The notes beneath the pieces are model-generated. The model worked only from the letters and a program-made list of their open reading frames with translations. It did no database searches and was not told where the DNA came from. A DNA stretch of 64,000 nucleotides from Paenibacillus dendritiformis (lineage in GTDB: Bacteria > Bacillota > Bacilli > Paenibacillales > Paenibacillaceae), in NCBI RefSeq assembly GCF_945605565.1, contig NZ_OX216966.1, positions 3,898,001 through 3,962,000 of the forward strand, given 5' to 3'. The position numbers were made by a program, and so were the translations under genes. Below, piece after piece: positions 1-64,000 of the stretch (the first letter of the stretch is position 1; each line of letters starts with the position of its first letter).

Positions 1-1
1 A

Positions 2-76
2 CAGCAGGCCATCACGAAAAAAATTAAAACGGAAATGGACGAGATCTTTTTTGGAGTCGCTTCCTTGCGTTCCTGA
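2..76 (+). CDS. C-terminal end of an unidentified protein (partial)
   Basis: An open frame enters from the left edge and ends at TGA. The last residues read ...DEIFFGVASLRS. It is followed at once by a good terminator hairpin, which supports a real gene end here. Only about 24 residues are visible, so no family can be named. Confidence 0.45.
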   Translation, partial: QQAITKKIKTEMDEIFFGVASLRS

Positions 77-86
77 AGCCATCAAA

Positions 87-132
87 GCAGCTTGAGCAGT
101 CGCTCACGCTGCCTTTATGGTTTCTTTTTTTT
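87..132 (+). terminator. Rho-independent terminator
   Basis: GCAGCTTGAGC and GCTCACGCTGC form an 11-bp stem with one mismatch around an AGTC loop. A T-rich run that includes eight consecutive T follows within about 12 bases. It would end the gene entering from the left edge. Confidence 0.65.
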
Positions 133-171
133 GCCGCGAGAGAACTCCAATGTAGATCATATGAATGTTTG

Positions 172-189
172 GTGTGATAAATATCACAC
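172..189. promoter_or_regulatory. Fnr/Crp-type operator
   Basis: GTGTGATA-AA-TATCACAC is a perfect 8+2+8 palindrome and contains TGTGA-N6-TCACA, the consensus of the Fnr/Crp family in Bacillus. It lies about 50 bases before the start of the acyl-CoA dehydratase activase gene, whose family works in anaerobic metabolism. Oxygen- or redox-dependent control is an inference. Confidence 0.6.
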
Positions 190-238
190 TTGATGTGTAC
201 ACTAAGCAAAACTTGAACTGGGATAAGGAGGTAATCGA

Positions 239-3200
239 ATGACAACGAGAACCCCAGAGCTGGATTCCCTCATTATTGGAATTGACGTCGGCTCGACGAC
301 AGTCAAAGCGACCGTGGTGGATCCAGACAGCAAGCAGATCGTATGGTCGGATTATCAGCGCCATCATACGAAGCAGGCAGAAAAAGTGTTAGAGTTGCTG
401 GTTGCCATCGGCAACGAATTTCCGGATGTGAAGCCGGAAAATATCCGTGTCTTTGCGACCGGCTCCGGCAGTGGTCCTGTCGCTCCTCATATCGGCGCGA
501 AATTCGTGCAGGAGGTCAATGCGGTCACGATGGCCGTGGAGCATCTCCATCCCGATGTCGGGAGCGTTATCGAACTCGGAGGGCAGGATGCGAAGATTAT
601 TATTTTCAAGGAAAACAAGGAAACGGGCAATAAGCAGGCGCTTACCTCGATGAATGACAAATGCGCCTCCGGTACGGGCGCCACGATCGACAAGTGCATG
701 ATTAAAGTAGGGATGCCTGCAGAAGAAGTAGGCAAGCTGCGCTTTGACGATTCGAAATTGCACCATGTCGCCGCCAAGTGCGGCGTATTTGCCGAAACGG
801 ATATCGTTAATCTTGTGAAAAGCGGCATTCCATCAGGGGAGATCATGTGCTCGCTCGCAGATGCCATCGTCATGCAAAACCTCTCCGTGCTCACTCGGGG
901 CAACACGCTGCGGCACCGGGTCCTGCTGCTGGGCGGGCCGAATACCTATTTGCCTTTCTTGCAGGAATGCTGGCGGTTGCGAATTCCTCAGACCTGGAAG
1001 GAGCGGGGCTACGAATATCCGACAGATGTGCCCATCGACAGCTTGATCTTCGTTCCGGATAATTCGCAGTATTATGCGGCTTACGGCGCTGTCCTGTACG
1101 GCCTGCATGAACCGGCGGATGTCGGCTTATACACGGGATTGGAGATGCTGAAGGAGTTCATTGCCCACGGCCGCAAGGCGAAGCTGGGCGAGAAGGCAGG
1201 CCCGCCGCTGGTGGCCAGCGAAGCGGATCTGGAGCAGTTCCGCCGGAGCTACAGCATTCCCAAGTTCACTTCCGCTACGTTCGCGCCAGGTCAGAAGGTA
1301 AGGGCGGTCATTGGATTAGATGGCGGTTCCACTTCGTCCAAAGCCGTTCTGGTCGATGAACAAGGGGATATTCTGCTGAAAGAATATCAGCTGTCCAAAG
1401 GCAATCCGCTGGAAGATACGAAAGAAATGCTGAAGCGGATCCGGGATACGCTGATGAGACAAGGGGCCGAGCTGGAGATTATCGGCTTCGGCGCTACGGG
1501 ATACGCCGCAGACGTGCTGGAAAAAACGTTGCGTGCAGACGTGAACATTGTAGAGACGGTCGCGCATATGATGAGCGCCGTTCACCAATTCGGCGACATC
1601 GATGTGATTTGCGATATCGGCGGTCAGGACATCAAGGTTCTCTTCCTCAAAAACCGGGATATTCGCAATTTCAAGCTGTCCAATCAATGCTCCGCCGGCA
1701 ACGGAATGCTCCTGCAAGCGATGGCGGATCAGTTCGGCATTCCGGTTCAAGAGTATGCAAATACGGCTTTTCATGCCGATTTGAGTCCCAAATTTTCATA
1801 CGGGTGCGCGGTATTCCTCGATGCGGACCGGGTCAATTTTCAGAAGGAAGGGTATTCGAAGGAGGAATTGCTCGCTGGACTCGCTCTCGTCCTGCCCAAA
1901 AACGTATGGCAGTATGTCGTGCAGATTCCGCGCATGTCCGAACTCGGGCGCAAGTTCGTGCTGCAGGGCGGAACCCAATACAATCTGGCAGCCGTCAAGG
2001 CCCAGGTCGACTATATCAAGGAGCGGGTTCCCGATGCCGAGGTATACGTTCATCCGCATCCGGGGGAAGCGGGGGCGATCGGAGCCGCCATGGAAACGCT
2101 GCGCGTGGTGAAGCGGCGGGGCTATTCCAGCTTCTTGGGCCTGGATGCCGCGATTGATCTGCGTTATGTAAGCCGCAACGATGAATCGACCCGCTGCAAT
2201 TTTTGTCCCAACCACTGCAGCCGGACGTTTATCGATTCCGAGACGCCGGACGGCCAGACGGCCCGTTATATTAGCGGGTTCTCTTGTGAAAAAGGAACGG
2301 TGGAAGATCAGGAAGCGGTCGTGAAATTAACGAAAGAGCGGCAAGCGTTGAAAAAGCATTATCCGAATCTCGTCGAATATGAAGCACGGCGCATGTTCCA
2401 GCACTTCTACGATGCGGAACCGCTTCCGGAAGCGGGGCTGGAGATGGAGGACGTCCTGTTGACACGCCGCTTGTTCGGATTTGGCATGCGCAAAATACCG
2501 CAGAGGCGTCCGTTCGCACGCTCTTCCGCCGAGTCGATGGAGCGGCGCCAGCGGATCCGGATCGGGATACCGAAAGTACTGAACATTTGGTCCACCGCTC
2601 CGTTCTGGCGCACGTATTTCGAGACGCTCGGCATCGATAAGCGCAACATCGTATTCAGTGATAACACGAGCGAGGAAATGTGGCAGGAAGGCGGAAAATA
2701 TGGCTCGATCGATCCTTGCTATCCGTCGAAAGTGGCCCAGGCCCATGTCCATAATCTGCTGTTCAAGCACCATGAGTCCAAACCGCTGGATTACATCTTT
2801 TTCCCGTGCATCACGCATATTCCGACCCATCTTCACAATGTGATGGACTCGGCAAGCTGCCCGATTGTGGCGGGCGCTCCGAACGTGATCAAAGCCGCCT
2901 TCACCAAGGAAGTCGATTTTTTCGAGACGAGAGGAATCACCTACCTGGACCCGGCGGTTACCTTCACCGAACCGAACATGCTGAAAAAACAGCTGTTCGA
3001 AGCATTCGCCGAGCAGCTGCAGATCACCGAAGACGAGAGCGATTTTGCCGCAGAGCAGGGATGGAAGGCGATGGATCGGTTCGATGCCGAAATGCAGGAG
3101 AAGGGCAAGGAGATCCTGGAGCAGATCGAGCAGGAAAATCGTCTTGCCATTCTGATGATTGGCCGCCCTTATCATTCCGACCCCGGATTGAATCACGGCG

Positions 3201-3709
3201 TGCTCGAAGAGTTCCAGGTGCTCGGTTACCCTGTATTGTCCATGCGCGCCATTCCGAAAGACGAGGCATGGCTGCAGCGCTTTTTCAGCGAAGATCTGAA
3301 GAGCGGCCGCGTCGAATATGCTCTCGAAGTCAGCGATGTATGGCCTGAAAATTTCAGCTCCAACAGCGTGCAAAAAGTATGGGCGGCCAAGTTCGCCGCG
3401 CGTCATCCCAATGTGGCGGTATTGGACTTGTCCAGCTTCAAATGCGGCCATGATGCGCCTACCTACGGCCTGATCGAATCGATCATATCGACGGCCGGGA
3501 CGCCGTATTCGGCGCTGCATGATATCGACGCCAACAAACCGGGCGGCTCGATCAAGATCAGGGTGAAGACGTATGCGCACAGTCTCGGTCTGCATGAAGA
3601 GCGGCTTCAGGATCTGGCGCGCAAAAAGGCGGAGCTGCAGCAGCGGCTGGATCAAAAGCTCGCCGAGCTCACGGGCAGAAAACCGGGAGATCAAGCTGAG
3701 GTTATATAG
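239..3709 (+). CDS. Tandem acyl-CoA dehydratase activase (BadF/BcrA/HgdC type) with DUF2229-like region
   Basis: Activases of this family use ATP to inject an electron into 2-hydroxyacyl-CoA dehydratases or benzoyl-CoA reductases. The 1156-residue protein holds two ASKHA ATPase domains, with phosphate loops GIDVGSTTVK near residue 14 and GLDGGSTSSK near 358. Each has the pair of cysteines expected to bridge a [4Fe-4S] cluster between subunits: C142 (CASGTG) and C181 (KCGVFAE) in the first, C484 (CSAGNG) and C523 (GCAVFLD) in the second. A CPNHC motif near residue 655 and a DUF2229-like region follow. The start has AAGGAGG seven bases upstream. The next gene begins 32 bases later and carries the rest of what is often one long polypeptide in this family. 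Substrate unknown. Confidence 0.88.
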   Translation: MTTRTPELDSLIIGIDVGSTTVKATVVDPDSKQIVWSDYQRHHTKQAEKVLELLVAIGNEFPDVKPENIRVFATGSGSGPVAPHIGAKFVQEVNAVTMAVEHLHPDVGSVIELGGQDAKIIIFKENKETGNKQALTSMNDKCASGTGATIDKCMIKVGMPAEEVGKLRFDDSKLHHVAAKCGVFAETDIVNLVKSGIPSGEIMCSLADAIVMQNLSVLTRGNTLRHRVLLLGGPNTYLPFLQECWRLRIPQTWKERGYEYPTDVPIDSLIFVPDNSQYYAAYGAVLYGLHEPADVGLYTGLEMLKEFIAHGRKAKLGEKAGPPLVASEADLEQFRRSYSIPKFTSATFAPGQKVRAVIGLDGGSTSSKAVLVDEQGDILLKEYQLSKGNPLEDTKEMLKRIRDTLMRQGAELEIIGFGATGYAADVLEKTLRADVNIVETVAHMMSAVHQFGDIDVICDIGGQDIKVLFLKNRDIRNFKLSNQCSAGNGMLLQAMADQFGIPVQEYANTAFHADLSPKFSYGCAVFLDADRVNFQKEGYSKEELLAGLALVLPKNVWQYVVQIPRMSELGRKFVLQGGTQYNLAAVKAQVDYIKERVPDAEVYVHPHPGEAGAIGAAMETLRVVKRRGYSSFLGLDAAIDLRYVSRNDESTRCNFCPNHCSRTFIDSETPDGQTARYISGFSCEKGTVEDQEAVVKLTKERQALKKHYPNLVEYEARRMFQHFYDAEPLPEAGLEMEDVLLTRRLFGFGMRKIPQRRPFARSSAESMERRQRIRIGIPKVLNIWSTAPFWRTYFETLGIDKRNIVFSDNTSEEMWQEGGKYGSIDPCYPSKVAQAHVHNLLFKHHESKPLDYIFFPCITHIPTHLHNVMDSASCPIVAGAPNVIKAAFTKEVDFFETRGITYLDPAVTFTEPNMLKKQLFEAFAEQLQITEDESDFAAEQGWKAMDRFDAEMQEKGKEILEQIEQENRLAILMIGRPYHSDPGLNHGVLEEFQVLGYPVLSMRAIPKDEAWLQRFFSEDLKSGRVEYALEVSDVWPENFSSNSVQKVWAAKFAARHPNVAVLDLSSFKCGHDAPTYGLIESIISTAGTPYSALHDIDANKPGGSIKIRVKTYAHSLGLHEERLQDLARKKAELQQRLDQKLAELTGRKPGDQAEVI

Positions 3710-3741
3710 CATTCAAATCTAACGAAGGAGTGACGTAAGAG

Positions 3742-5403
3742 ATGTCTGTTGCAGGAAGCAAGCAAAAAGTCAAAGATCAGGCGACTATCGAGGAGATGCT
3801 GCTTAACTTTCAGAAGGAGCAGGAAGAAGCGCTGGGCCTGGATCAGCAGACGGCGAGTCAATGGTTCGATCCGGTACCGCGGCAATTCTTGGCCAAGGAC
3901 AAAGCGACGACAACCCTTCTCTTCGGGGGCTTGACGATGGCTCACGATTATTTGGTCGAGGGCGCGCTGACGGGGATGGGGTATCGGGTGAAGCATATGG
4001 ATTGTCCGGACAATGAGTCCCTGCGCTACGGCAAAGAGTTCGGCAATCGCGGACAGTGCAATCCAACCTACTTCACGGTAGGCAATCTGATCAAATATCT
4101 GCATCATCTGCGGGATGTGGAAGGGAAATCAAAGGAAGAGATCATATCCAGCTATTTGTTCGTCACGAGCGGTTCCTGCGGCCCTTGCCGCTTCGGCACC
4201 TATGTGACGGAGTACCGGAAGGCCTTGCGCGATGCGGGATTCGACGGGTTCCGGGTACTCATTTTTCAGCAGACGGACGGGTTGAAGCAGGCGACCGGCA
4301 GCGAATCGGCATTGAAGCTGGATACCGCGTTTTTTCTCAGCTTTTTGAAGGCCGTGCTTCTGGGAGACATTTTGAATGCCCTCGCTTATCGTATCCGCCC
4401 CTATGAAGTGGAAGCCGGTGCGACGGATGCCGCGCTGGAACGGTGCAAGCGGTATCTCTATGAAGCGCTGAGCGAACGCAAACGGCTGCGGCAGGCTCTG
4501 CTCAAATCCCGCAAGGAACTGCAGGCCGTCCGGGTAGACCGGACCAAGGTCAAGCCAAAAGTAAGCATTATCGGGGAGTTCTGGGCCATGACCACCGAGG
4601 GAGACGGGAATTATCAGCTGCAGCGTTTCCTCGAAAATGAAGGGGCTGAGGTTGAAGTGCAATCGATGACGGCCTGGATCTTGTTCCTGATCTGGTCCGG
4701 GCGCTTCGATACGAAGGAGCGGATGACGCTTCGTCAAGCCGACTCCGGGAAGCATGGCCTGGAAGGGAAAAATCCGCAGAAGCGGCTGCGGATGCTGTGG
4801 CTCGCCGATCGCGCACTGCGGGTCATGTTCCACGCGTATGCGCGGGCCATCGGTCTGTATCACTATCACCTGCCGGACATGGAGGAGATTGCCCGGGTCG
4901 CCCATGAGCACTACAACAATCATCTCCGGGGCGGAGAAGGCCATATGGAGGTCGGCAAGCTGATCTTGAACGTCAAGAAGCGAAAGGTGAACATGACGAT
5001 CTCCGTCAAGCCGTTCGGCTGCATGCCATCTTCCGGAGTATCCGACGGGGTTCAATCGTTAATTACCGAGAAATATCCCGACGCGATCTTCCTGCCGATC
5101 GAGACGACGGGAGACGGGGCGATCAACGTGTACAGCCGGGTGCAGATGATGCTGTTCAAGGCCAAGCAGGCGGCGCAGCAAGAATTTGACGAGGCGTTAT
5201 CGAAAAAAAGCATGACCGCGGATCAGCTGCAAAAAATAAGCGATCGTTCGCGCTTTACCCGTCCGCTGCGGACAAGCCGTCATGTCGTCGCATGCACGGC
5301 GGCGAACGGCGTATATGGGGTCCATCGGATATTCAATGGTTCAATGGCCACAAGCTGGCTCTCCCGGTCGCTGCGGATCCTGTCGCCACGGTCATCGCGA
5401 TAA
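3742..5403 (+). CDS. Acyl-CoA dehydratase activase-related protein, C-terminal partner
   Basis: A 553-residue protein directly downstream of the tandem activase, with an AAGGAG site before its ATG. It resembles the distal part of the long activase-related proteins and the HgdB/FldB-like subunits: FGGLTMAHDYL near residue 60, GQCNPTYFT with a Cys near 107, SGSCGPCRFGTY near 145 and KPFGCMPSSG near 423 are Cys-bearing motifs that could hold a Fe-S cluster. It ends in TAAN-type residues followed by a basic, serine-rich tail that does not look conserved, so the last 40 residues may be altered. It is likely translated with the upstream gene as one complex. The substrate cannot be read from sequence. 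Confidence 0.8.
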   Translation: MSVAGSKQKVKDQATIEEMLLNFQKEQEEALGLDQQTASQWFDPVPRQFLAKDKATTTLLFGGLTMAHDYLVEGALTGMGYRVKHMDCPDNESLRYGKEFGNRGQCNPTYFTVGNLIKYLHHLRDVEGKSKEEIISSYLFVTSGSCGPCRFGTYVTEYRKALRDAGFDGFRVLIFQQTDGLKQATGSESALKLDTAFFLSFLKAVLLGDILNALAYRIRPYEVEAGATDAALERCKRYLYEALSERKRLRQALLKSRKELQAVRVDRTKVKPKVSIIGEFWAMTTEGDGNYQLQRFLENEGAEVEVQSMTAWILFLIWSGRFDTKERMTLRQADSGKHGLEGKNPQKRLRMLWLADRALRVMFHAYARAIGLYHYHLPDMEEIARVAHEHYNNHLRGGEGHMEVGKLILNVKKRKVNMTISVKPFGCMPSSGVSDGVQSLITEKYPDAIFLPIETTGDGAINVYSRVQMMLFKAKQAAQQEFDEALSKKSMTADQLQKISDRSRFTRPLRTSRHVVACTAANGVYGVHRIFNGSMATSWLSRSLRILSPRSSR

Positions 5404-5419
5404 GCGGGGATGCAGCCTC

Positions 5420-5449
5420 AGGCTGTCGACAAAGTCCTGTCGACAGCCT
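5420..5449 (+). terminator. Terminator-like hairpin after the activase operon
   Basis: AGGCTGTCGAC and GTCGACAGCCT form a perfect 11-bp stem around an 8-base loop, followed by ATTTCTT. The T-run is weak, but the position 17 bases after the stop codon fits a terminator. Confidence 0.6.
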
Positions 5450-5521
5450 ATTTCTTATGATGCGCGGGGCTGGGGAAGGCAGGACAGGTTAGGTTAGGGC
5501 GCAAGCTTGTCCCTGTGTGAG

Positions 5522-5580
5522 GCAAGATGGCCTGCGGATGGAGCAAGCTGGCCCGCGCATAAGCAAGATGGCCTGCGAAC
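5522..5580. repeat. Three short tandem units of 20-21 bp
   Basis: GCAAGATGGCCTGCG, GCAAGCTGGCCCGCG and GCAAGATGGCCTGCG start at 5522, 5543 and 5563. No gene is read here. A similar three-unit array with 19-20 bp steps lies near 36550, beside related intergenic repeats. Confidence 0.6.
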
Positions 5581-5635
5581 ATGAAAATGCTGCACAGGCG
5601 CAGCATTTTTAGCCTCTAGAAGCGAAATTCCGAGA

Positions 5636-5725
5636 AAATCCTGCAAAACTACATCATTTAGCCGTTTTGAACGCTATCTGTGCCTTACCGTAGGGTAATT
5701 GATGTATTTTTGCAGCATTCCTATT
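5636..5725. repeat. Dispersed intergenic repeat, copy A
   Basis: The left part CTGCAAAACTACATCATTT matches CTGCAAATCTACATCATTT near 38319 with one change. The right part TTGATGTATTTTTGCAGCAT is roughly its inverse, so the unit can fold. Related sequence also occurs around 36236-36345. Confidence 0.6.
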
Positions 5726-5758
5726 TTCGCTACCTCGTGCCAATGAAATTGCTGCATT

Positions 5759-6015
5759 CTTGCAGTATTGGTGGAGCAGATGCCGAAAATGATGGAGAGA
5801 TACTGCAGCATTAGCGGAGTGGATAACCGAGGTGCGGATCATACTGCAGCATTAGCGGAGTGGATAACCGAGGTGCGGATCATACCGCAGCATTAGCGGA
5901 GTGGATGACCGAGGTGGGGATTATACTGCACATTAACGAAGTGAACGAGCGGAGGCGCGGATGATACTGCGGCTTTGGTGGAGCGCATGACCGGGTACGG
6001 GAGATTACTGCGGAA
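5759..6015. repeat. 41-bp tandem repeat array, five to six units
   Basis: Units beginning ATACTGCAGCATTAGCGGAG start at 5800, 5841, 5882, 5923 and 5964, an exact 41-bp period; weaker units precede (about 5759) and follow (about 6004). The units at 5800 and 5841 are identical over their full length, the later ones diverge. There are no unique spacers and no convincing ORF, so this is neither CRISPR nor coding. Confidence 0.85.
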
Positions 6016-6284
6016 TAGTGAAACGGGTGCGAAAGCCATTGGCAACCAATGAGTCTGCTGCGGCTACCGTTGCATCCGAATCGCGGAATATTGGAGAAGT
6101 TCAGGGGGGCTCTCCCGAATCCGGATGATTTGAAGGACATGCTTGCGCGGGTGATGAGGCTGCTGGCCAGGCAAGGCCTGTCCGACAAGGAATTGGTGCA
6201 TACGGAATGGAATCCGACCGCCTATCATCGGGAATTGACGAACATGGAAATGTGACCTATACCCTTCCTCAAAACGTAAGAGAG

Positions 6285-6772
6285 CTTCGTTAAAAAGCAT
6301 GAATACGTGTACGATGAGCATGATGACGGTTACCTATGTCCAGCAAATGCGGTACTGTATTACAAAACTGCGAACCGTGATGGTTATAAAATGTATCGCT
6401 CGAACCCGGCAATCTGCAGAGCTTGTCCGTTCCCGGCCCAATGGACAGAGAGTAAGAATGCAGCAAAGCGTATTAGTCGACATGTTTGGGCTGAATGCTG
6501 AATCGGGTGAAGAGGCGGAGCAGCTTCGCCATACAGAAGAAAACAAACGGATCTATGCGCATTGGAAAGAAACAATAGATCGTGTTTTGCTGATGCAAAG
6601 GAGAAGCATGGTATGCGGTGGACGACCATACGAGGGTTAAAAAGAAGGTCCGCGCAGGCCGATGCTTGTTATTGCTGCCATGAACCTCCAACAAATGGCG
6701 ACCTGGCTCTGGAAGACCGGTCGCACCTCTCCTATCTTCACTTTCGAGTTTGTAAATATGGTTAAAAAACGT
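6285..6772 (+). pseudogene. Decayed IS1182-type transposase, C-terminal half
   Basis: Pieces of one transposase are spread over several frames: KHEYVYDEHDDGYLCP and RDGYKMYRSNPAICRACPF from about 6295, then EAEQLRHTEENKRIYAHWKE from about 6510 in another frame, then ADAKEKHGMRWTTIRGLKR from about 6570, then AAMNLQQMATWLWKTGR from about 6675. This order and the Cys-rich segment are typical of IS1182-family transposases. The N-terminal catalytic half is absent and at least three frameshifts are needed, so the element is dead. Confidence 0.8.
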
Positions 6773-6776
6773 CGAG

Positions 6777-6808
6777 AACTCCCGCGGTTGCAGTATTTCG
6801 CGGGAGTT
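6777..6808. repeat. Inverted repeat, terminator or end of the decayed IS
   Basis: AACTCCCGCG and CGCGGGAGTT form a perfect 10-bp stem around a 12-base loop just after the transposase remnant. It could be the terminator of the old transposase gene or part of the element end. From here to the regulator gene at 7122 I see nothing else convincing. Confidence 0.5.
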
Positions 6809-7121
6809 TGCCTTCAATCTGAGGCTGCCGGAATGTCCTGCAGTCTTTTGCGCGCATGGACGCCGAGCGGCCTCGGGCGAGTCGCGGGTCTGATCGGTCG
6901 CATTCCGGAGATTTCTTGATATCGTTCCTCGCAAGCGCAGCTCCGAGTCTTTCATTTCCGTCACATTGATAGCGGACAAGCCAGTTATCCTGTAATATGA
7001 TCATGGACGACTCGATCACCAAGCGGCCATACGCTTTGTTCCGCCTGGTGGCATCGAGCTTGTCCCAAGGTTAGATCATGGTTTCAGTGACCGCCAATAA
7101 CGTTGTGGAGACGGTGAGAAG

Positions 7122-7844
7122 ATGGAAGAGATTCGCGTGCTTATAGCCGATGATGAAAAAGAAATTCGGGATTTGGTGAAAAAGTATCTGGAACGAGAAA
7201 GGTATCAGGTCGATACGGCGGTCGATGGAGAGGAAGCCCTTCGCCTGTTCGAGAGCCATAAATATAATTTAATCCTGCTGGATCTGATGATGCCGAAGAT
7301 CGACGGCATTGAAGTGTGCAGGAGACTGCGCAATATGACGAATATTCCGATCCTGATGCTGACGGCCAAGGACCAGGAGATCGATAAGATTTTGGGGCTG
7401 GGCATCGGAGCGGATGATTATATGACGAAGCCGTTCAGCATCAACGAATTGGTTGCGAGAATCAAGGCCCATTTGAGACGGTTTTTGGTGCTGGGCAGCG
7501 AGGCCGGCAGCAGCGAGGCCCAGGAGGAGGCGCTCATTCGCTATAAAGGCTTGACTGTCGATCTGAAAAAATATTCGGCGGCGATAGAAGGAGAAGAGAT
7601 TGCGCTGACAGCCAAAGAATTTGAGCTGTTGAAGTTTTTGGCCTCCCATCCGGAGCAAGTATTTACGAAGACGCAAATCTTTCGCCAGGTGTGGGGCAGC
7701 GCCTATGTGGAAGACGACAATACGGTGATGGTCCATATCCGCAAGCTCCGCAAAAAGATCGAAGCCGATCCGTCCGATCCGAAATGGATCCAGACCGTGT
7801 GGGGAATCGGGTACAAGTTTGCAGGTGAAAGAGATGAAGCGTGA
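7122..7844 (+). CDS. OmpR-family response regulator of the bacitracin-type module
   Basis: A 240-residue two-domain regulator. The receiver domain (residues 1-118) has the acidic pair DDEKE, phosphorylation site D54 in LLDLMMP, and the conserved LTAKD and KPFSINEL segments. The C-terminal winged helix (about 140-238) ends VWGIGYKF as in OmpR/PhoB proteins. Its stop overlaps the start of the histidine kinase gene, so the two are translated together. It most likely binds the three TTAAGA boxes at 8847-8874 and switches on the ABC transporter and phosphatase genes downstream; that link is inferred from position and box spacing. Confidence 0.92.
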   Translation: MEEIRVLIADDEKEIRDLVKKYLERERYQVDTAVDGEEALRLFESHKYNLILLDLMMPKIDGIEVCRRLRNMTNIPILMLTAKDQEIDKILGLGIGADDYMTKPFSINELVARIKAHLRRFLVLGSEAGSSEAQEEALIRYKGLTVDLKKYSAAIEGEEIALTAKEFELLKFLASHPEQVFTKTQIFRQVWGSAYVEDDNTVMVHIRKLRKKIEADPSDPKWIQTVWGIGYKFAGERDEA

Positions 7845-8850
7845 CAAAACGATCCTTCTTCTCGGCGCGCAATTATTGCTGATGACCGGTCTTATTGCGA
7901 TAGAGGCAACGAACCAGCCCCAACGATTCCTGCGCGGGGCTTTATTTATTGCGCTTGCGGCGATCACGGTCATTCTGCTGCTCATGCGATTCCGATTCAG
8001 GACCAGGCTGACCGGCATGGCCGCGGCGCTGAAGCGGGCGGGAAGCGGTAATGTGAATACCCGCCTGCTGGCGAATGACGAGCCGTTCATCAATGAAGTC
8101 ATATTCGCGATCAATGAGCTGATCGAGCAATTGGATAAAATCCGGGTGCAGACGATTAAGTCCGAGGCGGCGAGAAAAAGTCTGTTATCCAACATTTCCC
8201 ATGATATTCGGACGCCGCTGACCTCGATTATCGGATATGTGGATGCCCTGAGCGACGAGATTGCGGCCTCCCGCGAAGAAAAGCAAGAATATGTCGGCAT
8301 CATCTCGAGGAAGGCAACGGCCTTGAAGCAATTGATCGATGAAATCTTCCATCTGGCCAAGCTGGATGCCGATGAAGTTCCGCTGCAGCCGGAGAAGCTC
8401 GATTTGGCTGAAATGGCGCGCGAGGCAGTCATCGCGTTTTTGCCCGAGCTGAAGCAGGCGGACATGAAGCTGACCGCATCCATTCCGGAGGAGAGATGCT
8501 TGGTTACGGCGGACCGGCTCAGCCTGCAGCGAATCATGAACAATATGATAAAAAATGCGGTCCAGCACGGACGCGAAGGACAAGCACTGGGCATCGAGCT
8601 GACAGAGCATGCCGGCTCGTATCATCTGACCATCTGGGATAAGGGGCAGGGCATCCCGGAAGATGAATTGGCCAAAGTGTTCGAACGGATGTACCGGACT
8701 GAGCGGTCGCGCAACCCGATGTACGGAGGAAGCGGCCTGGGACTTGCCATCGCGAAGGCGCTGGTCGAGAAGAACGGCGGGAAAATATGGGCGGAAAGCG
8801 AGCCGGGACAAAGGACCTCGTTCACCTTTTCCATTCCGAAACACAGTTAA
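7834..8850 (+). CDS. Sensor histidine kinase of the bacitracin-type module
   Basis: A 338-residue membrane kinase. Two transmembrane helices (about residues 4-22 and 32-52) are separated by only about ten residues, so there is almost no outside sensor domain, as in intramembrane-sensing kinases for cell-wall antibiotics. A HAMP-like region is followed by the HisKA box SNISHDIRTPLTS with H123, and by the HATPase motifs NNMIKNAVQHG, DKGQGIPE and GSGLGLAI. The ATG at 7834 was preferred over the TTG at 7819 because GAAAGAG precedes it; it overlaps the regulator stop by 11 bases. It probably signals with the ABC transporter. Confidence 0.9.
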   Translation: MKRDKTILLLGAQLLLMTGLIAIEATNQPQRFLRGALFIALAAITVILLLMRFRFRTRLTGMAAALKRAGSGNVNTRLLANDEPFINEVIFAINELIEQLDKIRVQTIKSEAARKSLLSNISHDIRTPLTSIIGYVDALSDEIAASREEKQEYVGIISRKATALKQLIDEIFHLAKLDADEVPLQPEKLDLAEMAREAVIAFLPELKQADMKLTASIPEERCLVTADRLSLQRIMNNMIKNAVQHGREGQALGIELTEHAGSYHLTIWDKGQGIPEDELAKVFERMYRTERSRNPMYGGSGLGLAIAKALVEKNGGKIWAESEPGQRTSFTFSIPKHS

Positions 8851-8900
8851 GATTTAATTAAGAACGGATTAAGAGGCATTTAAAATCGCCCGCTTATTAT
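8847..8900 (+). promoter_or_regulatory. Response-regulator box: three TTAAGA at 11-bp steps, with promoter
   Basis: TTAAGA starts at 8847, 8858 and 8869, exactly one helical turn apart (TTAAGA-N5 repeated), right after the kinase stop. TATTAT at 8895 can serve as -10 for the ABC genes. The layout matches OmpR/PhoP-type boxes (TTAACA-N5 repeats in Bacillus PhoP). Confidence 0.6.
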
Positions 8901-8948
8901 AGAGCTATGGGCTGGCGAGCACATCGCGCCACAGCAGGAGGTGCAGCA

Positions 8949-9869
8949 ATGACCGCAATTATCAAAACGACCCAGTTAACGAAAACCTATAACGAACAAA
9001 TCGCGGTGGACAACCTGAACATGACGGTAAAGCAAGGTCAGATTTACGGCTTTCTCGGCCAGAATGGCGCAGGCAAAACAACGACCATTCGCATGCTGCT
9101 CGGCTTAATCAAGCCGACGCGCGGGGAGATCGAAATGTTCGGAGAACATCTGTACGCCAAGCAGAAAGAGATATTGAGGAGGGTGGGCTCTATCGTCGAG
9201 TTTTCAGGCTTCTATGAAAATTTGACGGCCCGGGAAAATCTGCTCATCAATGCCAAGCTCATGGGCGTTCATAAAAAGAATGCCATCGAAGAAGCGCTCG
9301 AGATCGTCGGGCTGCAGCATGAGCCTGCCAAGCTGGTCGGCAAATATTCCTTGGGAATGAAGCAGCGGCTGGGCATCGCCCGCGCCATCCTTCATCATCC
9401 GGAGCTGCTCATACTGGATGAACCAACTAACGGCCTGGATCCGATCGGCATCAAGGAGATTCGGAAGCTCATAAAGTCGCTGGCCGAAGAACGAAACATA
9501 ACGATTCTGATTTCGAGCCATATTTTATCCGAAGTCGAGCAATTGGCGGACGAGATCGGGATTATTCATCAAGGGAAGCTGCTCGAGGAGATCTCCTTCG
9601 CCGAGCTTCGGCGGCGGAACCGCAAATTTCTGGAATTCCAGGTCTCGAATGATAATCGGGCGGCCATGCTCATGGAACAGCATTTCGCCATTTCCGACTA
9701 CGAGGTGCATGACGGGGGGATCATCCGTGTGTACTCGCATATCGGTCAACAGGGGCAGATCAATAAGATGCTGGTTGATCATCAGATCGAAGTCACGCGA
9801 ATTGCGCTGAGCGAAGATGGATTGGAAGATTATTTCATTCAACTGATAGGGGGCGGGACGATTGGTTAA
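8949..9869 (+). CDS. ABC transporter ATP-binding protein, BcrA-like
   Basis: A 306-residue ATPase of the type that works with a separate ABC-2 permease to protect against peptide antibiotics. Walker A is GQNGAGKTT near residue 38, the signature YSLGMKQRLGIARA near 135 and Walker B LLILDEPTNGLD near 155, followed by ISSHILSEVEQLAD. The C-terminal 80 residues have the DUF4162-like extension common in BcrA and lantibiotic immunity ATPases. The start ATG has GGAGG seven bases upstream; an earlier in-frame ATG at 8907 lacks one. It overlaps the permease gene by 8 bases. Position between a kinase pair and a BcrC-like phosphatase points to bacitracin or a related lipid-II-cycle drug. Confidence 0.88.
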   Translation: MTAIIKTTQLTKTYNEQIAVDNLNMTVKQGQIYGFLGQNGAGKTTTIRMLLGLIKPTRGEIEMFGEHLYAKQKEILRRVGSIVEFSGFYENLTARENLLINAKLMGVHKKNAIEEALEIVGLQHEPAKLVGKYSLGMKQRLGIARAILHHPELLILDEPTNGLDPIGIKEIRKLIKSLAEERNITILISSHILSEVEQLADEIGIIHQGKLLEEISFAELRRRNRKFLEFQVSNDNRAAMLMEQHFAISDYEVHDGGIIRVYSHIGQQGQINKMLVDHQIEVTRIALSEDGLEDYFIQLIGGGTIG

Positions 9870-10596
9870 TCTGGTGTACACCGAGCTTCTGAAGCTGAAG
9901 CGGGCCAAAATGTTCATGGTCAGCCTGATTGGTGCGGCCGCGGCCCCAATTATGGTCTTTATCGGATATCTGGATTACATGGCCAAAAAGCCCGGCATGC
10001 CCGTCTTATTCAGCGAGGCATGGTCGGAGACCAATCTGTATACGACCCTGCTTATCGGGACGCTGCTGTACGGAGTCATCACGGCTTATCTGTTCAACCG
10101 CGAATATGCGGAAGACACCTTGAAAAATCTGTTGACTATCCCGGTGTCCAGAACCGGTCTCATTGCCAGCAAGCTGGTGCTGCTGTTCCTGTGGATCATG
10201 GTATTGACCTTTACGTCGTGGGGGCTGACATTCATCTTCGGATTGCTCGCGCAGTATGAAGGCTTGACTGCCGGCGTCGTGCTGCAATCGCTGAAGAAGT
10301 TTTTGATCGGGGGCAGCCTGCTGTTTCTCTTGTCGACTCCGACGATGTTCGTCTCTTTTCTGTTCAAAAACTATGTGCCGACCATTATTTTTACGGCTGT
10401 GATCACGATGGGGAACGTGGCGCTGGCCAATCGGGATTATAAGGCGATCTTTCCGTGGTCGGCGGTCCATGTTATCGCAGAGAACGGCTTCGTTCCCGCT
10501 TATCCTCCGCTGTATTCCTATACGGTGATTATAGCTGCCGCGGTCATCGGACTGGCTGCCACGATCGTGTACTTCAAGAAAACGGATATTCATTGA
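9862..10596 (+). CDS. ABC-2 type permease, BcrB-like
   Basis: A 244-residue integral membrane protein with about six hydrophobic segments, beginning TELLKLKRAKMF, a typical N-terminal cytosolic stretch of BcrB/YhaP-type permeases. The TTG start overlaps the end of the ATPase gene. Two copies with two ATPase subunits would form the transporter. Specificity cannot be read from sequence. Confidence 0.85.
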   Translation: MVNLVYTELLKLKRAKMFMVSLIGAAAAPIMVFIGYLDYMAKKPGMPVLFSEAWSETNLYTTLLIGTLLYGVITAYLFNREYAEDTLKNLLTIPVSRTGLIASKLVLLFLWIMVLTFTSWGLTFIFGLLAQYEGLTAGVVLQSLKKFLIGGSLLFLLSTPTMFVSFLFKNYVPTIIFTAVITMGNVALANRDYKAIFPWSAVHVIAENGFVPAYPPLYSYTVIIAAAVIGLAATIVYFKKTDIH

Positions 10597-10659
10597 AGTC
10601 GAGCTGTTGATTCTGTCGTCTTATAGAAATAGAAATACATTTAGAGGAGGAATGTCATC

Positions 10660-11253
10660 TTGTCTCAATGGAATATAGATATCTTTCGCGCCATTAATGA
10701 TCTGGGCAAGCAGTTCGCTTCCCTCAACCCTGCCGCCGTCTTCGTGGCGGAATATATGCTGTATGTGCTCGCCTTGGCCATGCTTGTCTATTGGTTCACC
10801 CGCAGCGGCCGGAACCGAATGATGGTCATCCAGGCTGGACTTGCTTTTATCTTGGCGGAAATCATGGGCAAAGCGGCCGGCAAGCTCTACTCGCATCATC
10901 AGCCGTTCGCGGAGCTTCCGGAGGTCAACAAGCTGATCGACCATGCTATCGATAACTCGTTTCCGAGCGATCATACGATTCTCTTCTTCTCCGTCTGTGT
11001 CTCCTTCTGGCTCGTGCGCAGGAAGGAAGGGTGGATCTGGCTTGCGCTCGCATGCTGCGTAGCCGTCTCCCGGATCTGGGTAGGGGTTCATTATCCTGTA
11101 GATATCGCGGCGGGAGCGCTTCTAGGCATTGTATCCGCCTTAGTCATGTACTGGCTTGTGCCGAAGCTCGGGTTCATAAAGCGATTGCTAGCTCTGTATG
11201 AACGAGCGGAACGGCGCATCCTGCCGAGCAACAGCAAATCCGATAGCTTTTGA
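10660..11253 (+). CDS. bcrC: Undecaprenyl-diphosphatase, BcrC-like PAP2 protein
   Basis: A 197-residue membrane phosphatase of the PAP2 superfamily. It removes a phosphate from undecaprenyl pyrophosphate outside the membrane, recycling the wall-lipid carrier and competing with bacitracin for it. The three PAP2 motifs are visible: KLYSHHQPF (K-x6-RP variant with Q-P), SFPSDHT and SRIWVGVHYPVD. Note that the usual RP of the first motif is QP here. The TTG start follows AGAGGAGG by nine bases; an in-frame ATG lies three codons later. It is 63 bases after the permease gene and closes the resistance module before a strong terminator. Confidence 0.85.
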   Translation: MSQWNIDIFRAINDLGKQFASLNPAAVFVAEYMLYVLALAMLVYWFTRSGRNRMMVIQAGLAFILAEIMGKAAGKLYSHHQPFAELPEVNKLIDHAIDNSFPSDHTILFFSVCVSFWLVRRKEGWIWLALACCVAVSRIWVGVHYPVDIAAGALLGIVSALVMYWLVPKLGFIKRLLALYERAERRILPSNSKSDSF

Positions 11254-11258
11254 GATTC

Positions 11259-11291
11259 AAGACCCCCTTGCTTATTGAGCAGGGGGGTCTT
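11259..11291 (+). terminator. Terminator closing the bacitracin-type module
   Basis: AAGACCCCCTTGCT and AGCAGGGGGGTCTT pair nearly perfectly over 14 bp around TATTG, just after the phosphatase stop. Confidence 0.75.
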
Positions 11292-11404
11292 CGCGTTCCT
11301 GGGCAGCAGAACTATATAACATTCAAAAACAGGCATCAACGCAGAACTGTTTAAAGGTATCTATAAAGCATTCATTATATAAAATGTATCTCTCCTCATC
11401 TATT

Positions 11405-11445
11405 GGGTTAAAAGTGGGTTAAATCGGCTCGTAGAGCGTTATAAT
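11405..11445 (+). promoter_or_regulatory. Probable promoter of the MATE gene with direct repeats
   Basis: The 337 bases between the phosphatase and the MATE gene hold no ORF worth calling. GGGTTAAA occurs at 11405 and 11416 (11-bp step), and TATAAT lies at 11440. The repeats could be a regulator site; the -35 is not clear. Confidence 0.35.
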
Positions 11446-11590
11446 AGTGTGAAAATTATGTGTTCACCATCAATTTCAAATATGATATAGTGGGGAAAAT
11501 GAATTCAATAGCAAAATATGGGGAAGAGAGGGGAGGAGGGGAAGTTGTTTCAGCGGATAGAACGAGACGAATAACAGAAGGAAGGTAGCA

Positions 11591-12973
11591 ATGAAACAGG
11601 ATATGAACGACCGCTTTGCGAATGAGCGCATTCCAAAATTGATCCTGTCGCTGAGCATGCCTGCCATAGCAGCACAGATGATCAATGCCTTGTATAACGT
11701 AATCGACCGCATGTATATCGGGCGGATGCCTGATACAGGCACGCTAGCGCTTACCGGGATTGGCGTCACCTTCCCGATTATTATGATTATTTCCGCTTTT
11801 GCCGCATTGATCGGCTTTGGAGGCGCTCCGCTCGCTTCCATTAAGATGGGAGAGGGGAAGCAGGACCAAGCGGAGCAATTATTGGGCAGCTGCTTTTGCA
11901 TGCTGCTGATTGGTTCCGTCGTCTTGACGGTCACTTTTGGGGCGATCAAATCTCCGCTGCTCGTATTATTCGGGGCCAGTCCCGACACACTGCCGTATGC
12001 GGATTCTTATACAGGCATCTACTTGATCGGCACGATCAGCGTGCTCCTCTCATTGGGTTTGAATCCGTTTATCGCTGCACAGGGCTTTGCCAAGACCGCG
12101 ATGGCTACGATAGGAGCAGGCGCTGCGCTTAATATAATCCTCGACCCGATTTTTATCTTCGGGATGGGCATGGGAGTTCATGGCGCGGCCATTGCTACGG
12201 TAATGTCGCAGACCGTATCAGCGATATGGGTACTTTGGTTTCTCGTATCGAAGCATAGCCGTCTGCGCCTGAGGTGGAAGAACATCCGCGTCGGACCCAA
12301 GACAGCCTGCAGTGTGCTTGCATTGGGGCTATCACCTTTTATTATGCAATCAACCGAGAGTTTGATTCAGATTGTCTTCAACACTTCCCTTGCACGCTAC
12401 GGTGGAGATCTATATGTCGGCGCCATGGTGATTATGAGCAGTCTTATGCAGCTTTTTTCACTGCCGCTGCAAAGCTTTGCCCAAGGGGTGCAGCCCATTA
12501 TCGGATACAACTATGGATCCGGCGACTATGGGCGAGTCAAGGCAACAATCAAATACTGTACGATTTTCTGCGGGATGTTGGGCTTGTCGATGTGGGGCGT
12601 GGCCATGTTTCTCCCCCGGCTTCCGATTATGATTTTTACCGATAACCCCGAACTGATCGATCAGACGATGCGTCTGATGCCGATATTTTTCCTGGGCACG
12701 TGCATCTACGGGTTTCAGCTGGCGTTTCAACAAATATTTATCGCCTTGGGACAAGCAAAGGTATCGATTTTTATTGCTGTACTCCGAAAAATCATATTGC
12801 TCATTCCGTTAGTGTATCTTCTGCCGATATTTATCTCGCCGCAGGCCACGGCCGTTATTGTTGCGGAACCGATCGCGGATATTTGTGCGGCGGCGACCTG
12901 CTGTGTTCTATTTGCCTATACAATAAACAAGCTTCTATCGGTGAAAATAGAGGAACATAAAACCTCTCTATAG
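11591..12973 (+). CDS. MATE-family multidrug efflux protein
   Basis: A 460-residue transporter that exports drugs or metabolites using a Na+ or H+ gradient. It starts RIPKLILSLSMPAIAAQMINALYNVIDRMYIGR, the hallmark first helix of MATE proteins, and shows twelve hydrophobic segments in two related halves, the second opening ALGLSPFIMQSTESL near residue 245. GAAGGAAGG precedes the ATG. It stands alone between terminators, so co-regulation with the bacitracin-type module is not implied. Substrate unknown. Confidence 0.93.
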   Translation: MKQDMNDRFANERIPKLILSLSMPAIAAQMINALYNVIDRMYIGRMPDTGTLALTGIGVTFPIIMIISAFAALIGFGGAPLASIKMGEGKQDQAEQLLGSCFCMLLIGSVVLTVTFGAIKSPLLVLFGASPDTLPYADSYTGIYLIGTISVLLSLGLNPFIAAQGFAKTAMATIGAGAALNIILDPIFIFGMGMGVHGAAIATVMSQTVSAIWVLWFLVSKHSRLRLRWKNIRVGPKTACSVLALGLSPFIMQSTESLIQIVFNTSLARYGGDLYVGAMVIMSSLMQLFSLPLQSFAQGVQPIIGYNYGSGDYGRVKATIKYCTIFCGMLGLSMWGVAMFLPRLPIMIFTDNPELIDQTMRLMPIFFLGTCIYGFQLAFQQIFIALGQAKVSIFIAVLRKIILLIPLVYLLPIFISPQATAVIVAEPIADICAAATCCVLFAYTINKLLSVKIEEHKTSL

Positions 12974-12984
12974 CCGCAGCAACT

Positions 12985-13018
12985 AAGCCGATCTTCCCAG
13001 GAGGAAAATCGGCTTTTA
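12985..13018 (+). terminator. Terminator after the MATE gene
   Basis: AAGCCGAT and ATCGGCTT form an 8-bp stem around a 15-base loop, followed by TTATCATTATATTTT. Confidence 0.65.
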
Positions 13019-13104
13019 TCATTATATTTTCCTAGTCTACAGCAAGGAGCTCTATGATAAAATTACCTTCAATGAGCATTTTTCAACATTGGGGAGGACA
13101 CTGC

Positions 13105-14103
13105 GTGCATAACCGACAAGTGAAACTGCTAGCTAGCGGCAAATATTTGCCAAGACGAAAACTGACATCCGCCGATATGGATCGGCTTCTTGGCGTGCCG
13201 GACGGCTGGGTGCAGAAAAAATCCGACGTAGTGGTCCGCCATTTCATTGAAGATGAAACGGCTTCTTATATGGGGGCACAAGCCGCCCGGGAGGCGATGC
13301 GCCAGGCCGGACTTCGTCCGGGCGACATCGATTGCATTGTATGCGCGAGCGGCACCCAGGAACAGCCGATTCCTTGCAATGCAGCTCTGCTGCAAAAAGA
13401 GCTGGGACCTGAATGGTCCGGCATACCGGCTTTTGATATGAATTCGACTTGTCTGAGCTTCCTCGTCGCTCTGGATGTTATATCTTATATGATCGAAGCT
13501 TCCCGCTACCGCCGGGTGCTGATCGTCTCGTCGGAGATTGCTTCCACCGGCCTCAATTGGCAAGACAAACAGAGCGCCGCCCTGTTCGGAGACGGGGCCG
13601 CGGCGGTGATTGCCGTCAGGGCGGAGGAGACGGAATCGTCCCGGATCGCGCATACCGCGATCCGCACTTACGCGGACGGTGCCGAGCTGTCGGAAATACG
13701 CGGCGGCGGCTCAAGGCTGCATGCGACGGCCTGCAATGGGGATAATCGGGAGGATTTTTTGTTCCGGATGGACGGGCAGGCCATATATCGGATGGCTTCG
13801 AAGCTGCTGCCGGATTTCACGAAGGAGCTGCTGGACGCGGCCGGCACGCGCATGGCTGACTTCCGGCTTGTCATCCCGCATCAAGGCAGCGCGATGGCGA
13901 TGAGGCTGCTGCGCCGTAAGCTCGGAATCGCCGAGGAACAGCTTCTGTACATTACGCCGAATCACGGCAATACGATTGCCGCTTCGATCCCGATGGGCCT
14001 GCATGAAGCGATGACGCAGGGGCGCATTCGGCGCGGGGACCGCATCCTGCTGCTCGGGACGTCGGCGGGGATGACGCTTGGAGGAATGATTATTGACTAC
14101 TGA
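13105..14103 (+). CDS. FabH-like 3-oxoacyl-ACP synthase III, first gene of the biosynthetic operon
   Basis: A 332-residue thiolase-fold condensing enzyme. The catalytic triad of ketosynthase III enzymes is visible: C116 in DMNSTCLSFL, H259 in VIPHQGS and N286 in ITPNHGNT. The residues around the Cys (NSTCLSF) differ from housekeeping FabH (NAACAGF-like), which suggests a specialised acyl substrate. I chose the GTG at 13105 because GGGGAGGA sits seven bases before it and the protein then begins like FabH; an upstream ATG at 13054, with AAGGAG, would add 17 residues. The next six genes follow in the same direction with overlaps or short gaps. It probably forms a beta-keto acyl product or transfers an acyl chain to start the pathway. 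Confidence 0.88.
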   Translation: MHNRQVKLLASGKYLPRRKLTSADMDRLLGVPDGWVQKKSDVVVRHFIEDETASYMGAQAAREAMRQAGLRPGDIDCIVCASGTQEQPIPCNAALLQKELGPEWSGIPAFDMNSTCLSFLVALDVISYMIEASRYRRVLIVSSEIASTGLNWQDKQSAALFGDGAAAVIAVRAEETESSRIAHTAIRTYADGAELSEIRGGGSRLHATACNGDNREDFLFRMDGQAIYRMASKLLPDFTKELLDAAGTRMADFRLVIPHQGSAMAMRLLRRKLGIAEEQLLYITPNHGNTIAASIPMGLHEAMTQGRIRRGDRILLLGTSAGMTLGGMIIDY

Positions 14104-15301
14104 GGCGGAGCCAACCGCCGTTCTCATCACCGGAGCAAGGGCGCCGGCCGCGCTGGAGTGGGCCCGTCTGCTTCATGCGGCGGATTGCCGGGTCTATGTC
14201 TGCGACAGCCTGCCCGCATATGTGAGCCGCTTCTCGCGCGCGGCAGCAGGCGCCTTCACCGTGCCCGCGCCGAGAGACGGTGGGGAAGCTTTTGCCGATG
14301 CCATTGCAGAAGCGGTTGCGAAGCATTGCATTGCGCTTGTCGTTCCGACATGCGAGGAGATTTTTTATTTGGCCCGATACCGCGAACGGCTGGAGGAGGC
14401 CGGCGCCGCTTTGTTCGCGGACAGCCTGCCGGCATTGCTGCGGCTTCATCATAAGCTGGACTTTATCCGGACGGCTGCCTCCCACGGCTTCCGTGTTCCG
14501 GATACGCGTCTGATCGAGACGCCGGCCGACTTGAGGGAAGCGCTGTCCGCTTGGTCTGACCGGGAACGGGTCGTGCTGAAGCCGGTCTATTCCCGGTTCG
14601 CTTCTCAGGTGCAGATCGGCAGCCCCAGGCCGGGCCGGGCCCAAATTCAAGCGCCCGCGAATCTGTCGCCCGCGAATCCGTGGGTGCTGCAGCAATATAT
14701 CGAAGGAGCGCCGATCTGCACCTACAGCATCGTGCGCCACGGACACGTGGTGGCGCATGCGGCCTATGAGGCCCGCTATCGGGTCGGGCTCGGAGCGGCC
14801 GTGCAGTTCGCTGCGCTCGAACACCCGGGCGCGCTCCGCTGGGTTCGCCGCTTCGCCGAGGCTGAGCGGCTGACGGGCCAGATTGCGTTCGATTTCATAG
14901 AGGCGGCCGACGGGATGCTGTTCCCGATCGAATGCAATCCGAGGGCGACGAGCGGAATTCATCTGTTCGCCCCGGAGGACGGGATCGCGGAAGCGGCGCT
15001 GCGCCATGCCGATCCGGCTCGCGAACAGGGGCTGATCGCTCCGCCGGACGGACGCCAAGCGATGATCGGGTTCGCGATGGCCGCATGTCTGCTGCGCCGC
15101 GGGCTGACGTGGGCGGAGCGCAGGGAAGCGCTTCGCGCGCTGCGCAGGAGCCGGGATGTGCTATTCCGGGCTCGCGATCCTTGGCCTGTCCTGGGGCAAG
15201 TCCCGGCGATGTTCGCCCTGCTTCGCCTTGGACGGGAGCATGGCGTGCCGCTGATGGAAGCAAGCACAATCGATCTGGAATGGAATGGTGATGCGATATG
15301 A
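14093..15301 (+). CDS. ATP-grasp ligase-like protein
   Basis: A 402-residue protein with an N-terminal Rossmann-like preATP-grasp domain and a central ATP-grasp fold: RVVLKPVYSRFASQVQ (ATP-binding Lys) near residue 160, VLQQYIEGAPICTYS near 200 and the metal-binding FPIECNPRATSG near 280. The family joins a carboxylate to an amine, thiol or hydroxyl through an acyl phosphate. The TTG start overlaps the ketosynthase gene by 11 bases, a sign of tight coupling. In this operon it may link an acid to an amine or alcohol; the partners are unknown. GC content is high. Confidence 0.8.
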   Translation: MTTEAEPTAVLITGARAPAALEWARLLHAADCRVYVCDSLPAYVSRFSRAAAGAFTVPAPRDGGEAFADAIAEAVAKHCIALVVPTCEEIFYLARYRERLEEAGAALFADSLPALLRLHHKLDFIRTAASHGFRVPDTRLIETPADLREALSAWSDRERVVLKPVYSRFASQVQIGSPRPGRAQIQAPANLSPANPWVLQQYIEGAPICTYSIVRHGHVVAHAAYEARYRVGLGAAVQFAALEHPGALRWVRRFAEAERLTGQIAFDFIEAADGMLFPIECNPRATSGIHLFAPEDGIAEAALRHADPAREQGLIAPPDGRQAMIGFAMAACLLRRGLTWAERREALRALRRSRDVLFRARDPWPVLGQVPAMFALLRLGREHGVPLMEASTIDLEWNGDAI

Positions 15302-16296
15302 AGGCATTGGTAACAGGGGCGACGGGTTTTCTCGGCATGTGCCTCGCCCGGCGGCTGCATCAGGCGGGCTGGGATGTCACCGCCGTCGGCCGCGACAAGG
15401 GGAGGGGGGCGCGGCTGACGGCCGCCGGCATCCGGTTCCTTCCATTGGATCTGGGCGACCAGGATGCCGTGCTGCGCGCGGGCGAACAGCAGCAAGCGGT
15501 GTTCCACTGCGCGGGGCTGTCCACCGTGTGGGGCACGTATGCCGACTTCCATGCGGGCAACGTCACGGCCACCGAGCATCTGCTCGAAGCCGCGCAGCGT
15601 CACGGGGCGCAGCGGTTCGTATTCGTCTCGACGCCGAGCGTCTACTTCGATTATACCGACCGCCTTGAGGTCGGCGAGGACAGCAAGCTGCCCGCCCGCT
15701 TCGCCAACGATTATGTCCGCACGAAATATATGGCGGAGGTACGGGTGCGCGAAGCGATGGACGGCGGACTGTCCGCGATCATTCTGCGCCCGCGCGCACT
15801 CTTCGGTCCCGGCGACCGGGCGCTGTTCCCGCGCTTGATGAGGGCGAACCGCGAGCGCGGAATTCCGCTCATCGACGGCGGCCGGGCGCTGCTGGACTTG
15901 ACCTATGTGGACAATGTCGCGGAGGCGTTGATCTGCTGCGCGAGCGCGCCGGAATCGGCCTGCGGGCAAGTGTACAACATTAGCAACGGCGAGCCGATCC
16001 GGTTCATCGACGCGGTGAACCGCTTGTTCGCGGAGATGGGCGAGACGCCGCGGTTTCGCCGCGTTCCGTACCGGGCAGTCATGGGCATGGCTGCGGGAAT
16101 GGAGGCGGTATACCGGCTGTTCAAGCTGAACGGGGAGCCTCCGATCACGCGCTATTCGGTCGGCGTCGTCAGCCGCAGCCAGACGCTGGATATCCGCAAG
16201 GCGAGAGAGCAGCTCGGTTACGAGCCGCAAGTCAGCTTGCAGGAAGGCTTCGCGCGCTTTGCGGCATGGTGGAAGAAGGAGCACGCGTCCCATTGA
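15298..16296 (+). CDS. OleD-like NAD(P)-dependent epimerase/reductase
   Basis: A 332-residue extended SDR (3-beta-HSD type). The nucleotide loop is TGATGFLG at residues 7-14 and the catalytic set includes the STPSVYFD strand and a Y-x3-K (YVRTKYMAE) near residue 140. The stretch AGLSTVWGTYADFHAGNV with STPSVYF closely recalls OleD, which reduces the beta-keto acid made by OleA in long-chain olefin/beta-lactone biosynthesis. Its ATG overlaps the ATP-grasp stop. Next to a FabH-like enzyme this suggests condensation followed by keto reduction. The OleD relation is by eye and should be read as similarity, not identity. Confidence 0.85.
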   Translation: MKALVTGATGFLGMCLARRLHQAGWDVTAVGRDKGRGARLTAAGIRFLPLDLGDQDAVLRAGEQQQAVFHCAGLSTVWGTYADFHAGNVTATEHLLEAAQRHGAQRFVFVSTPSVYFDYTDRLEVGEDSKLPARFANDYVRTKYMAEVRVREAMDGGLSAIILRPRALFGPGDRALFPRLMRANRERGIPLIDGGRALLDLTYVDNVAEALICCASAPESACGQVYNISNGEPIRFIDAVNRLFAEMGETPRFRRVPYRAVMGMAAGMEAVYRLFKLNGEPPITRYSVGVVSRSQTLDIRKAREQLGYEPQVSLQEGFARFAAWWKKEHASH

Positions 16297-16367
16297 ATGA
16301 ACGGGATGACCGATTAACCTCATTTTTCAGAATAGACAGGACGGAAGGACAGGATGGAGTGGAAGCC

Positions 16368-17240
16368 ATGAGCAGCATCAATCGCACCGCAGTTCGGCTT
16401 ACCTGGCTGATGACAGGCTGGTGCACGCACCCGGAGTGGGTGACCATAAGGAACGGATCGCTTCGCAAGGCCGTGTTCCCGGCGGGCTTCGCCGTCATCG
16501 AACACCCCGCGAAGGGGATTGTCCTCTTCGATACCGGTTACGCTTCCCGCTTCTTCGAGGCGGCGGCGGGATGGCCTTATCGCTTGTACCGGATGATCAC
16601 GCCCGTCCGGTTCGAAGAGAGGGAAGGCGCCGCCGCACAGGTGAAGGCACGGTTCGGGTCGGAGGCGGCCGATGTGGGAACGATCATCGTCTCCCACTTC
16701 CATGCCGATCATATCGGGGGATTGAAGGATTTCCCGAACGCCCGCTTCCACTGCTTCCGATCCGCATACGAGGCGGTTCGGGGCAAGCGCGGGTGGTCTG
16801 CGCTGCGCGCCGGTTTCTTGCCGGAGCTGATGCCGGATGATTTCGAGGCGCGTTCGGTTATGATTGCGGATACGGGCGAAGGAGCAGAACGGATGAAGCT
16901 GCCGGACGGGCTGCCATTCGCTTATGGCTTCGACCTGTTCGGGGACGGCAGCGTCGTGGCGGTTGACGTGTCCGGGCATGCGCACGGACAGATGGGGATA
17001 TTCGTGACGACGGAGCGCGGAACCTTCTTCCTGTGCGCGGACGCTGCCTGGTCCAGCCGGGCCATCCGGGAGCGCCGGCCGCCTCATCTGGCCGCCGGGA
17101 TCATTATGTCAAGCCGCTCCGATTACCGGGACCGCTTCGAGCGGCTGTGCCGGCTCCATGAAGCGCGCCCGGATATTCGCATCGTGCCGAGCCATTGCCG
17201 GGAGGCGGACCGGCATGTCAATCAGGAGGGGAATCCATGA
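16368..17240 (+). CDS. Metallo-beta-lactamase-fold hydrolase
   Basis: A 290-residue MBL-fold enzyme. The dinuclear metal motif is SHFHADHIGG (HxHxDH), with later ligands in DVSGHAHGQMG and CADAAW and a final His in VPSHCREADRH. This arrangement resembles lactonases and thioester hydrolases of the MBL group. An earlier in-frame ATG at 16266 would overlap the reductase gene; the ATG at 16368, with GGAGTGGA upstream and MSSINRTAVRL as first residues, is preferred. Its stop overlaps the next start. It might release a product from a carrier or open a lactone; the real substrate is unknown. Confidence 0.85.
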   Translation: MSSINRTAVRLTWLMTGWCTHPEWVTIRNGSLRKAVFPAGFAVIEHPAKGIVLFDTGYASRFFEAAAGWPYRLYRMITPVRFEEREGAAAQVKARFGSEAADVGTIIVSHFHADHIGGLKDFPNARFHCFRSAYEAVRGKRGWSALRAGFLPELMPDDFEARSVMIADTGEGAERMKLPDGLPFAYGFDLFGDGSVVAVDVSGHAHGQMGIFVTTERGTFFLCADAAWSSRAIRERRPPHLAAGIIMSSRSDYRDRFERLCRLHEARPDIRIVPSHCREADRHVNQEGNP

Positions 17241-18559
17241 GAGCGACACCGCTCATCGCATTTGCTTCACGTTATCTCCATACGCTGCGCATCGGGAGGA
17301 TTCGCTCCCGGTCTGCGCTGGAGCGGTGGCAGGAGCGGAAAATCGTGCGCCATATCGCGACAGTGCGCGCGCGATCCTCTTTTTACCGCGAGCTGTGGGA
17401 AGGATGGCCCGACACGGAGTGGAGACAATTTCCGATTATCGAGAAAGCGGAGATGATGACGCATTTCGATCGGCTGAACACGGTCGGCGTCTGCAAGGAG
17501 GAGGCGCTGGAGATCGCGCTGCGGGCGGAGCGTACCCGGGATTTCCGCTCCGCCATCGGCTCGGTCACGATCGGGCTGTCGTCGGGAACGAGCGGGAACC
17601 GCGGCCTGTTCATCGTCAGCGAGCGGGAACATCTCGCCTGGGCGGGAACTGTCCTGGCGAAGCTGCTGCCGGGAGCGCTGCTGCGCGGCGAACGGATCGC
17701 CTTCTTCCTCCGGGCGGACAGCAAGCTGTATCAGAGCGTGCGGCAGGGCCGGCTGCAATTCGCCTTTTTCGATCTGCTGTCTTCGTATGACGAGCATATC
17801 GAACGGTTGAATGCGTTGCGCCCGACCGTCGTCGTAGGGCCGCCATCCCTGCTGCGGATGCTGGCGGCCTCCCGAAGCGCGGGGGAGCTGCCGATCCGGC
17901 CCCGCAAGATCATCTCGGTCGCGGAAGTGCTCGATCCGCTCGACCGCGCCTTCATCGAAGCCGCCTTCGAGCAGCGGCTTCACCAGGTGTACCAATGCAC
18001 CGAGGGCTTTCTCGCGTCGACCTGCGCTTACGGCACGATTCATATCAATGAGGATATCGTTCACATTGACAAGGAATACGTTGACGCGGCTCACGGCAAA
18101 TTTGTTCCGATTGTGACCGATTTTTCCCGTCTTGCGCAGCCCATTATCCGCTATCGGCTGAACGATATGCTGACGGAGAAAAAGGACGTTTGCCCGTGCG
18201 GATCGCCATTTATGGCCATCGAATCGATCGATGGCCGCTGCGATGATCTGTTCTACGTGCCTGCCGCCGAGGACAGCGGGAAGACGATTCCGTTATTTCC
18301 GGACTTCATCTCCCGGGCGATTATCGGGGCGTCGGACCGGATTGAGGAATATGAGGCGGTGCAGTTGTCGCCGGAGCGGATGCGCGTTGCCCTGCGCATC
18401 GATCCCGCTTCGCGTCCGCAGGCAGAGGAAGCGGTGCGCGCGATGCTGGGCGACCTGTGCCGGCAAGCGGGCTGCCAGCCAATGGGGATCGAGTTCGCGC
18501 CGTATGTGCGAACGGCGGGAGACCGGAAGCTCAGACGAGTGCGGAGGAGTTGGACATGA
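17237..18559 (+). CDS. F390-synthetase-like adenylate-forming enzyme
   Basis: A 440-residue member of the ANL-like group related to coenzyme F390 synthetase and phenylacetate-CoA ligase. The phosphate-binding loop is LSSGTSGNRGLF near residue 118, followed by VVGPPSLLRMLA and the adenylate-binding YQCTEGFLASTC and RYRLNDML. These enzymes activate a carboxylate as an acyl-AMP for transfer. The ATG with AGGAGGGG upstream overlaps the MBL stop (ATGA). With the ketosynthase and OleD-like reductase it could activate a hydroxy acid, a role played in the Ole pathway by OleC, to which it is only distantly similar. It is short for a CoA ligase. Confidence 0.82.
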   Translation: MRATPLIAFASRYLHTLRIGRIRSRSALERWQERKIVRHIATVRARSSFYRELWEGWPDTEWRQFPIIEKAEMMTHFDRLNTVGVCKEEALEIALRAERTRDFRSAIGSVTIGLSSGTSGNRGLFIVSEREHLAWAGTVLAKLLPGALLRGERIAFFLRADSKLYQSVRQGRLQFAFFDLLSSYDEHIERLNALRPTVVVGPPSLLRMLAASRSAGELPIRPRKIISVAEVLDPLDRAFIEAAFEQRLHQVYQCTEGFLASTCAYGTIHINEDIVHIDKEYVDAAHGKFVPIVTDFSRLAQPIIRYRLNDMLTEKKDVCPCGSPFMAIESIDGRCDDLFYVPAAEDSGKTIPLFPDFISRAIIGASDRIEEYEAVQLSPERMRVALRIDPASRPQAEEAVRAMLGDLCRQAGCQPMGIEFAPYVRTAGDRKLRRVRRSWT

Positions 18560-19719
18560 AGACCGATTCCATTTTGCTCTATGATGCGTCCACGATCTCC
18601 GCTCTCGCCTGGCCGGATACCGCGGACGGGCGGTACGCCAAGAGCTTCCTGCTTCCGCTGATGGAACCGGGCGTGTCCGCGTATATCCGCAACGCGAACA
18701 CGAGACTGATGGCATTGAGCGTGGACGGCATGATTCTGCCCGCCACGGTCGGAGACGGGGAATACGGCGACAATACGTTCGTCTGCTCCCCGTACACCCA
18801 TTATGTCCGTTATGCGAAGCAGGAGCTCGACAGGCTCCCGAGCCGGCCGCTGCGGGCGGGCCTGTCGGTTCTGTTGAACGGGATCGGCGCCGGGCTGCGA
18901 GCCGCGCGGTTCGACTCCTGCGTGATGGTCAACAATTGGCTGTTGTCAACCAATCTGTATCCGGAACGGTTTGCGGCGAGCCATATGCGCGATGTCGTCC
19001 GTGTATTGAAGATGCAGTTCCCGCGGCATGCGATTATGCTCCGCTCGCTGACTTCTTCCCTGCATGCCCCTCTGCTGGAGGCTTGCCGCCAAGAAGGCGC
19101 CTGCCTCGTGCCGAGCCGGCAGGTATATCTGCTTCGTCCCGCCGATCCCGAATGGCAAAATGCCAAGGCGCGCTGGCTGCTAAAGCGGGATTATGCGCTG
19201 ATCGAACGGCATGGCTACGCGATCGAAGGTCCCGAGCATATTCAGGAATCGGATGTGCCCCGAATCGAGGAGCTGTACGGCAAGCTCTATCTGGAGAAGT
19301 ACTCGCGCTTCAACCCGGACTTCTCCGCCGACTTCATTCGCCTTGCCCTGCGGGACGGCATTTTGCAGCTTCACGGCTTGCGCAAAGATGGCCGCTTGGA
19401 TGCGGTGCTCGGATTTTTCTGCCGAGACGGGGTAATGACGACGCCGTTGTTCGGCTATGATACGGCGCTGCCGCAGCAGCTTGGCCTGTACCGGATGCTG
19501 TCGGCGGCTCTTCTGGAGCTGGCGCGGGAAAATGGGCATCTGCTGCACGAGAGCTCGGGAGCGGCGCAGTTCAAGCGGAATCGGGGCGCGCGGGCGGATA
19601 TCGAGTACAGCGCCGTGTTCTGCGATCATCTGCCGCCAGGCACGAAGCTCGCGTGGAGATCGCTGGCCGGTCTGCTGACACGCGTCGGCATTCCGGTGAT
19701 GCGCAAATACAAGCTGTAG
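18556..19719 (+). CDS. GNAT/FemAB-like acyltransferase candidate
   Basis: A 387-residue protein not firmly recognised. The C-terminal part (about 200-370), with ESDVPRIEELYGKLYLEKYS, LQLHGLRKDGRLDAVLGFF and ESSGAAQFKRNRGA, looks like the GNAT-fold of BioF2-like acyltransferases that move an acyl or aminoacyl group onto an amine. The N-terminal 190 residues have no motif I know. The ATG overlaps the adenylating-enzyme stop and has GGAGGAG nearby. Found in this operon it may use the activated acyl group. Confidence 0.55.
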   Translation: MKTDSILLYDASTISALAWPDTADGRYAKSFLLPLMEPGVSAYIRNANTRLMALSVDGMILPATVGDGEYGDNTFVCSPYTHYVRYAKQELDRLPSRPLRAGLSVLLNGIGAGLRAARFDSCVMVNNWLLSTNLYPERFAASHMRDVVRVLKMQFPRHAIMLRSLTSSLHAPLLEACRQEGACLVPSRQVYLLRPADPEWQNAKARWLLKRDYALIERHGYAIEGPEHIQESDVPRIEELYGKLYLEKYSRFNPDFSADFIRLALRDGILQLHGLRKDGRLDAVLGFFCRDGVMTTPLFGYDTALPQQLGLYRMLSAALLELARENGHLLHESSGAAQFKRNRGARADIEYSAVFCDHLPPGTKLAWRSLAGLLTRVGIPVMRKYKL

Positions 19720-19733
19720 GGAAGGGGAGACCG

Positions 19734-20603
19734 ATGGAAATGACTAAGCGCGATGCAGGCAAAGCGGCGGATCACCCCGTGGCCTTCGTCACGGGCGCTT
19801 CGAGCGGGTTCGGCATGCTGGCCTCCGTGAAGCTGGCGGAGCAGGGATACCGGGTAATTGCGACGATGCGGGGCACGTCCCGGCCGGAGGCATTGGCCGC
19901 ACTGGCGGCGGCACACGGCGTGGAGTCCCGCTTGGAAGTGCGCCGGGTCGATGTTACGGATGCGGCTTCCATCGAAGCGGCCGTGGCGCATGCGCTCGGG
20001 GCCTATGGCCGAATCGACCTGCTCGTCAACAATGCGGGATACGCGCAGGGCGGCTATGTGGAGGACGTGACGATGGAGCAATGGCGGGCGCAATTCGAGA
20101 CGAACGTGTTCGGTGCGATTGCCGCCGCGAAGGCAGTGCTGCCCCATATGCGGGAGCAAGGCCGCGGCACGATCATCAATATCGGAAGCATCAGCGGCCG
20201 GATCGCGTTTCCCGGCTACGCGCCGTATGCCGCGGCCAAGTTCGCGATCGAGGGCTTCAGCGAGTCGCTTCGGTTGGAAATGAAGCCGTATGGCGTCGAT
20301 GTGGTCCTGATCGAACCTGGCGCGTATCCGACGAATATCTGGGAGAAGGGATTCTCGTCCATGGCGGTAGACGATGCTTCCCCATACCGGAACCGTCTGG
20401 AGAACATCCTGCGCTTCTCCAGGCAAAGCGCCTCCTCCAAGGCCGATCCATGGGAAGTCGCCCATCTGATCGCGCGCATCGCGGCGGACAAGCGGCCGCG
20501 CTTCCGCTATCCGATCGGGAGCGGGGCGCGCCTTCTCCTTGCGGCGAAGGCGCTTCTGCCATGGGCGCTCATTGAGAAGGCGGTCATGCGCATCCTTCGC
20601 TGA
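19734..20603 (+). CDS. Short-chain dehydrogenase/reductase, last gene of the operon
   Basis: A 289-residue classical SDR. The cofactor loop is TGASSGFG near residue 20, NNAGYAQGG near 100, and the active site is Ser in IGSISGRIAF with Y-x3-K in YAPYAAAKFAIEG near 164. Such enzymes interconvert ketones and alcohols with NAD(P)H. GGGGAGA precedes the ATG and the gap from the previous gene is 14 bases, so it belongs to the same transcript. No clear terminator hairpin was found in the next 170 bases. Confidence 0.88.
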   Translation: MEMTKRDAGKAADHPVAFVTGASSGFGMLASVKLAEQGYRVIATMRGTSRPEALAALAAAHGVESRLEVRRVDVTDAASIEAAVAHALGAYGRIDLLVNNAGYAQGGYVEDVTMEQWRAQFETNVFGAIAAAKAVLPHMREQGRGTIINIGSISGRIAFPGYAPYAAAKFAIEGFSESLRLEMKPYGVDVVLIEPGAYPTNIWEKGFSSMAVDDASPYRNRLENILRFSRQSASSKADPWEVAHLIARIAADKRPRFRYPIGSGARLLLAAKALLPWALIEKAVMRILR

Positions 20604-20723
20604 TCGGGCTTCCGTGGGAGAAGGCGATCAGGGCTCTCTGCCAAAGCTCTCTGCCAAATAATTCGCCGCTCTATGCAACCTTCTGCGAATCATCTCCGTC
20701 TGAGAGTGTGAAAAAGCGGTCAA

Positions 20724-20739
20724 CCAATTGCGCAATTGG
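20724..20739. promoter_or_regulatory. Perfect palindrome upstream of the stalk-domain gene
   Basis: CCAATTGCGCAATTGG is a perfect 16-base palindrome 41 bases before the start codon. It could be an operator. Confidence 0.35.
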
Positions 20740-20780
20740 AGTCCATGATATGACCTGCACTCCAGAGAGGATGACGTCGA

Positions 20781-21743
20781 ATGAACAAAACCATCACCGC
20801 TTCTCTCGCTTTGGCGATCGCTCTGATGAGCGCACAATCTTTGGCCGGGCCGGTGAGCGCGATGAACGAACAAGGAACGGCAGTTCCCGTGGCACAAGAA
20901 CGTAATTTTTATGATGCATATGTGAAGCAGTTCGTCCATAACGATAACGGAGAGATCATCGGCACGACCCGCGAGACGAGCCTCAATCAGGACTGGCTGA
21001 AACTCGTCTCCGAGCGGTACAGCTTGACCGTTGACGGCCAGAGCGTCGATGCCGGCGCTGTCCTGGACGGTAACTACCTCCTCATTCCGCTGCGGCCGGT
21101 CATGGAGGAGATGGGGTACGAATTGACATGGAACGCCGAGAACAAGTCGGTCGAAGCCGTAAAGGGTGCCCTATGGACGAGCGTGGAGCTGAATAAGGAT
21201 CAGTACAATTACGCGAAGATTCCGATCCAGCTTGGCAAAGCTCCCGTGATCAAAGAAAATAGGATGTACGTGCCGCTGCAATTTGCAGGCGGAGTACTGA
21301 AGGCGGATGTGAGCTTGAATGAGCAAGGCGATATCACGATCCAGAGCCGGCCGGATCAGATCCCGGAAGATTCCTTCGGCGGCATGCATTGGGTGATCGT
21401 CGTCAATGGCGAAGGCATCGGCGTCCCGTCTGAGGACGTATTCACGACGGAAGATGACGTGATGGTGCCGGCGGAAGCGATCGGGAAGGCGCTTGGCTAT
21501 ACGGTCGAGAATAACAAGGAGACAGGCGCCTGCGAATTCGTGCGCGGCGCGAAATGGATCGCCTTGAAGGAAGGCGGGACCACGGCCGCCGTCGGCAAAA
21601 TGAACGTCGAATTGAAAACGGCCCCGATCGTCAAGGACGGCAAGCTGTATCTTCCGTTCAGCTCGCTTGCGGATGTATTCAACGTGAAGACGGGCATCGA
21701 TCCGACCGGCGTCATTGGAATTCAGGAAGAGTTCTCATCATAG
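20781..21743 (+). CDS. Secreted stalk-domain (copper amine oxidase N-terminal type) protein
   Basis: A 320-residue exported protein with a signal peptide (MNKTITASLALAIALMSAQS..., cleavage likely after about residue 28). It contains three copies of the stalk-domain pattern: LIPLRPVMEEMGYELTWNAENKSVEA near 95, MYVPLQFAGGVLKADV near 155 and LYLPFSSLADVFNVKTG near 295, with a fourth degenerate unit (VMVPAEAIGKALGYTVE) near 225. Paenibacillus encodes many such proteins; the domain is thought to bind surfaces or partners and shows no enzyme site. AGAGAGG precedes the ATG. It is monocistronic. Confidence 0.88.
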   Translation: MNKTITASLALAIALMSAQSLAGPVSAMNEQGTAVPVAQERNFYDAYVKQFVHNDNGEIIGTTRETSLNQDWLKLVSERYSLTVDGQSVDAGAVLDGNYLLIPLRPVMEEMGYELTWNAENKSVEAVKGALWTSVELNKDQYNYAKIPIQLGKAPVIKENRMYVPLQFAGGVLKADVSLNEQGDITIQSRPDQIPEDSFGGMHWVIVVNGEGIGVPSEDVFTTEDDVMVPAEAIGKALGYTVENNKETGACEFVRGAKWIALKEGGTTAAVGKMNVELKTAPIVKDGKLYLPFSSLADVFNVKTGIDPTGVIGIQEEFSS

Positions 21744-21780
21744 ACAACAAGAGATAAACATACTTAAGATATGAAAAAGG

Positions 21781-21837
21781 AAAAGACATGCTTCGGAGAA
21801 AATCCCGGACCAAGGGAAAGCTCCTGGCATGTCTTTT
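21781..21837 (+). terminator. Terminator after the stalk-domain gene
   Basis: AAAAGACATGC and GCATGTCTTTT form a perfect 11-bp stem around a 35-base loop. Confidence 0.6.
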
Positions 21838-21983
21838 ATTGTGCAATGACGAAGGAAGAGCAGCAAATACAACAATCCTGCATCTGCTGCGCTTGAATAC
21901 ACGAATTGAAGTACGTTTTCTAAACCTAGACATATGATGTTATTACAAACGCCTATGAAACGTCTATGGAGGGAATGACCAAA

Positions 21984-22886
21984 ATGTACTATGTTCCTCA
22001 AACGTACTTATACCCATATTGCGCGAATCCTGACACATCAATATATCACCCGGACTATACGCTAAGAACTCAACAAGAATACTTTCAACAAGTATTTGAT
22101 GCTATACTTTCCGGAATACAAAGAGAAGCTTCAGCTATTGATCTTTATCGTCGATTAGCCGATGCGGCGCCAAACTATAACCATAGAAATAACATTCTAA
22201 ATGCCTTGGAATACAAAAAAATGCATTTAAAACGATTTACAGATCTTTATACCTCGCTTACTGGAAGACAGCCTATCTACCAAATGGATAGAGTGTTTTT
22301 TCATAGTTATAGAGAAGGTCTAATGCAGGCCCATGAAGCAGGATTGCAGGGTTATGAAGAATATAGAAAGAACTGTTCGCTTACTCAGTACCCGCTGGTT
22401 CAAAATGTCTTTTTACATGCCTCTTCTCGAGAAAAAGAAAATGCTGCCCGATTTGCTTCTTTGCGTGAGGAAGTCTTGAAGGATTATGGATCCACGCCGT
22501 TTGTCGTTAATATCGAGAAGGTTACTAAGCAAAATAATACGTACCGTACCGCCTTGTGGACAGGAAACTATTTTCAGGTGACGGTAATGAGTATCAACGT
22601 TGGAGATGACATCGGGTTAGAAGTTCATCCGGCAACCGATCAATTCATACGTATTGAAGAAGGACACGGACTTGTTCAAATGGGTGATAGCAAAGACAAG
22701 TTGGACTTCGAGCAAGAAGCCTATGATGATTATGCAATCATGATACCTGCTGGAAAATGGCACAATTTGACCAATATAGGCAATAAGCCACTTAAAATTT
22801 ACGTTATCTATGCGCCGCCTGAGCATCCGTATGGTACAGTTCATGAAACCAAAGCAGTTGCAATGGCTTCTGAAAAAAACCACTAA
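21984..22886 (+). CDS. Ferritin-like / cupin fusion protein
   Basis: A 300-residue protein with two domains. Residues 30-165 look like a ferritin-like four-helix bundle (REASAIDLYRRLADAAP, ALEYKKMHLKRFTDLYTSL, spaced E and H). Residues 185-280 are a cupin barrel: MSINVGDDIGLEVHPATDQFIRIEEG and later IPAGKWHNLTN supply the His/Glu metal ligands. A metal-dependent protective or oxidative role is plausible but unproven. The ATG at 21984 is ten bases after GGAGGG; earlier in-frame ATGs at 21966 and 21975 lie on top of that site. The Tyr-rich start is like spore-coat proteins. Base composition is clearly more AT-rich than the preceding operon. Confidence 0.75.
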   Translation: MYYVPQTYLYPYCANPDTSIYHPDYTLRTQQEYFQQVFDAILSGIQREASAIDLYRRLADAAPNYNHRNNILNALEYKKMHLKRFTDLYTSLTGRQPIYQMDRVFFHSYREGLMQAHEAGLQGYEEYRKNCSLTQYPLVQNVFLHASSREKENAARFASLREEVLKDYGSTPFVVNIEKVTKQNNTYRTALWTGNYFQVTVMSINVGDDIGLEVHPATDQFIRIEEGHGLVQMGDSKDKLDFEQEAYDDYAIMIPAGKWHNLTNIGNKPLKIYVIYAPPEHPYGTVHETKAVAMASEKNH

Positions 22887-22904
22887 TTAAATTGAATTAA
22901 TAAA

Positions 22905-22928
22905 GGGAAGCCATAAGAGTGGCTTCCC
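22905..22928. terminator. Bidirectional terminator
   Basis: GGGAAGCCA and TGGCTTCCC form a perfect 9-bp stem around TAAGAG between two converging genes. A T-rich stretch follows on the + strand (TTCTATTTT) and A-rich sequence precedes it, so it can serve both. Confidence 0.7.
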
Positions 22929-22947
22929 CGTTCTATTTTCCCGCCTC

Positions 22948-23928
22948 TTATGCGCTCTGCTCCTTGCCGGCAGCTCCAGGCTTCGCCGGCGCGAACCGCC
23001 GTCCCGACAAGCTGGTCGCCATCATGCCGATAATGACAATGATCATACCCGCCATGGACCAGCCCTGCGGGAATGAGCCGTTCAACAGCAGCACTTCGCC
23101 CAGCACGGTAAATACCATCGTGCCGGATTGGGTCGATTCGACCGCGGCCAACAGCATCGCGTTATGCTTCGCCATATCGGTGGCGAGGAAGAACAACAGG
23201 CTGGCGATCACGCCGGAGCAGATGGCGAGCAGCAGCGCCTGCAGCAGCTGCGGGCTTGTCGGCCAGCCGACGGTTGCCGTTCCGTACGAGCCAAGCAGGA
23301 TCGCGATCGGCAGACTGCTGATCGCCATGCCCAGCGTGCGCTGGAAGGTGTCCAGCCTGCCGTGGCACAGCTCCATCATCTTGCGGTTGCCGAGCGGATA
23401 GAGGAAGGCGGCGACGAGCACCGGAAGGAAGCCCGCCAGCAGCTCGGACATCGTAATTTGCCCCGCTTCGGTCACTTGCATGAGGATGACCCCGATTAAT
23501 ATAATGACAGATATACGCAAGCTTTTATAGGGAATGGCCTGCCGCACTTGGCGCGGCCCATCCGGCCCAGGCACGGTAACGAAAAAGAGCGGCGACAGCA
23601 AGGCTCCCGCCAGTATTGTAATCTGCCACGTTCCGGAAGTGAGCCAGGACGGGGCGTAGACCGCCGCGAAGCTGAGCAGCGAGTAGAAGCCGACGCCGCC
23701 AAGGGTGCCCCAGAGCAGCCATTGCAGCGGATGCTTGCGCATCTCGCGGAACAGGCCCGCCAGGTTGCCGCGGAAGGCGACGATGGCGATCAGAAAGGGA
23801 AGCGCCAGCAGAAAACGGAGCGACGCGGTCCATGCCCAACTCGTGCCGGACAGGTTCATGGCGCGATTGATGATAAAGGTCGCCGAGAAGAACAGCGACG
23901 ATAATATGCCAACGATGATGGCTCTCAT
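22948..23928 (-). CDS. DMT-superfamily exporter (EmrE/EamA-like, multidrug type)
   Basis: A 326-residue membrane protein with ten hydrophobic segments in two repeats. The first begins IVGILSSLFFSATFIINRAMNLSG, and the second includes LAGFLPVLVAAFLYPLGNRKMM. Members export drugs or metabolites. The start MRAIIVG was chosen because GAGGTGAG lies four bases upstream; the longer frame from 23958 has no such site. It is divergent from an XRE-cupin regulator gene, with a shared 115-base region, which suggests local control. Confidence 0.85.
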   Translation of the reverse strand: MRAIIVGILSSLFFSATFIINRAMNLSGTSWAWTASLRFLLALPFLIAIVAFRGNLAGLFREMRKHPLQWLLWGTLGGVGFYSLLSFAAVYAPSWLTSGTWQITILAGALLSPLFFVTVPGPDGPRQVRQAIPYKSLRISVIILIGVILMQVTEAGQITMSELLAGFLPVLVAAFLYPLGNRKMMELCHGRLDTFQRTLGMAISSLPIAILLGSYGTATVGWPTSPQLLQALLLAICSGVIASLLFFLATDMAKHNAMLLAAVESTQSGTMVFTVLGEVLLLNGSFPQGWSMAGMIIVIIGMMATSLSGRRFAPAKPGAAGKEQSA

Positions 23929-23959
23929 TTGTCTCACCTCATTGATAATCATTTTCATT

Positions 23960-24020
23960 TAACTACAGTAAAGAATAATATACTATAATAAACAAAAAGT
24001 AAACTATAATATTTAATTAA
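23960..24020. promoter_or_regulatory. Shared promoter/operator between the exporter and XRE-cupin genes
   Basis: Three related pieces ACTACAGTAA, ACTATAATAA and ACTATAATAT lie in this AT-rich stretch; the last contains TATAAT at about 24006, a likely -10 for the regulator. They are candidates for the XRE protein's own binding sites. Confidence 0.4.
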
Positions 24021-24044
24021 TCTATGGTAAAGGTGTGGTGCGGC

Positions 24045-24614
24045 ATGAAGCCTGTCCATGAAGATGAGACGAAAATGCTGATGCAGTCGGTCGGCTGCAA
24101 CCTCCGCAAGCTGCGCAAGGAGCGGAAGCTGAGTCTGGAGGAGCTCGCGGCGCTAACCGGGGTAAGCAAATTAACGCTCGGCAATATCGAGCGCGGAGAC
24201 ACGAATCCGACGATCGGGATGATGTGGAAAATTTCCAAGCAGCTTGAGGTCCCGTTAATGGCGCTGTTGAAGCCGGGAAATGCGGTATCGATCTCCCGTG
24301 CCGGCGAAGGGCCGAAATATGACAGCGACCATCCAGGCTGGACGCTTGAGCCGATGTTCAGCGATGTCAGGGAGAAGCTGGAGATGCATCGCGCGTATGT
24401 ACAGCCGCATACCGTCTACATCCCGGAGAACCATCACGCCGGCACGATCGAGATCGTGACGGTTATGGCAGGGTCGATCGAATTAACGATCGGAGAGAAG
24501 ACGTATTCACTGCAAACCTTTGATTCCATCCAATTCTCGGCGACGGAATCCCACCGCTACCACAATGCCGGCGGGGAAGAAGCGGTATTGCATTTGACGA
24601 TGTGTTACCCTTGA
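24045..24614 (+). CDS. XRE-family regulator with cupin domain
   Basis: A 189-residue regulator: HTH-3 at about 10-65 (LRKLRKERKLSLEELAALTGVSKLTLGNIERGDTNPTI, written here in part) and a cupin at about 100-185 (TIEIVTVMAGSIELTIGEKTY...). The cupin is expected to sense a small ligand. The ATG at 24045 follows AAGGTG by nine bases; the ATG at 24024 would fall right behind the likely -10 and has no ribosome site. It probably controls the divergent DMT exporter. Confidence 0.85.
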   Translation: MKPVHEDETKMLMQSVGCNLRKLRKERKLSLEELAALTGVSKLTLGNIERGDTNPTIGMMWKISKQLEVPLMALLKPGNAVSISRAGEGPKYDSDHPGWTLEPMFSDVREKLEMHRAYVQPHTVYIPENHHAGTIEIVTVMAGSIELTIGEKTYSLQTFDSIQFSATESHRYHNAGGEEAVLHLTMCYP

Positions 24615-24791
24615 CGGGAGAGGGGAAGCGAAAACAACAGCCTATGAGGTACAGCTTGCTGGGAGCACGGCGTGCGCCCAATACGCAAAAAAAGAAACCG
24701 TTTTATCGAGATTCCGGTTGAACTGGGCATTCACATATACACTTTACCCATGACAGTAATACAATGTGGCAAAACCAAGAGGAGGTTTATC

Positions 24792-25208
24792 ATGGCGAGT
24801 GTTAGAGCGAGTGCGCAGTTCAGAAGATTATGTAATCAGTTTACCAGAATATTAGGAGGGGTGGGTGAAATTACTCCTGGGCCCGTCTGTTTTGTCAACC
24901 GTGCGAGAAGGCTGAGAGTGACAATTCTGGGGAGACGGACAAATTCTCCTTTGGTTGGTCATCAGCTCTTCTCCTTCGAATCGCTGGATCGATCCGGACG
25001 CGCCCTTTGTCTAGGTGAAACAGCTGTATTCCAGAATCAGGCGAACCGGTTAATTCGCAATCTTCAACGGAACGGAATTACAGTAACGGCACTCCACAAC
25101 CACTGGTTAAATGAAAGCCCCCGTTTGATGTACATCCACTGGCAGTCCATTGACAATCCGATCGACTTTGCAAGAAAAACGAAGCGATCGATTGCTTTCT
25201 TGGGCTAA
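24792..25208 (+). CDS. DUF1259 (LppY/LpqO-like) protein
   Basis: A 138-residue protein with the DUF1259 pattern near the C-terminus: GETAVFQNQANRLIRNLQRNGITVTALHNHWL, split here as QANRLIRNLQRNGITVTALH and NHWLNESPRLMYIHW. The ALHNH and YIHW His residues are conserved in the family, whose function is unknown. Related proteins are often about 280 residues with two such units, so this is a single-unit form. GGAGG precedes the ATG by six bases; a longer frame from 24672 has no ribosome site and a non-conserved basic start. Confidence 0.75.
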   Translation: MASVRASAQFRRLCNQFTRILGGVGEITPGPVCFVNRARRLRVTILGRRTNSPLVGHQLFSFESLDRSGRALCLGETAVFQNQANRLIRNLQRNGITVTALHNHWLNESPRLMYIHWQSIDNPIDFARKTKRSIAFLG

Positions 25209-25358
25209 CCTCAATGTAGGGCCATTCCATGCCTGGGAAGAGGCCGCCTTTCTCCAAGCGTGCCGACCCGCATCCTTGCGGTGCTTGGTGAAGACGGCTC
25301 TCCCTCCCAAAGCATTTCGTTTAAACCTCCCGACAGTTCTTTCAGGGGTCTACAGCTG

Positions 25359-25462
25359 GCCAAGCAGCCGCTCCCATTGCTCCATCACTTCGGCAGTCGG
25401 CCGTACATACTGTTCCGGTGTGCCTATTTTGATCATTTGTTCGAGAATGTATGACAGCAGGC
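25359..25462 (-). pseudogene. Possible C-terminal remnant of an unidentified protein
   Basis: Read on the minus strand, codons give LEQMIKIGTPEQYVRPTAEV and then MEQWERLLGQL before a stop. The sequence is protein-like but the frame is closed about 12 codons upstream. The rest of the 25209-25581 gap shows nothing. Confidence 0.3.
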
Positions 25463-25581
25463 AAGGGCAGATGCAGGAGATTAACTAAAACTGGAGAATA
25501 AGATAACATGCAGTAGACGCTGCCAGGAAATCGCAAGTTATTCATGGCATTAACTATTTCATTGAAAGGGCATAGGAGAAG

Positions 25582-26355
25582 ATGCGCGATTTGAACACAG
25601 ATGGTGGTATTAGGGCTAGCTTTCATACCATCAATAACCTTAGACTGTACAGTAAATTTTCACGGAAAGGCAAACCGAGCGTCATCTTCATCGCCGGATT
25701 AGGCGATAGCTCCGAGACATGGAACGGGGTCCAGCACCGGATATCGCAGGTAACGTCTACTTTGTCTTACGACAGGGCGGGCGTTGGCAGGAGCGAAGCG
25801 GCGCCCGCACCGCGGACTTGCCTGGATCTGGTCGATGAACTGTCCGAGTTATTGCTGGCGCTTGATATGGAGCCGCCTTATCTGCTGGTGGGGCATTCTT
25901 TTGGGGGATTGGTCGCCCGATTGTATGCCAGCCTATACCCGCAGACCATATCCGGCATCGTCTTGGTTGATGCTGCGCCCGAATTTAAAGAGCTTGCGTA
26001 TGAAAACGTGTTGCCAGAGCATCTGATAGCCGGAAACCGCGAATATTACGAAAATCCGATGTTGAACCGGGAGAAGATCGATAAGGTTCAGAGTTACCGG
26101 CAGGTCGCCGAGCATGCCCGGACAAGCAGCATTCCTCTCGCCATTATTACAAGGGGCTTGCCGGATGACAGCGGGGAGGACTGGCCATCTCAAGCCATAT
26201 TGGCTGTTGAGCAGAAGCTGCAAGCCGAATTCATGCGCTGGTCCACGTCAAGCAAGCAGCGAATTGCCGGCCGCAGCGGACATGATATTCATCATGATGA
26301 ACCGGATGTTGTCATTGAGGAGATCTTGAGTATGTTAAAGGGGTTGGGGAAGTGA
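25582..26355 (+). CDS. Alpha/beta hydrolase
   Basis: A 257-residue hydrolase. VIFIAGLGDSSETWNGV gives the oxyanion strand, SYDRAGVGRSE the next strand, and GHSFGG near residue 107 the nucleophile elbow. The final catalytic His is likely in RSGHDIHHDEP near 235. Substrate unknown; the group includes esterases and haloperoxidase-like enzymes. The DUF2785 gene begins at GTGA overlapping this stop, so the two form an operon. Confidence 0.85.
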   Translation: MRDLNTDGGIRASFHTINNLRLYSKFSRKGKPSVIFIAGLGDSSETWNGVQHRISQVTSTLSYDRAGVGRSEAAPAPRTCLDLVDELSELLLALDMEPPYLLVGHSFGGLVARLYASLYPQTISGIVLVDAAPEFKELAYENVLPEHLIAGNREYYENPMLNREKIDKVQSYRQVAEHARTSSIPLAIITRGLPDDSGEDWPSQAILAVEQKLQAEFMRWSTSSKQRIAGRSGHDIHHDEPDVVIEEILSMLKGLGK

Positions 26356-27198
26356 GCGAGCAAAGGACGACATTCATGCATGACCTGCAAAGAATTCAGA
26401 AGGAGGATTACCGGCTTCGCGAAGGCGAGCGGCTGCAAGAGGTTGCAGATCTGATGCTGCAATATATCGGCGATCCGGACCCGGAATTGCGGGATGATCT
26501 TATTTATTCGACATATTATCACTGGATAATCAAGAAGAAATTGTTTACGGAAGCGGAGCTGCGCGGCTTGTTGACTGTGCTTACGGATGACCAGCATTTA
26601 TTCTATCATATTGGCAGCGAGAACGACCCAACTGTCTTTACAAGGTCATTCTCTGTCTTGCCGATCGCTCTGATTGTACGGCGCCACAGGCAGGAGCCAT
26701 TCCTTGATCTTGCGGAATTCCAGCATGTGAAGAATTCATTGATACGCTATGTGCAGGAGGAGAAAGATCTGCGCGGCTACGTGCCCGAGGGAGGCTGGGC
26801 TCACAGCGCCGCCCACGCGTCGGATGCTTTGACGGAACTGGTGCAGTGTCCGGAATGCGATGCAGCGGCACGGCTTGAGATTCTTCCCGCTGTTCAAGGA
26901 ATGCTGCATAACGGGAGCCATATTTTCAACGAGGAGGAGGATGAGCGGATTGCCTGCATCGTGGATACAATCATGGACCAAGAGCCTTCCTCAGGAGGAA
27001 ATAGAACGTTGGATATTCGGCCTGGCCGAATGCGGCACTTGGTCGAGAGCCCGCCATAATAGGTTCGCCCAGGTGAATAGCAAAAACATGGTGCGCTGCC
27101 TTTATTTCAGAAGAAAGCAGGAATGCAGGAATGGCCTTGCGCCGGCACTGGTTGCCGCCGAGGCAAAATTGAACTGGTTTGCCGCCGCCGTCCAATAA
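26352..27198 (+). pseudogene. DUF2785 protein gene with a frameshift near its 3' end
   Basis: The first 207 or so codons follow DUF2785: LRDDLIYSTYYHWI near 45, EGGWAHSAAHASDALTELV near 140 and HIFNEEEDERIA near 195. After about 26975 the conserved end lies in the +1 frame: SLPQEEIERWIFGLAECG, then KNMVRCLYFRR, ending at 27198. In the first frame the protein ends at 27059 with a non-conserved tail. A single-base indel around 26970-26990 explains this. The GTG start overlaps the upstream hydrolase stop. Whether the lesion is real or a sequencing error cannot be told here. Confidence 0.75.
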
Positions 27199-27275
27199 GG
27201 GCGGTGGTTTTTTTCGGCGAGCGATCCCGTCACACATACGGCGCACCCAAAACGTAACCTCGCTTCGTGACAAAA

Positions 27276-27313
27276 CAAAGACTCTGATGGCTACATGGCC
27301 GCCAGAGTCTTTG
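27276..27313 (-). terminator. Terminator of the phosphoesterase gene
   Basis: CAAAGACTCTG and CAGAGTCTTTG form a perfect 11-bp stem that overlaps the last codons of the minus-strand gene; TTTTG follows on that strand. Confidence 0.6.
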
Positions 27314-28172
27314 CTTGTTCGATATTCGACGCGGATGATGCGGATGATGCCAACGGCAAGCGATGAATGGTTATTTCAGGCCGGCTGCCTACGCGAATAT
27401 TCACTCCGGTTTGACCTAAGCCTTCACTGATATAGAATGGTTTGCCGTCATGGACATGCAGCCCTTTAATCATATTCATGCCGACAAGCTCGCCCATGGC
27501 CGCTAAATGATACGGTTTCGGCCAATGAATTTGCCCTCCATGAAAATGGCCGCAAAGCAAATAATCAAATGAATAGCGTCTCATCTTCAGCACAATATTC
27601 GGATCATGCGTAAGGACAAGACGGTATCCCTGCCCGATTCCATGGAAGGAAGCGGCGAGATCGCTGCGTTCCGTGCTGGAATCATCGATCCCGATAATAT
27701 TGAGCTGCGTTCCGTTGATGTCAATGACGTCATTCTCGTTCCGCAGCGTTTTACAACCGTTCTCCTCCAATGTTTGTTGTAACAAGGCAAAGTTTTTACC
27801 CTTCAGCACATAATCATGATTCCCGAACACCGCGTACATGCCGTATTCCGGTTCCAGACGGTTCAGCACCTTCAGATAGGGAACCAGCTTCGGTATGGAG
27901 CGCGTACGGTCGAGAAAATCGCCGGTAAGAGCGATGAGATCAATCTGTTCGTCCTTGAGCCTGTCGAATAATTGATTCGGCGAAATGGAGATGTTCTCCA
28001 GATGCATATCCGATAGATGCAGAACATGAATGGCCTCTCCAGACCGATGCTGTGCGCCGCTCTCCAAGCTGATCTTGTTCATATTTACTTGCCGCGTATT
28101 GAGATGAGCTTTATATAAAAGGCATGCCAGCATGCCCAACATGATGATTGCGATAAACATAAATAATGTCAT
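27291..28172 (-). CDS. Membrane-anchored metallophosphoesterase (YkuE/YaeI-like)
   Basis: A 293-residue calcineurin-type phosphoesterase with one N-terminal membrane helix (residues 1-20) that anchors it. The metal ligands are all present: HLSDMHLEN (D-x-H), LTGDFLDRT (GD), FGNHDYVLKG (GNHD), LTHDPN and CGHFHGGQIHWP (GHxH). YkuE-like relatives act on phospholipid head groups or nucleotides at the membrane. AAAGGAG precedes the ATG on the minus strand. It sits alone. Confidence 0.9.
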   Translation of the reverse strand: MTLFMFIAIIMLGMLACLLYKAHLNTRQVNMNKISLESGAQHRSGEAIHVLHLSDMHLENISISPNQLFDRLKDEQIDLIALTGDFLDRTRSIPKLVPYLKVLNRLEPEYGMYAVFGNHDYVLKGKNFALLQQTLEENGCKTLRNENDVIDINGTQLNIIGIDDSSTERSDLAASFHGIGQGYRLVLTHDPNIVLKMRRYSFDYLLCGHFHGGQIHWPKPYHLAAMGELVGMNMIKGLHVHDGKPFYISEGLGQTGVNIRVGSRPEITIHRLPLASSASSASNIEQAKTLAAM

Positions 28173-28347
28173 GGCCTATTCTCCTTTCTATAGTCCAGTA
28201 TACAAGGAGCGGCAGGTCCATGTCTGCGGTAATTCATGGAGCGGTGATTGCACTCGGGCTTTGACCCAGGCGCTGTATGTATGACGGCCGGTGATTTCGC
28301 GCAAATTAAACATTCAAGAGAAAGCTTTGGTTAGCGGAGGAAATCAC

Positions 28348-29457
28348 ATGGCCAAAAAAGTTCTGCTACTGCCCTTTTTGCAAATCAAAATGGGACATCA
28401 TCAAGCGGCCGATGCGCTGGTGGAGCATTTGATATCGATTGATCCGTCCATCGAATGCGAGATCGTTGATATTTTAGACTACAGCTACGGCAGCCGTGTG
28501 GAAGGCTTGGTGTCCTCTACTTATTTGAAATGGATACACTTCCTTCCGGTCACTTACAGCTGGATGTACCGGAAAAACTGCGGCGGCCAGCTCCACAATA
28601 ACAGGCGCTATCGACTCTATGAGATGATATTTATGAAAACAATGCAAAAATTGATACGGGAAAAGCAGCCGGATTGCATCCTGTGCACTCATTCTCTGCC
28701 GTCTTACTTGCTTGATCAATTGAAATGCAAAGGGCTGCTTTCCATACCGGTCATCAATGTGTATACGGATTTTTTTGTCAATGATGTGTGGGGGAGGGAC
28801 AGAATCGATTATCATTTCGTTCCGGATTCGCATGTCAAGGATTGGTTGACGAGCCGTTCCGTTCAGGCCGAGCATATCTTCGTAACCGGCATTCCGGTCC
28901 ATCCCCAGTTCACCGCCTCGGGCCCGGAAATGAAGCCAACGAATTCCGAATTCACGGTATTGATTACAGGGGGAAATCTCGGTGCCGGAGTCATGAAATC
29001 GATGTGCCGCACCATCGGGAAGACAGAAGGAGTGCGTTATATCGTACTATGCGGGAAAAACAACGCTCTGTATCGCCATCTGAAGAAGAAAAACTGCCCG
29101 AGCATCGTTCCGATGCCGTATATTGAATCGAGAGCGGAAATGAATGATTTATATAATCAAGCCGACGCGGTACTGACAAAGCCAGGGGGAGTAACGATTA
29201 GCGAATGCCTGTATAAAAAAGTGCCGATCTTCGTCTACCATGCCTTGCCCGGGCAGGAAGAAATCAATCTGCAGCATCTATTGCATCAACAGTTGATCGT
29301 GTATGTGAAGGATTGGGCCAAAGAGACGATGGACAAGCAAATGAAGCTGCTGCGGAACAAAACGGTGATGGATCGTCTGGCCGCACAAATGAATGAATAC
29401 GGCCGGCAAATGTCGGATCTGAGATCAACGCTTAGGCATGTGCTCAAGCTGCAGTAG
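28348..29457 (+). CDS. MGDG synthase/UgtP-like glycosyltransferase (first copy)
   Basis: A 369-residue GT28-type enzyme that adds sugar to diacylglycerol at the membrane. The N-terminal domain opens LLLPFLQIKMGHHQAADAL, the acceptor-side motif of MGDG synthases; the donor site includes VLITGGNLGAGVMK near 205 and TKPGGVTISEC near 275. GGAGG lies seven bases before the ATG. A second member of the same family is encoded at 51529-52641. Some of these enzymes are not glycolipid synthases, so the substrate is open. Confidence 0.82.
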   Translation: MAKKVLLLPFLQIKMGHHQAADALVEHLISIDPSIECEIVDILDYSYGSRVEGLVSSTYLKWIHFLPVTYSWMYRKNCGGQLHNNRRYRLYEMIFMKTMQKLIREKQPDCILCTHSLPSYLLDQLKCKGLLSIPVINVYTDFFVNDVWGRDRIDYHFVPDSHVKDWLTSRSVQAEHIFVTGIPVHPQFTASGPEMKPTNSEFTVLITGGNLGAGVMKSMCRTIGKTEGVRYIVLCGKNNALYRHLKKKNCPSIVPMPYIESRAEMNDLYNQADAVLTKPGGVTISECLYKKVPIFVYHALPGQEEINLQHLLHQQLIVYVKDWAKETMDKQMKLLRNKTVMDRLAAQMNEYGRQMSDLRSTLRHVLKLQ

Positions 29458-29546
29458 GAGCAGGAAGCATTCATGAGCGGACAGAAACCGACGGAACAAG
29501 TGAGCAAGCTGATTCAGAACAGAGTAATGCCGTTCATATATAGCAC

Positions 29547-29575
29547 AAAGCCGCATTGCTGCGGCTTTTTTTGTG
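29547..29575 (+). terminator. Terminator after the glycosyltransferase gene
   Basis: AAAGCCGCA-TTGC-TGCGGCTTT with seven or more T at the end: a textbook hairpin. Confidence 0.85.
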
Positions 29576-29627
29576 TGTGCATTAGCAGAGCGGCTTGCCG
29601 GATCCATCTCCTGGCGCAAGACATGGA

Positions 29628-29693
29628 TTGACGAACGCGACAATACAGCATATAATTTGTTTTAGTGATTTAGTAAATAAGTAATTTACTAAA
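29628..29693 (+). promoter_or_regulatory. Promoter and palindromic operator of the MoxR/VWA operon
   Basis: TTGACG (29628) and TATAAT (29651) are 17 bases apart, a near-consensus sigma-A promoter. Just behind it TTTAGTAAAT-N5-ATTTACTAAA (29669-29693) is a perfect 10-bp-arm palindrome placed where a bound repressor would block the polymerase. Confidence 0.65.
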
Positions 29694-29752
29694 CAATGAA
29701 TGCAGGGATTATTATTTCGCATTACTCGAAGCGGTTCAAGAGGAGGAGGATT

Positions 29753-30874
29753 ATGAATCACGATGGAGAATTTCGCTTGTCAGCTGCAAGGCATCTGACA
29801 GATGCCGAACAAGCGCTTGTCTGGACCAAGCCGCGCTCTCATAAGGAGAGCGAAGAAGAATTGCGGATATGCAAAGAAGTGAAGCGCAACTGGAATCGCG
29901 GCGAGATGAAAATCGCCAATATATTGCTGGAGGGCGATGCCGGTTCGGGCAAAACGCAGCTTGCCAAAGCATTGTCGGCTGATTTCGGGCTGCCCTACAC
30001 GAAGGTGACTTGCTTTGCCGATATGGATAAATCCGATGTGATTGGGGCGATATTGCCGGTGATTGCATCCGAACGAGCAGCAAAGCTGGAACCGGAAGAA
30101 CAGTTTGTGTTGAACGCCTTGTATGAGAGCGACGGGTTCCGAAGCGCCACGGAAATATTGACGGACGCGCTGGGGGTTACACCCGAACAGGCTGCCGTTA
30201 AGATGAAGCAATTGCTGAAGCGGGTTGCGGAACATACCGAGGGTGAGGCGGTGAAATATCGATTTTACCCCTCCGAGATCGTCAGAGCCTATCGGCATGG
30301 CTATTTGCTGGAAATCCAGGAGCCGACGGTAATCCGCGACGCCGCCGTGCTCATGGCCTTGAACTCTGCTCTGGAGCTGGATGGGAGCATCAACCTGCCT
30401 ACAGAGGTGATACGCCGGCATCCCGACTTCATCGCGGTCATTACGACGAACCGGAGCTATGCAGGGACGAGGCCGTTGAACGAAGCGCTGCGCGACCGGG
30501 TCCAGCATACCGAGAAGATGGATTTGCCGACCAAGGATGTCATGGTAGGACGCGCCATGGCCAAAACGGGCTATCGAAATCAATCGGTGTTGGATGTATT
30601 AGCCGACGTTATCATTGTTCTGGACAAAGCGGCCCGGGCCAATGCCATCAAGGGCGTGGCCGGGATGCGCTCGTTCTTCTACTGGGCGGATGCGGTCGCC
30701 GGAGGCGCTTCGGCTCTTGAGTCGCTCTATTATAAAGTCATTTACAAGATGACGACCGATTCCGAAGAAATCAAACTGTTGGAAGACGCGCTGCAAAGGC
30801 ATGAGTTGTTAGCAAGTCTGGGTGATATGGATGCGGCAGCAAAAAAAAAACGATTCTTGACACCGCTGAGATAA
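29753..30874 (+). CDS. MoxR-type AAA+ ATPase
   Basis: A 373-residue AAA+ protein of the MoxR/CobS/NorQ group, chaperone-like ATPases that work with a VWA-domain partner. Walker A is LEGDAGSGKTQLAKAL near residue 63, with VTCFADMDKSDVIG following, and sensor motif VITTNRSYAGTRPLNEALRDR near 240 (arginine finger region). An insert at about 105-185 is unusual. AGGAGGAGG precedes the ATG at 29753; upstream frame to 29696 lacks a site. The gene crosses a run of ten A (30841-30850) eight codons before its stop; in the other frame the reading continues directly into the VWA protein. Confidence 0.87.
   Translation: MNHDGEFRLSAARHLTDAEQALVWTKPRSHKESEEELRICKEVKRNWNRGEMKIANILLEGDAGSGKTQLAKALSADFGLPYTKVTCFADMDKSDVIGAILPVIASERAAKLEPEEQFVLNALYESDGFRSATEILTDALGVTPEQAAVKMKQLLKRVAEHTEGEAVKYRFYPSEIVRAYRHGYLLEIQEPTVIRDAAVLMALNSALELDGSINLPTEVIRRHPDFIAVITTNRSYAGTRPLNEALRDRVQHTEKMDLPTKDVMVGRAMAKTGYRNQSVLDVLADVIIVLDKAARANAIKGVAGMRSFFYWADAVAGGASALESLYYKVIYKMTTDSEEIKLLEDALQRHELLASLGDMDAAAKKKRFLTPLR
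30841..30850 (+). promoter_or_regulatory. A10 slippage site joining the ATPase and VWA frames
   Basis: Ten consecutive A follow GCAGC. Before it the ATPase frame runs; after it the VWA frame is open without a stop from the run itself to 31968, reading KKKTILDTAEIRTWAAAG. Polymerase or ribosome slippage by one base would give a fused protein of about 740 residues. Confidence 0.5.
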
Positions 30875-30930
30875 GAACTTGGGCGGCTGCCGGCGATATT
30901 GATGCCGCGGATGACAATCCGGCAGAGGAA

Positions 30931-31968
30931 ATGGGCGTCGCCTTCAGCAAAACGGCGGATAGCGACGACAGCGCGATTGACGCAGCGGCTTCCGATGATT
31001 CAGCCGATACGGCAAGCCGGGATATGGGAGAGGAGGGCGCTCCCCTGTATCATCAGGCCAATCCGGATACGGTGCCGGACGACGTGAAGGCCCAGAACCG
31101 GAATTTCCGAAAAAGACGGAATCAAGAGGCGAGAGAGGTGGCGGCCCAGTCGATTCATAAGGGGATCAGGCTCATCGTCCATCGTCCGGACGTCCTGGAG
31201 GAGCATCGACAAGAATATGCCCTTCTGAGCAAGGAACTGATGCCTATCGTGCGGGAAATGGCAAGACAGGCGCTTCCGCTGTTGGAGTACGAGAGTTCTA
31301 CGGAATGGGCGAGGAATCGGTATTACGGCAGCAAATTTGTGGCAGACAGTATTGCTTATCGGGATTATAAGTATTTTGCCAAGCTGCGTCCTCCGACGGA
31401 GTCCCCGTCCCTTGCCGTCGGGCTCAGAGTGGACGAGTCGGCATCGATGTCCGCTTCCGGCAGGCTGGTGGCCGCCAAGCGCGCGGCGCTCGCCGTCTAT
31501 GAATTTTGCCGGATGTGCGCGATACCTGTCTTGATCTACGGGGATACGGCCGACGCTTCCCGCTTGGAGCAGATGTCGATATTTGCTTACACCGACTTCG
31601 ATACCGCCGATCCCGAAGATCGGTTCAGGCTGATGGGGATGCGGGCCAGAAGCAATAATCGCGACGGCCTGGCTCTTCGCATCATCGGAGAACGGTTAGC
31701 AGCCGCTCCGCAGCAGACCAAGCTGCTGATCAGCATTAGCGACGGCCAACCGAAAGCAATGGATGACTATACCGGTAGCTATGCGATCCAGGATATGCAG
31801 CAGACCATCGCCGAGTATGAACGGAAGGGAGTGGCCGTGCTGGCTGCCGCCATCGGTCAGGATAAAGAGGTCATTAGTCAAATCTATGGAGCCGAGCGAT
31901 TTTTGGATATGACCCATTTGCAAGAGCTTCCGGTCAAGCTGGTCCGCATTATCGCCCGGTACTTGTGA
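30931..31968 (+). CDS. VWA-domain protein, partner of the MoxR ATPase (CobT/NorD-like)
   Basis: The C-terminal 190 residues form a von Willebrand A domain with the metal site DESASMS (DxSxS) near residue 170, then the Thr/Asp region IYGDTADAS and SISDGQPKAMDD. Such proteins bind the ATPase and a client, often to insert a metal or activate an enzyme. The acidic N-terminal part (DSDDSAIDAAASDDSAD) is as in CobT. The first ATG has GAGG only two bases away and nothing better lies upstream, while the frame stays open back to the A10 run, so the protein may be made only as a fusion with the ATPase. Confidence 0.82.
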   Translation: MGVAFSKTADSDDSAIDAAASDDSADTASRDMGEEGAPLYHQANPDTVPDDVKAQNRNFRKRRNQEAREVAAQSIHKGIRLIVHRPDVLEEHRQEYALLSKELMPIVREMARQALPLLEYESSTEWARNRYYGSKFVADSIAYRDYKYFAKLRPPTESPSLAVGLRVDESASMSASGRLVAAKRAALAVYEFCRMCAIPVLIYGDTADASRLEQMSIFAYTDFDTADPEDRFRLMGMRARSNNRDGLALRIIGERLAAAPQQTKLLISISDGQPKAMDDYTGSYAIQDMQQTIAEYERKGVAVLAAAIGQDKEVISQIYGAERFLDMTHLQELPVKLVRIIARYL

Positions 31969-32010
31969 TTGCTAAATAATGGTGAATCACCCCGGAAAGG
32001 AAGCAAGCCG

Positions 32011-32148
32011 ATGGACAAGAACAAGCCCATGGAGCTGCGGCAAATCGTAAAGCCGTGGCTGGAGAAGCTCCACTCCAGCCTTACGGCGACCGGGGCCGCT
32101 GCCGGCAGCGTTCCGGGAATCCGTTCACGCTGTTGGCAGGCTATTTGA
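32011..32148 (+). CDS. Small ORF of 45 codons, possibly a broken gene
   Basis: The ORF starts MDKNKPMELRQIVKPWLEKL after GGAAAGGAAG. Its end looks out of frame: in the next frame NPFTLLAGYLMGEFAVMTP follows and stops near 32177. Either a tiny protein or the remains of a longer gene with one indel. No homology recognised. Confidence 0.3.
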   Translation: MDKNKPMELRQIVKPWLEKLHSSLTATGAAAGSVPGIRSRCWQAI

Positions 32149-32197
32149 TGGGGGAATTTGCCGTTATGACGCCATAATGCCGGGTAGACACGGAGCT

Positions 32198-33134
32198 CTA
32201 TCGGGAGTGAGCCTCCTGAAGTGCCGCCTTTTCTGTTTGCGGCTTCCGGAATAACTGATACAAGCTGTCCCAATTGACAAGCACGGTGCCCGTAATGACT
32301 GCGAGGGCCCCGATTCCTGTAATCCAAGTAACCGACTCTCCATAGAGCAGGACACCGATGACAATGGCGACCAACGGGGATACATACAGCCAGGTAGAGG
32401 CGAAGACAGGACCCGTCTTGGCCACCAGCCAGTAGAACAGGCTGTGCCCGATCATCGAACCGATAATGATCAGGTAGAGCAGGGAGCCGAGCGCTTGTGC
32501 GGACAGCAGGCTCTGGAAGTGCCACGGTTCTGTGCAAGCAGACAGCAACAGCAGCAGGAGTCCGCCATAGATCATCTGCGCAGCGTTAAGCGCAATTGGC
32601 GACACCTCCGGGAAGCGCTGCGTAACGCGCTTGGAGTACACCGCGCCCCATGAATAGAACACTTCGCCAGCAATAATGACAATGCTGCCAATGAGCAGCC
32701 CGAGACTGGCGGATAACGTCATGCTTGGCCAGATGATAAGGAAGACGCCGACTAATCCGGCAAGGCAGCCAAGCAGAGAACGGCCGGCCGGCTTTTGGCG
32801 CAGCATGATCATTTGCAGCACCAGAATCATCATCGGCCCTGTGGCCGATAAGACGGCAGCGATTCCGGAAGCGACATATTGCTCGCCCCAATACAAGGCG
32901 GCAAAGGTGCCGAAAGTGAGCCCGATACCGGTAAGCAGCATATCTTTATGCAGCAGGAGCGAAAAGCTTGCTTTTTTCCTCCACACCATCCAGCCGAATA
33001 ATAGCACCCCCCGCGATGAAGAATCGGATTCCTGCCGATAAAAACGGCGGGGCAGAGACATCGACACCGATTTTGATGGCGAGAAAGGTCGTGCCAAAGA
33101 TGAGACAGACAAGTAAGTAATTCAAGATGATCAT
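32198..33134 (-). pseudogene. EamA-family exporter gene frameshifted in a run of six C
   Basis: The protein begins MIILNYLLVCLIFGTTFLAI with AAAGGAGGAG before its ATG at 33134, and runs to FFIAGG. There the frame is lost at six C (33007-33012; six G on the coding strand); the expected continuation VLLFGWMVWRKKASFSLLLH lies in the other frame and runs to 32198 with the rest of ten membrane helices (two EamA units). One more base would restore a full-length protein of about 312 residues. This may be phase variation, a recent mutation or an assembly error. A MocR-type regulator gene is divergent from it, the usual pairing. Confidence 0.78.
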
Positions 33135-33284
33135 GAGTGCTCCTCCTTTTCTCATCATGTTATACGGACAGGAATAGAACAGATGCATGCCAATAGAACA
33201 GATGGGAGCGGATTAGGGTACAATACGATTGAGAAGTCTTGTTTGAACAGACTTTGGAACAACCTCGACAGGGGGAGCGGCTGC

Positions 33285-34691
33285 ATGCTTTTTAGACAAG
33301 TGTATGATCACATCATGACGCGAATGGAACGGGGGGAATGGAACGCAGATGACAAGCTTCCTTCGATTCGCTGCCTTGCCCTTGAATTGGGGGTAAACCG
33401 GCTGACGGTATTCAAAGCCTACCAACTGCTGAAACAGAACGGAAAAGCTTATGTCAAGGAGAAATCAGGGTATTATGTCTGCCCCGAAGGCGAAAGCCAG
33501 CTTGGTGACAGGCATGATGAACAACAGATGGCCACCTCCTCCGCCGTTCAAATGAACAGTAAGCTGTCCGACATTCACCAGGTAACGGCCGCCTATCGAT
33601 TTTCCCAAGCGGTGATCGATCCGAATTTACTGCCGAATCTGTTTCTATCCGAGTACGTGAAGAAGGTGTTTGACATCTACCCGAAGCTAATGGGAATCTA
33701 TTCCACTCCGCAGGGGGATGAAGAGCTGCGTGAAGTCCTTAGCCGGTACCTCATGCGCCATTACCGGGTTCATCTGCATCCAAGCGAGGTGTTGATCACG
33801 ACTGGAGCGCAGCAGGCGATCGATTTGCTGGCCCGAATCTTTATCCGGCCAATGGATGCCATATTGGTGGAACGCCCGACATACAGCGCGGCGCTTGATA
33901 TATTCCGGGCGCAGGGAGCCCGATTGATTCCAGTCGCGTTTTCTCCCGCAGGTTATGATATGGACATGGTCGAAATGCTGATGAAGCAGCATCGGCCGCG
34001 ATTTTTCTATATGAATCCCACGTTCCACAATCCGACGGGCTATACCTTGCCGACCCTGCAGCGCAAGCAGCTCGTCGAGCTGGCCGAACGGTACCGCTGC
34101 GTGCTGATTGAAGATGATGCGTTTCACGAAATGTATTTTGAAGAACGTCCGCCGCAGCCTTTATTCACCTATGATACCGAAGGATGGGCAGTCTATCTCC
34201 GCAGCTTCAGCAAATATGTGGCGCCGGGCTTGCGGATATGTGCCGTATTTGGCCGCCAGTCGGTCATCGGGCCTCTGATCGCAGCCAAATCGCTGGCTGA
34301 CAACGGAAACCCGTTAGTGACGCAAAAAATATTTGTGCATTATTTTCAGTCGGAACGGATGCAGCAGCATTTGGAAAAATTGCGCATTGCTCTGCAAATT
34401 AGAAGAGATATTATGGAGGAGGAATTGGCAGCCGCGTCTATTGATTGGCGGTGGACCACTCCCAAGGGGGGACTAAATATATGGCTTCGGCTTCCGGATA
34501 CGGTTTCCGCGTCCGAGCTATTTGACGAGAGCATCCGGCAATCTATTTCCTTCGTTCCCGGTCAAATCTGCGATCCGCTTCATGAGATGCAATCCTGGAT
34601 TCGGCTGAGCTATTCATTGGTGAATGAAGAGCAATTGCGCGTTGGCGTTCAACGGCTTGCAGACATTGCACAGCGCATTCAGAAGCGATGA
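33285..34691 (+). CDS. MocR-family regulator (GntR helix-turn-helix plus aminotransferase fold)
   Basis: A 468-residue fusion. Residues 1-70 form a GntR winged helix (WNADDKLPSIRCLALELGVN, RLTVFKAYQLLKQNGKAYV). The rest is a fold-type I aminotransferase with the PLP lysine K310 in RSFSKYVAPGLRI, NPTFHNPTGYT and IEDDAFHEMYF. MocR proteins use PLP or its adducts as effector and usually control a divergent neighbour, here the EamA exporter. The ATG at 33285 follows GGGGGAG; a longer frame to 33183 lacks conservation. Confidence 0.9.
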   Translation: MLFRQVYDHIMTRMERGEWNADDKLPSIRCLALELGVNRLTVFKAYQLLKQNGKAYVKEKSGYYVCPEGESQLGDRHDEQQMATSSAVQMNSKLSDIHQVTAAYRFSQAVIDPNLLPNLFLSEYVKKVFDIYPKLMGIYSTPQGDEELREVLSRYLMRHYRVHLHPSEVLITTGAQQAIDLLARIFIRPMDAILVERPTYSAALDIFRAQGARLIPVAFSPAGYDMDMVEMLMKQHRPRFFYMNPTFHNPTGYTLPTLQRKQLVELAERYRCVLIEDDAFHEMYFEERPPQPLFTYDTEGWAVYLRSFSKYVAPGLRICAVFGRQSVIGPLIAAKSLADNGNPLVTQKIFVHYFQSERMQQHLEKLRIALQIRRDIMEEELAAASIDWRWTTPKGGLNIWLRLPDTVSASELFDESIRQSISFVPGQICDPLHEMQSWIRLSYSLVNEEQLRVGVQRLADIAQRIQKR

Positions 34692-34719
34692 TCGGCTAAT
34701 CCATTCTTCTGTGAACAGA

Positions 34720-34748
34720 TTGTCAGTTTCCTGGAATCTTGCTATAAT
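34720..34748 (+). promoter_or_regulatory. Sigma-A promoter of the leader peptide and MFS gene
   Basis: TTGTCA (34720-34725) and TATAAT (34743-34748) are separated by exactly 17 bases. Transcription should start near 34755, about 135 bases before the MFS start codon, leaving a leader with its own ORF. Confidence 0.7.
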
Positions 34749-34764
34749 GCTTCATATGCTTTAA

Positions 34765-34880
34765 CCCCCTATAAGATAAAAGGTGAACTGTTATGCTCTC
34801 ATTTTCCAGATTGTGCAAATGCAAACCCCCTATCCCGTAATTTCTTTGCCGCGAATCGAGATTTTCGAATTTATAGGGGG
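34765..34880 (+). promoter_or_regulatory. Translation attenuator: two CCCCCTAT copies against an ATAGGGGG ribosome site
   Basis: CCCCCTAT occurs at 34765-34772 and 34826-34833; ATAGGGGG at 34873-34880 is the ribosome site of the MFS gene and is fully complementary to both. The second copy lies inside the end of a 15-codon leader ORF. Pairing would hide the ribosome site; a stalled ribosome on the leader would free it, as in cat and erm leaders. Confidence 0.6.
34793..34840 (+). CDS. Leader peptide, 15 residues, of the MFS exporter attenuator
   Basis: ATG follows AAAAGGTGA by seven bases and encodes MLSFSRLCKCKPPIP before TAA. Its proline codons CCC CCT overlap the second CCCCCTAT element. 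Consecutive prolines slow ribosomes, which would fit a stalling role. The ORF is too short to be judged by homology. Confidence 0.55.
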   Translation: MLSFSRLCKCKPPIP

Positions 34881-34889
34881 ATATTCGCA

Positions 34890-36077
34890 GTGCAAAGAAA
34901 AATCTCAACACCATCATTATTGTTGCTCATTGTTTTAGTTGGTTTTCCGCAAATTAGCGAAACGATATATACGCCGTCCTTGCCGGATATCGCTAATCAT
35001 CTGCAGGCAAGCGGCAACATGATTCAACTGACGCTAAGCATATACTTCCTCGGTTTCGCCTGCGGCGTTTTTTGCTGGGGAAGGCTCTCGGATTCCATCG
35101 GGCGGCGTCCCGCCTTGCTGTGGGGAATCTTCGTCTATGGGCTGGGAAGCTTGGGCTGTTATCTGTCTCCTTCGGTGGAATGGTTATTGGTAAGCCGTTT
35201 CATTCAGGCCTTTGGAGCCAGTACCGGTTCCGTTGTGACGCAGACCATTTTGCGGGAGAGTATCGATGGAGCCAAGCGTCATGCCGTGTTTGCTCAAATT
35301 TCCGCAGCGCTTGCCTTCACGCCCGCAATCGGGCCCTTGATTGGCGGATGGATGGATCAAGCGCTTGGTTTCCGGGCGGTGTTCGCCACCCTGGTTGTGA
35401 TGAGCATTGCTATCTTTATGTACACGCTGGCGGCTCTGCCTGAGACAAGAGTGTCCGCCACGGCGAAGGTCAGCACATTGGCGGTAGCCAAGCGCCTCGC
35501 TTCGGACGGCAGAATATGGGCCTTTGGTTTTCTCATTGGCGCCACCAATGGCATCTTGTTCAGCTACTATGCCGAAGCGCCCTTTATTTTTATTGAATTT
35601 TTTGAGATGAACCCGGGGATGTTCGGTTTTTTCGGTATTATGGTAGCGATGTCTTCCATAGTCGGGGCGATGTTGTCGAAAAAACTGGTCGCCAGATTTC
35701 CGGCAGAACGAATCATCCTGATGGGTTGTAGCGTGACGGCTGTCGGAGCTATATGCCTTACGGCTCTGGCTCTGTACGGAATAAGCCCGTCCGCTATTTA
35801 CTTGGTTCTTATGGTAGCCTGCATCTTTATCCTCTTGCTGGGGATCGGCATGGCGATTCCGAACTGCCTGAGCTTGGCGCTCGTCCAATATGGCGATGTG
35901 CTTGGTACGGCGGGCGCCATTTTCGGATTAGGCTACTATGTGGTGGTCAGCCTGATTACGAGCGGCATGAGTTACTTGCATAATGATTCCTTAGTCACGA
36001 TGCCCGCTTATTTTCTCGTATTGGCCCTCATGATGCTCCTGGTCAGCCGCAAGGTGGCGAGACCCGTGACGAAGTAA
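34890..36077 (+). CDS. Bcr/CflA-type MFS drug exporter
   Basis: A 395-residue transporter with twelve hydrophobic helices. The first loop motif is GRLSDSIGRRPALLWG near residue 64 and helix 4-5 has RFIQAFGASTGSVVTQTILRE, both typical of Bcr/CflA drug:H+ antiporters (bicyclomycin, chloramphenicol type). The GTG start follows ATAGGGGG by nine bases; that ribosome site can pair with CCCCCTAT in the leader. Induction by a ribosome-acting drug is the natural hypothesis. A hairpin at 36108-36150 closes the gene. Confidence 0.9.
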   Translation: MQRKISTPSLLLLIVLVGFPQISETIYTPSLPDIANHLQASGNMIQLTLSIYFLGFACGVFCWGRLSDSIGRRPALLWGIFVYGLGSLGCYLSPSVEWLLVSRFIQAFGASTGSVVTQTILRESIDGAKRHAVFAQISAALAFTPAIGPLIGGWMDQALGFRAVFATLVVMSIAIFMYTLAALPETRVSATAKVSTLAVAKRLASDGRIWAFGFLIGATNGILFSYYAEAPFIFIEFFEMNPGMFGFFGIMVAMSSIVGAMLSKKLVARFPAERIILMGCSVTAVGAICLTALALYGISPSAIYLVLMVACIFILLLGIGMAIPNCLSLALVQYGDVLGTAGAIFGLGYYVVVSLITSGMSYLHNDSLVTMPAYFLVLALMMLLVSRKVARPVTK

Positions 36078-36107
36078 GTTGGGACAATTGAATAAGTAAC
36101 GAAGAAG

Positions 36108-36150
36108 GGGCTGTCTCATTAAGTAGTATTTAGCTACAGTGAGACAGCCC
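36108..36150. terminator. Terminator after the MFS gene
   Basis: GGGCTGTCTCA and TGAGACAGCCC form a perfect 11-bp stem around a 21-base loop. There is little T after it. Confidence 0.55.
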
Positions 36151-36235
36151 TCCTGATTCTCAAGCCTCGACTTTCGAAAAAATGCAAAAAACGCAGTTTT
36201 CCCTTATGATGTTTACTCCGTTACAGGCATTCCTG

Positions 36236-36360
36236 CAAAATCGCATGAATTTCAGCCAATGCAATAGATAGAAAGCAAAAATCTGCGGAAATATTGTACT
36301 TTTGCAGGAATTTCGTAAAATATCGGCTCAAATAGCGAAAATTCCTGCTTTGACCAGGCT
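36236..36360. repeat. Dispersed intergenic repeat, copy B
   Basis: CCTGCAAAATCGCATGAATTTC ... TTTTGCAGGAATTTCG and AAAATTCCTGC are mirrored pieces of the same family seen near 5640 and 38310. The stretch holds no ORF of note. Three short units of 19-20 bp (GCATCATCGCC, GCATTATCGGCC, GCATCGTTGCC) follow at 36550, 36569 and 36589. Confidence 0.5.
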
Positions 36361-36638
36361 GTTGGAAAACCCCTGTTTTTTTGCGAAGGGGTGGAGATGG
36401 TCCATTTTCCTCATCCAAACTTGGCTCTCAGAGCGTTTTTAAATCGATTTTTTCTACCGGGTGAAGAGATCCATCACAGGTAAAAAGTCCCAAAGACTAC
36501 TCAATAGCCTGATTTTACGGGATCCAAGCGACCGCGTCGGATGCTGGGGGCATCATCGCCTTCAGGAAGCATTATCGGCCTGCTGGAAGCATCGTTGCCT
36601 CCTGGGGCTTGGACGTGCGGAGGAAATTGCTGCTATTT

Positions 36639-38271
36639 AAGTCAATTTCATAATTCCTTTCGTTCAAAGGGGTTGGACTAAGCCAAAATTGCAGATTCAT
36701 TTTTTTTTTTGAAGATTACGCAACCTTCTTAGCTTCAAGGATGCTTTTGTTTAGGCGGTCTAACGCAAGTTTGCATAGGGTGTATGTCAGACAACTCAAG
36801 TCTAGATCGACAAAAGCACGTTTCTTCAGTTTTCTGCTTGAGCCCAATTCCATGTACAGCTTCAAATAGGCAAAAACACGTTCAATCGCTACTCGCTGCT
36901 TGAATAGTTCAGTAAACTTTTTGCTTCCACGTCCGGGTGCAGTGTATTTCCGAACATCTTCATCAATGCGAAATTTGAAAACTTTCTGGCAGCCGTCCGC
37001 TTGAAACGGGCAGGAGGCACATTCCTTTGGCCTTGTGAATTTTATGGTATCTCGCTTGGCATCGTAACTGTCGTAGACGTACGCATGACCTTGCTTGCAA
37101 GTCTGGCGAAAGTGCTTATCCACCCCTTCAGGTAGCTTGCTGCGATGGATAAGCGGGATGATCGGTAACGCACCAATATCCCGGATTTGGCGGTAAACCG
37201 GTTCGCTGTCATACCCCTTATCAGCTAGCACATAGTTTGGTTTGAGAGAGGGAAATCGCTCCTTCATATATTTCAGAAGAACAATCGCCGCTCGCTGATC
37301 GTTCACATGAGCAGAACAGGTCACTCCGGCCACAATGTACTGGCTTTGGCAATCCACCAAGAGATTCTGTTTGTAGCCATGCCAATATTTCACCCGGCGC
37401 CGCCCTCCCCGTGGGTCACCCTTTGCACCTACACTTGCGTGTTGCGGCATATCAGCGAGAAGCTGCTCGTAAGTGGCGGGCAACATATCGGCGACCTCCC
37501 GTTCAAATAGGCTGAGCGAGGCCTCGTACGCTTCAACTTCGGCACGCCAAGCCGCTTCTTCGGCTTTCGGAACGCGTCCACGCTTTGCACGCTTGGGTTT
37601 CTCTGGTTTAGGTTTCTCTTCTGCCTTGCTGGCAGACTCGTCCAGAAAAGTAGGTTCGTCGGTTTCGGGCGAGAGCTCCGGTAATGATTTACCGGCGTCC
37701 AAATGGGGATTGCGATCAAAGGACTCGATGTGAGAAGAATCTATGGCCAGTACATTTCCCTCAAGAAACCCTTCCGTGATGTTCTCCTGTGTCGTTCGAA
37801 AGAAACCGCATTGACTGAGCTTTGTAGTGAGCCGGGAATAGGCTGCTTCGCTGGGCACTCGATCGGAACCGGTAAAACGGCAGCGAGTACGAAATTCAAG
37901 ACTTTCCTTCAAACGGCTGACCAAATCCTTGGTAAAGCGGATGTGCTCCATTTTGCCGATGACGAGTGAGTAGATCATCGCTCTTGTATTTAAACTTTCA
38001 GGACGGCCCCGACGATTGTAGCTGCTAATGGCGTGAAGAATTTTTCCGATCGGCAGATGTTCTAAAACGAAATCCGCTTTAGGGGCAGGCGCCATTTTCA
38101 TCATTTCCTCAAAGGAAAACAGCTCTTCTTGTCGAATATGATACATGGGAGTACTCCTTTCTCAGTTTTTTGGTTTAGTCACCTATAACTTCGAGAAAAT
38201 GGGGAGGTACTCCTTTTTTCTGTGCCTAAAACTCCAGCAACCGCAAGGGTTTCGAATTATGAAATTGACTT
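36639..38271. mobile_element. Complete insertion sequence, 1633 bp
   Basis: The ends are AAGTCAATTTCATAATTC at 36639-36656 and its exact reverse complement at 38254-38271 (18-bp perfect inverted repeats). ATTT flanks both sides (36635-36638 and 38272-38275), a 4-bp target duplication. One intact transposase gene fills it. Removing the element and one ATTT rejoins GAAATTGCTGCTATTTTACAG (21-base stretch, split at ATTT) with GAATTTCGG, which matches the dispersed repeat family. Confidence 0.85.
36716..38146 (-). CDS. DDE transposase of the insertion sequence (IS1182-like)
   Basis: A 476-residue transposase. An N-terminal DUF772-like region (RFTKDLVSRLKESLEFR) is followed by the catalytic core: first Asp in LAIDSSHIESFD near residue 135, second in VLADKGYDSEP near 310, and Glu in QRVAIERVFAYLKLY near 425. 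A Cys-rich segment CASCPFQADGC near 380 is like IS1182 members, though I am not certain of the family. The frame is intact and an AAAGGAG site precedes the start, so the element may be active. It is not closely similar to the remnant at 6285-6772. Confidence 0.88.
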   Translation of the reverse strand: MYHIRQEELFSFEEMMKMAPAPKADFVLEHLPIGKILHAISSYNRRGRPESLNTRAMIYSLVIGKMEHIRFTKDLVSRLKESLEFRTRCRFTGSDRVPSEAAYSRLTTKLSQCGFFRTTQENITEGFLEGNVLAIDSSHIESFDRNPHLDAGKSLPELSPETDEPTFLDESASKAEEKPKPEKPKRAKRGRVPKAEEAAWRAEVEAYEASLSLFEREVADMLPATYEQLLADMPQHASVGAKGDPRGGRRRVKYWHGYKQNLLVDCQSQYIVAGVTCSAHVNDQRAAIVLLKYMKERFPSLKPNYVLADKGYDSEPVYRQIRDIGALPIIPLIHRSKLPEGVDKHFRQTCKQGHAYVYDSYDAKRDTIKFTRPKECASCPFQADGCQKVFKFRIDEDVRKYTAPGRGSKKFTELFKQRVAIERVFAYLKLYMELGSSRKLKKRAFVDLDLSCLTYTLCKLALDRLNKSILEAKKVA

Positions 38272-38299
38272 ATTTTACAGGAATTTCGGCTTAATGAGT

Positions 38300-38560
38300 C
38301 CACATCCCGAGGAATTGCTGCAAATCTACATCATTTTAGGCCCTTTTGCTTCAAGCCGAAGCGAAACCGAGGAAATTCCTGTAATTTTGCAGGATTCCCT
38401 TTCTGGAAAAGTTGTCCATATCGAATTGCTGTATTTATGCAGGATTTCGCGTACCGAATAGGCGTGTCTTGAGAAATCGTGGAGTTTTGCGGATTTCGCC
38501 TGCCGGATGGGCGTGTCTAGGGAAATGGTGCAGTTTTCAGGCCGGTAGAAATATCCATTT
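38300..38560. repeat. Dispersed intergenic repeat, copy C
   Basis: CTGCAAATCTACATCATTT near 38319, GAGGAAATTCCTGTAATTTTG with CAGGATT near 38370-38395, and GAATTGCTGTATTTATGCAG with GATTTCGCG near 38423 belong to the family at 5640 and 36240. The rest of 38147-38732 outside the IS end shows no gene. Confidence 0.55.
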
Positions 38561-38732
38561 CCTACTCAAAACTTCTTTCTCAACAGCCTGATTGCCGCAG
38601 GATTTCACTGCCTCATCCATCTTCCGCCGCTTTTCCTTCCATCGTTTTCCCGCCTCTATATTCTCTGTTGCCCCGTCTTGCCCTGCATCCTTGTGCACTT
38701 CCAATGGCAGCCTCTTTTATTGGTTTCAGTTA

Positions 38733-39179
38733 TTAACGAAGCTCCGTGCTAATCCTTTCCCTCCATTTCAATAGATTTGCGATTGCATTTTGTTCACCGC
38801 CCATGTAGATATCTTCAATGGTCATGGACCAATGTTTATAGCTCCGTTTTCTTTCTTGATTAGGAAGAGGATTGGTGATTTTGCCTGCGTTGCTTACGAG
38901 CTCACGATTTCTTTTCAGAATATAGGCCGTGTCCCATTCATTATCATAGGCGTCGATAAATAAACGAACCAGGAGCCGGTAACCTTCCTCTGTAAAATTG
39001 GAAGGATGCTGTATCATGTAACAGGCAACAAGCCAAAAATGCAAGGCATATAGTTCCGGATCACGATGCTCCCAAGCAAGAGGGAAACCGAATAGGTCAT
39101 GGCAAGAAAACCCATCGATTCCTTGCGCCCCGCATTCCACACATCTTCCTGACTCCATCATTGTGCTGTTATCAACCAC
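38733..39179 (-). CDS. DUF5946-like protein
   Basis: A protein of about 148 residues with a zinc-ribbon-like CVECGAQ near the start, FSCHDLFG, then LYALHFWLVACYMIQHPSNF near 45 and KHWSMTIEDIYMGG near 115. This order fits DUF5946, of unknown function. The start is uncertain: GTG at 39179 is ten bases behind GGAGGT; ATG codons at 39161 and 39158 are farther, GTG at 39191 is too close. Confidence 0.6.
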   Translation of the reverse strand: MVDNSTMMESGRCVECGAQGIDGFSCHDLFGFPLAWEHRDPELYALHFWLVACYMIQHPSNFTEEGYRLLVRLFIDAYDNEWDTAYILKRNRELVSNAGKITNPLPNQERKRSYKHWSMTIEDIYMGGEQNAIANLLKWRERISTELR

Positions 39180-39263
39180 TATAGAATACACCTCCGATCA
39201 AAACTGCTGCTTACCCAAGTTTACAACCATGCCGTTACGTTTGGTCAAGCTCATTTTTGTTTA

Positions 39264-39700
39264 TTGACGCTGGCGTTTCATTTCGACGGAGAAAAGGTTC
39301 GGACTCCCGCGATGGAGAACCGCGAACTCCAGATGGAAGACAGCGGACGGAGTACGCGATTTTTACAAGCACGGGCTGCCCTCAAGCAGCAAGGAATGCC
39401 TCTCGGTGAAGCGCATCTCTATTTTGGATACAGGAACGAAGCGGATTTTATTTACCGTGGAGAACTCGAGCAATATGAAAGAGAGGGTATCGTCACGCTT
39501 CATACCGCTTTTTCCCGTGCGCCCGGGGTATCCAAAACCTATGTGCAGCATTTGATGAACGCAGCGCCGCTGAACTCATTTCTATGCTTACCGGCCAAGG
39601 GCGGCTTTATATTTGCGGGGACGGCGGCCATGCTAAGATTGATCGCATATACAGCAGCATCCCAATTTCTCGAACCGAGAGGCTGGGATGCTGCTGTCTT
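39264..39700 (+). pseudogene. Remnant of a CYP102-type P450 reductase domain
   Basis: The stretch FLQARAALKQQGMPLGEAHL, YFGYRNEADFIYRGELEQYE and VTLHTAFSRAPGVSKTYVQH is the NADPH-binding end of P450 BM3-like or sulfite-reductase-like flavoproteins. After about 39560 the conserved end ELISMLTGQGRLYICGDG continues in another frame. The FAD/FMN and P450 parts are missing, so this is a fragment with a frameshift. Confidence 0.7.
39653..39695. terminator. Terminator-like hairpin of the sugar operon
   Basis: AGCAGCATCCCA and TGGGATGCTGCT form a perfect 12-bp stem around a 19-base loop, 15 bases past the stop of the minus-strand MFS gene. Confidence 0.55.
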
Positions 39701-39709
39701 AGGCAAGTC

Positions 39710-40900
39710 TTATGAATCAGGCTGATCTGCCTGCTTCGGTGTGCGAATCAGGAATGCCAGGATGCTGATGATGGCGGTAAAGACGAAGAGCAGATTGAAG
39801 CCATTCTGAATGCCGAACGCTTCCGATACTTGTCCGATCAGAATACCGACAACCGCTCCTCCCAGGCCGGATGCGACATAGATGACGCCCTGCAGGGAGC
39901 CCGCCTGCTTCGTCAGCTTGGAGGCGATCCCTTGCGCGGTCGGGAACAGGACGGACATGGCGAGCCCGAATAGCATAATCAAGTAGCTGAAGCTCGTCAT
40001 GAACATGCGCCCGAGCACGAGGGAGGCAAGCGCGAACAGCGAGAAGGCAACCAAGGTGCGCCGTTCGCCCAACTTGTAGATGATGAACCCGCCGACGAAG
40101 CGTCCGATGGTGAACAAAAAGGCGAAGCTGGCAATAATATACCCCGCAGTCGAGGCCTTCTGATCCGCAGTCATTCCTGCGATATCCAGAGAATTGTACA
40201 GGATAGGGAAGAAGTTCAGGAACCCGGCTTCCGCCGCGACATAGAACAGAATGAAGAGGATGACGAACAATATCTGGCGATCCTGGAACAGCTGCAAGAC
40301 CGATGTCAGACTGACTTTATCCTGACCTTGATCTGCGGCTGTCTTCGCTGGCTTGAAGGACAGCAGAGCGAACAAGATGAGAACAATGAGAGCCGATACC
40401 CCGATATAGAAATATCGCCAGCTCATATTTTGCGCAAACATGACATTCAATAGAATCGGCGTGACGATCATGCCGACACCGAACAGCGCATTAGCCAGAT
40501 TGAAGATGACACCCGCGCGTTCCTTGAAGTAGGTAGGGATGATGGTAGCGACCGATACGGTCATGGAACCGATGCCAAGCCCGACAATCAGATAGAAGCC
40601 GAGAAAGAATGCGACGGTAAAGGAAGCGCTTGTTCCGATAAGTCCGATGATCATCAGCACGGTGCCGACGCTCATGACGGCTTTGATGCCTTTGCGGTCA
40701 GCGAAAATGCCGGCGATGAGGCTGGCCAGCAGAAAGCCGATTTGGAAGATCGATACCATGACACCAACCTGGCTAATATCGAGTTGAATATCATGCTGGA
40801 CCCGTTCCAAAATAATCCCTTTCGTATTTTGAATGCCGCCCAATACAAACATCGTCGCAAAGATGAGGAAAAAGATGATAGAACGCTGTATTTTTGGCAT
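39710..40900 (-). CDS. MFS transporter, probably for a sugar or oligosaccharide
   Basis: A 396-residue transporter with twelve hydrophobic helices and the loop GIFADRKGIKAVMSVG near residue 60. It begins MPKIQRSIIFFLIFATMFVL with AGAAGGGA upstream; the frame extends to 41050 but those residues overlap the upstream gene. It is two bases from the end of the glycosidase-like gene and shares the operon with a ROK regulator, so sugar uptake or efflux is likely. Specificity unknown. Confidence 0.87.
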   Translation of the reverse strand: MPKIQRSIIFFLIFATMFVLGGIQNTKGIILERVQHDIQLDISQVGVMVSIFQIGFLLASLIAGIFADRKGIKAVMSVGTVLMIIGLIGTSASFTVAFFLGFYLIVGLGIGSMTVSVATIIPTYFKERAGVIFNLANALFGVGMIVTPILLNVMFAQNMSWRYFYIGVSALIVLILFALLSFKPAKTAADQGQDKVSLTSVLQLFQDRQILFVILFILFYVAAEAGFLNFFPILYNSLDIAGMTADQKASTAGYIIASFAFLFTIGRFVGGFIIYKLGERRTLVAFSLFALASLVLGRMFMTSFSYLIMLFGLAMSVLFPTAQGIASKLTKQAGSLQGVIYVASGLGGAVVGILIGQVSEAFGIQNGFNLLFVFTAIISILAFLIRTPKQADQPDS

Positions 40901-40902
40901 GA

Positions 40903-42183
40903 TTAGTTCGTTCCCTTCTCTCGATGACTTTGAATCGCTTCGAATAGTTCGCTGGCAGCCCAACCATAGCAATAATAGAGCAGTTCGTCGGCAGCGCTGT
41001 TCTCCCCGGCCTTGACGGCCTCGATCAGGTTGTCCGGCGTTATATTCCACATCTGTATGCCACTGAAGATCCGTGTGCCCGGGGCCGACTGAGCCCGTAC
41101 GATATTATTCTGATCGGCCACGAATTGAATCGGGAAGCCTTCGGTCTTGAACGTCTCATACGACAAATCATATGGCAGCTGGAAAAAGCGCTTGAATGCC
41201 CGGAATGCGGCTTCCTGCTCCTCGGGCGTATGGGCCAAATGATGAATCAGCCCTTGCACGTCCGCGCCGCCTCCCAGCTTATGATAAGGAAAATGCTTCA
41301 GGGCAGGGGAGAGCTTCGTCAGGCTGGCATAATTCTGGCCAAGCATCCAACTGTATGCGGGCGGCCACAGATCGAGCCAGATCGTGAAGTCTTCATTCAC
41401 TTGTCTGACCCGGGCGATCAATCGTTCCACGAAGCTGGATACGCTTTCTTGACGGAATGCAATCCATGATTGAAGCCGTTCATTCTGCCCGGCGAATTCG
41501 ACAGCCTCGTCGAACTGCTTATCCTGCAGCAGCCGGGCCCACGCGCGCAATGCATCCTGAATCGCGCCGGCATCGAGGCCTTGCTGGTTCATTTTCTCCT
41601 GGCAATGCGGGCAGAAGCAGGTCAAGAGGCCTCTCGGATTGACATCCTCTCCCGCCCAATCCGGATAGCGGATGCGATCGATCATATAGGAAGTGAAGCC
41701 GTAGCGCTTGTACAGATCGACAAATGCCTTCTCCCAAAAGTCAATCACATCGGGAGCGTTCGGGCACAGCCAGTGGGGAATGGCCCGTCCGTCCATGTCG
41801 GTGACGAGATTGTTCTCCAGCAGCGCCCCTTCGAAATGGCCGTTCAATATATTGAGCCATGGAATGACTTCGAACTCCTCGTCCTGCAGCGCTTCCTTGA
41901 TTATGAGAAGCGGATCGCTCTCTTCCGACAGAGACGGCTCCCGATGCTGATCCAGCCCGGATTCGAGATACGAAGGCAGGATGGCATGCATCGTGCCTGT
42001 GCCGTAGACGACGTCATGCACGGGATTGCGAGGCAAGATCCCGACCGGATACGGATTGCGTTCGAAGATCGTATTCACTTCAGGGAAGATGTACTTCACA
42101 TCTTTCAATTTACGAATGTAATCAATGATCTGCGGCATACCTTCATCCAAAATATCATGCGGGTGTAATTGAATGCCTGACAT
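40903..42183 (-). CDS. TIM-barrel glycosidase-like protein
   Basis: A 426-residue protein with the look of the putative glycosyl hydrolase-like (GHL10/DUF4015-type) TIM barrels: IFPEVNTIFERNPY near 35, WLNILNGHFEG near 115, CPNAPDVIDFWEKAFVDLYK near 150, YMIDRIRYPDWAG near 180 and FTIWLDLWPPAYSWML near 270. Acidic residues in these strand ends may be catalytic but I cannot assign them. CFCPHCQEKM is a Cys pair typical of the group. It has no signal peptide, so it acts inside the cell. Sandwiched between a ROK regulator and a transporter. Confidence 0.65.
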   Translation of the reverse strand: MSGIQLHPHDILDEGMPQIIDYIRKLKDVKYIFPEVNTIFERNPYPVGILPRNPVHDVVYGTGTMHAILPSYLESGLDQHREPSLSEESDPLLIIKEALQDEEFEVIPWLNILNGHFEGALLENNLVTDMDGRAIPHWLCPNAPDVIDFWEKAFVDLYKRYGFTSYMIDRIRYPDWAGEDVNPRGLLTCFCPHCQEKMNQQGLDAGAIQDALRAWARLLQDKQFDEAVEFAGQNERLQSWIAFRQESVSSFVERLIARVRQVNEDFTIWLDLWPPAYSWMLGQNYASLTKLSPALKHFPYHKLGGGADVQGLIHHLAHTPEEQEAAFRAFKRFFQLPYDLSYETFKTEGFPIQFVADQNNIVRAQSAPGTRIFSGIQMWNITPDNLIEAVKAGENSAADELLYYCYGWAASELFEAIQSHREKGTN

Positions 42184-42203
42184 GGTGCTCCACGCTCCTT
42201 CGA

Positions 42204-43376
42204 TTAGTAAAGTTGTTTGTCTTGCATAAATTGCAAAGCGGGAAATGCCTGGTTCAAGCCTAATATCGCAATGCCCTGCAGCGCCGAATGATGCTGCATG
42301 CCGGATATTTCAATCGATACGTCCGTCACATCGGTCGTATGGAGACGTATTTTGCGATGGAGCCGTTCCAACCGCAGTGACTGGGTCACGCCTCCCATCA
42401 GCAATATTTTCTCGGGATTGAGCAGCGCAATAATATTGAGAATGCCAATTGCCAATTGATCCTCGAATTGGTCTACCAGATAGCTGGCTTGCAAGTCGCC
42501 CTGTTCCGCGAGCAGGAACACATCCTTGGCGGTTACCGGGCGATGAAATAAAGCGGTTGCAGCCTCTTCCAGTCCGGAGCCGGAGCAGAGCTTCTCGAAA
42601 TGGCCCTTCGCGGAAGGCGAGTACAGCTGAGGCTTCCGGAACAGCATATAGCCGATTTCGCCCGCCGCGTTGTTGGCCCCTCGAATCACTTTGCCGTCGA
42701 TGAGCACTGCCGAGCCAAGTCCAGTGCCGATTCCGATCAGCACCGCGGAGTTCAGATGGCGGAACGCCCCGGCGTACATCTCGCCGACAAGGGCGGAGCG
42801 TACGTCATTCTCAATCGTGACGGGCACATGGAACCGCTCTTGGAAAAATTGCGCTAACGGCACGTTCGTCCACTCCGGCAGATTGGGAGATCCTTCTAAT
42901 ACGATGCCCGCAATCGGGTCGACGATACCCGGAGTCGCGATGCTGATAAAAGCGAGACGCTCGGCCGGTTGTCCCGAATGCGCAATAAATGCGCTGATAT
43001 CGTCCGCCATTTGCGATAAAAATTCCCGGCTCGAGGCGAGGCGATAGGTAGCCACCGTCCTGTCCATCATGCATTCGCCAGCAAGATTGTACAGTCCAAG
43101 ATGGATGGTTGTCCCGCCCAGATCAACGGCGACGCCGAAGGCGGCGTTCTTGGAGAAATGAAGCCGCGTGCCGCGCTTGCTTGCGTCGGCCTCATCCTTC
43201 TCGTCGAATATAAGCTTCTCGTCGATAAGCGCCTTCACGATATCGGATACGGTCGCCTTCGTAATTCCTGAATGCTTCGCGATATCCGTCCGGGAGAGGG
43301 GGCCTTTGTCCTTAATAATATTGAGGACCAATTCCTTGTTCAGCTTGCGGATCGTACTTGGTAAATTTGCCTGCAT
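42204..43376 (-). CDS. ROK-family transcriptional repressor (NagC/XylR type)
   Basis: A 390-residue protein: winged helix at 10-70 (GPLSRTDIAKHSGITKATVS), then an ASKHA sugar-kinase-like domain with VAVDLGGTTIHLGL near 85 and GIGTGLGSAVLIDG near 215. The usual ROK zinc motif (GHxxx...CxCGxxGCxE) is missing: the corresponding region reads GEIGYMLFRKPQLYS with a single Cys. The protein is therefore a sensor rather than a kinase. It is the first gene of the operon and probably represses it through the palindromes at 43417 and 43505. Confidence 0.9.
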   Translation of the reverse strand: MQANLPSTIRKLNKELVLNIIKDKGPLSRTDIAKHSGITKATVSDIVKALIDEKLIFDEKDEADASKRGTRLHFSKNAAFGVAVDLGGTTIHLGLYNLAGECMMDRTVATYRLASSREFLSQMADDISAFIAHSGQPAERLAFISIATPGIVDPIAGIVLEGSPNLPEWTNVPLAQFFQERFHVPVTIENDVRSALVGEMYAGAFRHLNSAVLIGIGTGLGSAVLIDGKVIRGANNAAGEIGYMLFRKPQLYSPSAKGHFEKLCSGSGLEEAATALFHRPVTAKDVFLLAEQGDLQASYLVDQFEDQLAIGILNIIALLNPEKILLMGGVTQSLRLERLHRKIRLHTTDVTDVSIEISGMQHHSALQGIAILGLNQAFPALQFMQDKQLY

Positions 43377-43416
43377 CGTTCCTGATCAACTTCTTTCCCG
43401 TTGTAGTCCCTTATTC

Positions 43417-43443
43417 TTTTAAGTTTATAATATAAACTTAAAA
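43417..43443. promoter_or_regulatory. Operator of the ROK operon
   Basis: Arms TTTTAAGTTTATA and TATAAACTTAAAA flank a single A: a perfect 27-base palindrome 41 bases before the ROK start. Length and AT content fit XylR-type operators. Confidence 0.7.
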
Positions 43444-43503
43444 TGCTTTTAAAAAAGGATTATTGAACTTCTTCGCATAAATGTAAGGGCTTTATTCTCT
43501 ATA

Positions 43504-43526
43504 TAAGTTTATAATACATCCTTAAA
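43504..43526. promoter_or_regulatory. Second, partial operator 84 bp upstream
   Basis: TAAGTTTATAATA recurs at 43504, exactly 84 bases (eight turns) from the first copy; its second arm (TCCTTAAA) is weaker. Confidence 0.5.
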
Positions 43527-43690
43527 TCAGGGATCGTCAATCTCAAAAGGGTTGTCTAAATGTTCCAACAACAGGCCTGAGCATACCGGCCTTGCACAGC
43601 ATCAACGATAAAATCGGCTGGATAACATGATCCGTGCGCCCTCCGATGATAAAATGGACTGTATTATGATGGCTTGAGAGGAGGATCTTA

Positions 43691-44635
43691 ATGAATCCGA
43701 TACCAACGATGCTGAAGGCGCATTATGATATCGTCAGGGCGGACGTCTTCCCGCAGCAAGGCGGATGGTCCGCGCTTGCCTATAAAGTAAGTACGGCGGA
43801 ACGTGCCTATTTCTTGAAAGTGTATGACAAGAGCAGGGCATCGACTCCAAAATGGACGGCTCTGATTGATCACTATGTGCCTATCTTGTTGTGGCTCTTG
43901 CAGCATAGCGGCTTGAAGGGGAAAATCCCCGTGCCGCTGCTAACCAATCACGGCCATTATCAATGCGAAAATGAAACTGGGATCTATCTGCTGTATGAAT
44001 ATATTCACGGGGACACCATTGGCGATAACGTGTTGACGAGGGAGCAAGTCAGCCAGCTTGCGGACATCATGGCGGAGCTTCATCGCTACGGCGAAGAAAT
44101 TCCTATAGATACGGATGCGGTGAAGGAAGATTTTCAGCTTCCGTTTCTGCAGCCGCTGACGAACATGCTGGATAAGGAATGGGCCAAGATTCCTAGCGAT
44201 GCACGGGAACGGCTCCGTCCTCATATCACGTCTATTCAAGGGCTGGCCTACAATGTTGAGAGGCTATCTGAACACTTGAGACACGGCAAGGTCAACATGG
44301 CCCTGTGCCATACCGATCTTCACCCCTGGAATATGATGCAATCCGGGCAGCAGCTGATGTTGATCGACTGGGAAGGCCTGAAGCTGGCGCCCGTGGAGGC
44401 AGACATGATGTTTTTAGTTAATGAACCCTTCTTTGAACCATTTATGGGCATATACCGGAAGCGCCATCCCGATTATGCCGTCAACGCCGACGCATTGCAA
44501 TTCTATCAAGGCAGACGCAAGTTAGAGGATATTTGGGAATTTCTCGAACAGCTTGTGTATGACGTCCAAGAGGCGCCGCAAAGAGAGGCTGCCTTAAACC
44601 ATTTGTCCCAAGAACTGCAACAGATAAATAGTTGA
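43691..44635 (+). CDS. Aminoglycoside phosphotransferase-family kinase
   Basis: A 314-residue kinase-fold protein. LAYKVSTAERAYFLKVYD holds the ATP-binding Lys, CHTDLHPWNMM near residue 210 is the Brenner motif (catalytic D and metal N), and LIDWEGLKLAP the metal-binding Asp. It phosphorylates a small molecule, possibly an antibiotic, or is a homoserine/choline kinase-like enzyme. GAGGATC precedes the ATG. It stands alone, and nothing in the neighbourhood shows the substrate. Confidence 0.85.
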   Translation: MNPIPTMLKAHYDIVRADVFPQQGGWSALAYKVSTAERAYFLKVYDKSRASTPKWTALIDHYVPILLWLLQHSGLKGKIPVPLLTNHGHYQCENETGIYLLYEYIHGDTIGDNVLTREQVSQLADIMAELHRYGEEIPIDTDAVKEDFQLPFLQPLTNMLDKEWAKIPSDARERLRPHITSIQGLAYNVERLSEHLRHGKVNMALCHTDLHPWNMMQSGQQLMLIDWEGLKLAPVEADMMFLVNEPFFEPFMGIYRKRHPDYAVNADALQFYQGRRKLEDIWEFLEQLVYDVQEAPQREAALNHLSQELQQINS

Positions 44636-44855
44636 TTTTTTCCGATCCTCTTGATAAGAAGGCGTGCGGGTAACGTTACATCACCTTGTATCGTGGAATG
44701 ATGTATTTCCATAAACCATGTCCAAATAGTGCGCTTATGAAGCTTGAAGGAATAGAACAGCAGAAGCGGGAGCCCTCCTTTATAACTTCTTCACAACTTG
44801 CAAATACGTTCTTCATATCTCTCCTTTATATTATAACCATAAGGAGGAGATACTA

Positions 44856-45122
44856 ATGAAAAAAGTATGGCTAGGCATAGCAACCGTGGTCTTGGTTATG
44901 GGAATTGGAACAGCTGGCGCATATGCTGCATCAGGCGACAACAATACCGGCGGCGACCGCAGCTTCTTTGAACAGATGCTGCCGCACGCGAAGCAAATGC
45001 ATCCCGAGCTCTCCGATCAACAAATTGAGCAGATGTATAATAGCTGCCATAATGGCAATGGCATGGGACGGGGAATGATGAACAATTCTCAATGGCGCGG
45101 CAGTATGATGAATTTCAATTAA
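44856..45122 (+). CDS. Small exported Met-rich protein (CpxP/Spy-like candidate)
   Basis: An 88-residue protein with a clear signal peptide ending AYAA near residue 26. The mature part has HPELSDQQIEQMYNSCH, close to the LTxxQ motif of CpxP/Spy chaperones, and a Met/Gly/Asn-rich tail (GNGMGRGMMNNSQWRGSMM). AAGGAGG is eight bases before the ATG. It lies 68 bases before a two-component system and may be its sensor's partner or target. Confidence 0.65.
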   Translation: MKKVWLGIATVVLVMGIGTAGAYAASGDNNTGGDRSFFEQMLPHAKQMHPELSDQQIEQMYNSCHNGNGMGRGMMNNSQWRGSMMNFN

Positions 45123-45190
45123 TACTGTGCTATGATAGGCCTCGCGAATATCGCTAGGCCTATCTTTTATATATGGTGAGGTTGATACGT

Positions 45191-45898
45191 ATGGACCGTG
45201 CAAAAATATTGATTGTGGATGATGAGGCGGATATCCTTCAGGTGATTAAAGCCTATCTGGAGAAAAATGAGTATCTGGTGTATGAGGCGGATACCGGGAA
45301 GGGAGCGCTGAGTCTATGGGAGTATCTGCAGCCAGATCTGATCATATTGGACTTGATGCTGCCTGACATGTCCGGCGAAGAAGTCTGCAGAACTATCCGT
45401 AAGACATCCAACGTTCCCATCCTGATGCTGACCGCCAAAAGCAGTGAGGATGATATGGTGAATGGAATTCTGATCGGCGCCGACGATTATATTATGAAGC
45501 CGTTCAGCCCGAGAGAGCTGGTTGTGCGCGTGATTAGCTTGTTACGCAGAGCGCAGCTTCCCGTTGCGCCACAGCAAGAAAAGTCTCTTTCCTTCGGCAA
45601 CAACCATCTGACCATTGATTCCCATCGGCATGAAGTAAAAGTCAGGGGAGAACTTGTCTCACTCACTCCCATTGAATTCAAATTGCTTGAGCTTCTGGCG
45701 AAGCATCCCAAGCGAGCGTTCAGCCGCTTGGAACTCGTTAATCTTGTCCAAGGGGACACATTTGAGGGATTTGAGCGCACGATCGATGTTCATATTAAAA
45801 ACATCCGCCAAAAAATAGGGGATAACCCAAGAAAACCGACATTTATTGCGACGGTTTTTGGCGTCGGTTATAAATTCCAGGTGAATCCGGATGAATAA
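45191..45898 (+). CDS. OmpR-family response regulator
   Basis: A 235-residue regulator: receiver with DDEAD, phosphorylation site D54 in LDLMLPDMSG, LTAKSSEDD and KPFSPREL; winged helix from about 135, ending ATVFGVGYKF. The ATG at 45191 is preferred over the GTG at 45173, with GAGG nine bases upstream. Its stop overlaps the kinase start. It likely controls the Met-rich exported protein gene and others. Confidence 0.92.
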   Translation: MDRAKILIVDDEADILQVIKAYLEKNEYLVYEADTGKGALSLWEYLQPDLIILDLMLPDMSGEEVCRTIRKTSNVPILMLTAKSSEDDMVNGILIGADDYIMKPFSPRELVVRVISLLRRAQLPVAPQQEKSLSFGNNHLTIDSHRHEVKVRGELVSLTPIEFKLLELLAKHPKRAFSRLELVNLVQGDTFEGFERTIDVHIKNIRQKIGDNPRKPTFIATVFGVGYKFQVNPDE

Positions 45899-47249
45899 GG
45901 GCGGACTTCGGAAAAAGCTGTTGTTGTCGCATATCGGGGTCGCGCTCACATCGCTGCTTACCATTACGATCCTTGTCTATTTGGTCATGACTTTTGCCTT
46001 CGGCCAGTATATGAAGAAGCAGCAGCAAGCAGAAGCCGACATGCTAATTAATGATTTGGAGGCCTCCTATAACGCGGAAGCAGGCGGGTGGGCGATGGGC
46101 TCACTCATGCAGATTTCCCATCAAGCCATGCACCGCAATTATAACGTCAAAATCTACGATGCCACGAACCGATTGATCTGGGATACGAGCAAAATGGGAA
46201 TGATGATGCACACTTCTCCGGGAGCAGGATTCAGCGAGCACGATAATGTCTTTTCCCGAAATATGATGAAAAACGGGCAAAAAATCGGCATGATCGAAAT
46301 TCAAGGAATCGAGAGCGCCTTTGCCTCGCAAAATCAAGAGTTCCTGCGGTTGTTTAACTCTTTATTATGGGGTGCACTCCTTATTGTGATTGTTGGCGTC
46401 TCGCTCTTCAGCGTCCTGATGGCGAACAGCTTAAGCCGGCCTCTCCTGCGAATTAAGCAGATTGCCACCCGAATGAGAACAGGGGACTTGTCTTCACGGG
46501 TTGCCCTGGCGAACCCTGCAACCGAAATCGACGAGGTGGGCTTGGCGTTGAATCATCTGGCGGATGCCCTGGAGCAGCAGGATAAGCTGCGCAAAAATTT
46601 GACTGCGGATATCGCCCATGAATTGCGCACTCCGTTAGCCACGATTCAAAGCCATATCGAAGCATTCCAGGATGGGGTGTGGCAAGCGACGCCTGACAAG
46701 CTGGAAGTATGCCATGAGCAAGTGATCCGATTGGTGAAGCTCATCCATGATCTTGAAAAATTAACGGCGGTTGAGAATCCGATGCTGCAGCTGCAAAAAA
46801 ATGAAGTGTGCCTGAATGAAGTTATCCGGGATTCCGTAAACACGGTAACCGGGCAGTTTGAAGATAAACATATTTCCATTGATATACAGCAAGACCAAGC
46901 TGTCTTTTTGACCGGCGATTATGGAAGGCTCGTTCAAGTTTTTGTGAACCTGCTGAATAACGCCTATAAATATACGAACGAGGGCAGTATCCGTGTCGTT
47001 ATTTCCGAAGAGCCGTCTTATGCGAAGGTCACCATTACGGATACGGGAACAGGCATCGCTCCAGAGGAGCTGCCGTTTATATTTGAACGATTTTATCGGG
47101 GCGAGAAATCCCGAAATCGCAAAACCGGCGGAGCCGGGATCGGGCTGGCCATCGTAAAAGCGATCGTCGAAGCGCATGGAGGGAGTATTGAGGCCGCAAG
47201 CGCGGTGGGCCAAGGCAGCGAGTTCTCTGTTCGCCTTCCCAAACAATAG
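45891..47249 (+). CDS. Sensor histidine kinase with extracytoplasmic domain
   Basis: A 452-residue kinase. Helices at about 15-40 and 155-180 enclose an outside domain of some 115 residues rich in Met and His (SLMQISHQAMHRN, SKMGMMMHTSPG, NMMKNG). HAMP follows (SRPLLRIKQIATRM), then HisKA with H243 in IAHELRTPLA, and HATPase motifs NLLNNAYKYT, DTGTGIAPEE and GAGIGLAI. The Met/His content of the sensor echoes the small exported protein upstream, so a metal such as copper is a possible signal. The start overlaps the regulator gene. Confidence 0.92.
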   Translation: MNKGGLRKKLLLSHIGVALTSLLTITILVYLVMTFAFGQYMKKQQQAEADMLINDLEASYNAEAGGWAMGSLMQISHQAMHRNYNVKIYDATNRLIWDTSKMGMMMHTSPGAGFSEHDNVFSRNMMKNGQKIGMIEIQGIESAFASQNQEFLRLFNSLLWGALLIVIVGVSLFSVLMANSLSRPLLRIKQIATRMRTGDLSSRVALANPATEIDEVGLALNHLADALEQQDKLRKNLTADIAHELRTPLATIQSHIEAFQDGVWQATPDKLEVCHEQVIRLVKLIHDLEKLTAVENPMLQLQKNEVCLNEVIRDSVNTVTGQFEDKHISIDIQQDQAVFLTGDYGRLVQVFVNLLNNAYKYTNEGSIRVVISEEPSYAKVTITDTGTGIAPEELPFIFERFYRGEKSRNRKTGGAGIGLAIVKAIVEAHGGSIEAASAVGQGSEFSVRLPKQ

Positions 47250-47289
47250 TTAACGGTATAAAGTAACATTTGTGGAGAGAGAATATAGC

Positions 47290-47976
47290 ATGTTTGAACA
47301 AACCGTTCTGAAAGGAAATTGTGAAAACATGTTCCCGAAGAAAATGTTGCTGCTCCCCCTCGTTTTCGTCACTTTACTGGTCTTGTCCGGGTACCGTACG
47401 GAAGCAGGCCACTTGCCGGAGACTGAGAATCGAGCGATCATAGAGGCACTCCGGAACGGCGGCTACATCCTGTATATGCGGCACGGCGAAGCGACGATGG
47501 GCCAAGATTTTCCGCATGTGATCTTTGACGACTGCGGAACGCAAAGAAATTTGAGCGAAGAAGGCAAAAGGCAGGCCCGGGAGATAGGCCAGATGATTAA
47601 CAAACTAAACATACCGATTCAATATCCCGTATGGACAAGTCCTTATTGCCGTGCTCGAGATACGGCCCGGATTGCATTTGGGAGCCAGAACGTCAAAGTG
47701 ATTCCCCTTTTGGCTGACATCGTAAAAGTAAGCACTCAAGATGTACCGGTCGAAGAAAAGCAAAACATTGTTGCAAACATTAGTAGAGTTCTGGAAATCG
47801 CTCCCGCTCGCGGCTCTAATCAAATCATCATCGGACACAGTTTTCCTGCCGGTACGGCGTTGGGCGAGATTCCGAATATGGGTACGGCCGTAATTAAATC
47901 AAGAGGGCAGGGGAATGGTTATGAAGTAGCACGAATAATGAGCCTAGAAGAGTTCATGAAGCTTCAATCATATTGA
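47290..47976 (+). CDS. Histidine phosphatase family protein, exported or membrane-anchored
   Basis: A 228-residue member of the branch-2-like phosphoglycerate mutase superfamily. YMRHGEA carries the catalytic RHG, WTSPYCRARDTA the second Arg, and IIGHSF the late His. A hydrophobic segment KMLLLPLVFVTLLVLSGY near the start is a signal or anchor. The start is uncertain between ATG 47290 (GGAGAG upstream), ATG 47329 (AAAGGAA upstream, which puts the signal peptide at the very front) and GTG 47272. Related Bacillus proteins are called Ais/PhoE-like; the substrate is not known. Confidence 0.82.
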   Translation: MFEQTVLKGNCENMFPKKMLLLPLVFVTLLVLSGYRTEAGHLPETENRAIIEALRNGGYILYMRHGEATMGQDFPHVIFDDCGTQRNLSEEGKRQAREIGQMINKLNIPIQYPVWTSPYCRARDTARIAFGSQNVKVIPLLADIVKVSTQDVPVEEKQNIVANISRVLEIAPARGSNQIIIGHSFPAGTALGEIPNMGTAVIKSRGQGNGYEVARIMSLEEFMKLQSY

Positions 47977-48238
47977 ACTAGACGATACATGTGCAATGCA
48001 ACCCTCACTTCCGACAAGGTGGGGGCTATTTGCATTCGCAAAAAATCATCCCTATTAAATTGAAGCGTAAATCGTTTATTCGAATCTGGAATCAGGAGTA
48101 ACGAATAGACAGTATGTATTTGGGCTCCAAATACGAGGGGAAAATGTTCAGCTCGTTCAACCACTGTAATAATATTGCTGGATATGGAGTACACATCTTA
48201 ATATCACAGAGAGACCATGGTGAAAGGACTCGATAGTT

Positions 48239-49462
48239 TTGAAAGCGGTACAGTTTAATGTCGGCAAACCACAGTATGTCTTGTGTAAAGCGCTAGGGTC
48301 GCTTATTCCATCCATATATATTGGACGATTATCATGCACTCGTTATCGGGACGTCCCTGAACCGAAGCTGCCCGATGAAGAATGGGTACGAGTTAAAGTA
48401 AAATACGGCGGAATTTGCGGCAGCGATCTGAACCTTATTTTTCTTCACGACAGCCCGGCAACCTCTCCATTTGCTTCCTTTCCCTTCACCATCGGGCATG
48501 AAGTGGTCGGCGTAATCGATGAAGTGGGGCAGAGTGTGTCTGGTATTCAACGAGGGGAACGAGTGATAGTCGATCCGATCTTATCATGTATGGCAAGGGG
48601 ATTCCATGAACCTTGCCCGGCGTGCCGACGAGGTGACTTGAGTCTCTGCGAACGCATGGCTTCGGGGCCCATCTCTCCCGGACTGCTTATCGGAGCCTGC
48701 CGGGATACGGGGGGAAGCTGGAGCCCGTATCTGGTCGCTCACCACAGTCAAATCTTCAAAGTGCCCGCTAATGTCAGTGATCGGAATGCAATCATGACCG
48801 ATCCGTTTGCTACTGCGTTGCATGCGATAATGCGGGATCCGCCGCGCGAGAATGATACAGTACTCGTGATTGGAGCAGGAGTTATCGGCATTTGCGTGGT
48901 AGCAGCCCTGCGTGCCCTTGGTTATTCCAATCGAATCATTGCATTGGCGAAGCATCCTTTTCAGATGAAAATGGCCCGGCTGTATGGAGCCAGCGAGATT
49001 TTTCAATTGACATCCGGTTCCGAATGTTATGAACAATTGGCTCAACTCCTCGGCGCTAAGGTATTGACACCTCTCTTCGGCAAACCTGTCATACAGGGAG
49101 GGGCAGATATTACCTACGAGTGTGTGGGCAGGGATCGAAGCATTGATGATGCCTTGCGTTTGACGAAGAGCGGCGGGAAGGTAAAGCTCTTGGGAGTGGC
49201 GAGTTTCCCTCGTGGCGTCGATTGGACTCCAATCTGGCTGAACGAATTGGAAATCCAAGGGAGCTTCGCCGTCAGTACGGAAAAATTCGGGGAGAAGCGG
49301 CCTCGTACTTATGCTCTGGCATTGGACTTGATGAGTTCGGGCAAAATCGACCTTGCTCCCTTGGTAACCCACCAATTCCCGTTGGATCAATATCGACAGG
49401 CCATTGCGACTGCTTCAGGCAAAGGAAAATCAAAGGCGATGAAAGTTGTCTTTGAACTATGA
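48239..49462 (+). CDS. Zinc-dependent medium-chain alcohol dehydrogenase
   Basis: A 407-residue MDR protein. Catalytic zinc ligands are in GGICGSDLN and IGHEVVG; the structural zinc lobe is CMARGFHEPCPACRRGDLSLC, in order with four Cys but an extended first spacing; the NAD loop is GAGVIGICVVA near 215. The first 40 residues (VLCKALGSLIPSIYIG) are unlike usual members. TTG start with AAAGGA upstream. It lies 13 bases before the aldolase-like gene, so both may act on one polyol or sugar-like metabolite. Confidence 0.85.
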   Translation: MKAVQFNVGKPQYVLCKALGSLIPSIYIGRLSCTRYRDVPEPKLPDEEWVRVKVKYGGICGSDLNLIFLHDSPATSPFASFPFTIGHEVVGVIDEVGQSVSGIQRGERVIVDPILSCMARGFHEPCPACRRGDLSLCERMASGPISPGLLIGACRDTGGSWSPYLVAHHSQIFKVPANVSDRNAIMTDPFATALHAIMRDPPRENDTVLVIGAGVIGICVVAALRALGYSNRIIALAKHPFQMKMARLYGASEIFQLTSGSECYEQLAQLLGAKVLTPLFGKPVIQGGADITYECVGRDRSIDDALRLTKSGGKVKLLGVASFPRGVDWTPIWLNELEIQGSFAVSTEKFGEKRPRTYALALDLMSSGKIDLAPLVTHQFPLDQYRQAIATASGKGKSKAMKVVFEL

Positions 49463-49475
49463 AGGGGGAACACAT

Positions 49476-50564
49476 ATGAATTTCTCCATTGCAGGTGAAT
49501 TGAAAAGCCCAGCTTTGAAGTGGTTTGCAGCCGGATTGAAAAGAGAACTGATCGATAATGGATACCATTATTGCAAGGAACCTGTCAATGATATCCGTTT
49601 TGTATTGAATTTCGTGGACACCAACCAATTAAAACCTTTTCGCAGAAAAGCACAAGCTACCTACTCCGTAGCGATTGCCGAAACCTATGAGCTTCCCCAT
49701 GACATTTTGAAGTCAGCTTACCCCATACTCATTCGCACGCTTTCCAATCTGTTGATTTATATCATACATACTCGGGATGGGCAATGTAACACGTATTTCA
49801 TCACGCTCGAACAAGGATGTTATCTTGTGCCGTTTGAACAAAATAACGATGAATTGTTTTTCGGCAAGGTGATGGAAAGATTACATCCCTTAGCATCCTC
49901 CCGGTTAGTCATTAATAATGAGTTCCACCACGATCTCCCTCCAGATTTATGGGATGGGGACGAAATAACGGCCCAGATACACGAAGCAGGCAAAAAATTG
50001 GATGCCCTGAACCTTTTACCGGCCCCTTTTCCTCTCGAGGAACTCCTGTCGCCCCAAGATTTACGGCATGTCAAACGGCTATACGGAATCGGCGGATTGA
50101 GTTATGGCAATCTGAGCGCACGCAAAGACGGCCAGCAATTCTGGATGAGCGGAAGCGGTGTAAACAAGGGGGATATGAGAATCATCGGACGGGATATCCT
50201 CTTGGTCATGGGCTACAATGCCGAACGGACGGCTATGCTGCTAAATGTGCCGCCGAATATAAAGCCTCATCGGGTATCCGTCGATGCCATCGAACACTGG
50301 ATGATTTATAGGCAGCACCCGGAAGTGGGGGCGATCGTCCATGTTCATGCATGGATTAATGGAATTCCATCCACAGAAATCAATTACCCTTGCGGGACGT
50401 GGGAATTGGCACAAGCCGTATCCGATCTGGTGAATCGATCGGAAGATCCGACAAGAGCCATTATCGGGTTGAAGAACCACGGTTTAACGATTACGGGTCC
50501 TGATCTTGATGACATTTTTCAACGTATTGAGGGGCGTATCGTCCAACAAGTCCCTATGACATAG
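49476..50564 (+). CDS. Class II aldolase/adducin-fold protein with an extra N-terminal domain
   Basis: A 362-residue protein. Residues 185-360 match the class II aldolase/adducin fold: LSYGNLSARKDGQQFWMSGSG (part), GAIVHVHAWIN with the metal His pair, and GLKNHGLTITG with the third His. Residues 1-175 (IAGELKSPALKWFAAGLKRE..., LIRTLSNLLIYIIHTRDG) are a domain I do not recognise. AAGGGGG precedes the ATG. It follows the dehydrogenase gene and ends at a strong terminator. Aldol cleavage, epimerisation or dehydration are all possible. Confidence 0.78.
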   Translation: MNFSIAGELKSPALKWFAAGLKRELIDNGYHYCKEPVNDIRFVLNFVDTNQLKPFRRKAQATYSVAIAETYELPHDILKSAYPILIRTLSNLLIYIIHTRDGQCNTYFITLEQGCYLVPFEQNNDELFFGKVMERLHPLASSRLVINNEFHHDLPPDLWDGDEITAQIHEAGKKLDALNLLPAPFPLEELLSPQDLRHVKRLYGIGGLSYGNLSARKDGQQFWMSGSGVNKGDMRIIGRDILLVMGYNAERTAMLLNVPPNIKPHRVSVDAIEHWMIYRQHPEVGAIVHVHAWINGIPSTEINYPCGTWELAQAVSDLVNRSEDPTRAIIGLKNHGLTITGPDLDDIFQRIEGRIVQQVPMT

Positions 50565-50586
50565 GACCATTACGGTTCATCCCGAT

Positions 50587-50615
50587 CCATGAGAACAAGC
50601 TTCTCATGGTTTTTT
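50587..50615 (+). terminator. Terminator of the dehydrogenase/aldolase operon
   Basis: CCATGAGAA-CAAGC-TTCTCATGG followed by six T. Confidence 0.88.
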
Positions 50616-50635
50616 GTGTTCAGCCATGCGAGAAA

Positions 50636-51505
50636 TCAAAGACGTGAACCTAACCATTGAAAAACGGATTCAATCGCTTCATCCTTGCGATGTTCATTCA
50701 ATGGGCAGTGACCGACATCTTCGAACAGAATGGAATGTTTATCGCTTGCAGGAATCGATTGCATAAATAACTCTATATGTTTCGAATCTGCCACGGAATC
50801 CTGCAGGCCATACAGGCACAAGGTCGGTACCCGAAATTGATTGACTTCCGTTAAAGCCTGGGCTCCGTGGCGCAATAATTCCGTGATCCAACGTGGAGTG
50901 TACTGCACCGTAGTTGACGGATCGCTCAAAAGTTCAGAAGTCCAGCTCGGCAAATACGCTTGTAACCAACGCAACTTTTTTAAGGATTCATTCCATCTGA
51001 TTAATTCAAGCGGAAAGCTCGGTGTTAGTCTTGAAAAAAGCTGAGCGCATTTGCGAAAAAAGTAGGGAATCCTCGTATGTATTCCTAATGCAGGGGACGA
51101 TAATATGACCCCGGCCAATTTATCGATCGCCATAGTGAAGTGCTGAACATATCGAATGATGATCAGACCGCCTAAACTATGACCAAAAAGATAGATGGGG
51201 ATTTGCGGAAATTGCTTATTAAAGTAATCTATCAATTGATCCAGGTCATCCAAGTAAGTATAAAACTGATGTATGTGACCGGGCTGGCCATCGGATTGTC
51301 CGAACCCCCGAAGGTCGGGAGCGACAAAAGCAAATTGCCTATTTGCGCTTTCTTCACCGATGTCAAAATAACGGCTGGAATCCTCTCCTGCGCCATGAAT
51401 AAAAAGCAAGAGGCCACGAGGATTCATCGGAAACCAAGAGCGAAAATTCAGTTTGAAATTATGCTCTTTCAAATTATACGTGTTGATGTTGCAATCGTTA
51501 CCCAT
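50636..51505 (-). CDS. Alpha/beta hydrolase, monoacylglycerol-lipase-like
   Basis: A 289-residue serine hydrolase of the lysophospholipase/monoacylglycerol lipase type. LLLFIHGAGEDSSRYFD gives the HG oxyanion region, APDLRGFGQSDGQ the next loop, GHSLGG near 115 the nucleophile elbow, and VGHCPLNEH the His. AGGAGG is seven bases before the ATG at 51505. The gene follows the glycosyltransferase gene on the same strand, so it may trim or turn over the same lipid. Confidence 0.87.
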   Translation of the reverse strand: MGNDCNINTYNLKEHNFKLNFRSWFPMNPRGLLLFIHGAGEDSSRYFDIGEESANRQFAFVAPDLRGFGQSDGQPGHIHQFYTYLDDLDQLIDYFNKQFPQIPIYLFGHSLGGLIIIRYVQHFTMAIDKLAGVILSSPALGIHTRIPYFFRKCAQLFSRLTPSFPLELIRWNESLKKLRWLQAYLPSWTSELLSDPSTTVQYTPRWITELLRHGAQALTEVNQFRVPTLCLYGLQDSVADSKHIELFMQSIPASDKHSILFEDVGHCPLNEHRKDEAIESVFQWLGSRL

Positions 51506-51528
51506 GAAAGTCCTCCTGGTTCGTGTCA

Positions 51529-52641
51529 TTAGCTGAGAAGTTTCATAATCGATCGGGCTCCAGCAAGCGGATTGATTTTTTGCTGGTAATGTTCCATGTT
51601 GCTCTGCAGGAATTCGAATGGTTCAGGAGAAGAGAGCAGCTTCTGAATCCAATGGTCCACCTCATCCTGATGATTGATTCGGATCGCTAATTCCTGATTA
51701 ACCAAGCGATTGGAATTAAATTCTTCATGACCGGGAATCGGTTGGAAAATGAGCATCGGAACTCCTTTGCTCAAGGCTTCGAAGCACGTGAGTCCGCCTG
51801 GCTTGGTAATTAACAGATCTGCTGCATCCAGGAGCGTATCGATCATGTCGACAAAGCCCAAAATCATAATATGTTGATGCTGGAAGTGCGCGTTGCTTTG
51901 CAAGGCACACCTTAGCGACTCATTGTATCCGGTGCAGATCAATATCTGAACGAACTCCCTCCACTTGATAAGCGAATGGGCAAGTTCCTGAATTCCGCCC
52001 AGGCCCAATCCTCCCCCCATAATCATTACGGTAGGAAGATCTTTTAAACGCAATCTTCTTCTTGCCTCTTGCTTGTCTGTTTTATTCCAGAAATTCGACT
52101 TAATCGGTATTCCCGTCACCGCAATTCGATAATTCGGAATTCCCATCTGACGCAATTGTTGATGAACATCTTCGTCGGATACGAGATACAGATCCACCTC
52201 GGGTTGAACCCATACTCCGTGGGCGTGAAAATCGGTGATGACCGTGCAGAGGTTAATCGGATAGCCCCTTTTTTTTAACCGTGCAATGGAAGAACTGTTG
52301 AACGGATGCGTACAGATGACCAGATCCGGTCGGATTTGGTCCAACATTTGTTCCATGTTGCGATGAAATAACTGATAGATCGTGAACTGAAGCCATTGCG
52401 ATACAGGCTGATTTTGTTTCGACTCATAGATTTTTTTCCATAACAAAGGATACATCGTAATCAATTTCTTATACGAGCGAAACAAGATAGCCGTTCTCGT
52501 CGGATGAAGCATCTTGCCGATTTCAACAATTTGCGTATGAATGGACGGTTCCAACTGCGCAATGCCCTGCGCCAATGCTTCTGCCGCTTGGGTATGTCCA
52601 CTGCCAAACAGTTCGGAAAGGATTAATATCTTTTTTTGCAT
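51529..52641 (-). CDS. MGDG synthase/UgtP-like glycosyltransferase (second copy)
   Basis: A 370-residue GT28-type enzyme opening ILILSELFGSGHTQAAEAL, with GGGLGLGGIQELA near 190 and TKPGGLTCFEALSKG near 272, as in diacylglycerol glucosyltransferases. It is similar in plan to the gene at 28348 but clearly diverged. AAGGAGAGG precedes the ATG. The neighbours are a lipid hydrolase (same operon) and a diacylglycerol-kinase-like gene (divergent), which supports a role in membrane lipid head groups. Confidence 0.85.
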   Translation of the reverse strand: MQKKILILSELFGSGHTQAAEALAQGIAQLEPSIHTQIVEIGKMLHPTRTAILFRSYKKLITMYPLLWKKIYESKQNQPVSQWLQFTIYQLFHRNMEQMLDQIRPDLVICTHPFNSSSIARLKKRGYPINLCTVITDFHAHGVWVQPEVDLYLVSDEDVHQQLRQMGIPNYRIAVTGIPIKSNFWNKTDKQEARRRLRLKDLPTVMIMGGGLGLGGIQELAHSLIKWREFVQILICTGYNESLRCALQSNAHFQHQHIMILGFVDMIDTLLDAADLLITKPGGLTCFEALSKGVPMLIFQPIPGHEEFNSNRLVNQELAIRINHQDEVDHWIQKLLSSPEPFEFLQSNMEHYQQKINPLAGARSIMKLLS

Positions 52642-52795
52642 AATTCCTCTCCTTGCCCCTCAAGTTTCTATTTTATTTTGATACATCGAACGAAAATTAT
52701 ACATGATTTCGAAGATCGAATCCCGAGCCCTATCCTCTTGGTATACATGGCAAGCAATTCGGAAAAAGTGTAGATAGATGGATAGGGGGATTCGT

Positions 52796-53716
52796 ATGTA
52801 TCTATTTATTGTGAACAGAATATCCGGCAACGGTAAAGGGATCAAAACCTGGAGAAAAATCGAGCCAATACTTCAGAACAAACAAGTTCATTATAAAGTG
52901 GAGTTTTCAGACAGCCCGTCCCATGCTGCCCTTCTTGTACGGCAATATATGATCAAGCATGACATGATGAAAGCTTTTGTCATTGTAGGAGGGGACGGTA
53001 CAATCCAAAGCGTAGCTCATGAAATCGCAGAAAGTAACATTCCCTTGGGAATCATACCGGCAGGCTCCGGCAATGATTTGGCCAGGGGACTGCATATTCC
53101 TTTAAACGCCAAAAAAGCGCTGGAGTATTTATTGACGGGGACAACGAAAAAAATAGACATTGCCCGGATTGGAAGCAAATGCTTCACCACCGTTGTCGGT
53201 ATCGGGATCGATGGGAAGGTCGCACAAACCGTTAACCTCTCACGTTATAAAAAATGGTTTAATCATTTGAAAATGGGGAATTTGTCTTACATATTCAGCT
53301 TCATTCAAGTCTTATTGCGTTACAAGCCTGCCGATGTTCATATTACAGTCGACGGTAAGGAAATGATCTTTTCCGATGTATGGCTAATCGCCGTCGCTAA
53401 TTTGCCTAACTACGCCGGTGGAATGAAGATTTGCCCGGAAGCTTGTTATACGGACGGTTTTTTTCATATTTGCATCGTTCAAGGAATTTCCCGTTGGACG
53501 TTAATGAAAATATTCCCGGATGTATTTCGGGGGAATCACATTTTTCATCCAGGTGTAACAACGTTGCGAGGAAGAAAAGTTGAAGTCTATACGGAATCAC
53601 CGATGATCGCACATGGAGATGGGGAAATGATCGGGGAGACGCCTCTTGAAGTGACCGTTTATCAGGATGGGATTCATGTCATTTTCAATCCTCAGTTCAT
53701 TCCGTCCTTAGCGTAA
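52796..53716 (+). CDS. YegS/DgkB-type lipid kinase
   Basis: A 306-residue kinase of the diacylglycerol kinase catalytic family. NRISGNGKG near the start, VGGDGTIQSVAHEI near 65 (ATP-binding GGDGT) and GSGNDLARGL near 95 are the family signatures. It would phosphorylate diacylglycerol or a related lipid in the membrane. GGGGG precedes the ATG at 52796. It is divergent from the glycosyltransferase gene. Confidence 0.9.
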   Translation: MYLFIVNRISGNGKGIKTWRKIEPILQNKQVHYKVEFSDSPSHAALLVRQYMIKHDMMKAFVIVGGDGTIQSVAHEIAESNIPLGIIPAGSGNDLARGLHIPLNAKKALEYLLTGTTKKIDIARIGSKCFTTVVGIGIDGKVAQTVNLSRYKKWFNHLKMGNLSYIFSFIQVLLRYKPADVHITVDGKEMIFSDVWLIAVANLPNYAGGMKICPEACYTDGFFHICIVQGISRWTLMKIFPDVFRGNHIFHPGVTTLRGRKVEVYTESPMIAHGDGEMIGETPLEVTVYQDGIHVIFNPQFIPSLA

Positions 53717-53734
53717 CAACAAATCTCAAGCAGA

Positions 53735-53783
53735 AGAGTTACAGCCATGTCATAAATTATGACATACTGTAACTCTTTATTTT
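53735..53783 (+). terminator. Terminator of the lipid kinase gene
   Basis: AGAGTTACAG and CTGTAACTCT form a 10-bp stem, with a nested ATGTCATAA/TTATGACAT inner stem, followed by TTATTTT. Confidence 0.75.
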
Positions 53784-53886
53784 AGCCTTATTAATTTTGG
53801 GAAAATACATGGAAAATAAATTCTGGCATTTCATCCTGCGTTTTGACAAATAATCTGGATTGACATGTTGAAAGGAGGTCACTTTC

Positions 53887-54747
53887 GTGCCGCAATGGCT
53901 TGAGATTGCTTGGCGTACATTCGTGGCAGTCATTGTTCTTTTCCTGATGACCAAGCTGTTAGGGAAAAGGCAAGTGACGCAGCTTTCCGTATTCGAATAC
54001 ATTACCGGAATTACCATCGGGAGCCTTGCCGCTTATGTTTCGATGGATTTGGAAGCCACATGGTATTTAGGACTTGTTTCATTAGGTGTGTGGGTAGCTG
54101 TTGCGTTAGGTATTGAATATATACAGTTGAAAAGTAAAACCGTCAGGGATTTTGTTGAAAGCAAAGCGACGGTCTTAATTAAAGACGGAAAAATAATGGA
54201 AGACAACCTGAAAAAAGAACGGCTTACCACCGATGAACTGTTAGAGCAGTTGCGTCAAAAACAAGTATTCAAAGCGGCCGACGTTGAATTTGCCATAATG
54301 GAGCCCAGTGGAGAAGTCAATGTCCTGCTCAAAAGGGAAAACCAGCCGCTAACCCCCAAACATCTGGGCATTAAGGTGGCGCCGGAACAAGAACCGCAAG
54401 CGGTAATCATGGATGGCAGTATTATGGACGAGCCGCTTGCTACTATCGGCTTGAACCGGCAATGGCTGAACACGGAACTAGAAAAAACAGGAGTTGCTGT
54501 CGAAAATGTGTTTCTTGGGCAAGTGGATGCGCACGGACAATTGTATGTCGATCTGTACGACGATCAAATCAAGGTTCCCGAGCCCCAAAAACGTGCCGTT
54601 CTCTTCGCAACATTAAAAAAATGCGAAGCGGATTTGGAAATGTTCGGTCTGGCAACCCAGAACACCGAAGCCAAACAAATGTATGAGCAGTGTTCAAAGC
54701 AGCTTCTAACCGTAATAGCGGATCTAAAACCATTATTGCATCGGTAA
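53887..54747 (+). CDS. YetF-like DUF421 membrane protein
   Basis: A 286-residue protein with three N-terminal membrane helices (residues 5-80) containing LFLMTKLLGKRQVTQLSVFEYI, the YetF N-terminal hallmark, and a C-terminal cytosolic DUF421 domain (VEFAIMEPSGEVNVLLK). About 60 residues at the end are extra. Bacillus YetF-type proteins are tied to spore or membrane properties, function unclear. The GTG start has AAAGGAGGT nine bases before it. Confidence 0.87.
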   Translation: MPQWLEIAWRTFVAVIVLFLMTKLLGKRQVTQLSVFEYITGITIGSLAAYVSMDLEATWYLGLVSLGVWVAVALGIEYIQLKSKTVRDFVESKATVLIKDGKIMEDNLKKERLTTDELLEQLRQKQVFKAADVEFAIMEPSGEVNVLLKRENQPLTPKHLGIKVAPEQEPQAVIMDGSIMDEPLATIGLNRQWLNTELEKTGVAVENVFLGQVDAHGQLYVDLYDDQIKVPEPQKRAVLFATLKKCEADLEMFGLATQNTEAKQMYEQCSKQLLTVIADLKPLLHR

Positions 54748-54754
54748 AGAGAAA

Positions 54755-54779
54755 GGCCGCCTCAGCTGTGCAGGCGGCC
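54755..54779. terminator. Bidirectional terminator
   Basis: GGCCGCCT and AGGCGGCC pair perfectly over 8 bp around a 9-base loop between converging genes. Confidence 0.65.
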
Positions 54780-54802
54780 ACACTAGTTTTGATGCTTCGT
54801 TA

Positions 54803-55546
54803 TTACTTGAATCGCCCATATGCTTTGGCATAGCGCAGAATCCGGCGATAGGCCGAAGGATTGAAAGTCCGGTAGACATATATGGCCGGACTTGTGTTGA
54901 CTTCCAGGATCCATGGCCGCATGTTTTTATCGAGTGCGATATCGAGCCCTATTTGTTTTAGGCCTCGATATTTTGTACTTAATTGCTTGCCGACCGATAA
55001 TCCCATTTGGTTCAGTTCGCGGCGCAGCTTGCGAATGGAGGACTGATTCATATGAGGACGCAATAGGGTAGACAGCGATTCCATGCTCCCGCCATTACTG
55101 ACATTGGTGACAATCTTATTGGCTGCTGCCTTGCGGCCTAAGATGGACATGGCCTCCCATTGATTGTTCAGATTCTTCTGAACCAAGACCCGAAGATCGA
55201 ATTTCCTCCCACGGTGGCTCATCATATGAATGCCCTGCTGCACCAAATATTTCCGCTTCCCGATTCTGGACTTGATGCCGGATTGCAACTGGTTCATGGA
55301 ACGGAACACTTTGCTGGAAACTCCTTCTCTCAGCTCAAACGATGCTTTGGAGCGCTTTTTTGCGCGCATGACTCCTTTGCCGTGAGTACCCGCGTCCGGC
55401 TTCACATACACCATGTTATAGCGGTTCAGCATCTCTTGCAAGCTGCTGGAGCTGTATACGGCTGTCTTCGGGATGAAACGCTTCAACGATGAGTTTTGCA
55501 GAATGCGTGTCTTTTTCCATTTGCTAAATACATGTTGGACAGGCAA
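54803..55546 (-). CDS. YheC/YheD-family ATP-grasp protein (endospore coat-associated)
   Basis: A 247-residue ATP-grasp protein of the YheC/D group found in spore formers. MVYVKPDAGTHGKGVMRA near 55 is the nucleotide loop, KYLVQQGIHM the next strand, and the metal site is DIALDKNMRPWILEVNTSP near 215. It is shorter than full YheC/D proteins (about 350-450), lacking their N-terminal part. TTG at 55546 with AAGGGTG upstream is the best start; TTG at 55567 has no ribosome site. Confidence 0.78.
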   Translation of the reverse strand: MPVQHVFSKWKKTRILQNSSLKRFIPKTAVYSSSSLQEMLNRYNMVYVKPDAGTHGKGVMRAKKRSKASFELREGVSSKVFRSMNQLQSGIKSRIGKRKYLVQQGIHMMSHRGRKFDLRVLVQKNLNNQWEAMSILGRKAAANKIVTNVSNGGSMESLSTLLRPHMNQSSIRKLRRELNQMGLSVGKQLSTKYRGLKQIGLDIALDKNMRPWILEVNTSPAIYVYRTFNPSAYRRILRYAKAYGRFK

Positions 55547-55802
55547 AAAAGCATCACCCTTTTCCAATAAATTGATTGCATCTGATTGATAGTAACTACA
55601 GGGACTAGGAATAGATCATGTGATATCAATGTATGACGCTGTCCCTCATTGGGAGTGGACAATAACCTATTGGGACGGCAATGGCGTCATAGGGTAAAGG
55701 TATAGACCAAATTTTTTTATAATGCTAAGATGACGGCGAAGCAGCAACAAGTTGATTTTAGAAAGGTTAGACCAAAAAATTTATGCCAGAGAGGTGGTAA
55801 AT

Positions 55803-56933
55803 GTGAAATCCAATGTTCAGAAAGAACCGATGATTTTTGATATCCATGTGGCAGAAGGAAGCCATTATGAAGTGGGGAAGCAGCGGGCGATTACATTGAA
55901 GCAAAATTATCCGGAAGATATTCTCTATTATATCAGTCCTATGGAGGGACAGGATTATATATCTGCAGCAACCGCACACAAGAGGATGATGATGATTGAT
56001 AAAATATGTCCCGGTTTTACAGATGAGGTACAAGGTTTTGCCGATGAAGTAAATACGGATCCGGAAAAAATAATATGTTATGCAAATTCATACCACAACT
56101 CACCACATTGCTGTCAATTTGCAGTGCTTCCTTCAAACACAAGCGACGGACACTTTTATATAGGAAGAAGCTATGAATATTTCGTAAGGGACGAAAGAAG
56201 TTTATGCATTACCCGGGTAACCGGAAAACCGAAGCATATTGGATTCTCATTACAGAATGCAGGAAGAACGGATGGGATGAATGAATATGGACTCGTCGTC
56301 TCCATGTCCAGTACCGCTTACTTGAAACCTCTAGAGGGGGATGGTTGTGAATTTTGGATTGCTCTCCGAGCCATTTTGGACCGCTGCAAAGATGTATATG
56401 AAGCTCAATGCCTGCTTGAAGAAATTCCGTTATGCACCAATGCGAATATTATGGTAGCCGATGCTTCCAATGATGTTTCCATATTCGAGATGGCCAGCTT
56501 TTCATCAAGCAAAAAACGGATTTCTGTACGGAAACCCGTTGGCGGTCTAATCGTAGCTACTAATCATTATGTGAGCCATGAAATGAAAGAATTCGATGAA
56601 CATCATTTCTGGAATTCCGAAATTCGTTATTCATCCGTCTGGAATTCCTTATTACGGGAAACACCTTATATGAACGAGGGAAAGGTAAAGAAGCTGCTGT
56701 CCACTCCGTATCCGTATGGTCCATGCTGCCATTTTTATTCCAGCGGGATGGGGACGTTAAGAAGCATGGTCTTTAATATTACGGAGAAGAAGCTGCAGGT
56801 TAGCTTTGGTCCGCCGGATATGAATCCGTGGCACTCCATTGATTTTGATACTCCAGTCGGGCTTGATGAAATAGTAGGCCAATACGATAATGTAAATATC
56901 AGCGATCCGGAACAATTTTGGAGAGAGATGTGA
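55803..56933 (+). CDS. C45-type autoproteolytic acyltransferase/hydrolase
   Basis: A 376-residue N-terminal-nucleophile hydrolase of the acyl-CoA:6-aminopenicillanate acyltransferase (C45) family. The likely nucleophile Cys is in SPHCCQFAVLPS near residue 103, where self-cleavage would make two subunits. Downstream conserved parts are YIGRSYEYF, GRTDGMNEYGLVVSMS and NHYVSHEM. Substrate is an amide, such as a peptide or bile-salt-like conjugate. GTG at 55803 follows AGAGAGG; ORF extends to 55752 without a better start. Second Cys may confuse the exact cleavage site. Confidence 0.8.
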   Translation: MKSNVQKEPMIFDIHVAEGSHYEVGKQRAITLKQNYPEDILYYISPMEGQDYISAATAHKRMMMIDKICPGFTDEVQGFADEVNTDPEKIICYANSYHNSPHCCQFAVLPSNTSDGHFYIGRSYEYFVRDERSLCITRVTGKPKHIGFSLQNAGRTDGMNEYGLVVSMSSTAYLKPLEGDGCEFWIALRAILDRCKDVYEAQCLLEEIPLCTNANIMVADASNDVSIFEMASFSSSKKRISVRKPVGGLIVATNHYVSHEMKEFDEHHFWNSEIRYSSVWNSLLRETPYMNEGKVKKLLSTPYPYGPCCHFYSSGMGTLRSMVFNITEKKLQVSFGPPDMNPWHSIDFDTPVGLDEIVGQYDNVNISDPEQFWREM

Positions 56934-57005
56934 CACAAAAAATTTACTAGAATTATGGGGAAAAGAGTTTTTCCGGCCTTGCGGAGGCGGGATAGATAGG
57001 GGATT

Positions 57006-57590
57006 ATGCGAATGATAAAGCGATGCGCATGGGTCAAGGAAAGTGAGCCTTTATACAGGGAGTATCATGATAATGAATGGGGTGTTCCCGTATACGACGA
57101 CCGAATCTTATTTGAAATGCTGTGCCTGGAAGGAGCGCAGGCGGGACTCAGTTGGTGGACGATTTTGCAAAAAAGAGAAAATTATCGAAAAGCCTTTGAT
57201 CATTTCGATGCGGAAAAAATTGTTCATTATACCGATGAAAAATTGCAATCGTTACTCAATAATCAAGGGATTGTTCGCAATAAGCTGAAAATTCAAAGCG
57301 TCGTCACGAATGCCAAGACTTTTTTAACAATTCAAAAAGAGTATGGTTCATTTTCCGGTTATATATGGAATTTTGTTGATAACAATCCTATCGTGAACCG
57401 TTGGGAAACCGTACAAGAAGTCCCTGTCTCCAATGAAATCAGCGATCACATGTCAAAAAAGTTAAAAAAGGACGGATTCTCCTTTGTAGGCAGTACGATT
57501 TGTTATTCATTTATGCAAGCGGTAGGGATGGTGAATGACCATACGTTGGACTGCTTCTGTCATCCTTCTCATCAAAAAGCACAACCCTAA
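57006..57590 (+). CDS. tag: DNA-3-methyladenine glycosylase I
   Basis: A 194-residue repair enzyme that removes 3-methyladenine from DNA. The zinc snap is made by Cys in KRCAW near residue 6, His in YREYHDNEWG, and DHTLDCFCH at the end; GLSWWTILQKRENYRKAF is the base-binding region. All key residues are present. It is monocistronic with a good terminator. The start could also be the ATG at 57012 two codons later. Confidence 0.95.
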   Translation: MRMIKRCAWVKESEPLYREYHDNEWGVPVYDDRILFEMLCLEGAQAGLSWWTILQKRENYRKAFDHFDAEKIVHYTDEKLQSLLNNQGIVRNKLKIQSVVTNAKTFLTIQKEYGSFSGYIWNFVDNNPIVNRWETVQEVPVSNEISDHMSKKLKKDGFSFVGSTICYSFMQAVGMVNDHTLDCFCHPSHQKAQP

Positions 57591-57610
57591 AGATTGCTAG
57601 AGTCCAGCAG

Positions 57611-57645
57611 GCGGGTTGGCGTGACAACGCAGAACCCGCTTTTTT
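57611..57645 (+). terminator. Terminator of tag
   Basis: GCGGGTT and AACCCGC pair around a 15-base loop, followed by six T. Confidence 0.75.
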
Positions 57646-57724
57646 GTTTTCATTGTCTTGCTTCCGGACTTCTTGTTTTTCAGAACGAATGCTGGCGAAC
57701 GATGGCTCGTCCTTGCCTTGATAC

Positions 57725-57959
57725 ATGGATATTTCAACAAATATGGGGGGATTCTACAGTATCGTTCTCTCCCTTTCCGCAGCTGCTGCATACGGAGAGA
57801 CCGGATCGGGTCATCGGGAATTTGCTGGAGGGCAGAGTGGCGCTATTGGCCGAAGGCAGCCCGACGGCCTTAATCCTGCCGGTAACCTTTTCAGCTTTGG
57901 CATCGCCATTTGATCCAAAAGTGAAAGTAGAGATCGTCAATCACGGAATCATGAACTAG
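57725..57959 (+). pseudogene. Remnant of a GerA-family spore germination protein
   Basis: The frame reads [20 protein letters not shown], then [21 protein letters not shown] and stops. This is the core signature of GerAA/GerKA-type germinant receptor subunits (about 500 residues). Only about 70 residues remain and the ends do not match, so the gene has been almost wholly lost. Confidence 0.7.
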
Positions 57960-58070
57960 CCAGGAATGTGAGGCGTACGATTCTAAGAAGAGAAGAAGAC
58001 TGCGCCGATGCCATGCAGGGCGAAAAGCAGCCGGTTCATATCGGCTGCTTTTTCAATGCTGGCTGGCAGG

Positions 58071-58460
58071 TTAATCTAGTCTTTCTATCTGCTTATGGAA
58101 CGAAAACGTTATGCCTGCGCCAGCCTGGAAATTTAGCATATCGATCATTTCTTTGGTGCTTTGGCTCATTCCGCTTTGCACAAGGGGCGCATTGGTAGTC
58201 GGACTCTGATCGCTTCCCCCGGCTTCTGTCTCCATCAATTGTTGTGTCTCGCTTAGCAGCACTCTGCTCCCATCGGGCCTGACCATATATTGCCTGATAT
58301 ATGCGCCTTCACGAGTGGTAACGAGCTTCCCTTTTTTGTCCTCTTGTTTTTCTTCTTCCTGTTTCGCCACATCTTTCAGGACGGATTCAAATAATAATTC
58401 ATTATTTTGATTTTTCCGTTGGGTTGAAGACGGAAATCGATAGTTGGAATCAATACGCAT
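58071..58460 (-). CDS. Hypothetical protein
   Basis: A 129-residue hydrophilic protein with no family that I recognise. It has KDVAKQEEEKQEDKKGKLV (charged, likely helical) in the middle, REGAYIRQYMVRPDGSRVLL near 70 and no signal peptide or membrane helix. AAAGGAGG is six bases before the ATG, a strong argument that it is real. No operon partners. Confidence 0.65.
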   Translation of the reverse strand: MRIDSNYRFPSSTQRKNQNNELLFESVLKDVAKQEEEKQEDKKGKLVTTREGAYIRQYMVRPDGSRVLLSETQQLMETEAGGSDQSPTTNAPLVQSGMSQSTKEMIDMLNFQAGAGITFSFHKQIERLD

Positions 58461-59044
58461 GATAATCCTCCTTTCCCGATGTCCCCCCCTCCATTGGAAT
58501 TGGGGGATGATTCTATTATCGGAAGGAGGGCTTCATTCAGTTAGCTTTTAGGAGAATCTATCTCACGTTGTATACTTTCAAATCACCAATGGTACATTCT
58601 ACTATTTTGTGTTATATTTTGAAGAGAACAGCATCCGAATGACTTCATTTAACGGGGAACGCTATCAAGTAGCAGCCGTTTTTATTTTTATTATTTTTCT
58701 TCTAGATCAATCCTCCCCATGCTCATCGTGAGATTGGAACAGACCACACTCCAAAGAGCGCAAACATCCATCAATGTGATATCTCAAGAACATGCATGAA
58801 CCGGTGTGTCACAGCGACGTTCCAGGACCCAGCGGATACACCTGACAAAATAAGGTTCGATTAGGGTTCATTGCGGCACCATGTTATTGCAGTTGGCATT
58901 GCTTCGGGCCGAAGCACTTCCTTGCCAGCTCTTATGGCGAATTATATTAAGAATTTGGAATAAAGACCTGGATAAGAGGATACAAGTATTTTTTTGGTCA
59001 AAGCTTCATAGTCATTTTTCATAAACTAATCAATGGAGGTTGTT
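58461..59044. other. Gene-poor 580-bp stretch before an ABC operon
   Basis: No convincing gene. A short open stretch near 58873-58962 on the + strand reads VIAVGIASGRSTSLPALMAN and ends at TAA; it may be a remnant but is too short to name. Confidence 0.4.
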
Positions 59045-59983
59045 ATGCTGCTTAATGTTCAGAACCTGACTAAAGTTTTTTCGGGGAAAAAAAGTACGAA
59101 AACCGTTGCCAATGATAACCTTAGCTTTAGTGTGCAGGAAGGAGAAATTTATGGGTTACTTGGACATAACGGAGCAGGGAAAACGACCTTGGTCAATCAG
59201 ATTATCGGACTGATGAAGCCGACTAGCGGCGAAATTTCGTTACTGGGCAGGTCTGTCATTGAAGACCCTGCCTTTGCCCGTTCTATGTGCTCTGTGCAGC
59301 CGCAGTCTCAATTGCCTCTCGGTTACTTGACGCCGGTACAGGCCGTATCCATCATGGGGAAAATGAGATCGGGCGATAAGCAGGAAGTATTGAAGCGGAT
59401 GAACATGCTTTTTGAAGCGCTTGATATCGGAGAATGGGTGAACAAAGAAGGCGTTCATCTGTCAGGGGGGGTTCGCCGGCTCGTCGCTTTTTGCATGGCG
59501 GTGGTTGTGCCCGGGAAGCTGGTGATACTTGATGAACCGACGAACGATGTGGATCCGATTCGGCGCCGCTATCTTTGGGATTTGATCCGCCAGTTAACCG
59601 TAGATGGAACATCCGTCATCTTGGTGACGCATAACGTGATTGAAGCCGAGAAAGCGGTGGACCGGGTAGCCATATTGAATAAAGGCAGGTTCCTGGCAGA
59701 AGGCACCCCTGCAGAAATCAAAAGCACAGTAAACAACCTGATTCGGGTTGAGGTCAGTCATGTGACGAGCATTCAGCAGCTGCAAACTCCCGCGTGGGCG
59801 CTATCCTCGAATTCTCAAGCTTCCCGCTCCGTTTTTTCGGTTAATCCCGATTCCGTGCCCGATGTAATCGAGTGGGCAAGAAATAAAGTAGACGAAGGTG
59901 AAATCATGGACTATTCTTTATCGCCGACAACGCTTGAAGATGTATACGTTGAGCTGACAAGCAAGGGGGAGATCGGTGCATGA
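59045..59983 (+). CDS. ABC transporter ATP-binding protein
   Basis: A 312-residue ATPase of the ABC-2 exporter type. Walker A is GHNGAGKTT near 40, the signature reads VHLSGGVRRLVAF near 140 (LSGG intact, but VRR replaces the usual QRR/MKR), and Walker B is LVILDEPTNDVDP near 165. H-loop VTHNV is present. The ATG at 59045 has TGGAGG six bases upstream; the one at 59033 does not. It overlaps the permease start by four bases. The next genes include a small protein and a type II thioesterase, which hints at export of a natural product. Confidence 0.87.
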   Translation: MLLNVQNLTKVFSGKKSTKTVANDNLSFSVQEGEIYGLLGHNGAGKTTLVNQIIGLMKPTSGEISLLGRSVIEDPAFARSMCSVQPQSQLPLGYLTPVQAVSIMGKMRSGDKQEVLKRMNMLFEALDIGEWVNKEGVHLSGGVRRLVAFCMAVVVPGKLVILDEPTNDVDPIRRRYLWDLIRQLTVDGTSVILVTHNVIEAEKAVDRVAILNKGRFLAEGTPAEIKSTVNNLIRVEVSHVTSIQQLQTPAWALSSNSQASRSVFSVNPDSVPDVIEWARNKVDEGEIMDYSLSPTTLEDVYVELTSKGEIGA

Positions 59984-60711
59984 AGATAGCGAACGATTTC
60001 AAGTATGTCTTTCAAATGCAGCTGTTTCGAAGTATCGGCCCGCTTATGTTTTTTACCGTGATTCAAATTTTCATGTCGCTAGGAATTATTGTCGGATTCA
60101 GGTATCTGTTCGATGATCTGGATAATCAAAGCTTGCTGTATCTTGCCACTGGAGCTCCTACATTCATTCTCGTCCTCACCGGTCTTGTTATCTTGCCAAT
60201 GCAAATCGGGAACGCCAAAATAGAAGGCTATGTTGAATTTACCCGCACCTGGCCCGTTAACCGTGGCGTGATCATCGGAGCGGATACGTCTATCTGGCTC
60301 GGAGTAACGATACCGGGATTATGCATCGCAACCCTGTTCGCACATTTAATGTTTAATCCCGGATACGACATCTCATGGACAGTCATTCCGGCTCTGCTGT
60401 TGATTGCCTTAACATCCATCGGTGTAGGCTATGGATTTTCGTATTTGTTTCCACAGGATGTGACTTTTGCGGTTTCCCAATTTATTGCCTTCGGCGCCTT
60501 AATGTTTTCTCCTCTTAATTTTCCCATCGAGCGGCTGCCGGAATGGTTTCAGGCGGTACACCACATTTTGCCGTTCCACTCTATGGCCGAGGTCATGCGC
60601 GCGTCATTAGCGGCTTCCACCTTCGAGGCTTCGGTGTGGAACTATGTCACCTTATCCGTGTGGTGCATGGTTGGATATGGCGGCGCGATCTGGATTCTGA
60701 ATCGGAAGTAA
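59980..60711 (+). CDS. ABC-2 type permease
   Basis: A 243-residue membrane protein with six helices, including FMSLGIIVGFRYLFDDL near 30 and the late LPFHSMAEVMRASLAAS region typical of ABC-2 exporters. GGTGGCT... no; the ATG overlaps the ATPase stop (ATGA) and a weak AGATCGG precedes it. Partner of the ATPase. Substrate unknown. Confidence 0.83.
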   Translation: MKIANDFKYVFQMQLFRSIGPLMFFTVIQIFMSLGIIVGFRYLFDDLDNQSLLYLATGAPTFILVLTGLVILPMQIGNAKIEGYVEFTRTWPVNRGVIIGADTSIWLGVTIPGLCIATLFAHLMFNPGYDISWTVIPALLLIALTSIGVGYGFSYLFPQDVTFAVSQFIAFGALMFSPLNFPIERLPEWFQAVHHILPFHSMAEVMRASLAASTFEASVWNYVTLSVWCMVGYGGAIWILNRK

Positions 60712-60858
60712 CACGATGGTTGCTTCCCGATGGAGCGGGAAGCCGTGGCACGGTTGTTCTCTTCATCCCCCACTTAAACCAAACGCTGTAAGGTTTTTGA
60801 AGTGAGGGACTTCTCGATTCAACACGTTAAAATATACGGAAACAGAGGAGTGACGGGC

Positions 60859-61017
60859 ATGGCGGGATTGGCCGATCTATTGGAGGTATTGAACAAGGAA
60901 GCGGGGTTCGCGAAGCTGCTGCAGGGAGCGCCGGAAGACAACAGTTTGATTTCGCTGGATGAGATTTTGGAGCAAATTAACCAACAAAAGCACGAATGGG
61001 AAGAGAGGTCGGTATGA
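60859..61017 (+). CDS. Small acidic protein of 52 residues
   Basis: MAGLADLLEVLNKEAGFAKL is followed by an acidic, helical stretch ending HEWEERSV. GAGGAG lies eight bases before the ATG. Its stop overlaps the thioesterase start (ATGA), so the two are coupled. It does not look like a classical RiPP precursor or carrier protein (no DSL motif), so its role is open. Confidence 0.6.
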   Translation: MAGLADLLEVLNKEAGFAKLLQGAPEDNSLISLDEILEQINQQKHEWEERSV

Positions 61018-61748
61018 GCATGATCGATCTGTTCTGCATTCCTTATGCCGGCGGCTCAGCGCATGCCATCTATGGCAAATGGGTTGAAAAGCTTGACCCT
61101 GGAATCAAACTGCATCCTTTGGAGTTGGCAGGGCATGGCCGAAGAATGGGAGAGCCCTTTCACGCCAATGTCACGGAAGCGGTCCAAGACTTGTTGGACA
61201 AGATGCGTCCTTGGATTGGAGAGCGTCCGTATGCCGTATACGGCCATAGCATGGGAACCGGCTTAGCCTATGAACTCGCCGTAGCTGCCCGAGCTTCCGG
61301 TCTGCCGCAGCCGGTGGCGCTATTTTTATCCGGCCGCATACCGCCCCATCTGAAATATAACGAAGAGCCCATGCACAAGCTGTCTGATGCGGACTTTTTG
61401 GAGAAAATCCGCAAGATAGGCGGAACGCCGGCACAATTCTTCGAATCTAAGGAGCTGCTGCAGCTCTTCCTGCCGATTCTGAGGAATGATTACCGGATGA
61501 TCGAGCAATATCGGGTGAACGGAAAGCCGCAGCCGGTGGATGGGGATATTGTCTTTTTTCTAAGCGATGAGGATCAATATGTCAATTTGCCTGATATTTT
61601 GGAGTGGGAGCAATACAGCAGGCGGTCATTTGAATATCATCCATTTCAGGGCGGGCATTTCTTCATTCATGAAGCATGGGATCAAATCTGTATGCGGATT
61701 AACCGCAAGCTGCTGGGACAGGGCTGCGCGAACCATTCGAAAGGGTGA
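61014..61748 (+). CDS. Type II thioesterase (GrsT/SrfAD-like)
   Basis: A 244-residue alpha/beta hydrolase that removes stalled acyl groups from carrier proteins of peptide or polyketide synthetases. FCIPYAGGSAHAIYGKW opens it; GHSMGTGLAYELA near 77 carries the nucleophile Ser, and GGHFFIH near 215 the His. GAAGAGAGG precedes the ATG. No synthetase is in the window, so it may serve one elsewhere or be a relic. It overlaps the small protein gene and is coupled to the next ORF by TGATG. Confidence 0.88.
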   Translation: MSMIDLFCIPYAGGSAHAIYGKWVEKLDPGIKLHPLELAGHGRRMGEPFHANVTEAVQDLLDKMRPWIGERPYAVYGHSMGTGLAYELAVAARASGLPQPVALFLSGRIPPHLKYNEEPMHKLSDADFLEKIRKIGGTPAQFFESKELLQLFLPILRNDYRMIEQYRVNGKPQPVDGDIVFFLSDEDQYVNLPDILEWEQYSRRSFEYHPFQGGHFFIHEAWDQICMRINRKLLGQGCANHSKG

Positions 61749-61873
61749 TGTGCGAGCAAGGCTTCACGGTAGAAGGGATTGATATTTCATACCGCTATCC
61801 GGCTCCAAGGACGGAAGAGCAGCTGCGCGATGGCTTTCCTGATCTCAGCACTTTGACCAAAATTAACATGTAG
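61748..61873 (+). CDS. Coupled 41-residue ORF
   Basis: ATG overlaps the thioesterase stop as TGATG and opens MCEQGFTVEGIDISYRYPAP, ending LSTLTKINM. No family recognised. It may be a small protein or the tail of a lost gene. Confidence 0.4.
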   Translation: MCEQGFTVEGIDISYRYPAPRTEEQLRDGFPDLSTLTKINM

Positions 61874-61931
61874 CTTCAGAAGAGGAGAGGGAGATGCCTG
61901 CTGGCACCTCCCTCTGATGTGATTATCATGG

Positions 61932-62249
61932 TTATGATTTAATCACTTGAATCCCTTTGACAATATTCCAAATAAAGAAGTATACGCTAATGATACCGCA
62001 AAGCGCGACGGTGATTACCGAGCCAATCCCCAAGGTTACCTCTACCTCCCGTACGCTAAGGCTAATAACTCCTAACGCGGCAAATCCTATAATGGCTGTA
62101 ATCGTAGGAAGAATATGCGTCCACAGCGCTCGTTTGGCATGGCTCTTGCTCTCAGAGTCTCCGACAATCCAGACGAGAATCGGGAATAAAATCGGAGCAA
62201 AGAGAACACTCCAGTAAGAAAGAGCAGATACTAATTTGTTTCCGTTCAT
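61932..62249 (-). CDS. DUF4870-type small membrane protein
   Basis: A 105-residue protein with three hydrophobic helices (LFAPILFPILVWIVG, HILPTITAIIGFAAL, VITVALCGIISVYFFIW) and the motif SHAKRALWTHI in between, as in DUF4870 proteins. Function unknown. The ATG at 62249 has GAGGTGA five bases upstream. Confidence 0.7.
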   Translation of the reverse strand: MNGNKLVSALSYWSVLFAPILFPILVWIVGDSESKSHAKRALWTHILPTITAIIGFAALGVISLSVREVEVTLGIGSVITVALCGIISVYFFIWNIVKGIQVIKS

Positions 62250-62339
62250 ATCTATCACCTCAAGCAAGTTTGTCGTTGTTGTTCTATGGCTTAAATATAC
62301 AGCAGAAGGTACCTGCATACTAATCGATCCAGCTTTCAA

Positions 62340-62575
62340 GAGGCTTATGAAATTGTAAGATTGATCGCGCTAGTAACCGGGGCAAACCGGGGAATCGGCC
62401 GTTGTATTGCGTGGCGTCTAGGATGGCTCGCTGGTCGCCGTGCATTGAGATGAATGCCGGAACGTGCAATATCCGGATGGACAGAAATATGCGGCAGGTC
62501 TTTCCGCTTTCAACAGGTGGGGGGAGCCGGAAGATGTGGCGGATGTTGCTTCCTCTTGCTTCATCGTAGTAGGAG
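62340..62575 (+). pseudogene. Remnant of a short-chain dehydrogenase
   Basis: LIALVTGANRGIGRCIAWRL is the cofactor end of an SDR; a few dozen bases later DGQKYAAGLSAFNRWGEPED, VADVASSC is the C-terminal end. The whole middle (active site) is gone. The rest of the gap before 62595 is otherwise empty. Confidence 0.65.
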
Positions 62576-62594
62576 GCTTTTTTATGAAGCCGGA

Positions 62595-63722
62595 TCAGGC
62601 AAGCTCGTGCTGCAGCAGCTGCTTGAAGACCGGAGTCAGCTTGTCGGCCATGCGCATAAAGCCAAGATCGGTTGGATGGACGCCGTCTACCGTGCATTCA
62701 AATCGGGTCTCATCGGTGCCAAGCAGTGTACTGCCGTCGTAAAAATGGAGATGCGAATCGCCTTGCTGACGAAGCTTCTCGACAGTTTCACGTTGGATCC
62801 GGCCCATTTCCAGCCGCAATGTCCGCATGTCCGGCACGAAAGACTCGCTGGCGAACTCCATTTTCGAAATAACGAGGATGGGAACAACGGGATAAGCTGC
62901 CCGGTAAATACGAATAAACTCCGGCAATGTCTGCTTGAGCAGGTCCGGATTGATAGCATTGGCTTCGTAATCTAGCACCAACATCGCCGGGTTGTCAATC
63001 TCGGTTATGATATGCGCCATCTCCGGCTCTCCGCAGCCACTGCCGGAAAATCCGAGATTCATAATTTCCAGAGGAATGCGGCGGCTCAATATATTCGTGT
63101 AGGCCATTCCAGGCCGGGACGCACAGGCGCCTTGCGTGATCGATGTGCCATAGATGATTACTTTTCTGTCATTGCGGTAGGGCAGCGGCGCTTCGATTGC
63201 CGCCTCAGAATCTACTCCAATCGCCAGCGCCTTCACTCCTTGGTAGAGCGGAAAGTTCAGTGTCACATGGCGCATCTCGGCAGCGGGAAAATCGTACAGC
63301 ATCGCTTCGAAATAGTCCTGGGTATGATCATATTGGCTTGTTCTGTAAAAAACTTGTTCCCCGGGCTTCCCTAAATAAAGATCAAACCCGCATTGCCCGG
63401 TGGCAGGCATATGGTATAAATCGGCCTTATTGGCCAATTGTACGCGGATGGCCAACTGACCAGAGCGGGTCTGGAAGGCAAGCTGCCCGCCTGCTGTATG
63501 GTTAGCGAGCACATCGACAACGGGAGGGATCGGATGCCGTGAATGAAGAGGAAGTCTCCGGAACAACCGCTCCTGCTCGAACCAGGAGAAGCCGCTTAAC
63601 CGAAACGGTTTTTCTTCAGGGGATAACCACTTCAACCCCCACAGCCCATTTTGTTCCACACGCATATCAGGATCAAGATCGGATCCTTTCTTATCATTCC
63701 CATCCATAGGTTGGTCAGCCAT
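62595..63722 (-). CDS. SGNH/GDSL-like hydrolase
   Basis: A 375-residue protein. An N-terminal sheet domain (about 60-160) precedes the hydrolase: IIYGTSITQGACAS (block I, nucleophile Ser in GTS) near 195, NLGFSGSGCGEP (block II), LVLDYEANAIN (block III with N) and VDGVHPTDLGF (catalytic DxxH) near 355. No signal peptide is seen. The enzyme removes an acyl or acetyl group from a sugar or lipid, unknown which. AAGGAGG is 11 bases before the ATG at 63722; the frame reaches 63797. Confidence 0.87.
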   Translation of the reverse strand: MADQPMDGNDKKGSDLDPDMRVEQNGLWGLKWLSPEEKPFRLSGFSWFEQERLFRRLPLHSRHPIPPVVDVLANHTAGGQLAFQTRSGQLAIRVQLANKADLYHMPATGQCGFDLYLGKPGEQVFYRTSQYDHTQDYFEAMLYDFPAAEMRHVTLNFPLYQGVKALAIGVDSEAAIEAPLPYRNDRKVIIYGTSITQGACASRPGMAYTNILSRRIPLEIMNLGFSGSGCGEPEMAHIITEIDNPAMLVLDYEANAINPDLLKQTLPEFIRIYRAAYPVVPILVISKMEFASESFVPDMRTLRLEMGRIQRETVEKLRQQGDSHLHFYDGSTLLGTDETRFECTVDGVHPTDLGFMRMADKLTPVFKQLLQHELA

Positions 63723-63916
63723 GATGAAGATAAGCCTCCTTGAACAGTAGTGTGGTTTCTCTTCGATATTACCATAATATTTCTGGAGTGCATTCATTCA
63801 CTTGTCTCGTCATAATTTCGTAACCGCAAAGATGATTTCACGTATAAAGTCTTAACCCCGATCCGACGATTGGCCGGGGCACGAATGAATTCATACGAGA
63901 AGCTGAGGGACATCCT

Positions 63917-64000
63917 ATGAATTACGAACGTACAGATCAAGCCGATAGAGGGTACCGGATGGCTGAGCAGAAGGCAGCACACTATTTTGCATCCCTTTCT
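63917..64000 (+). CDS. N-terminal end of an unidentified protein (partial)
   Basis: ATG with GAGGGA eight bases upstream begins MNYERTDQADRGYRMAEQKA and stays open to the window edge. Only 28 residues are visible. Confidence 0.45.
   Translation, partial: MNYERTDQADRGYRMAEQKAAHYFASLS

Follow-up and report, generated by a model that had tools for sequence, protein, structure and literature searches.

A conserved seven-gene operon in Paenibacillus dendritiformis with a probable role in joining and tailoring fatty chains

Organization of the operon

The window (the whole 64,000-nucleotide stretch of Paenibacillus dendritiformis DNA analysed here) contains a run of seven open reading frames, all on the plus strand, between positions 13105 and 20603. 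Four of the junctions are overlaps, of 11, 4, 4 and 4 bases, and the other two are gaps of 71 and 14 bases, in agreement with the earlier note's description of seven genes that overlap or lie close together. The first gene, which encodes a ketosynthase (KS), has GGGGAGG seven bases 5' of its GTG start codon; an alternative in-frame ATG lies at 13054.

Table 1 Genes and candidate signals of the operon, in window coordinates.
Feature	Position	Strand	Remark
Terminator-like hairpin with U-rich tail, 3' of MATE gene	12985..13015	+	RNA fold -15.6 kcal/mol
Promoter-like sigma-70 site, 5' of KS gene	13036..13063	+	9/12 matches, TG before second hexamer
KASIII ketosynthase (KS), CorB/MxnB-like	13105..14103	+	GTG start
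ATP-grasp ligase, carbamoyl-phosphate-synthase-like	14093..15301	+	
OleD-like NAD(P)-dependent reductase (extended SDR)	15298..16296	+	
Metallo-beta-lactamase-fold (MBL) hydrolase, N-acylhomoserine-lactonase type	16368..17240	+	
F390-synthetase-related, PaaK-like adenylate-forming enzyme	17237..18559	+	
Tandem-GNAT transferase, FemX/MprF/Sbb17-like	18556..19719	+	
Classical SDR oxidoreductase	19734..20603	+	

On the left, the terminator-like hairpin (z -2.65, with 4 of 200 shuffles folding as well; not among the sites listed by a separate pattern scan) probably divides the operon from its MATE neighbour. We rejected the MATE gene as an operon member on account of this hairpin and its poor recurrence in relatives: a match is absent from loci L001, L044 and L045, and L057 has only a 25% identical one. 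A PAP2 gene that lies further left of the MATE gene in the window adjoins the operon in L001, L044 and L045, and one of 48% identity is found about 5.6 kb upstream in L048; none is listed in the remaining fetched neighbourhoods. The promoter-like site is a weak candidate, because the scan found six such sites against 3.6 expected (sd 1.9), which is near chance. No recurrent flanking regulator was seen, the commonest flanking clusters reaching 5 of 40 fetched neighbourhoods.

The operon has a GC content of 63.0%, compared with a genome mean of 55.3% (sd 3.9) over 120 segments of equal size, taken from twenty genomic samples of 20 kb each; one of these segments is equally GC-rich. The contrast with the right neighbour that had been pointed out before is also borne out, with 52% at 21001-22000 and 42% at 22001-23000, although the following kilobase returns to 58%.

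Conservation and spread

To judge from gene order, the operon is almost certainly a real conserved unit. Conserved neighbourhoods, a check suggested in the earlier note, are indeed found: all seven genes occur in the same order in 21 of 36 fetched Paenibacillaceae loci, which had been chosen for holding the F390-like gene, and since the order recurs in relatives the arrangement is more than chance. Across these loci the F390-like gene (the selection criterion), KS and OleD-like genes are each present in 36, the MBL gene in 35, the ATP-grasp gene in 34, the SDR gene in 29 and the GNAT gene in 27. Protein identities to the window are 34–64% in relatives and 88–94% in two close relatives. The KS and F390-like families co-occur in 109 of 295 Paenibacillaceae genomes, with just one of the two families present in 2 and 1 genomes, and in 109/109 co-occurring genomes the KS lies upstream of the F390-like gene, on the same strand and within 8 kb.

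Four of the genes, encoding the KS, the OleD-like reductase, the MBL hydrolase and the F390-synthetase-related enzyme, make up a core that extends beyond the family and crosses phyla, occurring in Bacillota, Pseudomonadota and Fusobacteriota. It is present in all nine opened named plasmid-collection records (L084-L092), from Fusobacterium to Rhizobium, and, of 5426 complete E. coli genomes, 672 contain a match to its E. coli form. The E. coli form has lipid-type neighbours (a fatty acid hydroxylase, a fatty acid desaturase and PAP2), and a family-21 glycosyltransferase lies near the core in Fusobacterium and in L067. A contig search with the GNAT protein, a single-protein query that reaches close relatives only, confirmed one locus, a P. 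dendritiformis remnant.

In a tree of the four concatenated proteins from 45 loci, the window's genus falls into three separate branches, with support of 0.87 and 1.00 at the separating nodes; the branch that unites the window's group with its neighbour L051 has support of only 0.55. This scatter of genus copies speaks for horizontal transfer and disfavours vertical inheritance, and the GC-rich copy in the window was probably acquired horizontally.

Searches of the open-access literature by family names, enzyme combination, E. coli version and the link to CorB and MxnB yielded no description of the operon. In passages of three papers, the words "F390 synthetase" appear as a mutant-table entry (PMC9823363), a gene-list entry (PMC5467263) and a candidate gene in a phenol study (PMC5501837), none of which describes the operon. 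No pathway with this gene order came to light in the open-access literature searched, and the original reading of an uncharacterised biosynthetic operon is supported. A four-enzyme set that is found in three phyla, in over a third of the sampled Paenibacillaceae genomes as counted by two marker genes, and in hundreds of E. coli genomes, with no published product found in that literature, points to a common, overlooked bacterial metabolite.

The enzymes and their active sites

The window's KS, F390-like and SDR proteins pass the cut-offs of their own NCBIfam family models and the ATP-grasp protein falls just short; none of these four models carries a pathway name. The active-site residues in the conserved unit are intact.

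The KS scores 456 bits on NF005541 (cut-off 402) and retains the Cys-His-Asn triad, which is present in 46 of 46 aligned copies. The earlier note had called it FabH-like, an assignment that can be sharpened, as the KS is closer to CorB/MxnB than to the FabHs compared: a PDB sequence search places CorB and MxnB nearest (248 bits each; FabHs at most 212), and the active cysteine lies in a CLSF context as in CorB/MxnB where three FabH-type sequences have CSGF or CAGF. In a tree with only four other ketosynthases, CorB/MxnB is sister to the operon clade (support 0.84), a placement that is provisional. PMC5724707 describes MxnB as binding two long chains and condensing them. CorB and MxnB, from the corallopyronin and myxopyronin systems, share with the operon KS the best model NF005541, the triad and the lack of the glutamate that OleA and PpyS use (PMC4578411). 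This catalytic glutamate occurs in none of 48 aligned operon KSs, which have Ile (24) or Leu (24) at the position; CorB/MxnB have Val, three FabH-type sequences Phe and one paralogue Pro, so its absence cannot separate CorB from FabH, which also lacks it. CorB and MxnB differ from the window KS in scoring below the NF005541 cut-off, and they join chains from large PKS lines into alpha-pyrones, whereas the operon's seven genes include no PKS and add a reductase, a lactonase-type hydrolase and ligases. The alternative that the KS carries out an ordinary FabH-like initiation from malonyl-ACP and a starter acyl-CoA, followed by OleD-like reduction and by ligases that yield a simple N-acyl amino acid or lipid amide, fits the intact triad, the ATP-grasp and FemX-like genes and scores on two FabH models of 248 bits (cut-off 249) and 233 (cut-off 292), yet the nearer match to CorB/MxnB and the CLSF context make it unlikely.

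The OleD-like reductase keeps Tyr139 and Lys143 in 44 of 44 copies. Its best NCBIfam match is one of two OleD models in each of five copies scanned (window, E. coli, Fusobacterium, Ketogulonicigenium and Paraburkholderia), the window protein reaching 259 bits on NF042422 against a cut-off of 580. The last SDR scores 376 bits on NF005372 (cut-off 320), with Ser155, Tyr168 and Lys172 in 32 of 32. The ATP-grasp protein reaches 362 bits on NF005315, short of the cut-off of 406; its ECNPR motif, which we take to be metal-binding, is invariant in 26 of 26, and its nearest solved structure is 2pn1 (33.5 bits).

The MBL hydrolase was correctly recognized and can be refined to the N-acylhomoserine-lactonase type. 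It has an AiiA-type fold and the HxHxDH motif with further His, Asp and His ligands (25 of 25 aligned; in a wider set the last His is present in 42 of 44 and not aligned in two proteobacterial copies), and thus shares fold and metal-ligand set with AiiA, AhlX and GcL. Unlike these lactonases it sits within a biosynthetic operon and stays below the cut-offs of those lactonase models that it matches, the best being AttM with 79 bits against 390. It directly precedes the F390-like gene in 34 of 36 loci, and in L068 the two are naturally fused into a protein of 756 residues.

The F390-like protein is, as had been proposed, an F390-synthetase-like adenylating enzyme: it is a full member of TIGR02304 (501 bits, about twice the cut-off of 252), a family whose name, F390 synthetase-related, gives no reaction, and its nearest solved relatives in the PDB sequence search are PaaK-type ligases (83 bits). 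The SxGTSG and YxxTEG motifs and the C-terminal Lys431 are found in 25 of 25; position 116 is Ser in 23 of these and Thr in the remaining two. Synthesis of coenzyme F390 itself was rejected, as the protein scores 24 bits on the coenzyme F390 synthetase model (cut-off 459).

For the GNAT-like protein, the GNAT assignment holds and is refined to a tandem-GNAT fold, closest by structural score to Sbb17, FemX and MprF. The fold is common to these aminoacyl-tRNA-dependent transferases over 263-288 residues, at 7-12% identity, and is also common to acyl-CoA enzymes. The only Pfam match is PF13480, and the GNAT profile, searched against PDB sequences, returned one match, to an unrelated photosystem protein (E 0.031).

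Proposed pathway and alternatives

The operon probably encodes an undescribed pathway that joins and tailors fatty chains, and the gene anatomy gives a directly testable order of steps. The KS would form a branched beta-keto product by joining either two acyl chains or one acyl chain to a beta-ketoacyl chain bound to a carrier, and the OleD-like enzyme would reduce the keto group of this product to a hydroxyl. The PaaK-like enzyme would adenylate a carboxylate, and the lactonase-type MBL hydrolase may open a lactone or ester intermediate or release the acid. In the longer version present in the window, the ATP-grasp and FemX/MprF-like enzymes would add amino-acid groups, and a further reduction would fall to the last SDR, to give an amino-acid-decorated beta-hydroxy lipid or lactone. 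The likeliest product would be a reduced beta-hydroxy acid or lactone built by chain joining and bearing amino-acid groups. The earlier logic of condensation, keto reduction, activation and ligation appears compatible with this anatomy. Taken as a whole, a horizontally spread operon that makes a small lipid-like molecule by these steps is a tentative proposal, somewhat short of an even chance.

The core also invites comparison with the oleABCD route, in which OleC closes a beta-lactone and OleB opens or decarboxylates it. As a non-homologous parallel, the KS would stand for OleA, the OleD-like reductase for OleD, the PaaK-like enzyme for OleC and the MBL hydrolase for OleB. The four roles (condensing enzyme, OleD-type reductase, adenylate-forming enzyme and hydrolase) are the same, the reductase is scored best by OleD models, and the hydrolase is of lactonase type. 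Three of the four enzymes, however, come from different families: the F390-like protein is PaaK-type and no OleC-type enzyme, the hydrolase has the MBL fold and not the alpha/beta-hydrolase fold of OleB, and the OleA/PpyS glutamate (PMC4578411) is replaced in every operon KS aligned, while the OleD cut-off is unmet. We consider such a parallel improbable. A wider and speculative reading, which we rate only slightly higher, is that the core defines an undescribed pathway class common to the three phyla, in which two acyl chains would be joined and converted via a lactone to branched beta-hydroxy lipids, parallel to but non-homologous with oleABCD. On this reading the decoration would differ between lineages, with amino acids added in Paenibacillaceae, Paraburkholderia and Rhizobium, sugars in Fusobacterium, and further oxidation in E. 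coli.

A lactone or pyrone signal system, with the KS and reductase making a signal that the MBL hydrolase degrades, is quite doubtful: the KS is near pyrone-forming CorB/MxnB, the hydrolase has the fold of quorum-quenching lactonases, and TetR- or ArsR-family regulators adjoin the core in L085, L088 and L089, but the mid-operon position of the hydrolase and its fusion to the ligase look more like a pathway step, and no flanking gene family recurs widely. A ceramide-like membrane lipid pathway, in an operon without serine palmitoyltransferase, would fit the lipid-type neighbours of the E. coli form, the family-21 (ceramide glucosyltransferase-type) enzymes adjoining the core in L067 and L092, and the last SDR's score of 208 bits on NF049977, the model for 3-ketodihydrosphingosine reductase. 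It is similarly remote: those neighbours lie outside the window's operon, the sole NCBIfam match of the family-21 proteins is HpnI, below cut-off, and the SDR falls short of the NF049977 cut-off of 400.

Conservation of the seven-gene block

It is established that the seven genes form a conserved unit of operon type and that their enzymes are intact. In the window its genes overlap by 11, 4, 4 and 4 bases, with gaps of 71 and 14 bases elsewhere, which bears out the spacing in the earlier note (overlapping or at most about 70 bases apart). A hairpin with a U-rich tail lies 3' of the MATE gene upstream of the operon. A search for conserved neighbourhoods covered 40 loci, 36 of them Paenibacillaceae (hand-picked from the 111 genomes with an F390-like gene to span 11 genera) and four from other families, and it confirmed the arrangement: the complete set in the window's order is present in 21 of the 36 Paenibacillaceae loci. 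The others lack only GNAT (six), lack only SDR (five), hold just the core of ketosynthase, OleD-like reductase, MBL hydrolase and F390-like enzyme (two), lack MBL (L063), or lack GNAT with SDR placed before the F390-like gene (L066). The 11-base ketosynthase/ATP-grasp overlap recurs in many of the fetched neighbourhoods. Outside the family, one locus (L071) carries ketosynthase, ATP-grasp, OleD-like, MBL and F390-like genes, with a partial GNAT at the contig end, and another (L072) has the core with the ketosynthase last; the remaining two (L073 and L074) carry an F390-like gene above the family cut-off at 34–36% identity, and the 17–18 kb fetched showed no match to the rest of the set.

Among 295 sampled Paenibacillaceae genomes, the F390-like model TIGR02304 exceeds its cut-off in 111 and the ketosynthase model NF005541 in 110, with both together in 109. 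Each of these 109 has the two genes on one strand, the ketosynthase 1.9–4.8 kb upstream of the F390-like gene. Of the three exceptions, G255 has only the ketosynthase, while G186 and G215 have only the F390-like gene; the latter two look like decayed copies, as genes are missing or broken into pieces, with assembly errors as a possible alternative. The F390-like gene is frequent in Paenibacillaceae and patchy elsewhere, since just nine of 398 genomes in a phylum-wide sample exceed the cut-off, four of them Paenibacillaceae.

Coordinates of the operon, its variants and related loci
Feature	Record	Positions	Strand	Content
Seven-gene operon	window	13105–20603	+	
Ketosynthase start	window	13105	+	GTG, good ribosome-binding site in front
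Region directly 3' of last gene	window	20600–20740		no fold beating shuffles (136 of 200 as strong)
Decayed copy, P. dendritiformis G25-126	L001	7788–11010		ketosynthase, reductase and GNAT partial only; no MBL, F390-like or MATE match found; SDR, PAP2 and copper-amine-oxidase-like flanks retained
Copy in G186	L119	5948–10548		ketosynthase end, ATP-grasp, reductase and MBL start missing
Copy in G215	L120	5515–13239		ketosynthase match split in two, likewise the F390-like match
Second, partial set in G092	L118	9484–12353		ketosynthase, OleD-like, MBL; without F390-like and ATP-grasp
Lone NF005541 ketosynthase	L117	9979–10977		divergent regulator-like gene beside; no other core gene within 13.5 kb fetched
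MBL/F390-like fusion	L068	9838–12108		one 756-residue open frame, a natural fusion
E. coli version	L086	7191–14072		adjoins narGHJI; with PAP2, fatty acid hydroxylase, desaturase
Fusobacterium version	L092	4195–11138		SDR, family-21 glycosyltransferase, 215-residue protein (no Pfam match), OleD-like, MBL, F390-like, ketosynthase

Ketosynthase relationships and the likely product

The ketosynthase had been described as FabH-like, a label that calls for refinement. A PDB sequence search places CorB and MxnB nearer (248 bits each) than the best FabH (212 bits), and NF005541 is also the best model of CorB and MxnB (306 and 324 bits, short of the 402 cut-off). In a tree whose only further ketosynthases were one FabH and three others encoded by this genome, the operon copies and CorB/MxnB form one clade (support 0.84). 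Counting against this grouping, one FabH model scores 248 bits on the window ketosynthase, against a cut-off of 249. At the position of the catalytic glutamate of OleA and PpyS, in contrast to those enzymes, all 48 operon ketosynthases have Ile or Leu. According to PMC5724707, MxnB joins two beta-ketoacyl chains to each other and possesses a second tunnel. In the other enzymes, the last MBL metal ligand was not seen in two proteobacterial copies, and F390-like position 116 is Thr in two copies.

The sequence of reactions and the kind of product are inferred. The four core enzymes would build the scaffold, because nearly all copies have them, and ATP-grasp (34 of 36 Paenibacillaceae loci), GNAT (27) and SDR (29) would decorate it. 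A product derived from fatty chains is favoured over a peptide or a sugar, since the ketosynthase resembles chain-joining enzymes, the reductase resembles OleD, and lipid-type neighbours occur in other phyla. The detailed mechanism of the operon is somewhat doubtful.

Spread and loss

In a four-protein tree of 45 loci, copies from the window's genus fall into three separate branches; one copy sits on a Paenibacillus plasmid, and the GC content of the window block (63.0%) is equalled by one of 120 same-sized windows sampled across the genome (one contig, 6.72 Mb). These three observations are in keeping with horizontal spread. The window GNAT is 88% identical to one labelled P. dendritiformis. 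Operon loss occurs too, as a P. dendritiformis genome keeps only parts. Separately, in G092 another contig carries ketosynthase and F390-like genes together.

A plasmid collection holds F390-like relatives in 74 of 72,556 records, and all nine records examined, of the 30 listed among those 74, contain the four core genes. Their hosts are Pontibacillus and Paenibacillus urinalis (both Bacillota), Ketogulonicigenium, E. coli, Pseudomonas, Paraburkholderia, Rhizobium, Burkholderia and Fusobacterium. The core is clustered in eight and scattered across about 10 kb in the Pseudomonas record; in the unannotated Burkholderia (3.2 Mb) and Fusobacterium (2.1 Mb) records it was located by tblastn. The E. 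coli version, used as a 6882-base query, has a match in 672 of the 5426 complete genomes of that species, 671 of them with at least 80% coverage. The accessory genes vary with lineage: ATP-grasp and GNAT genes stand beside the core in Paraburkholderia and Rhizobium, a PAP2 gene lies some distance (about 5.6 kb) upstream in locus L048, and locus L067 has additional family-21 and EryCIII-like glycosyltransferases.
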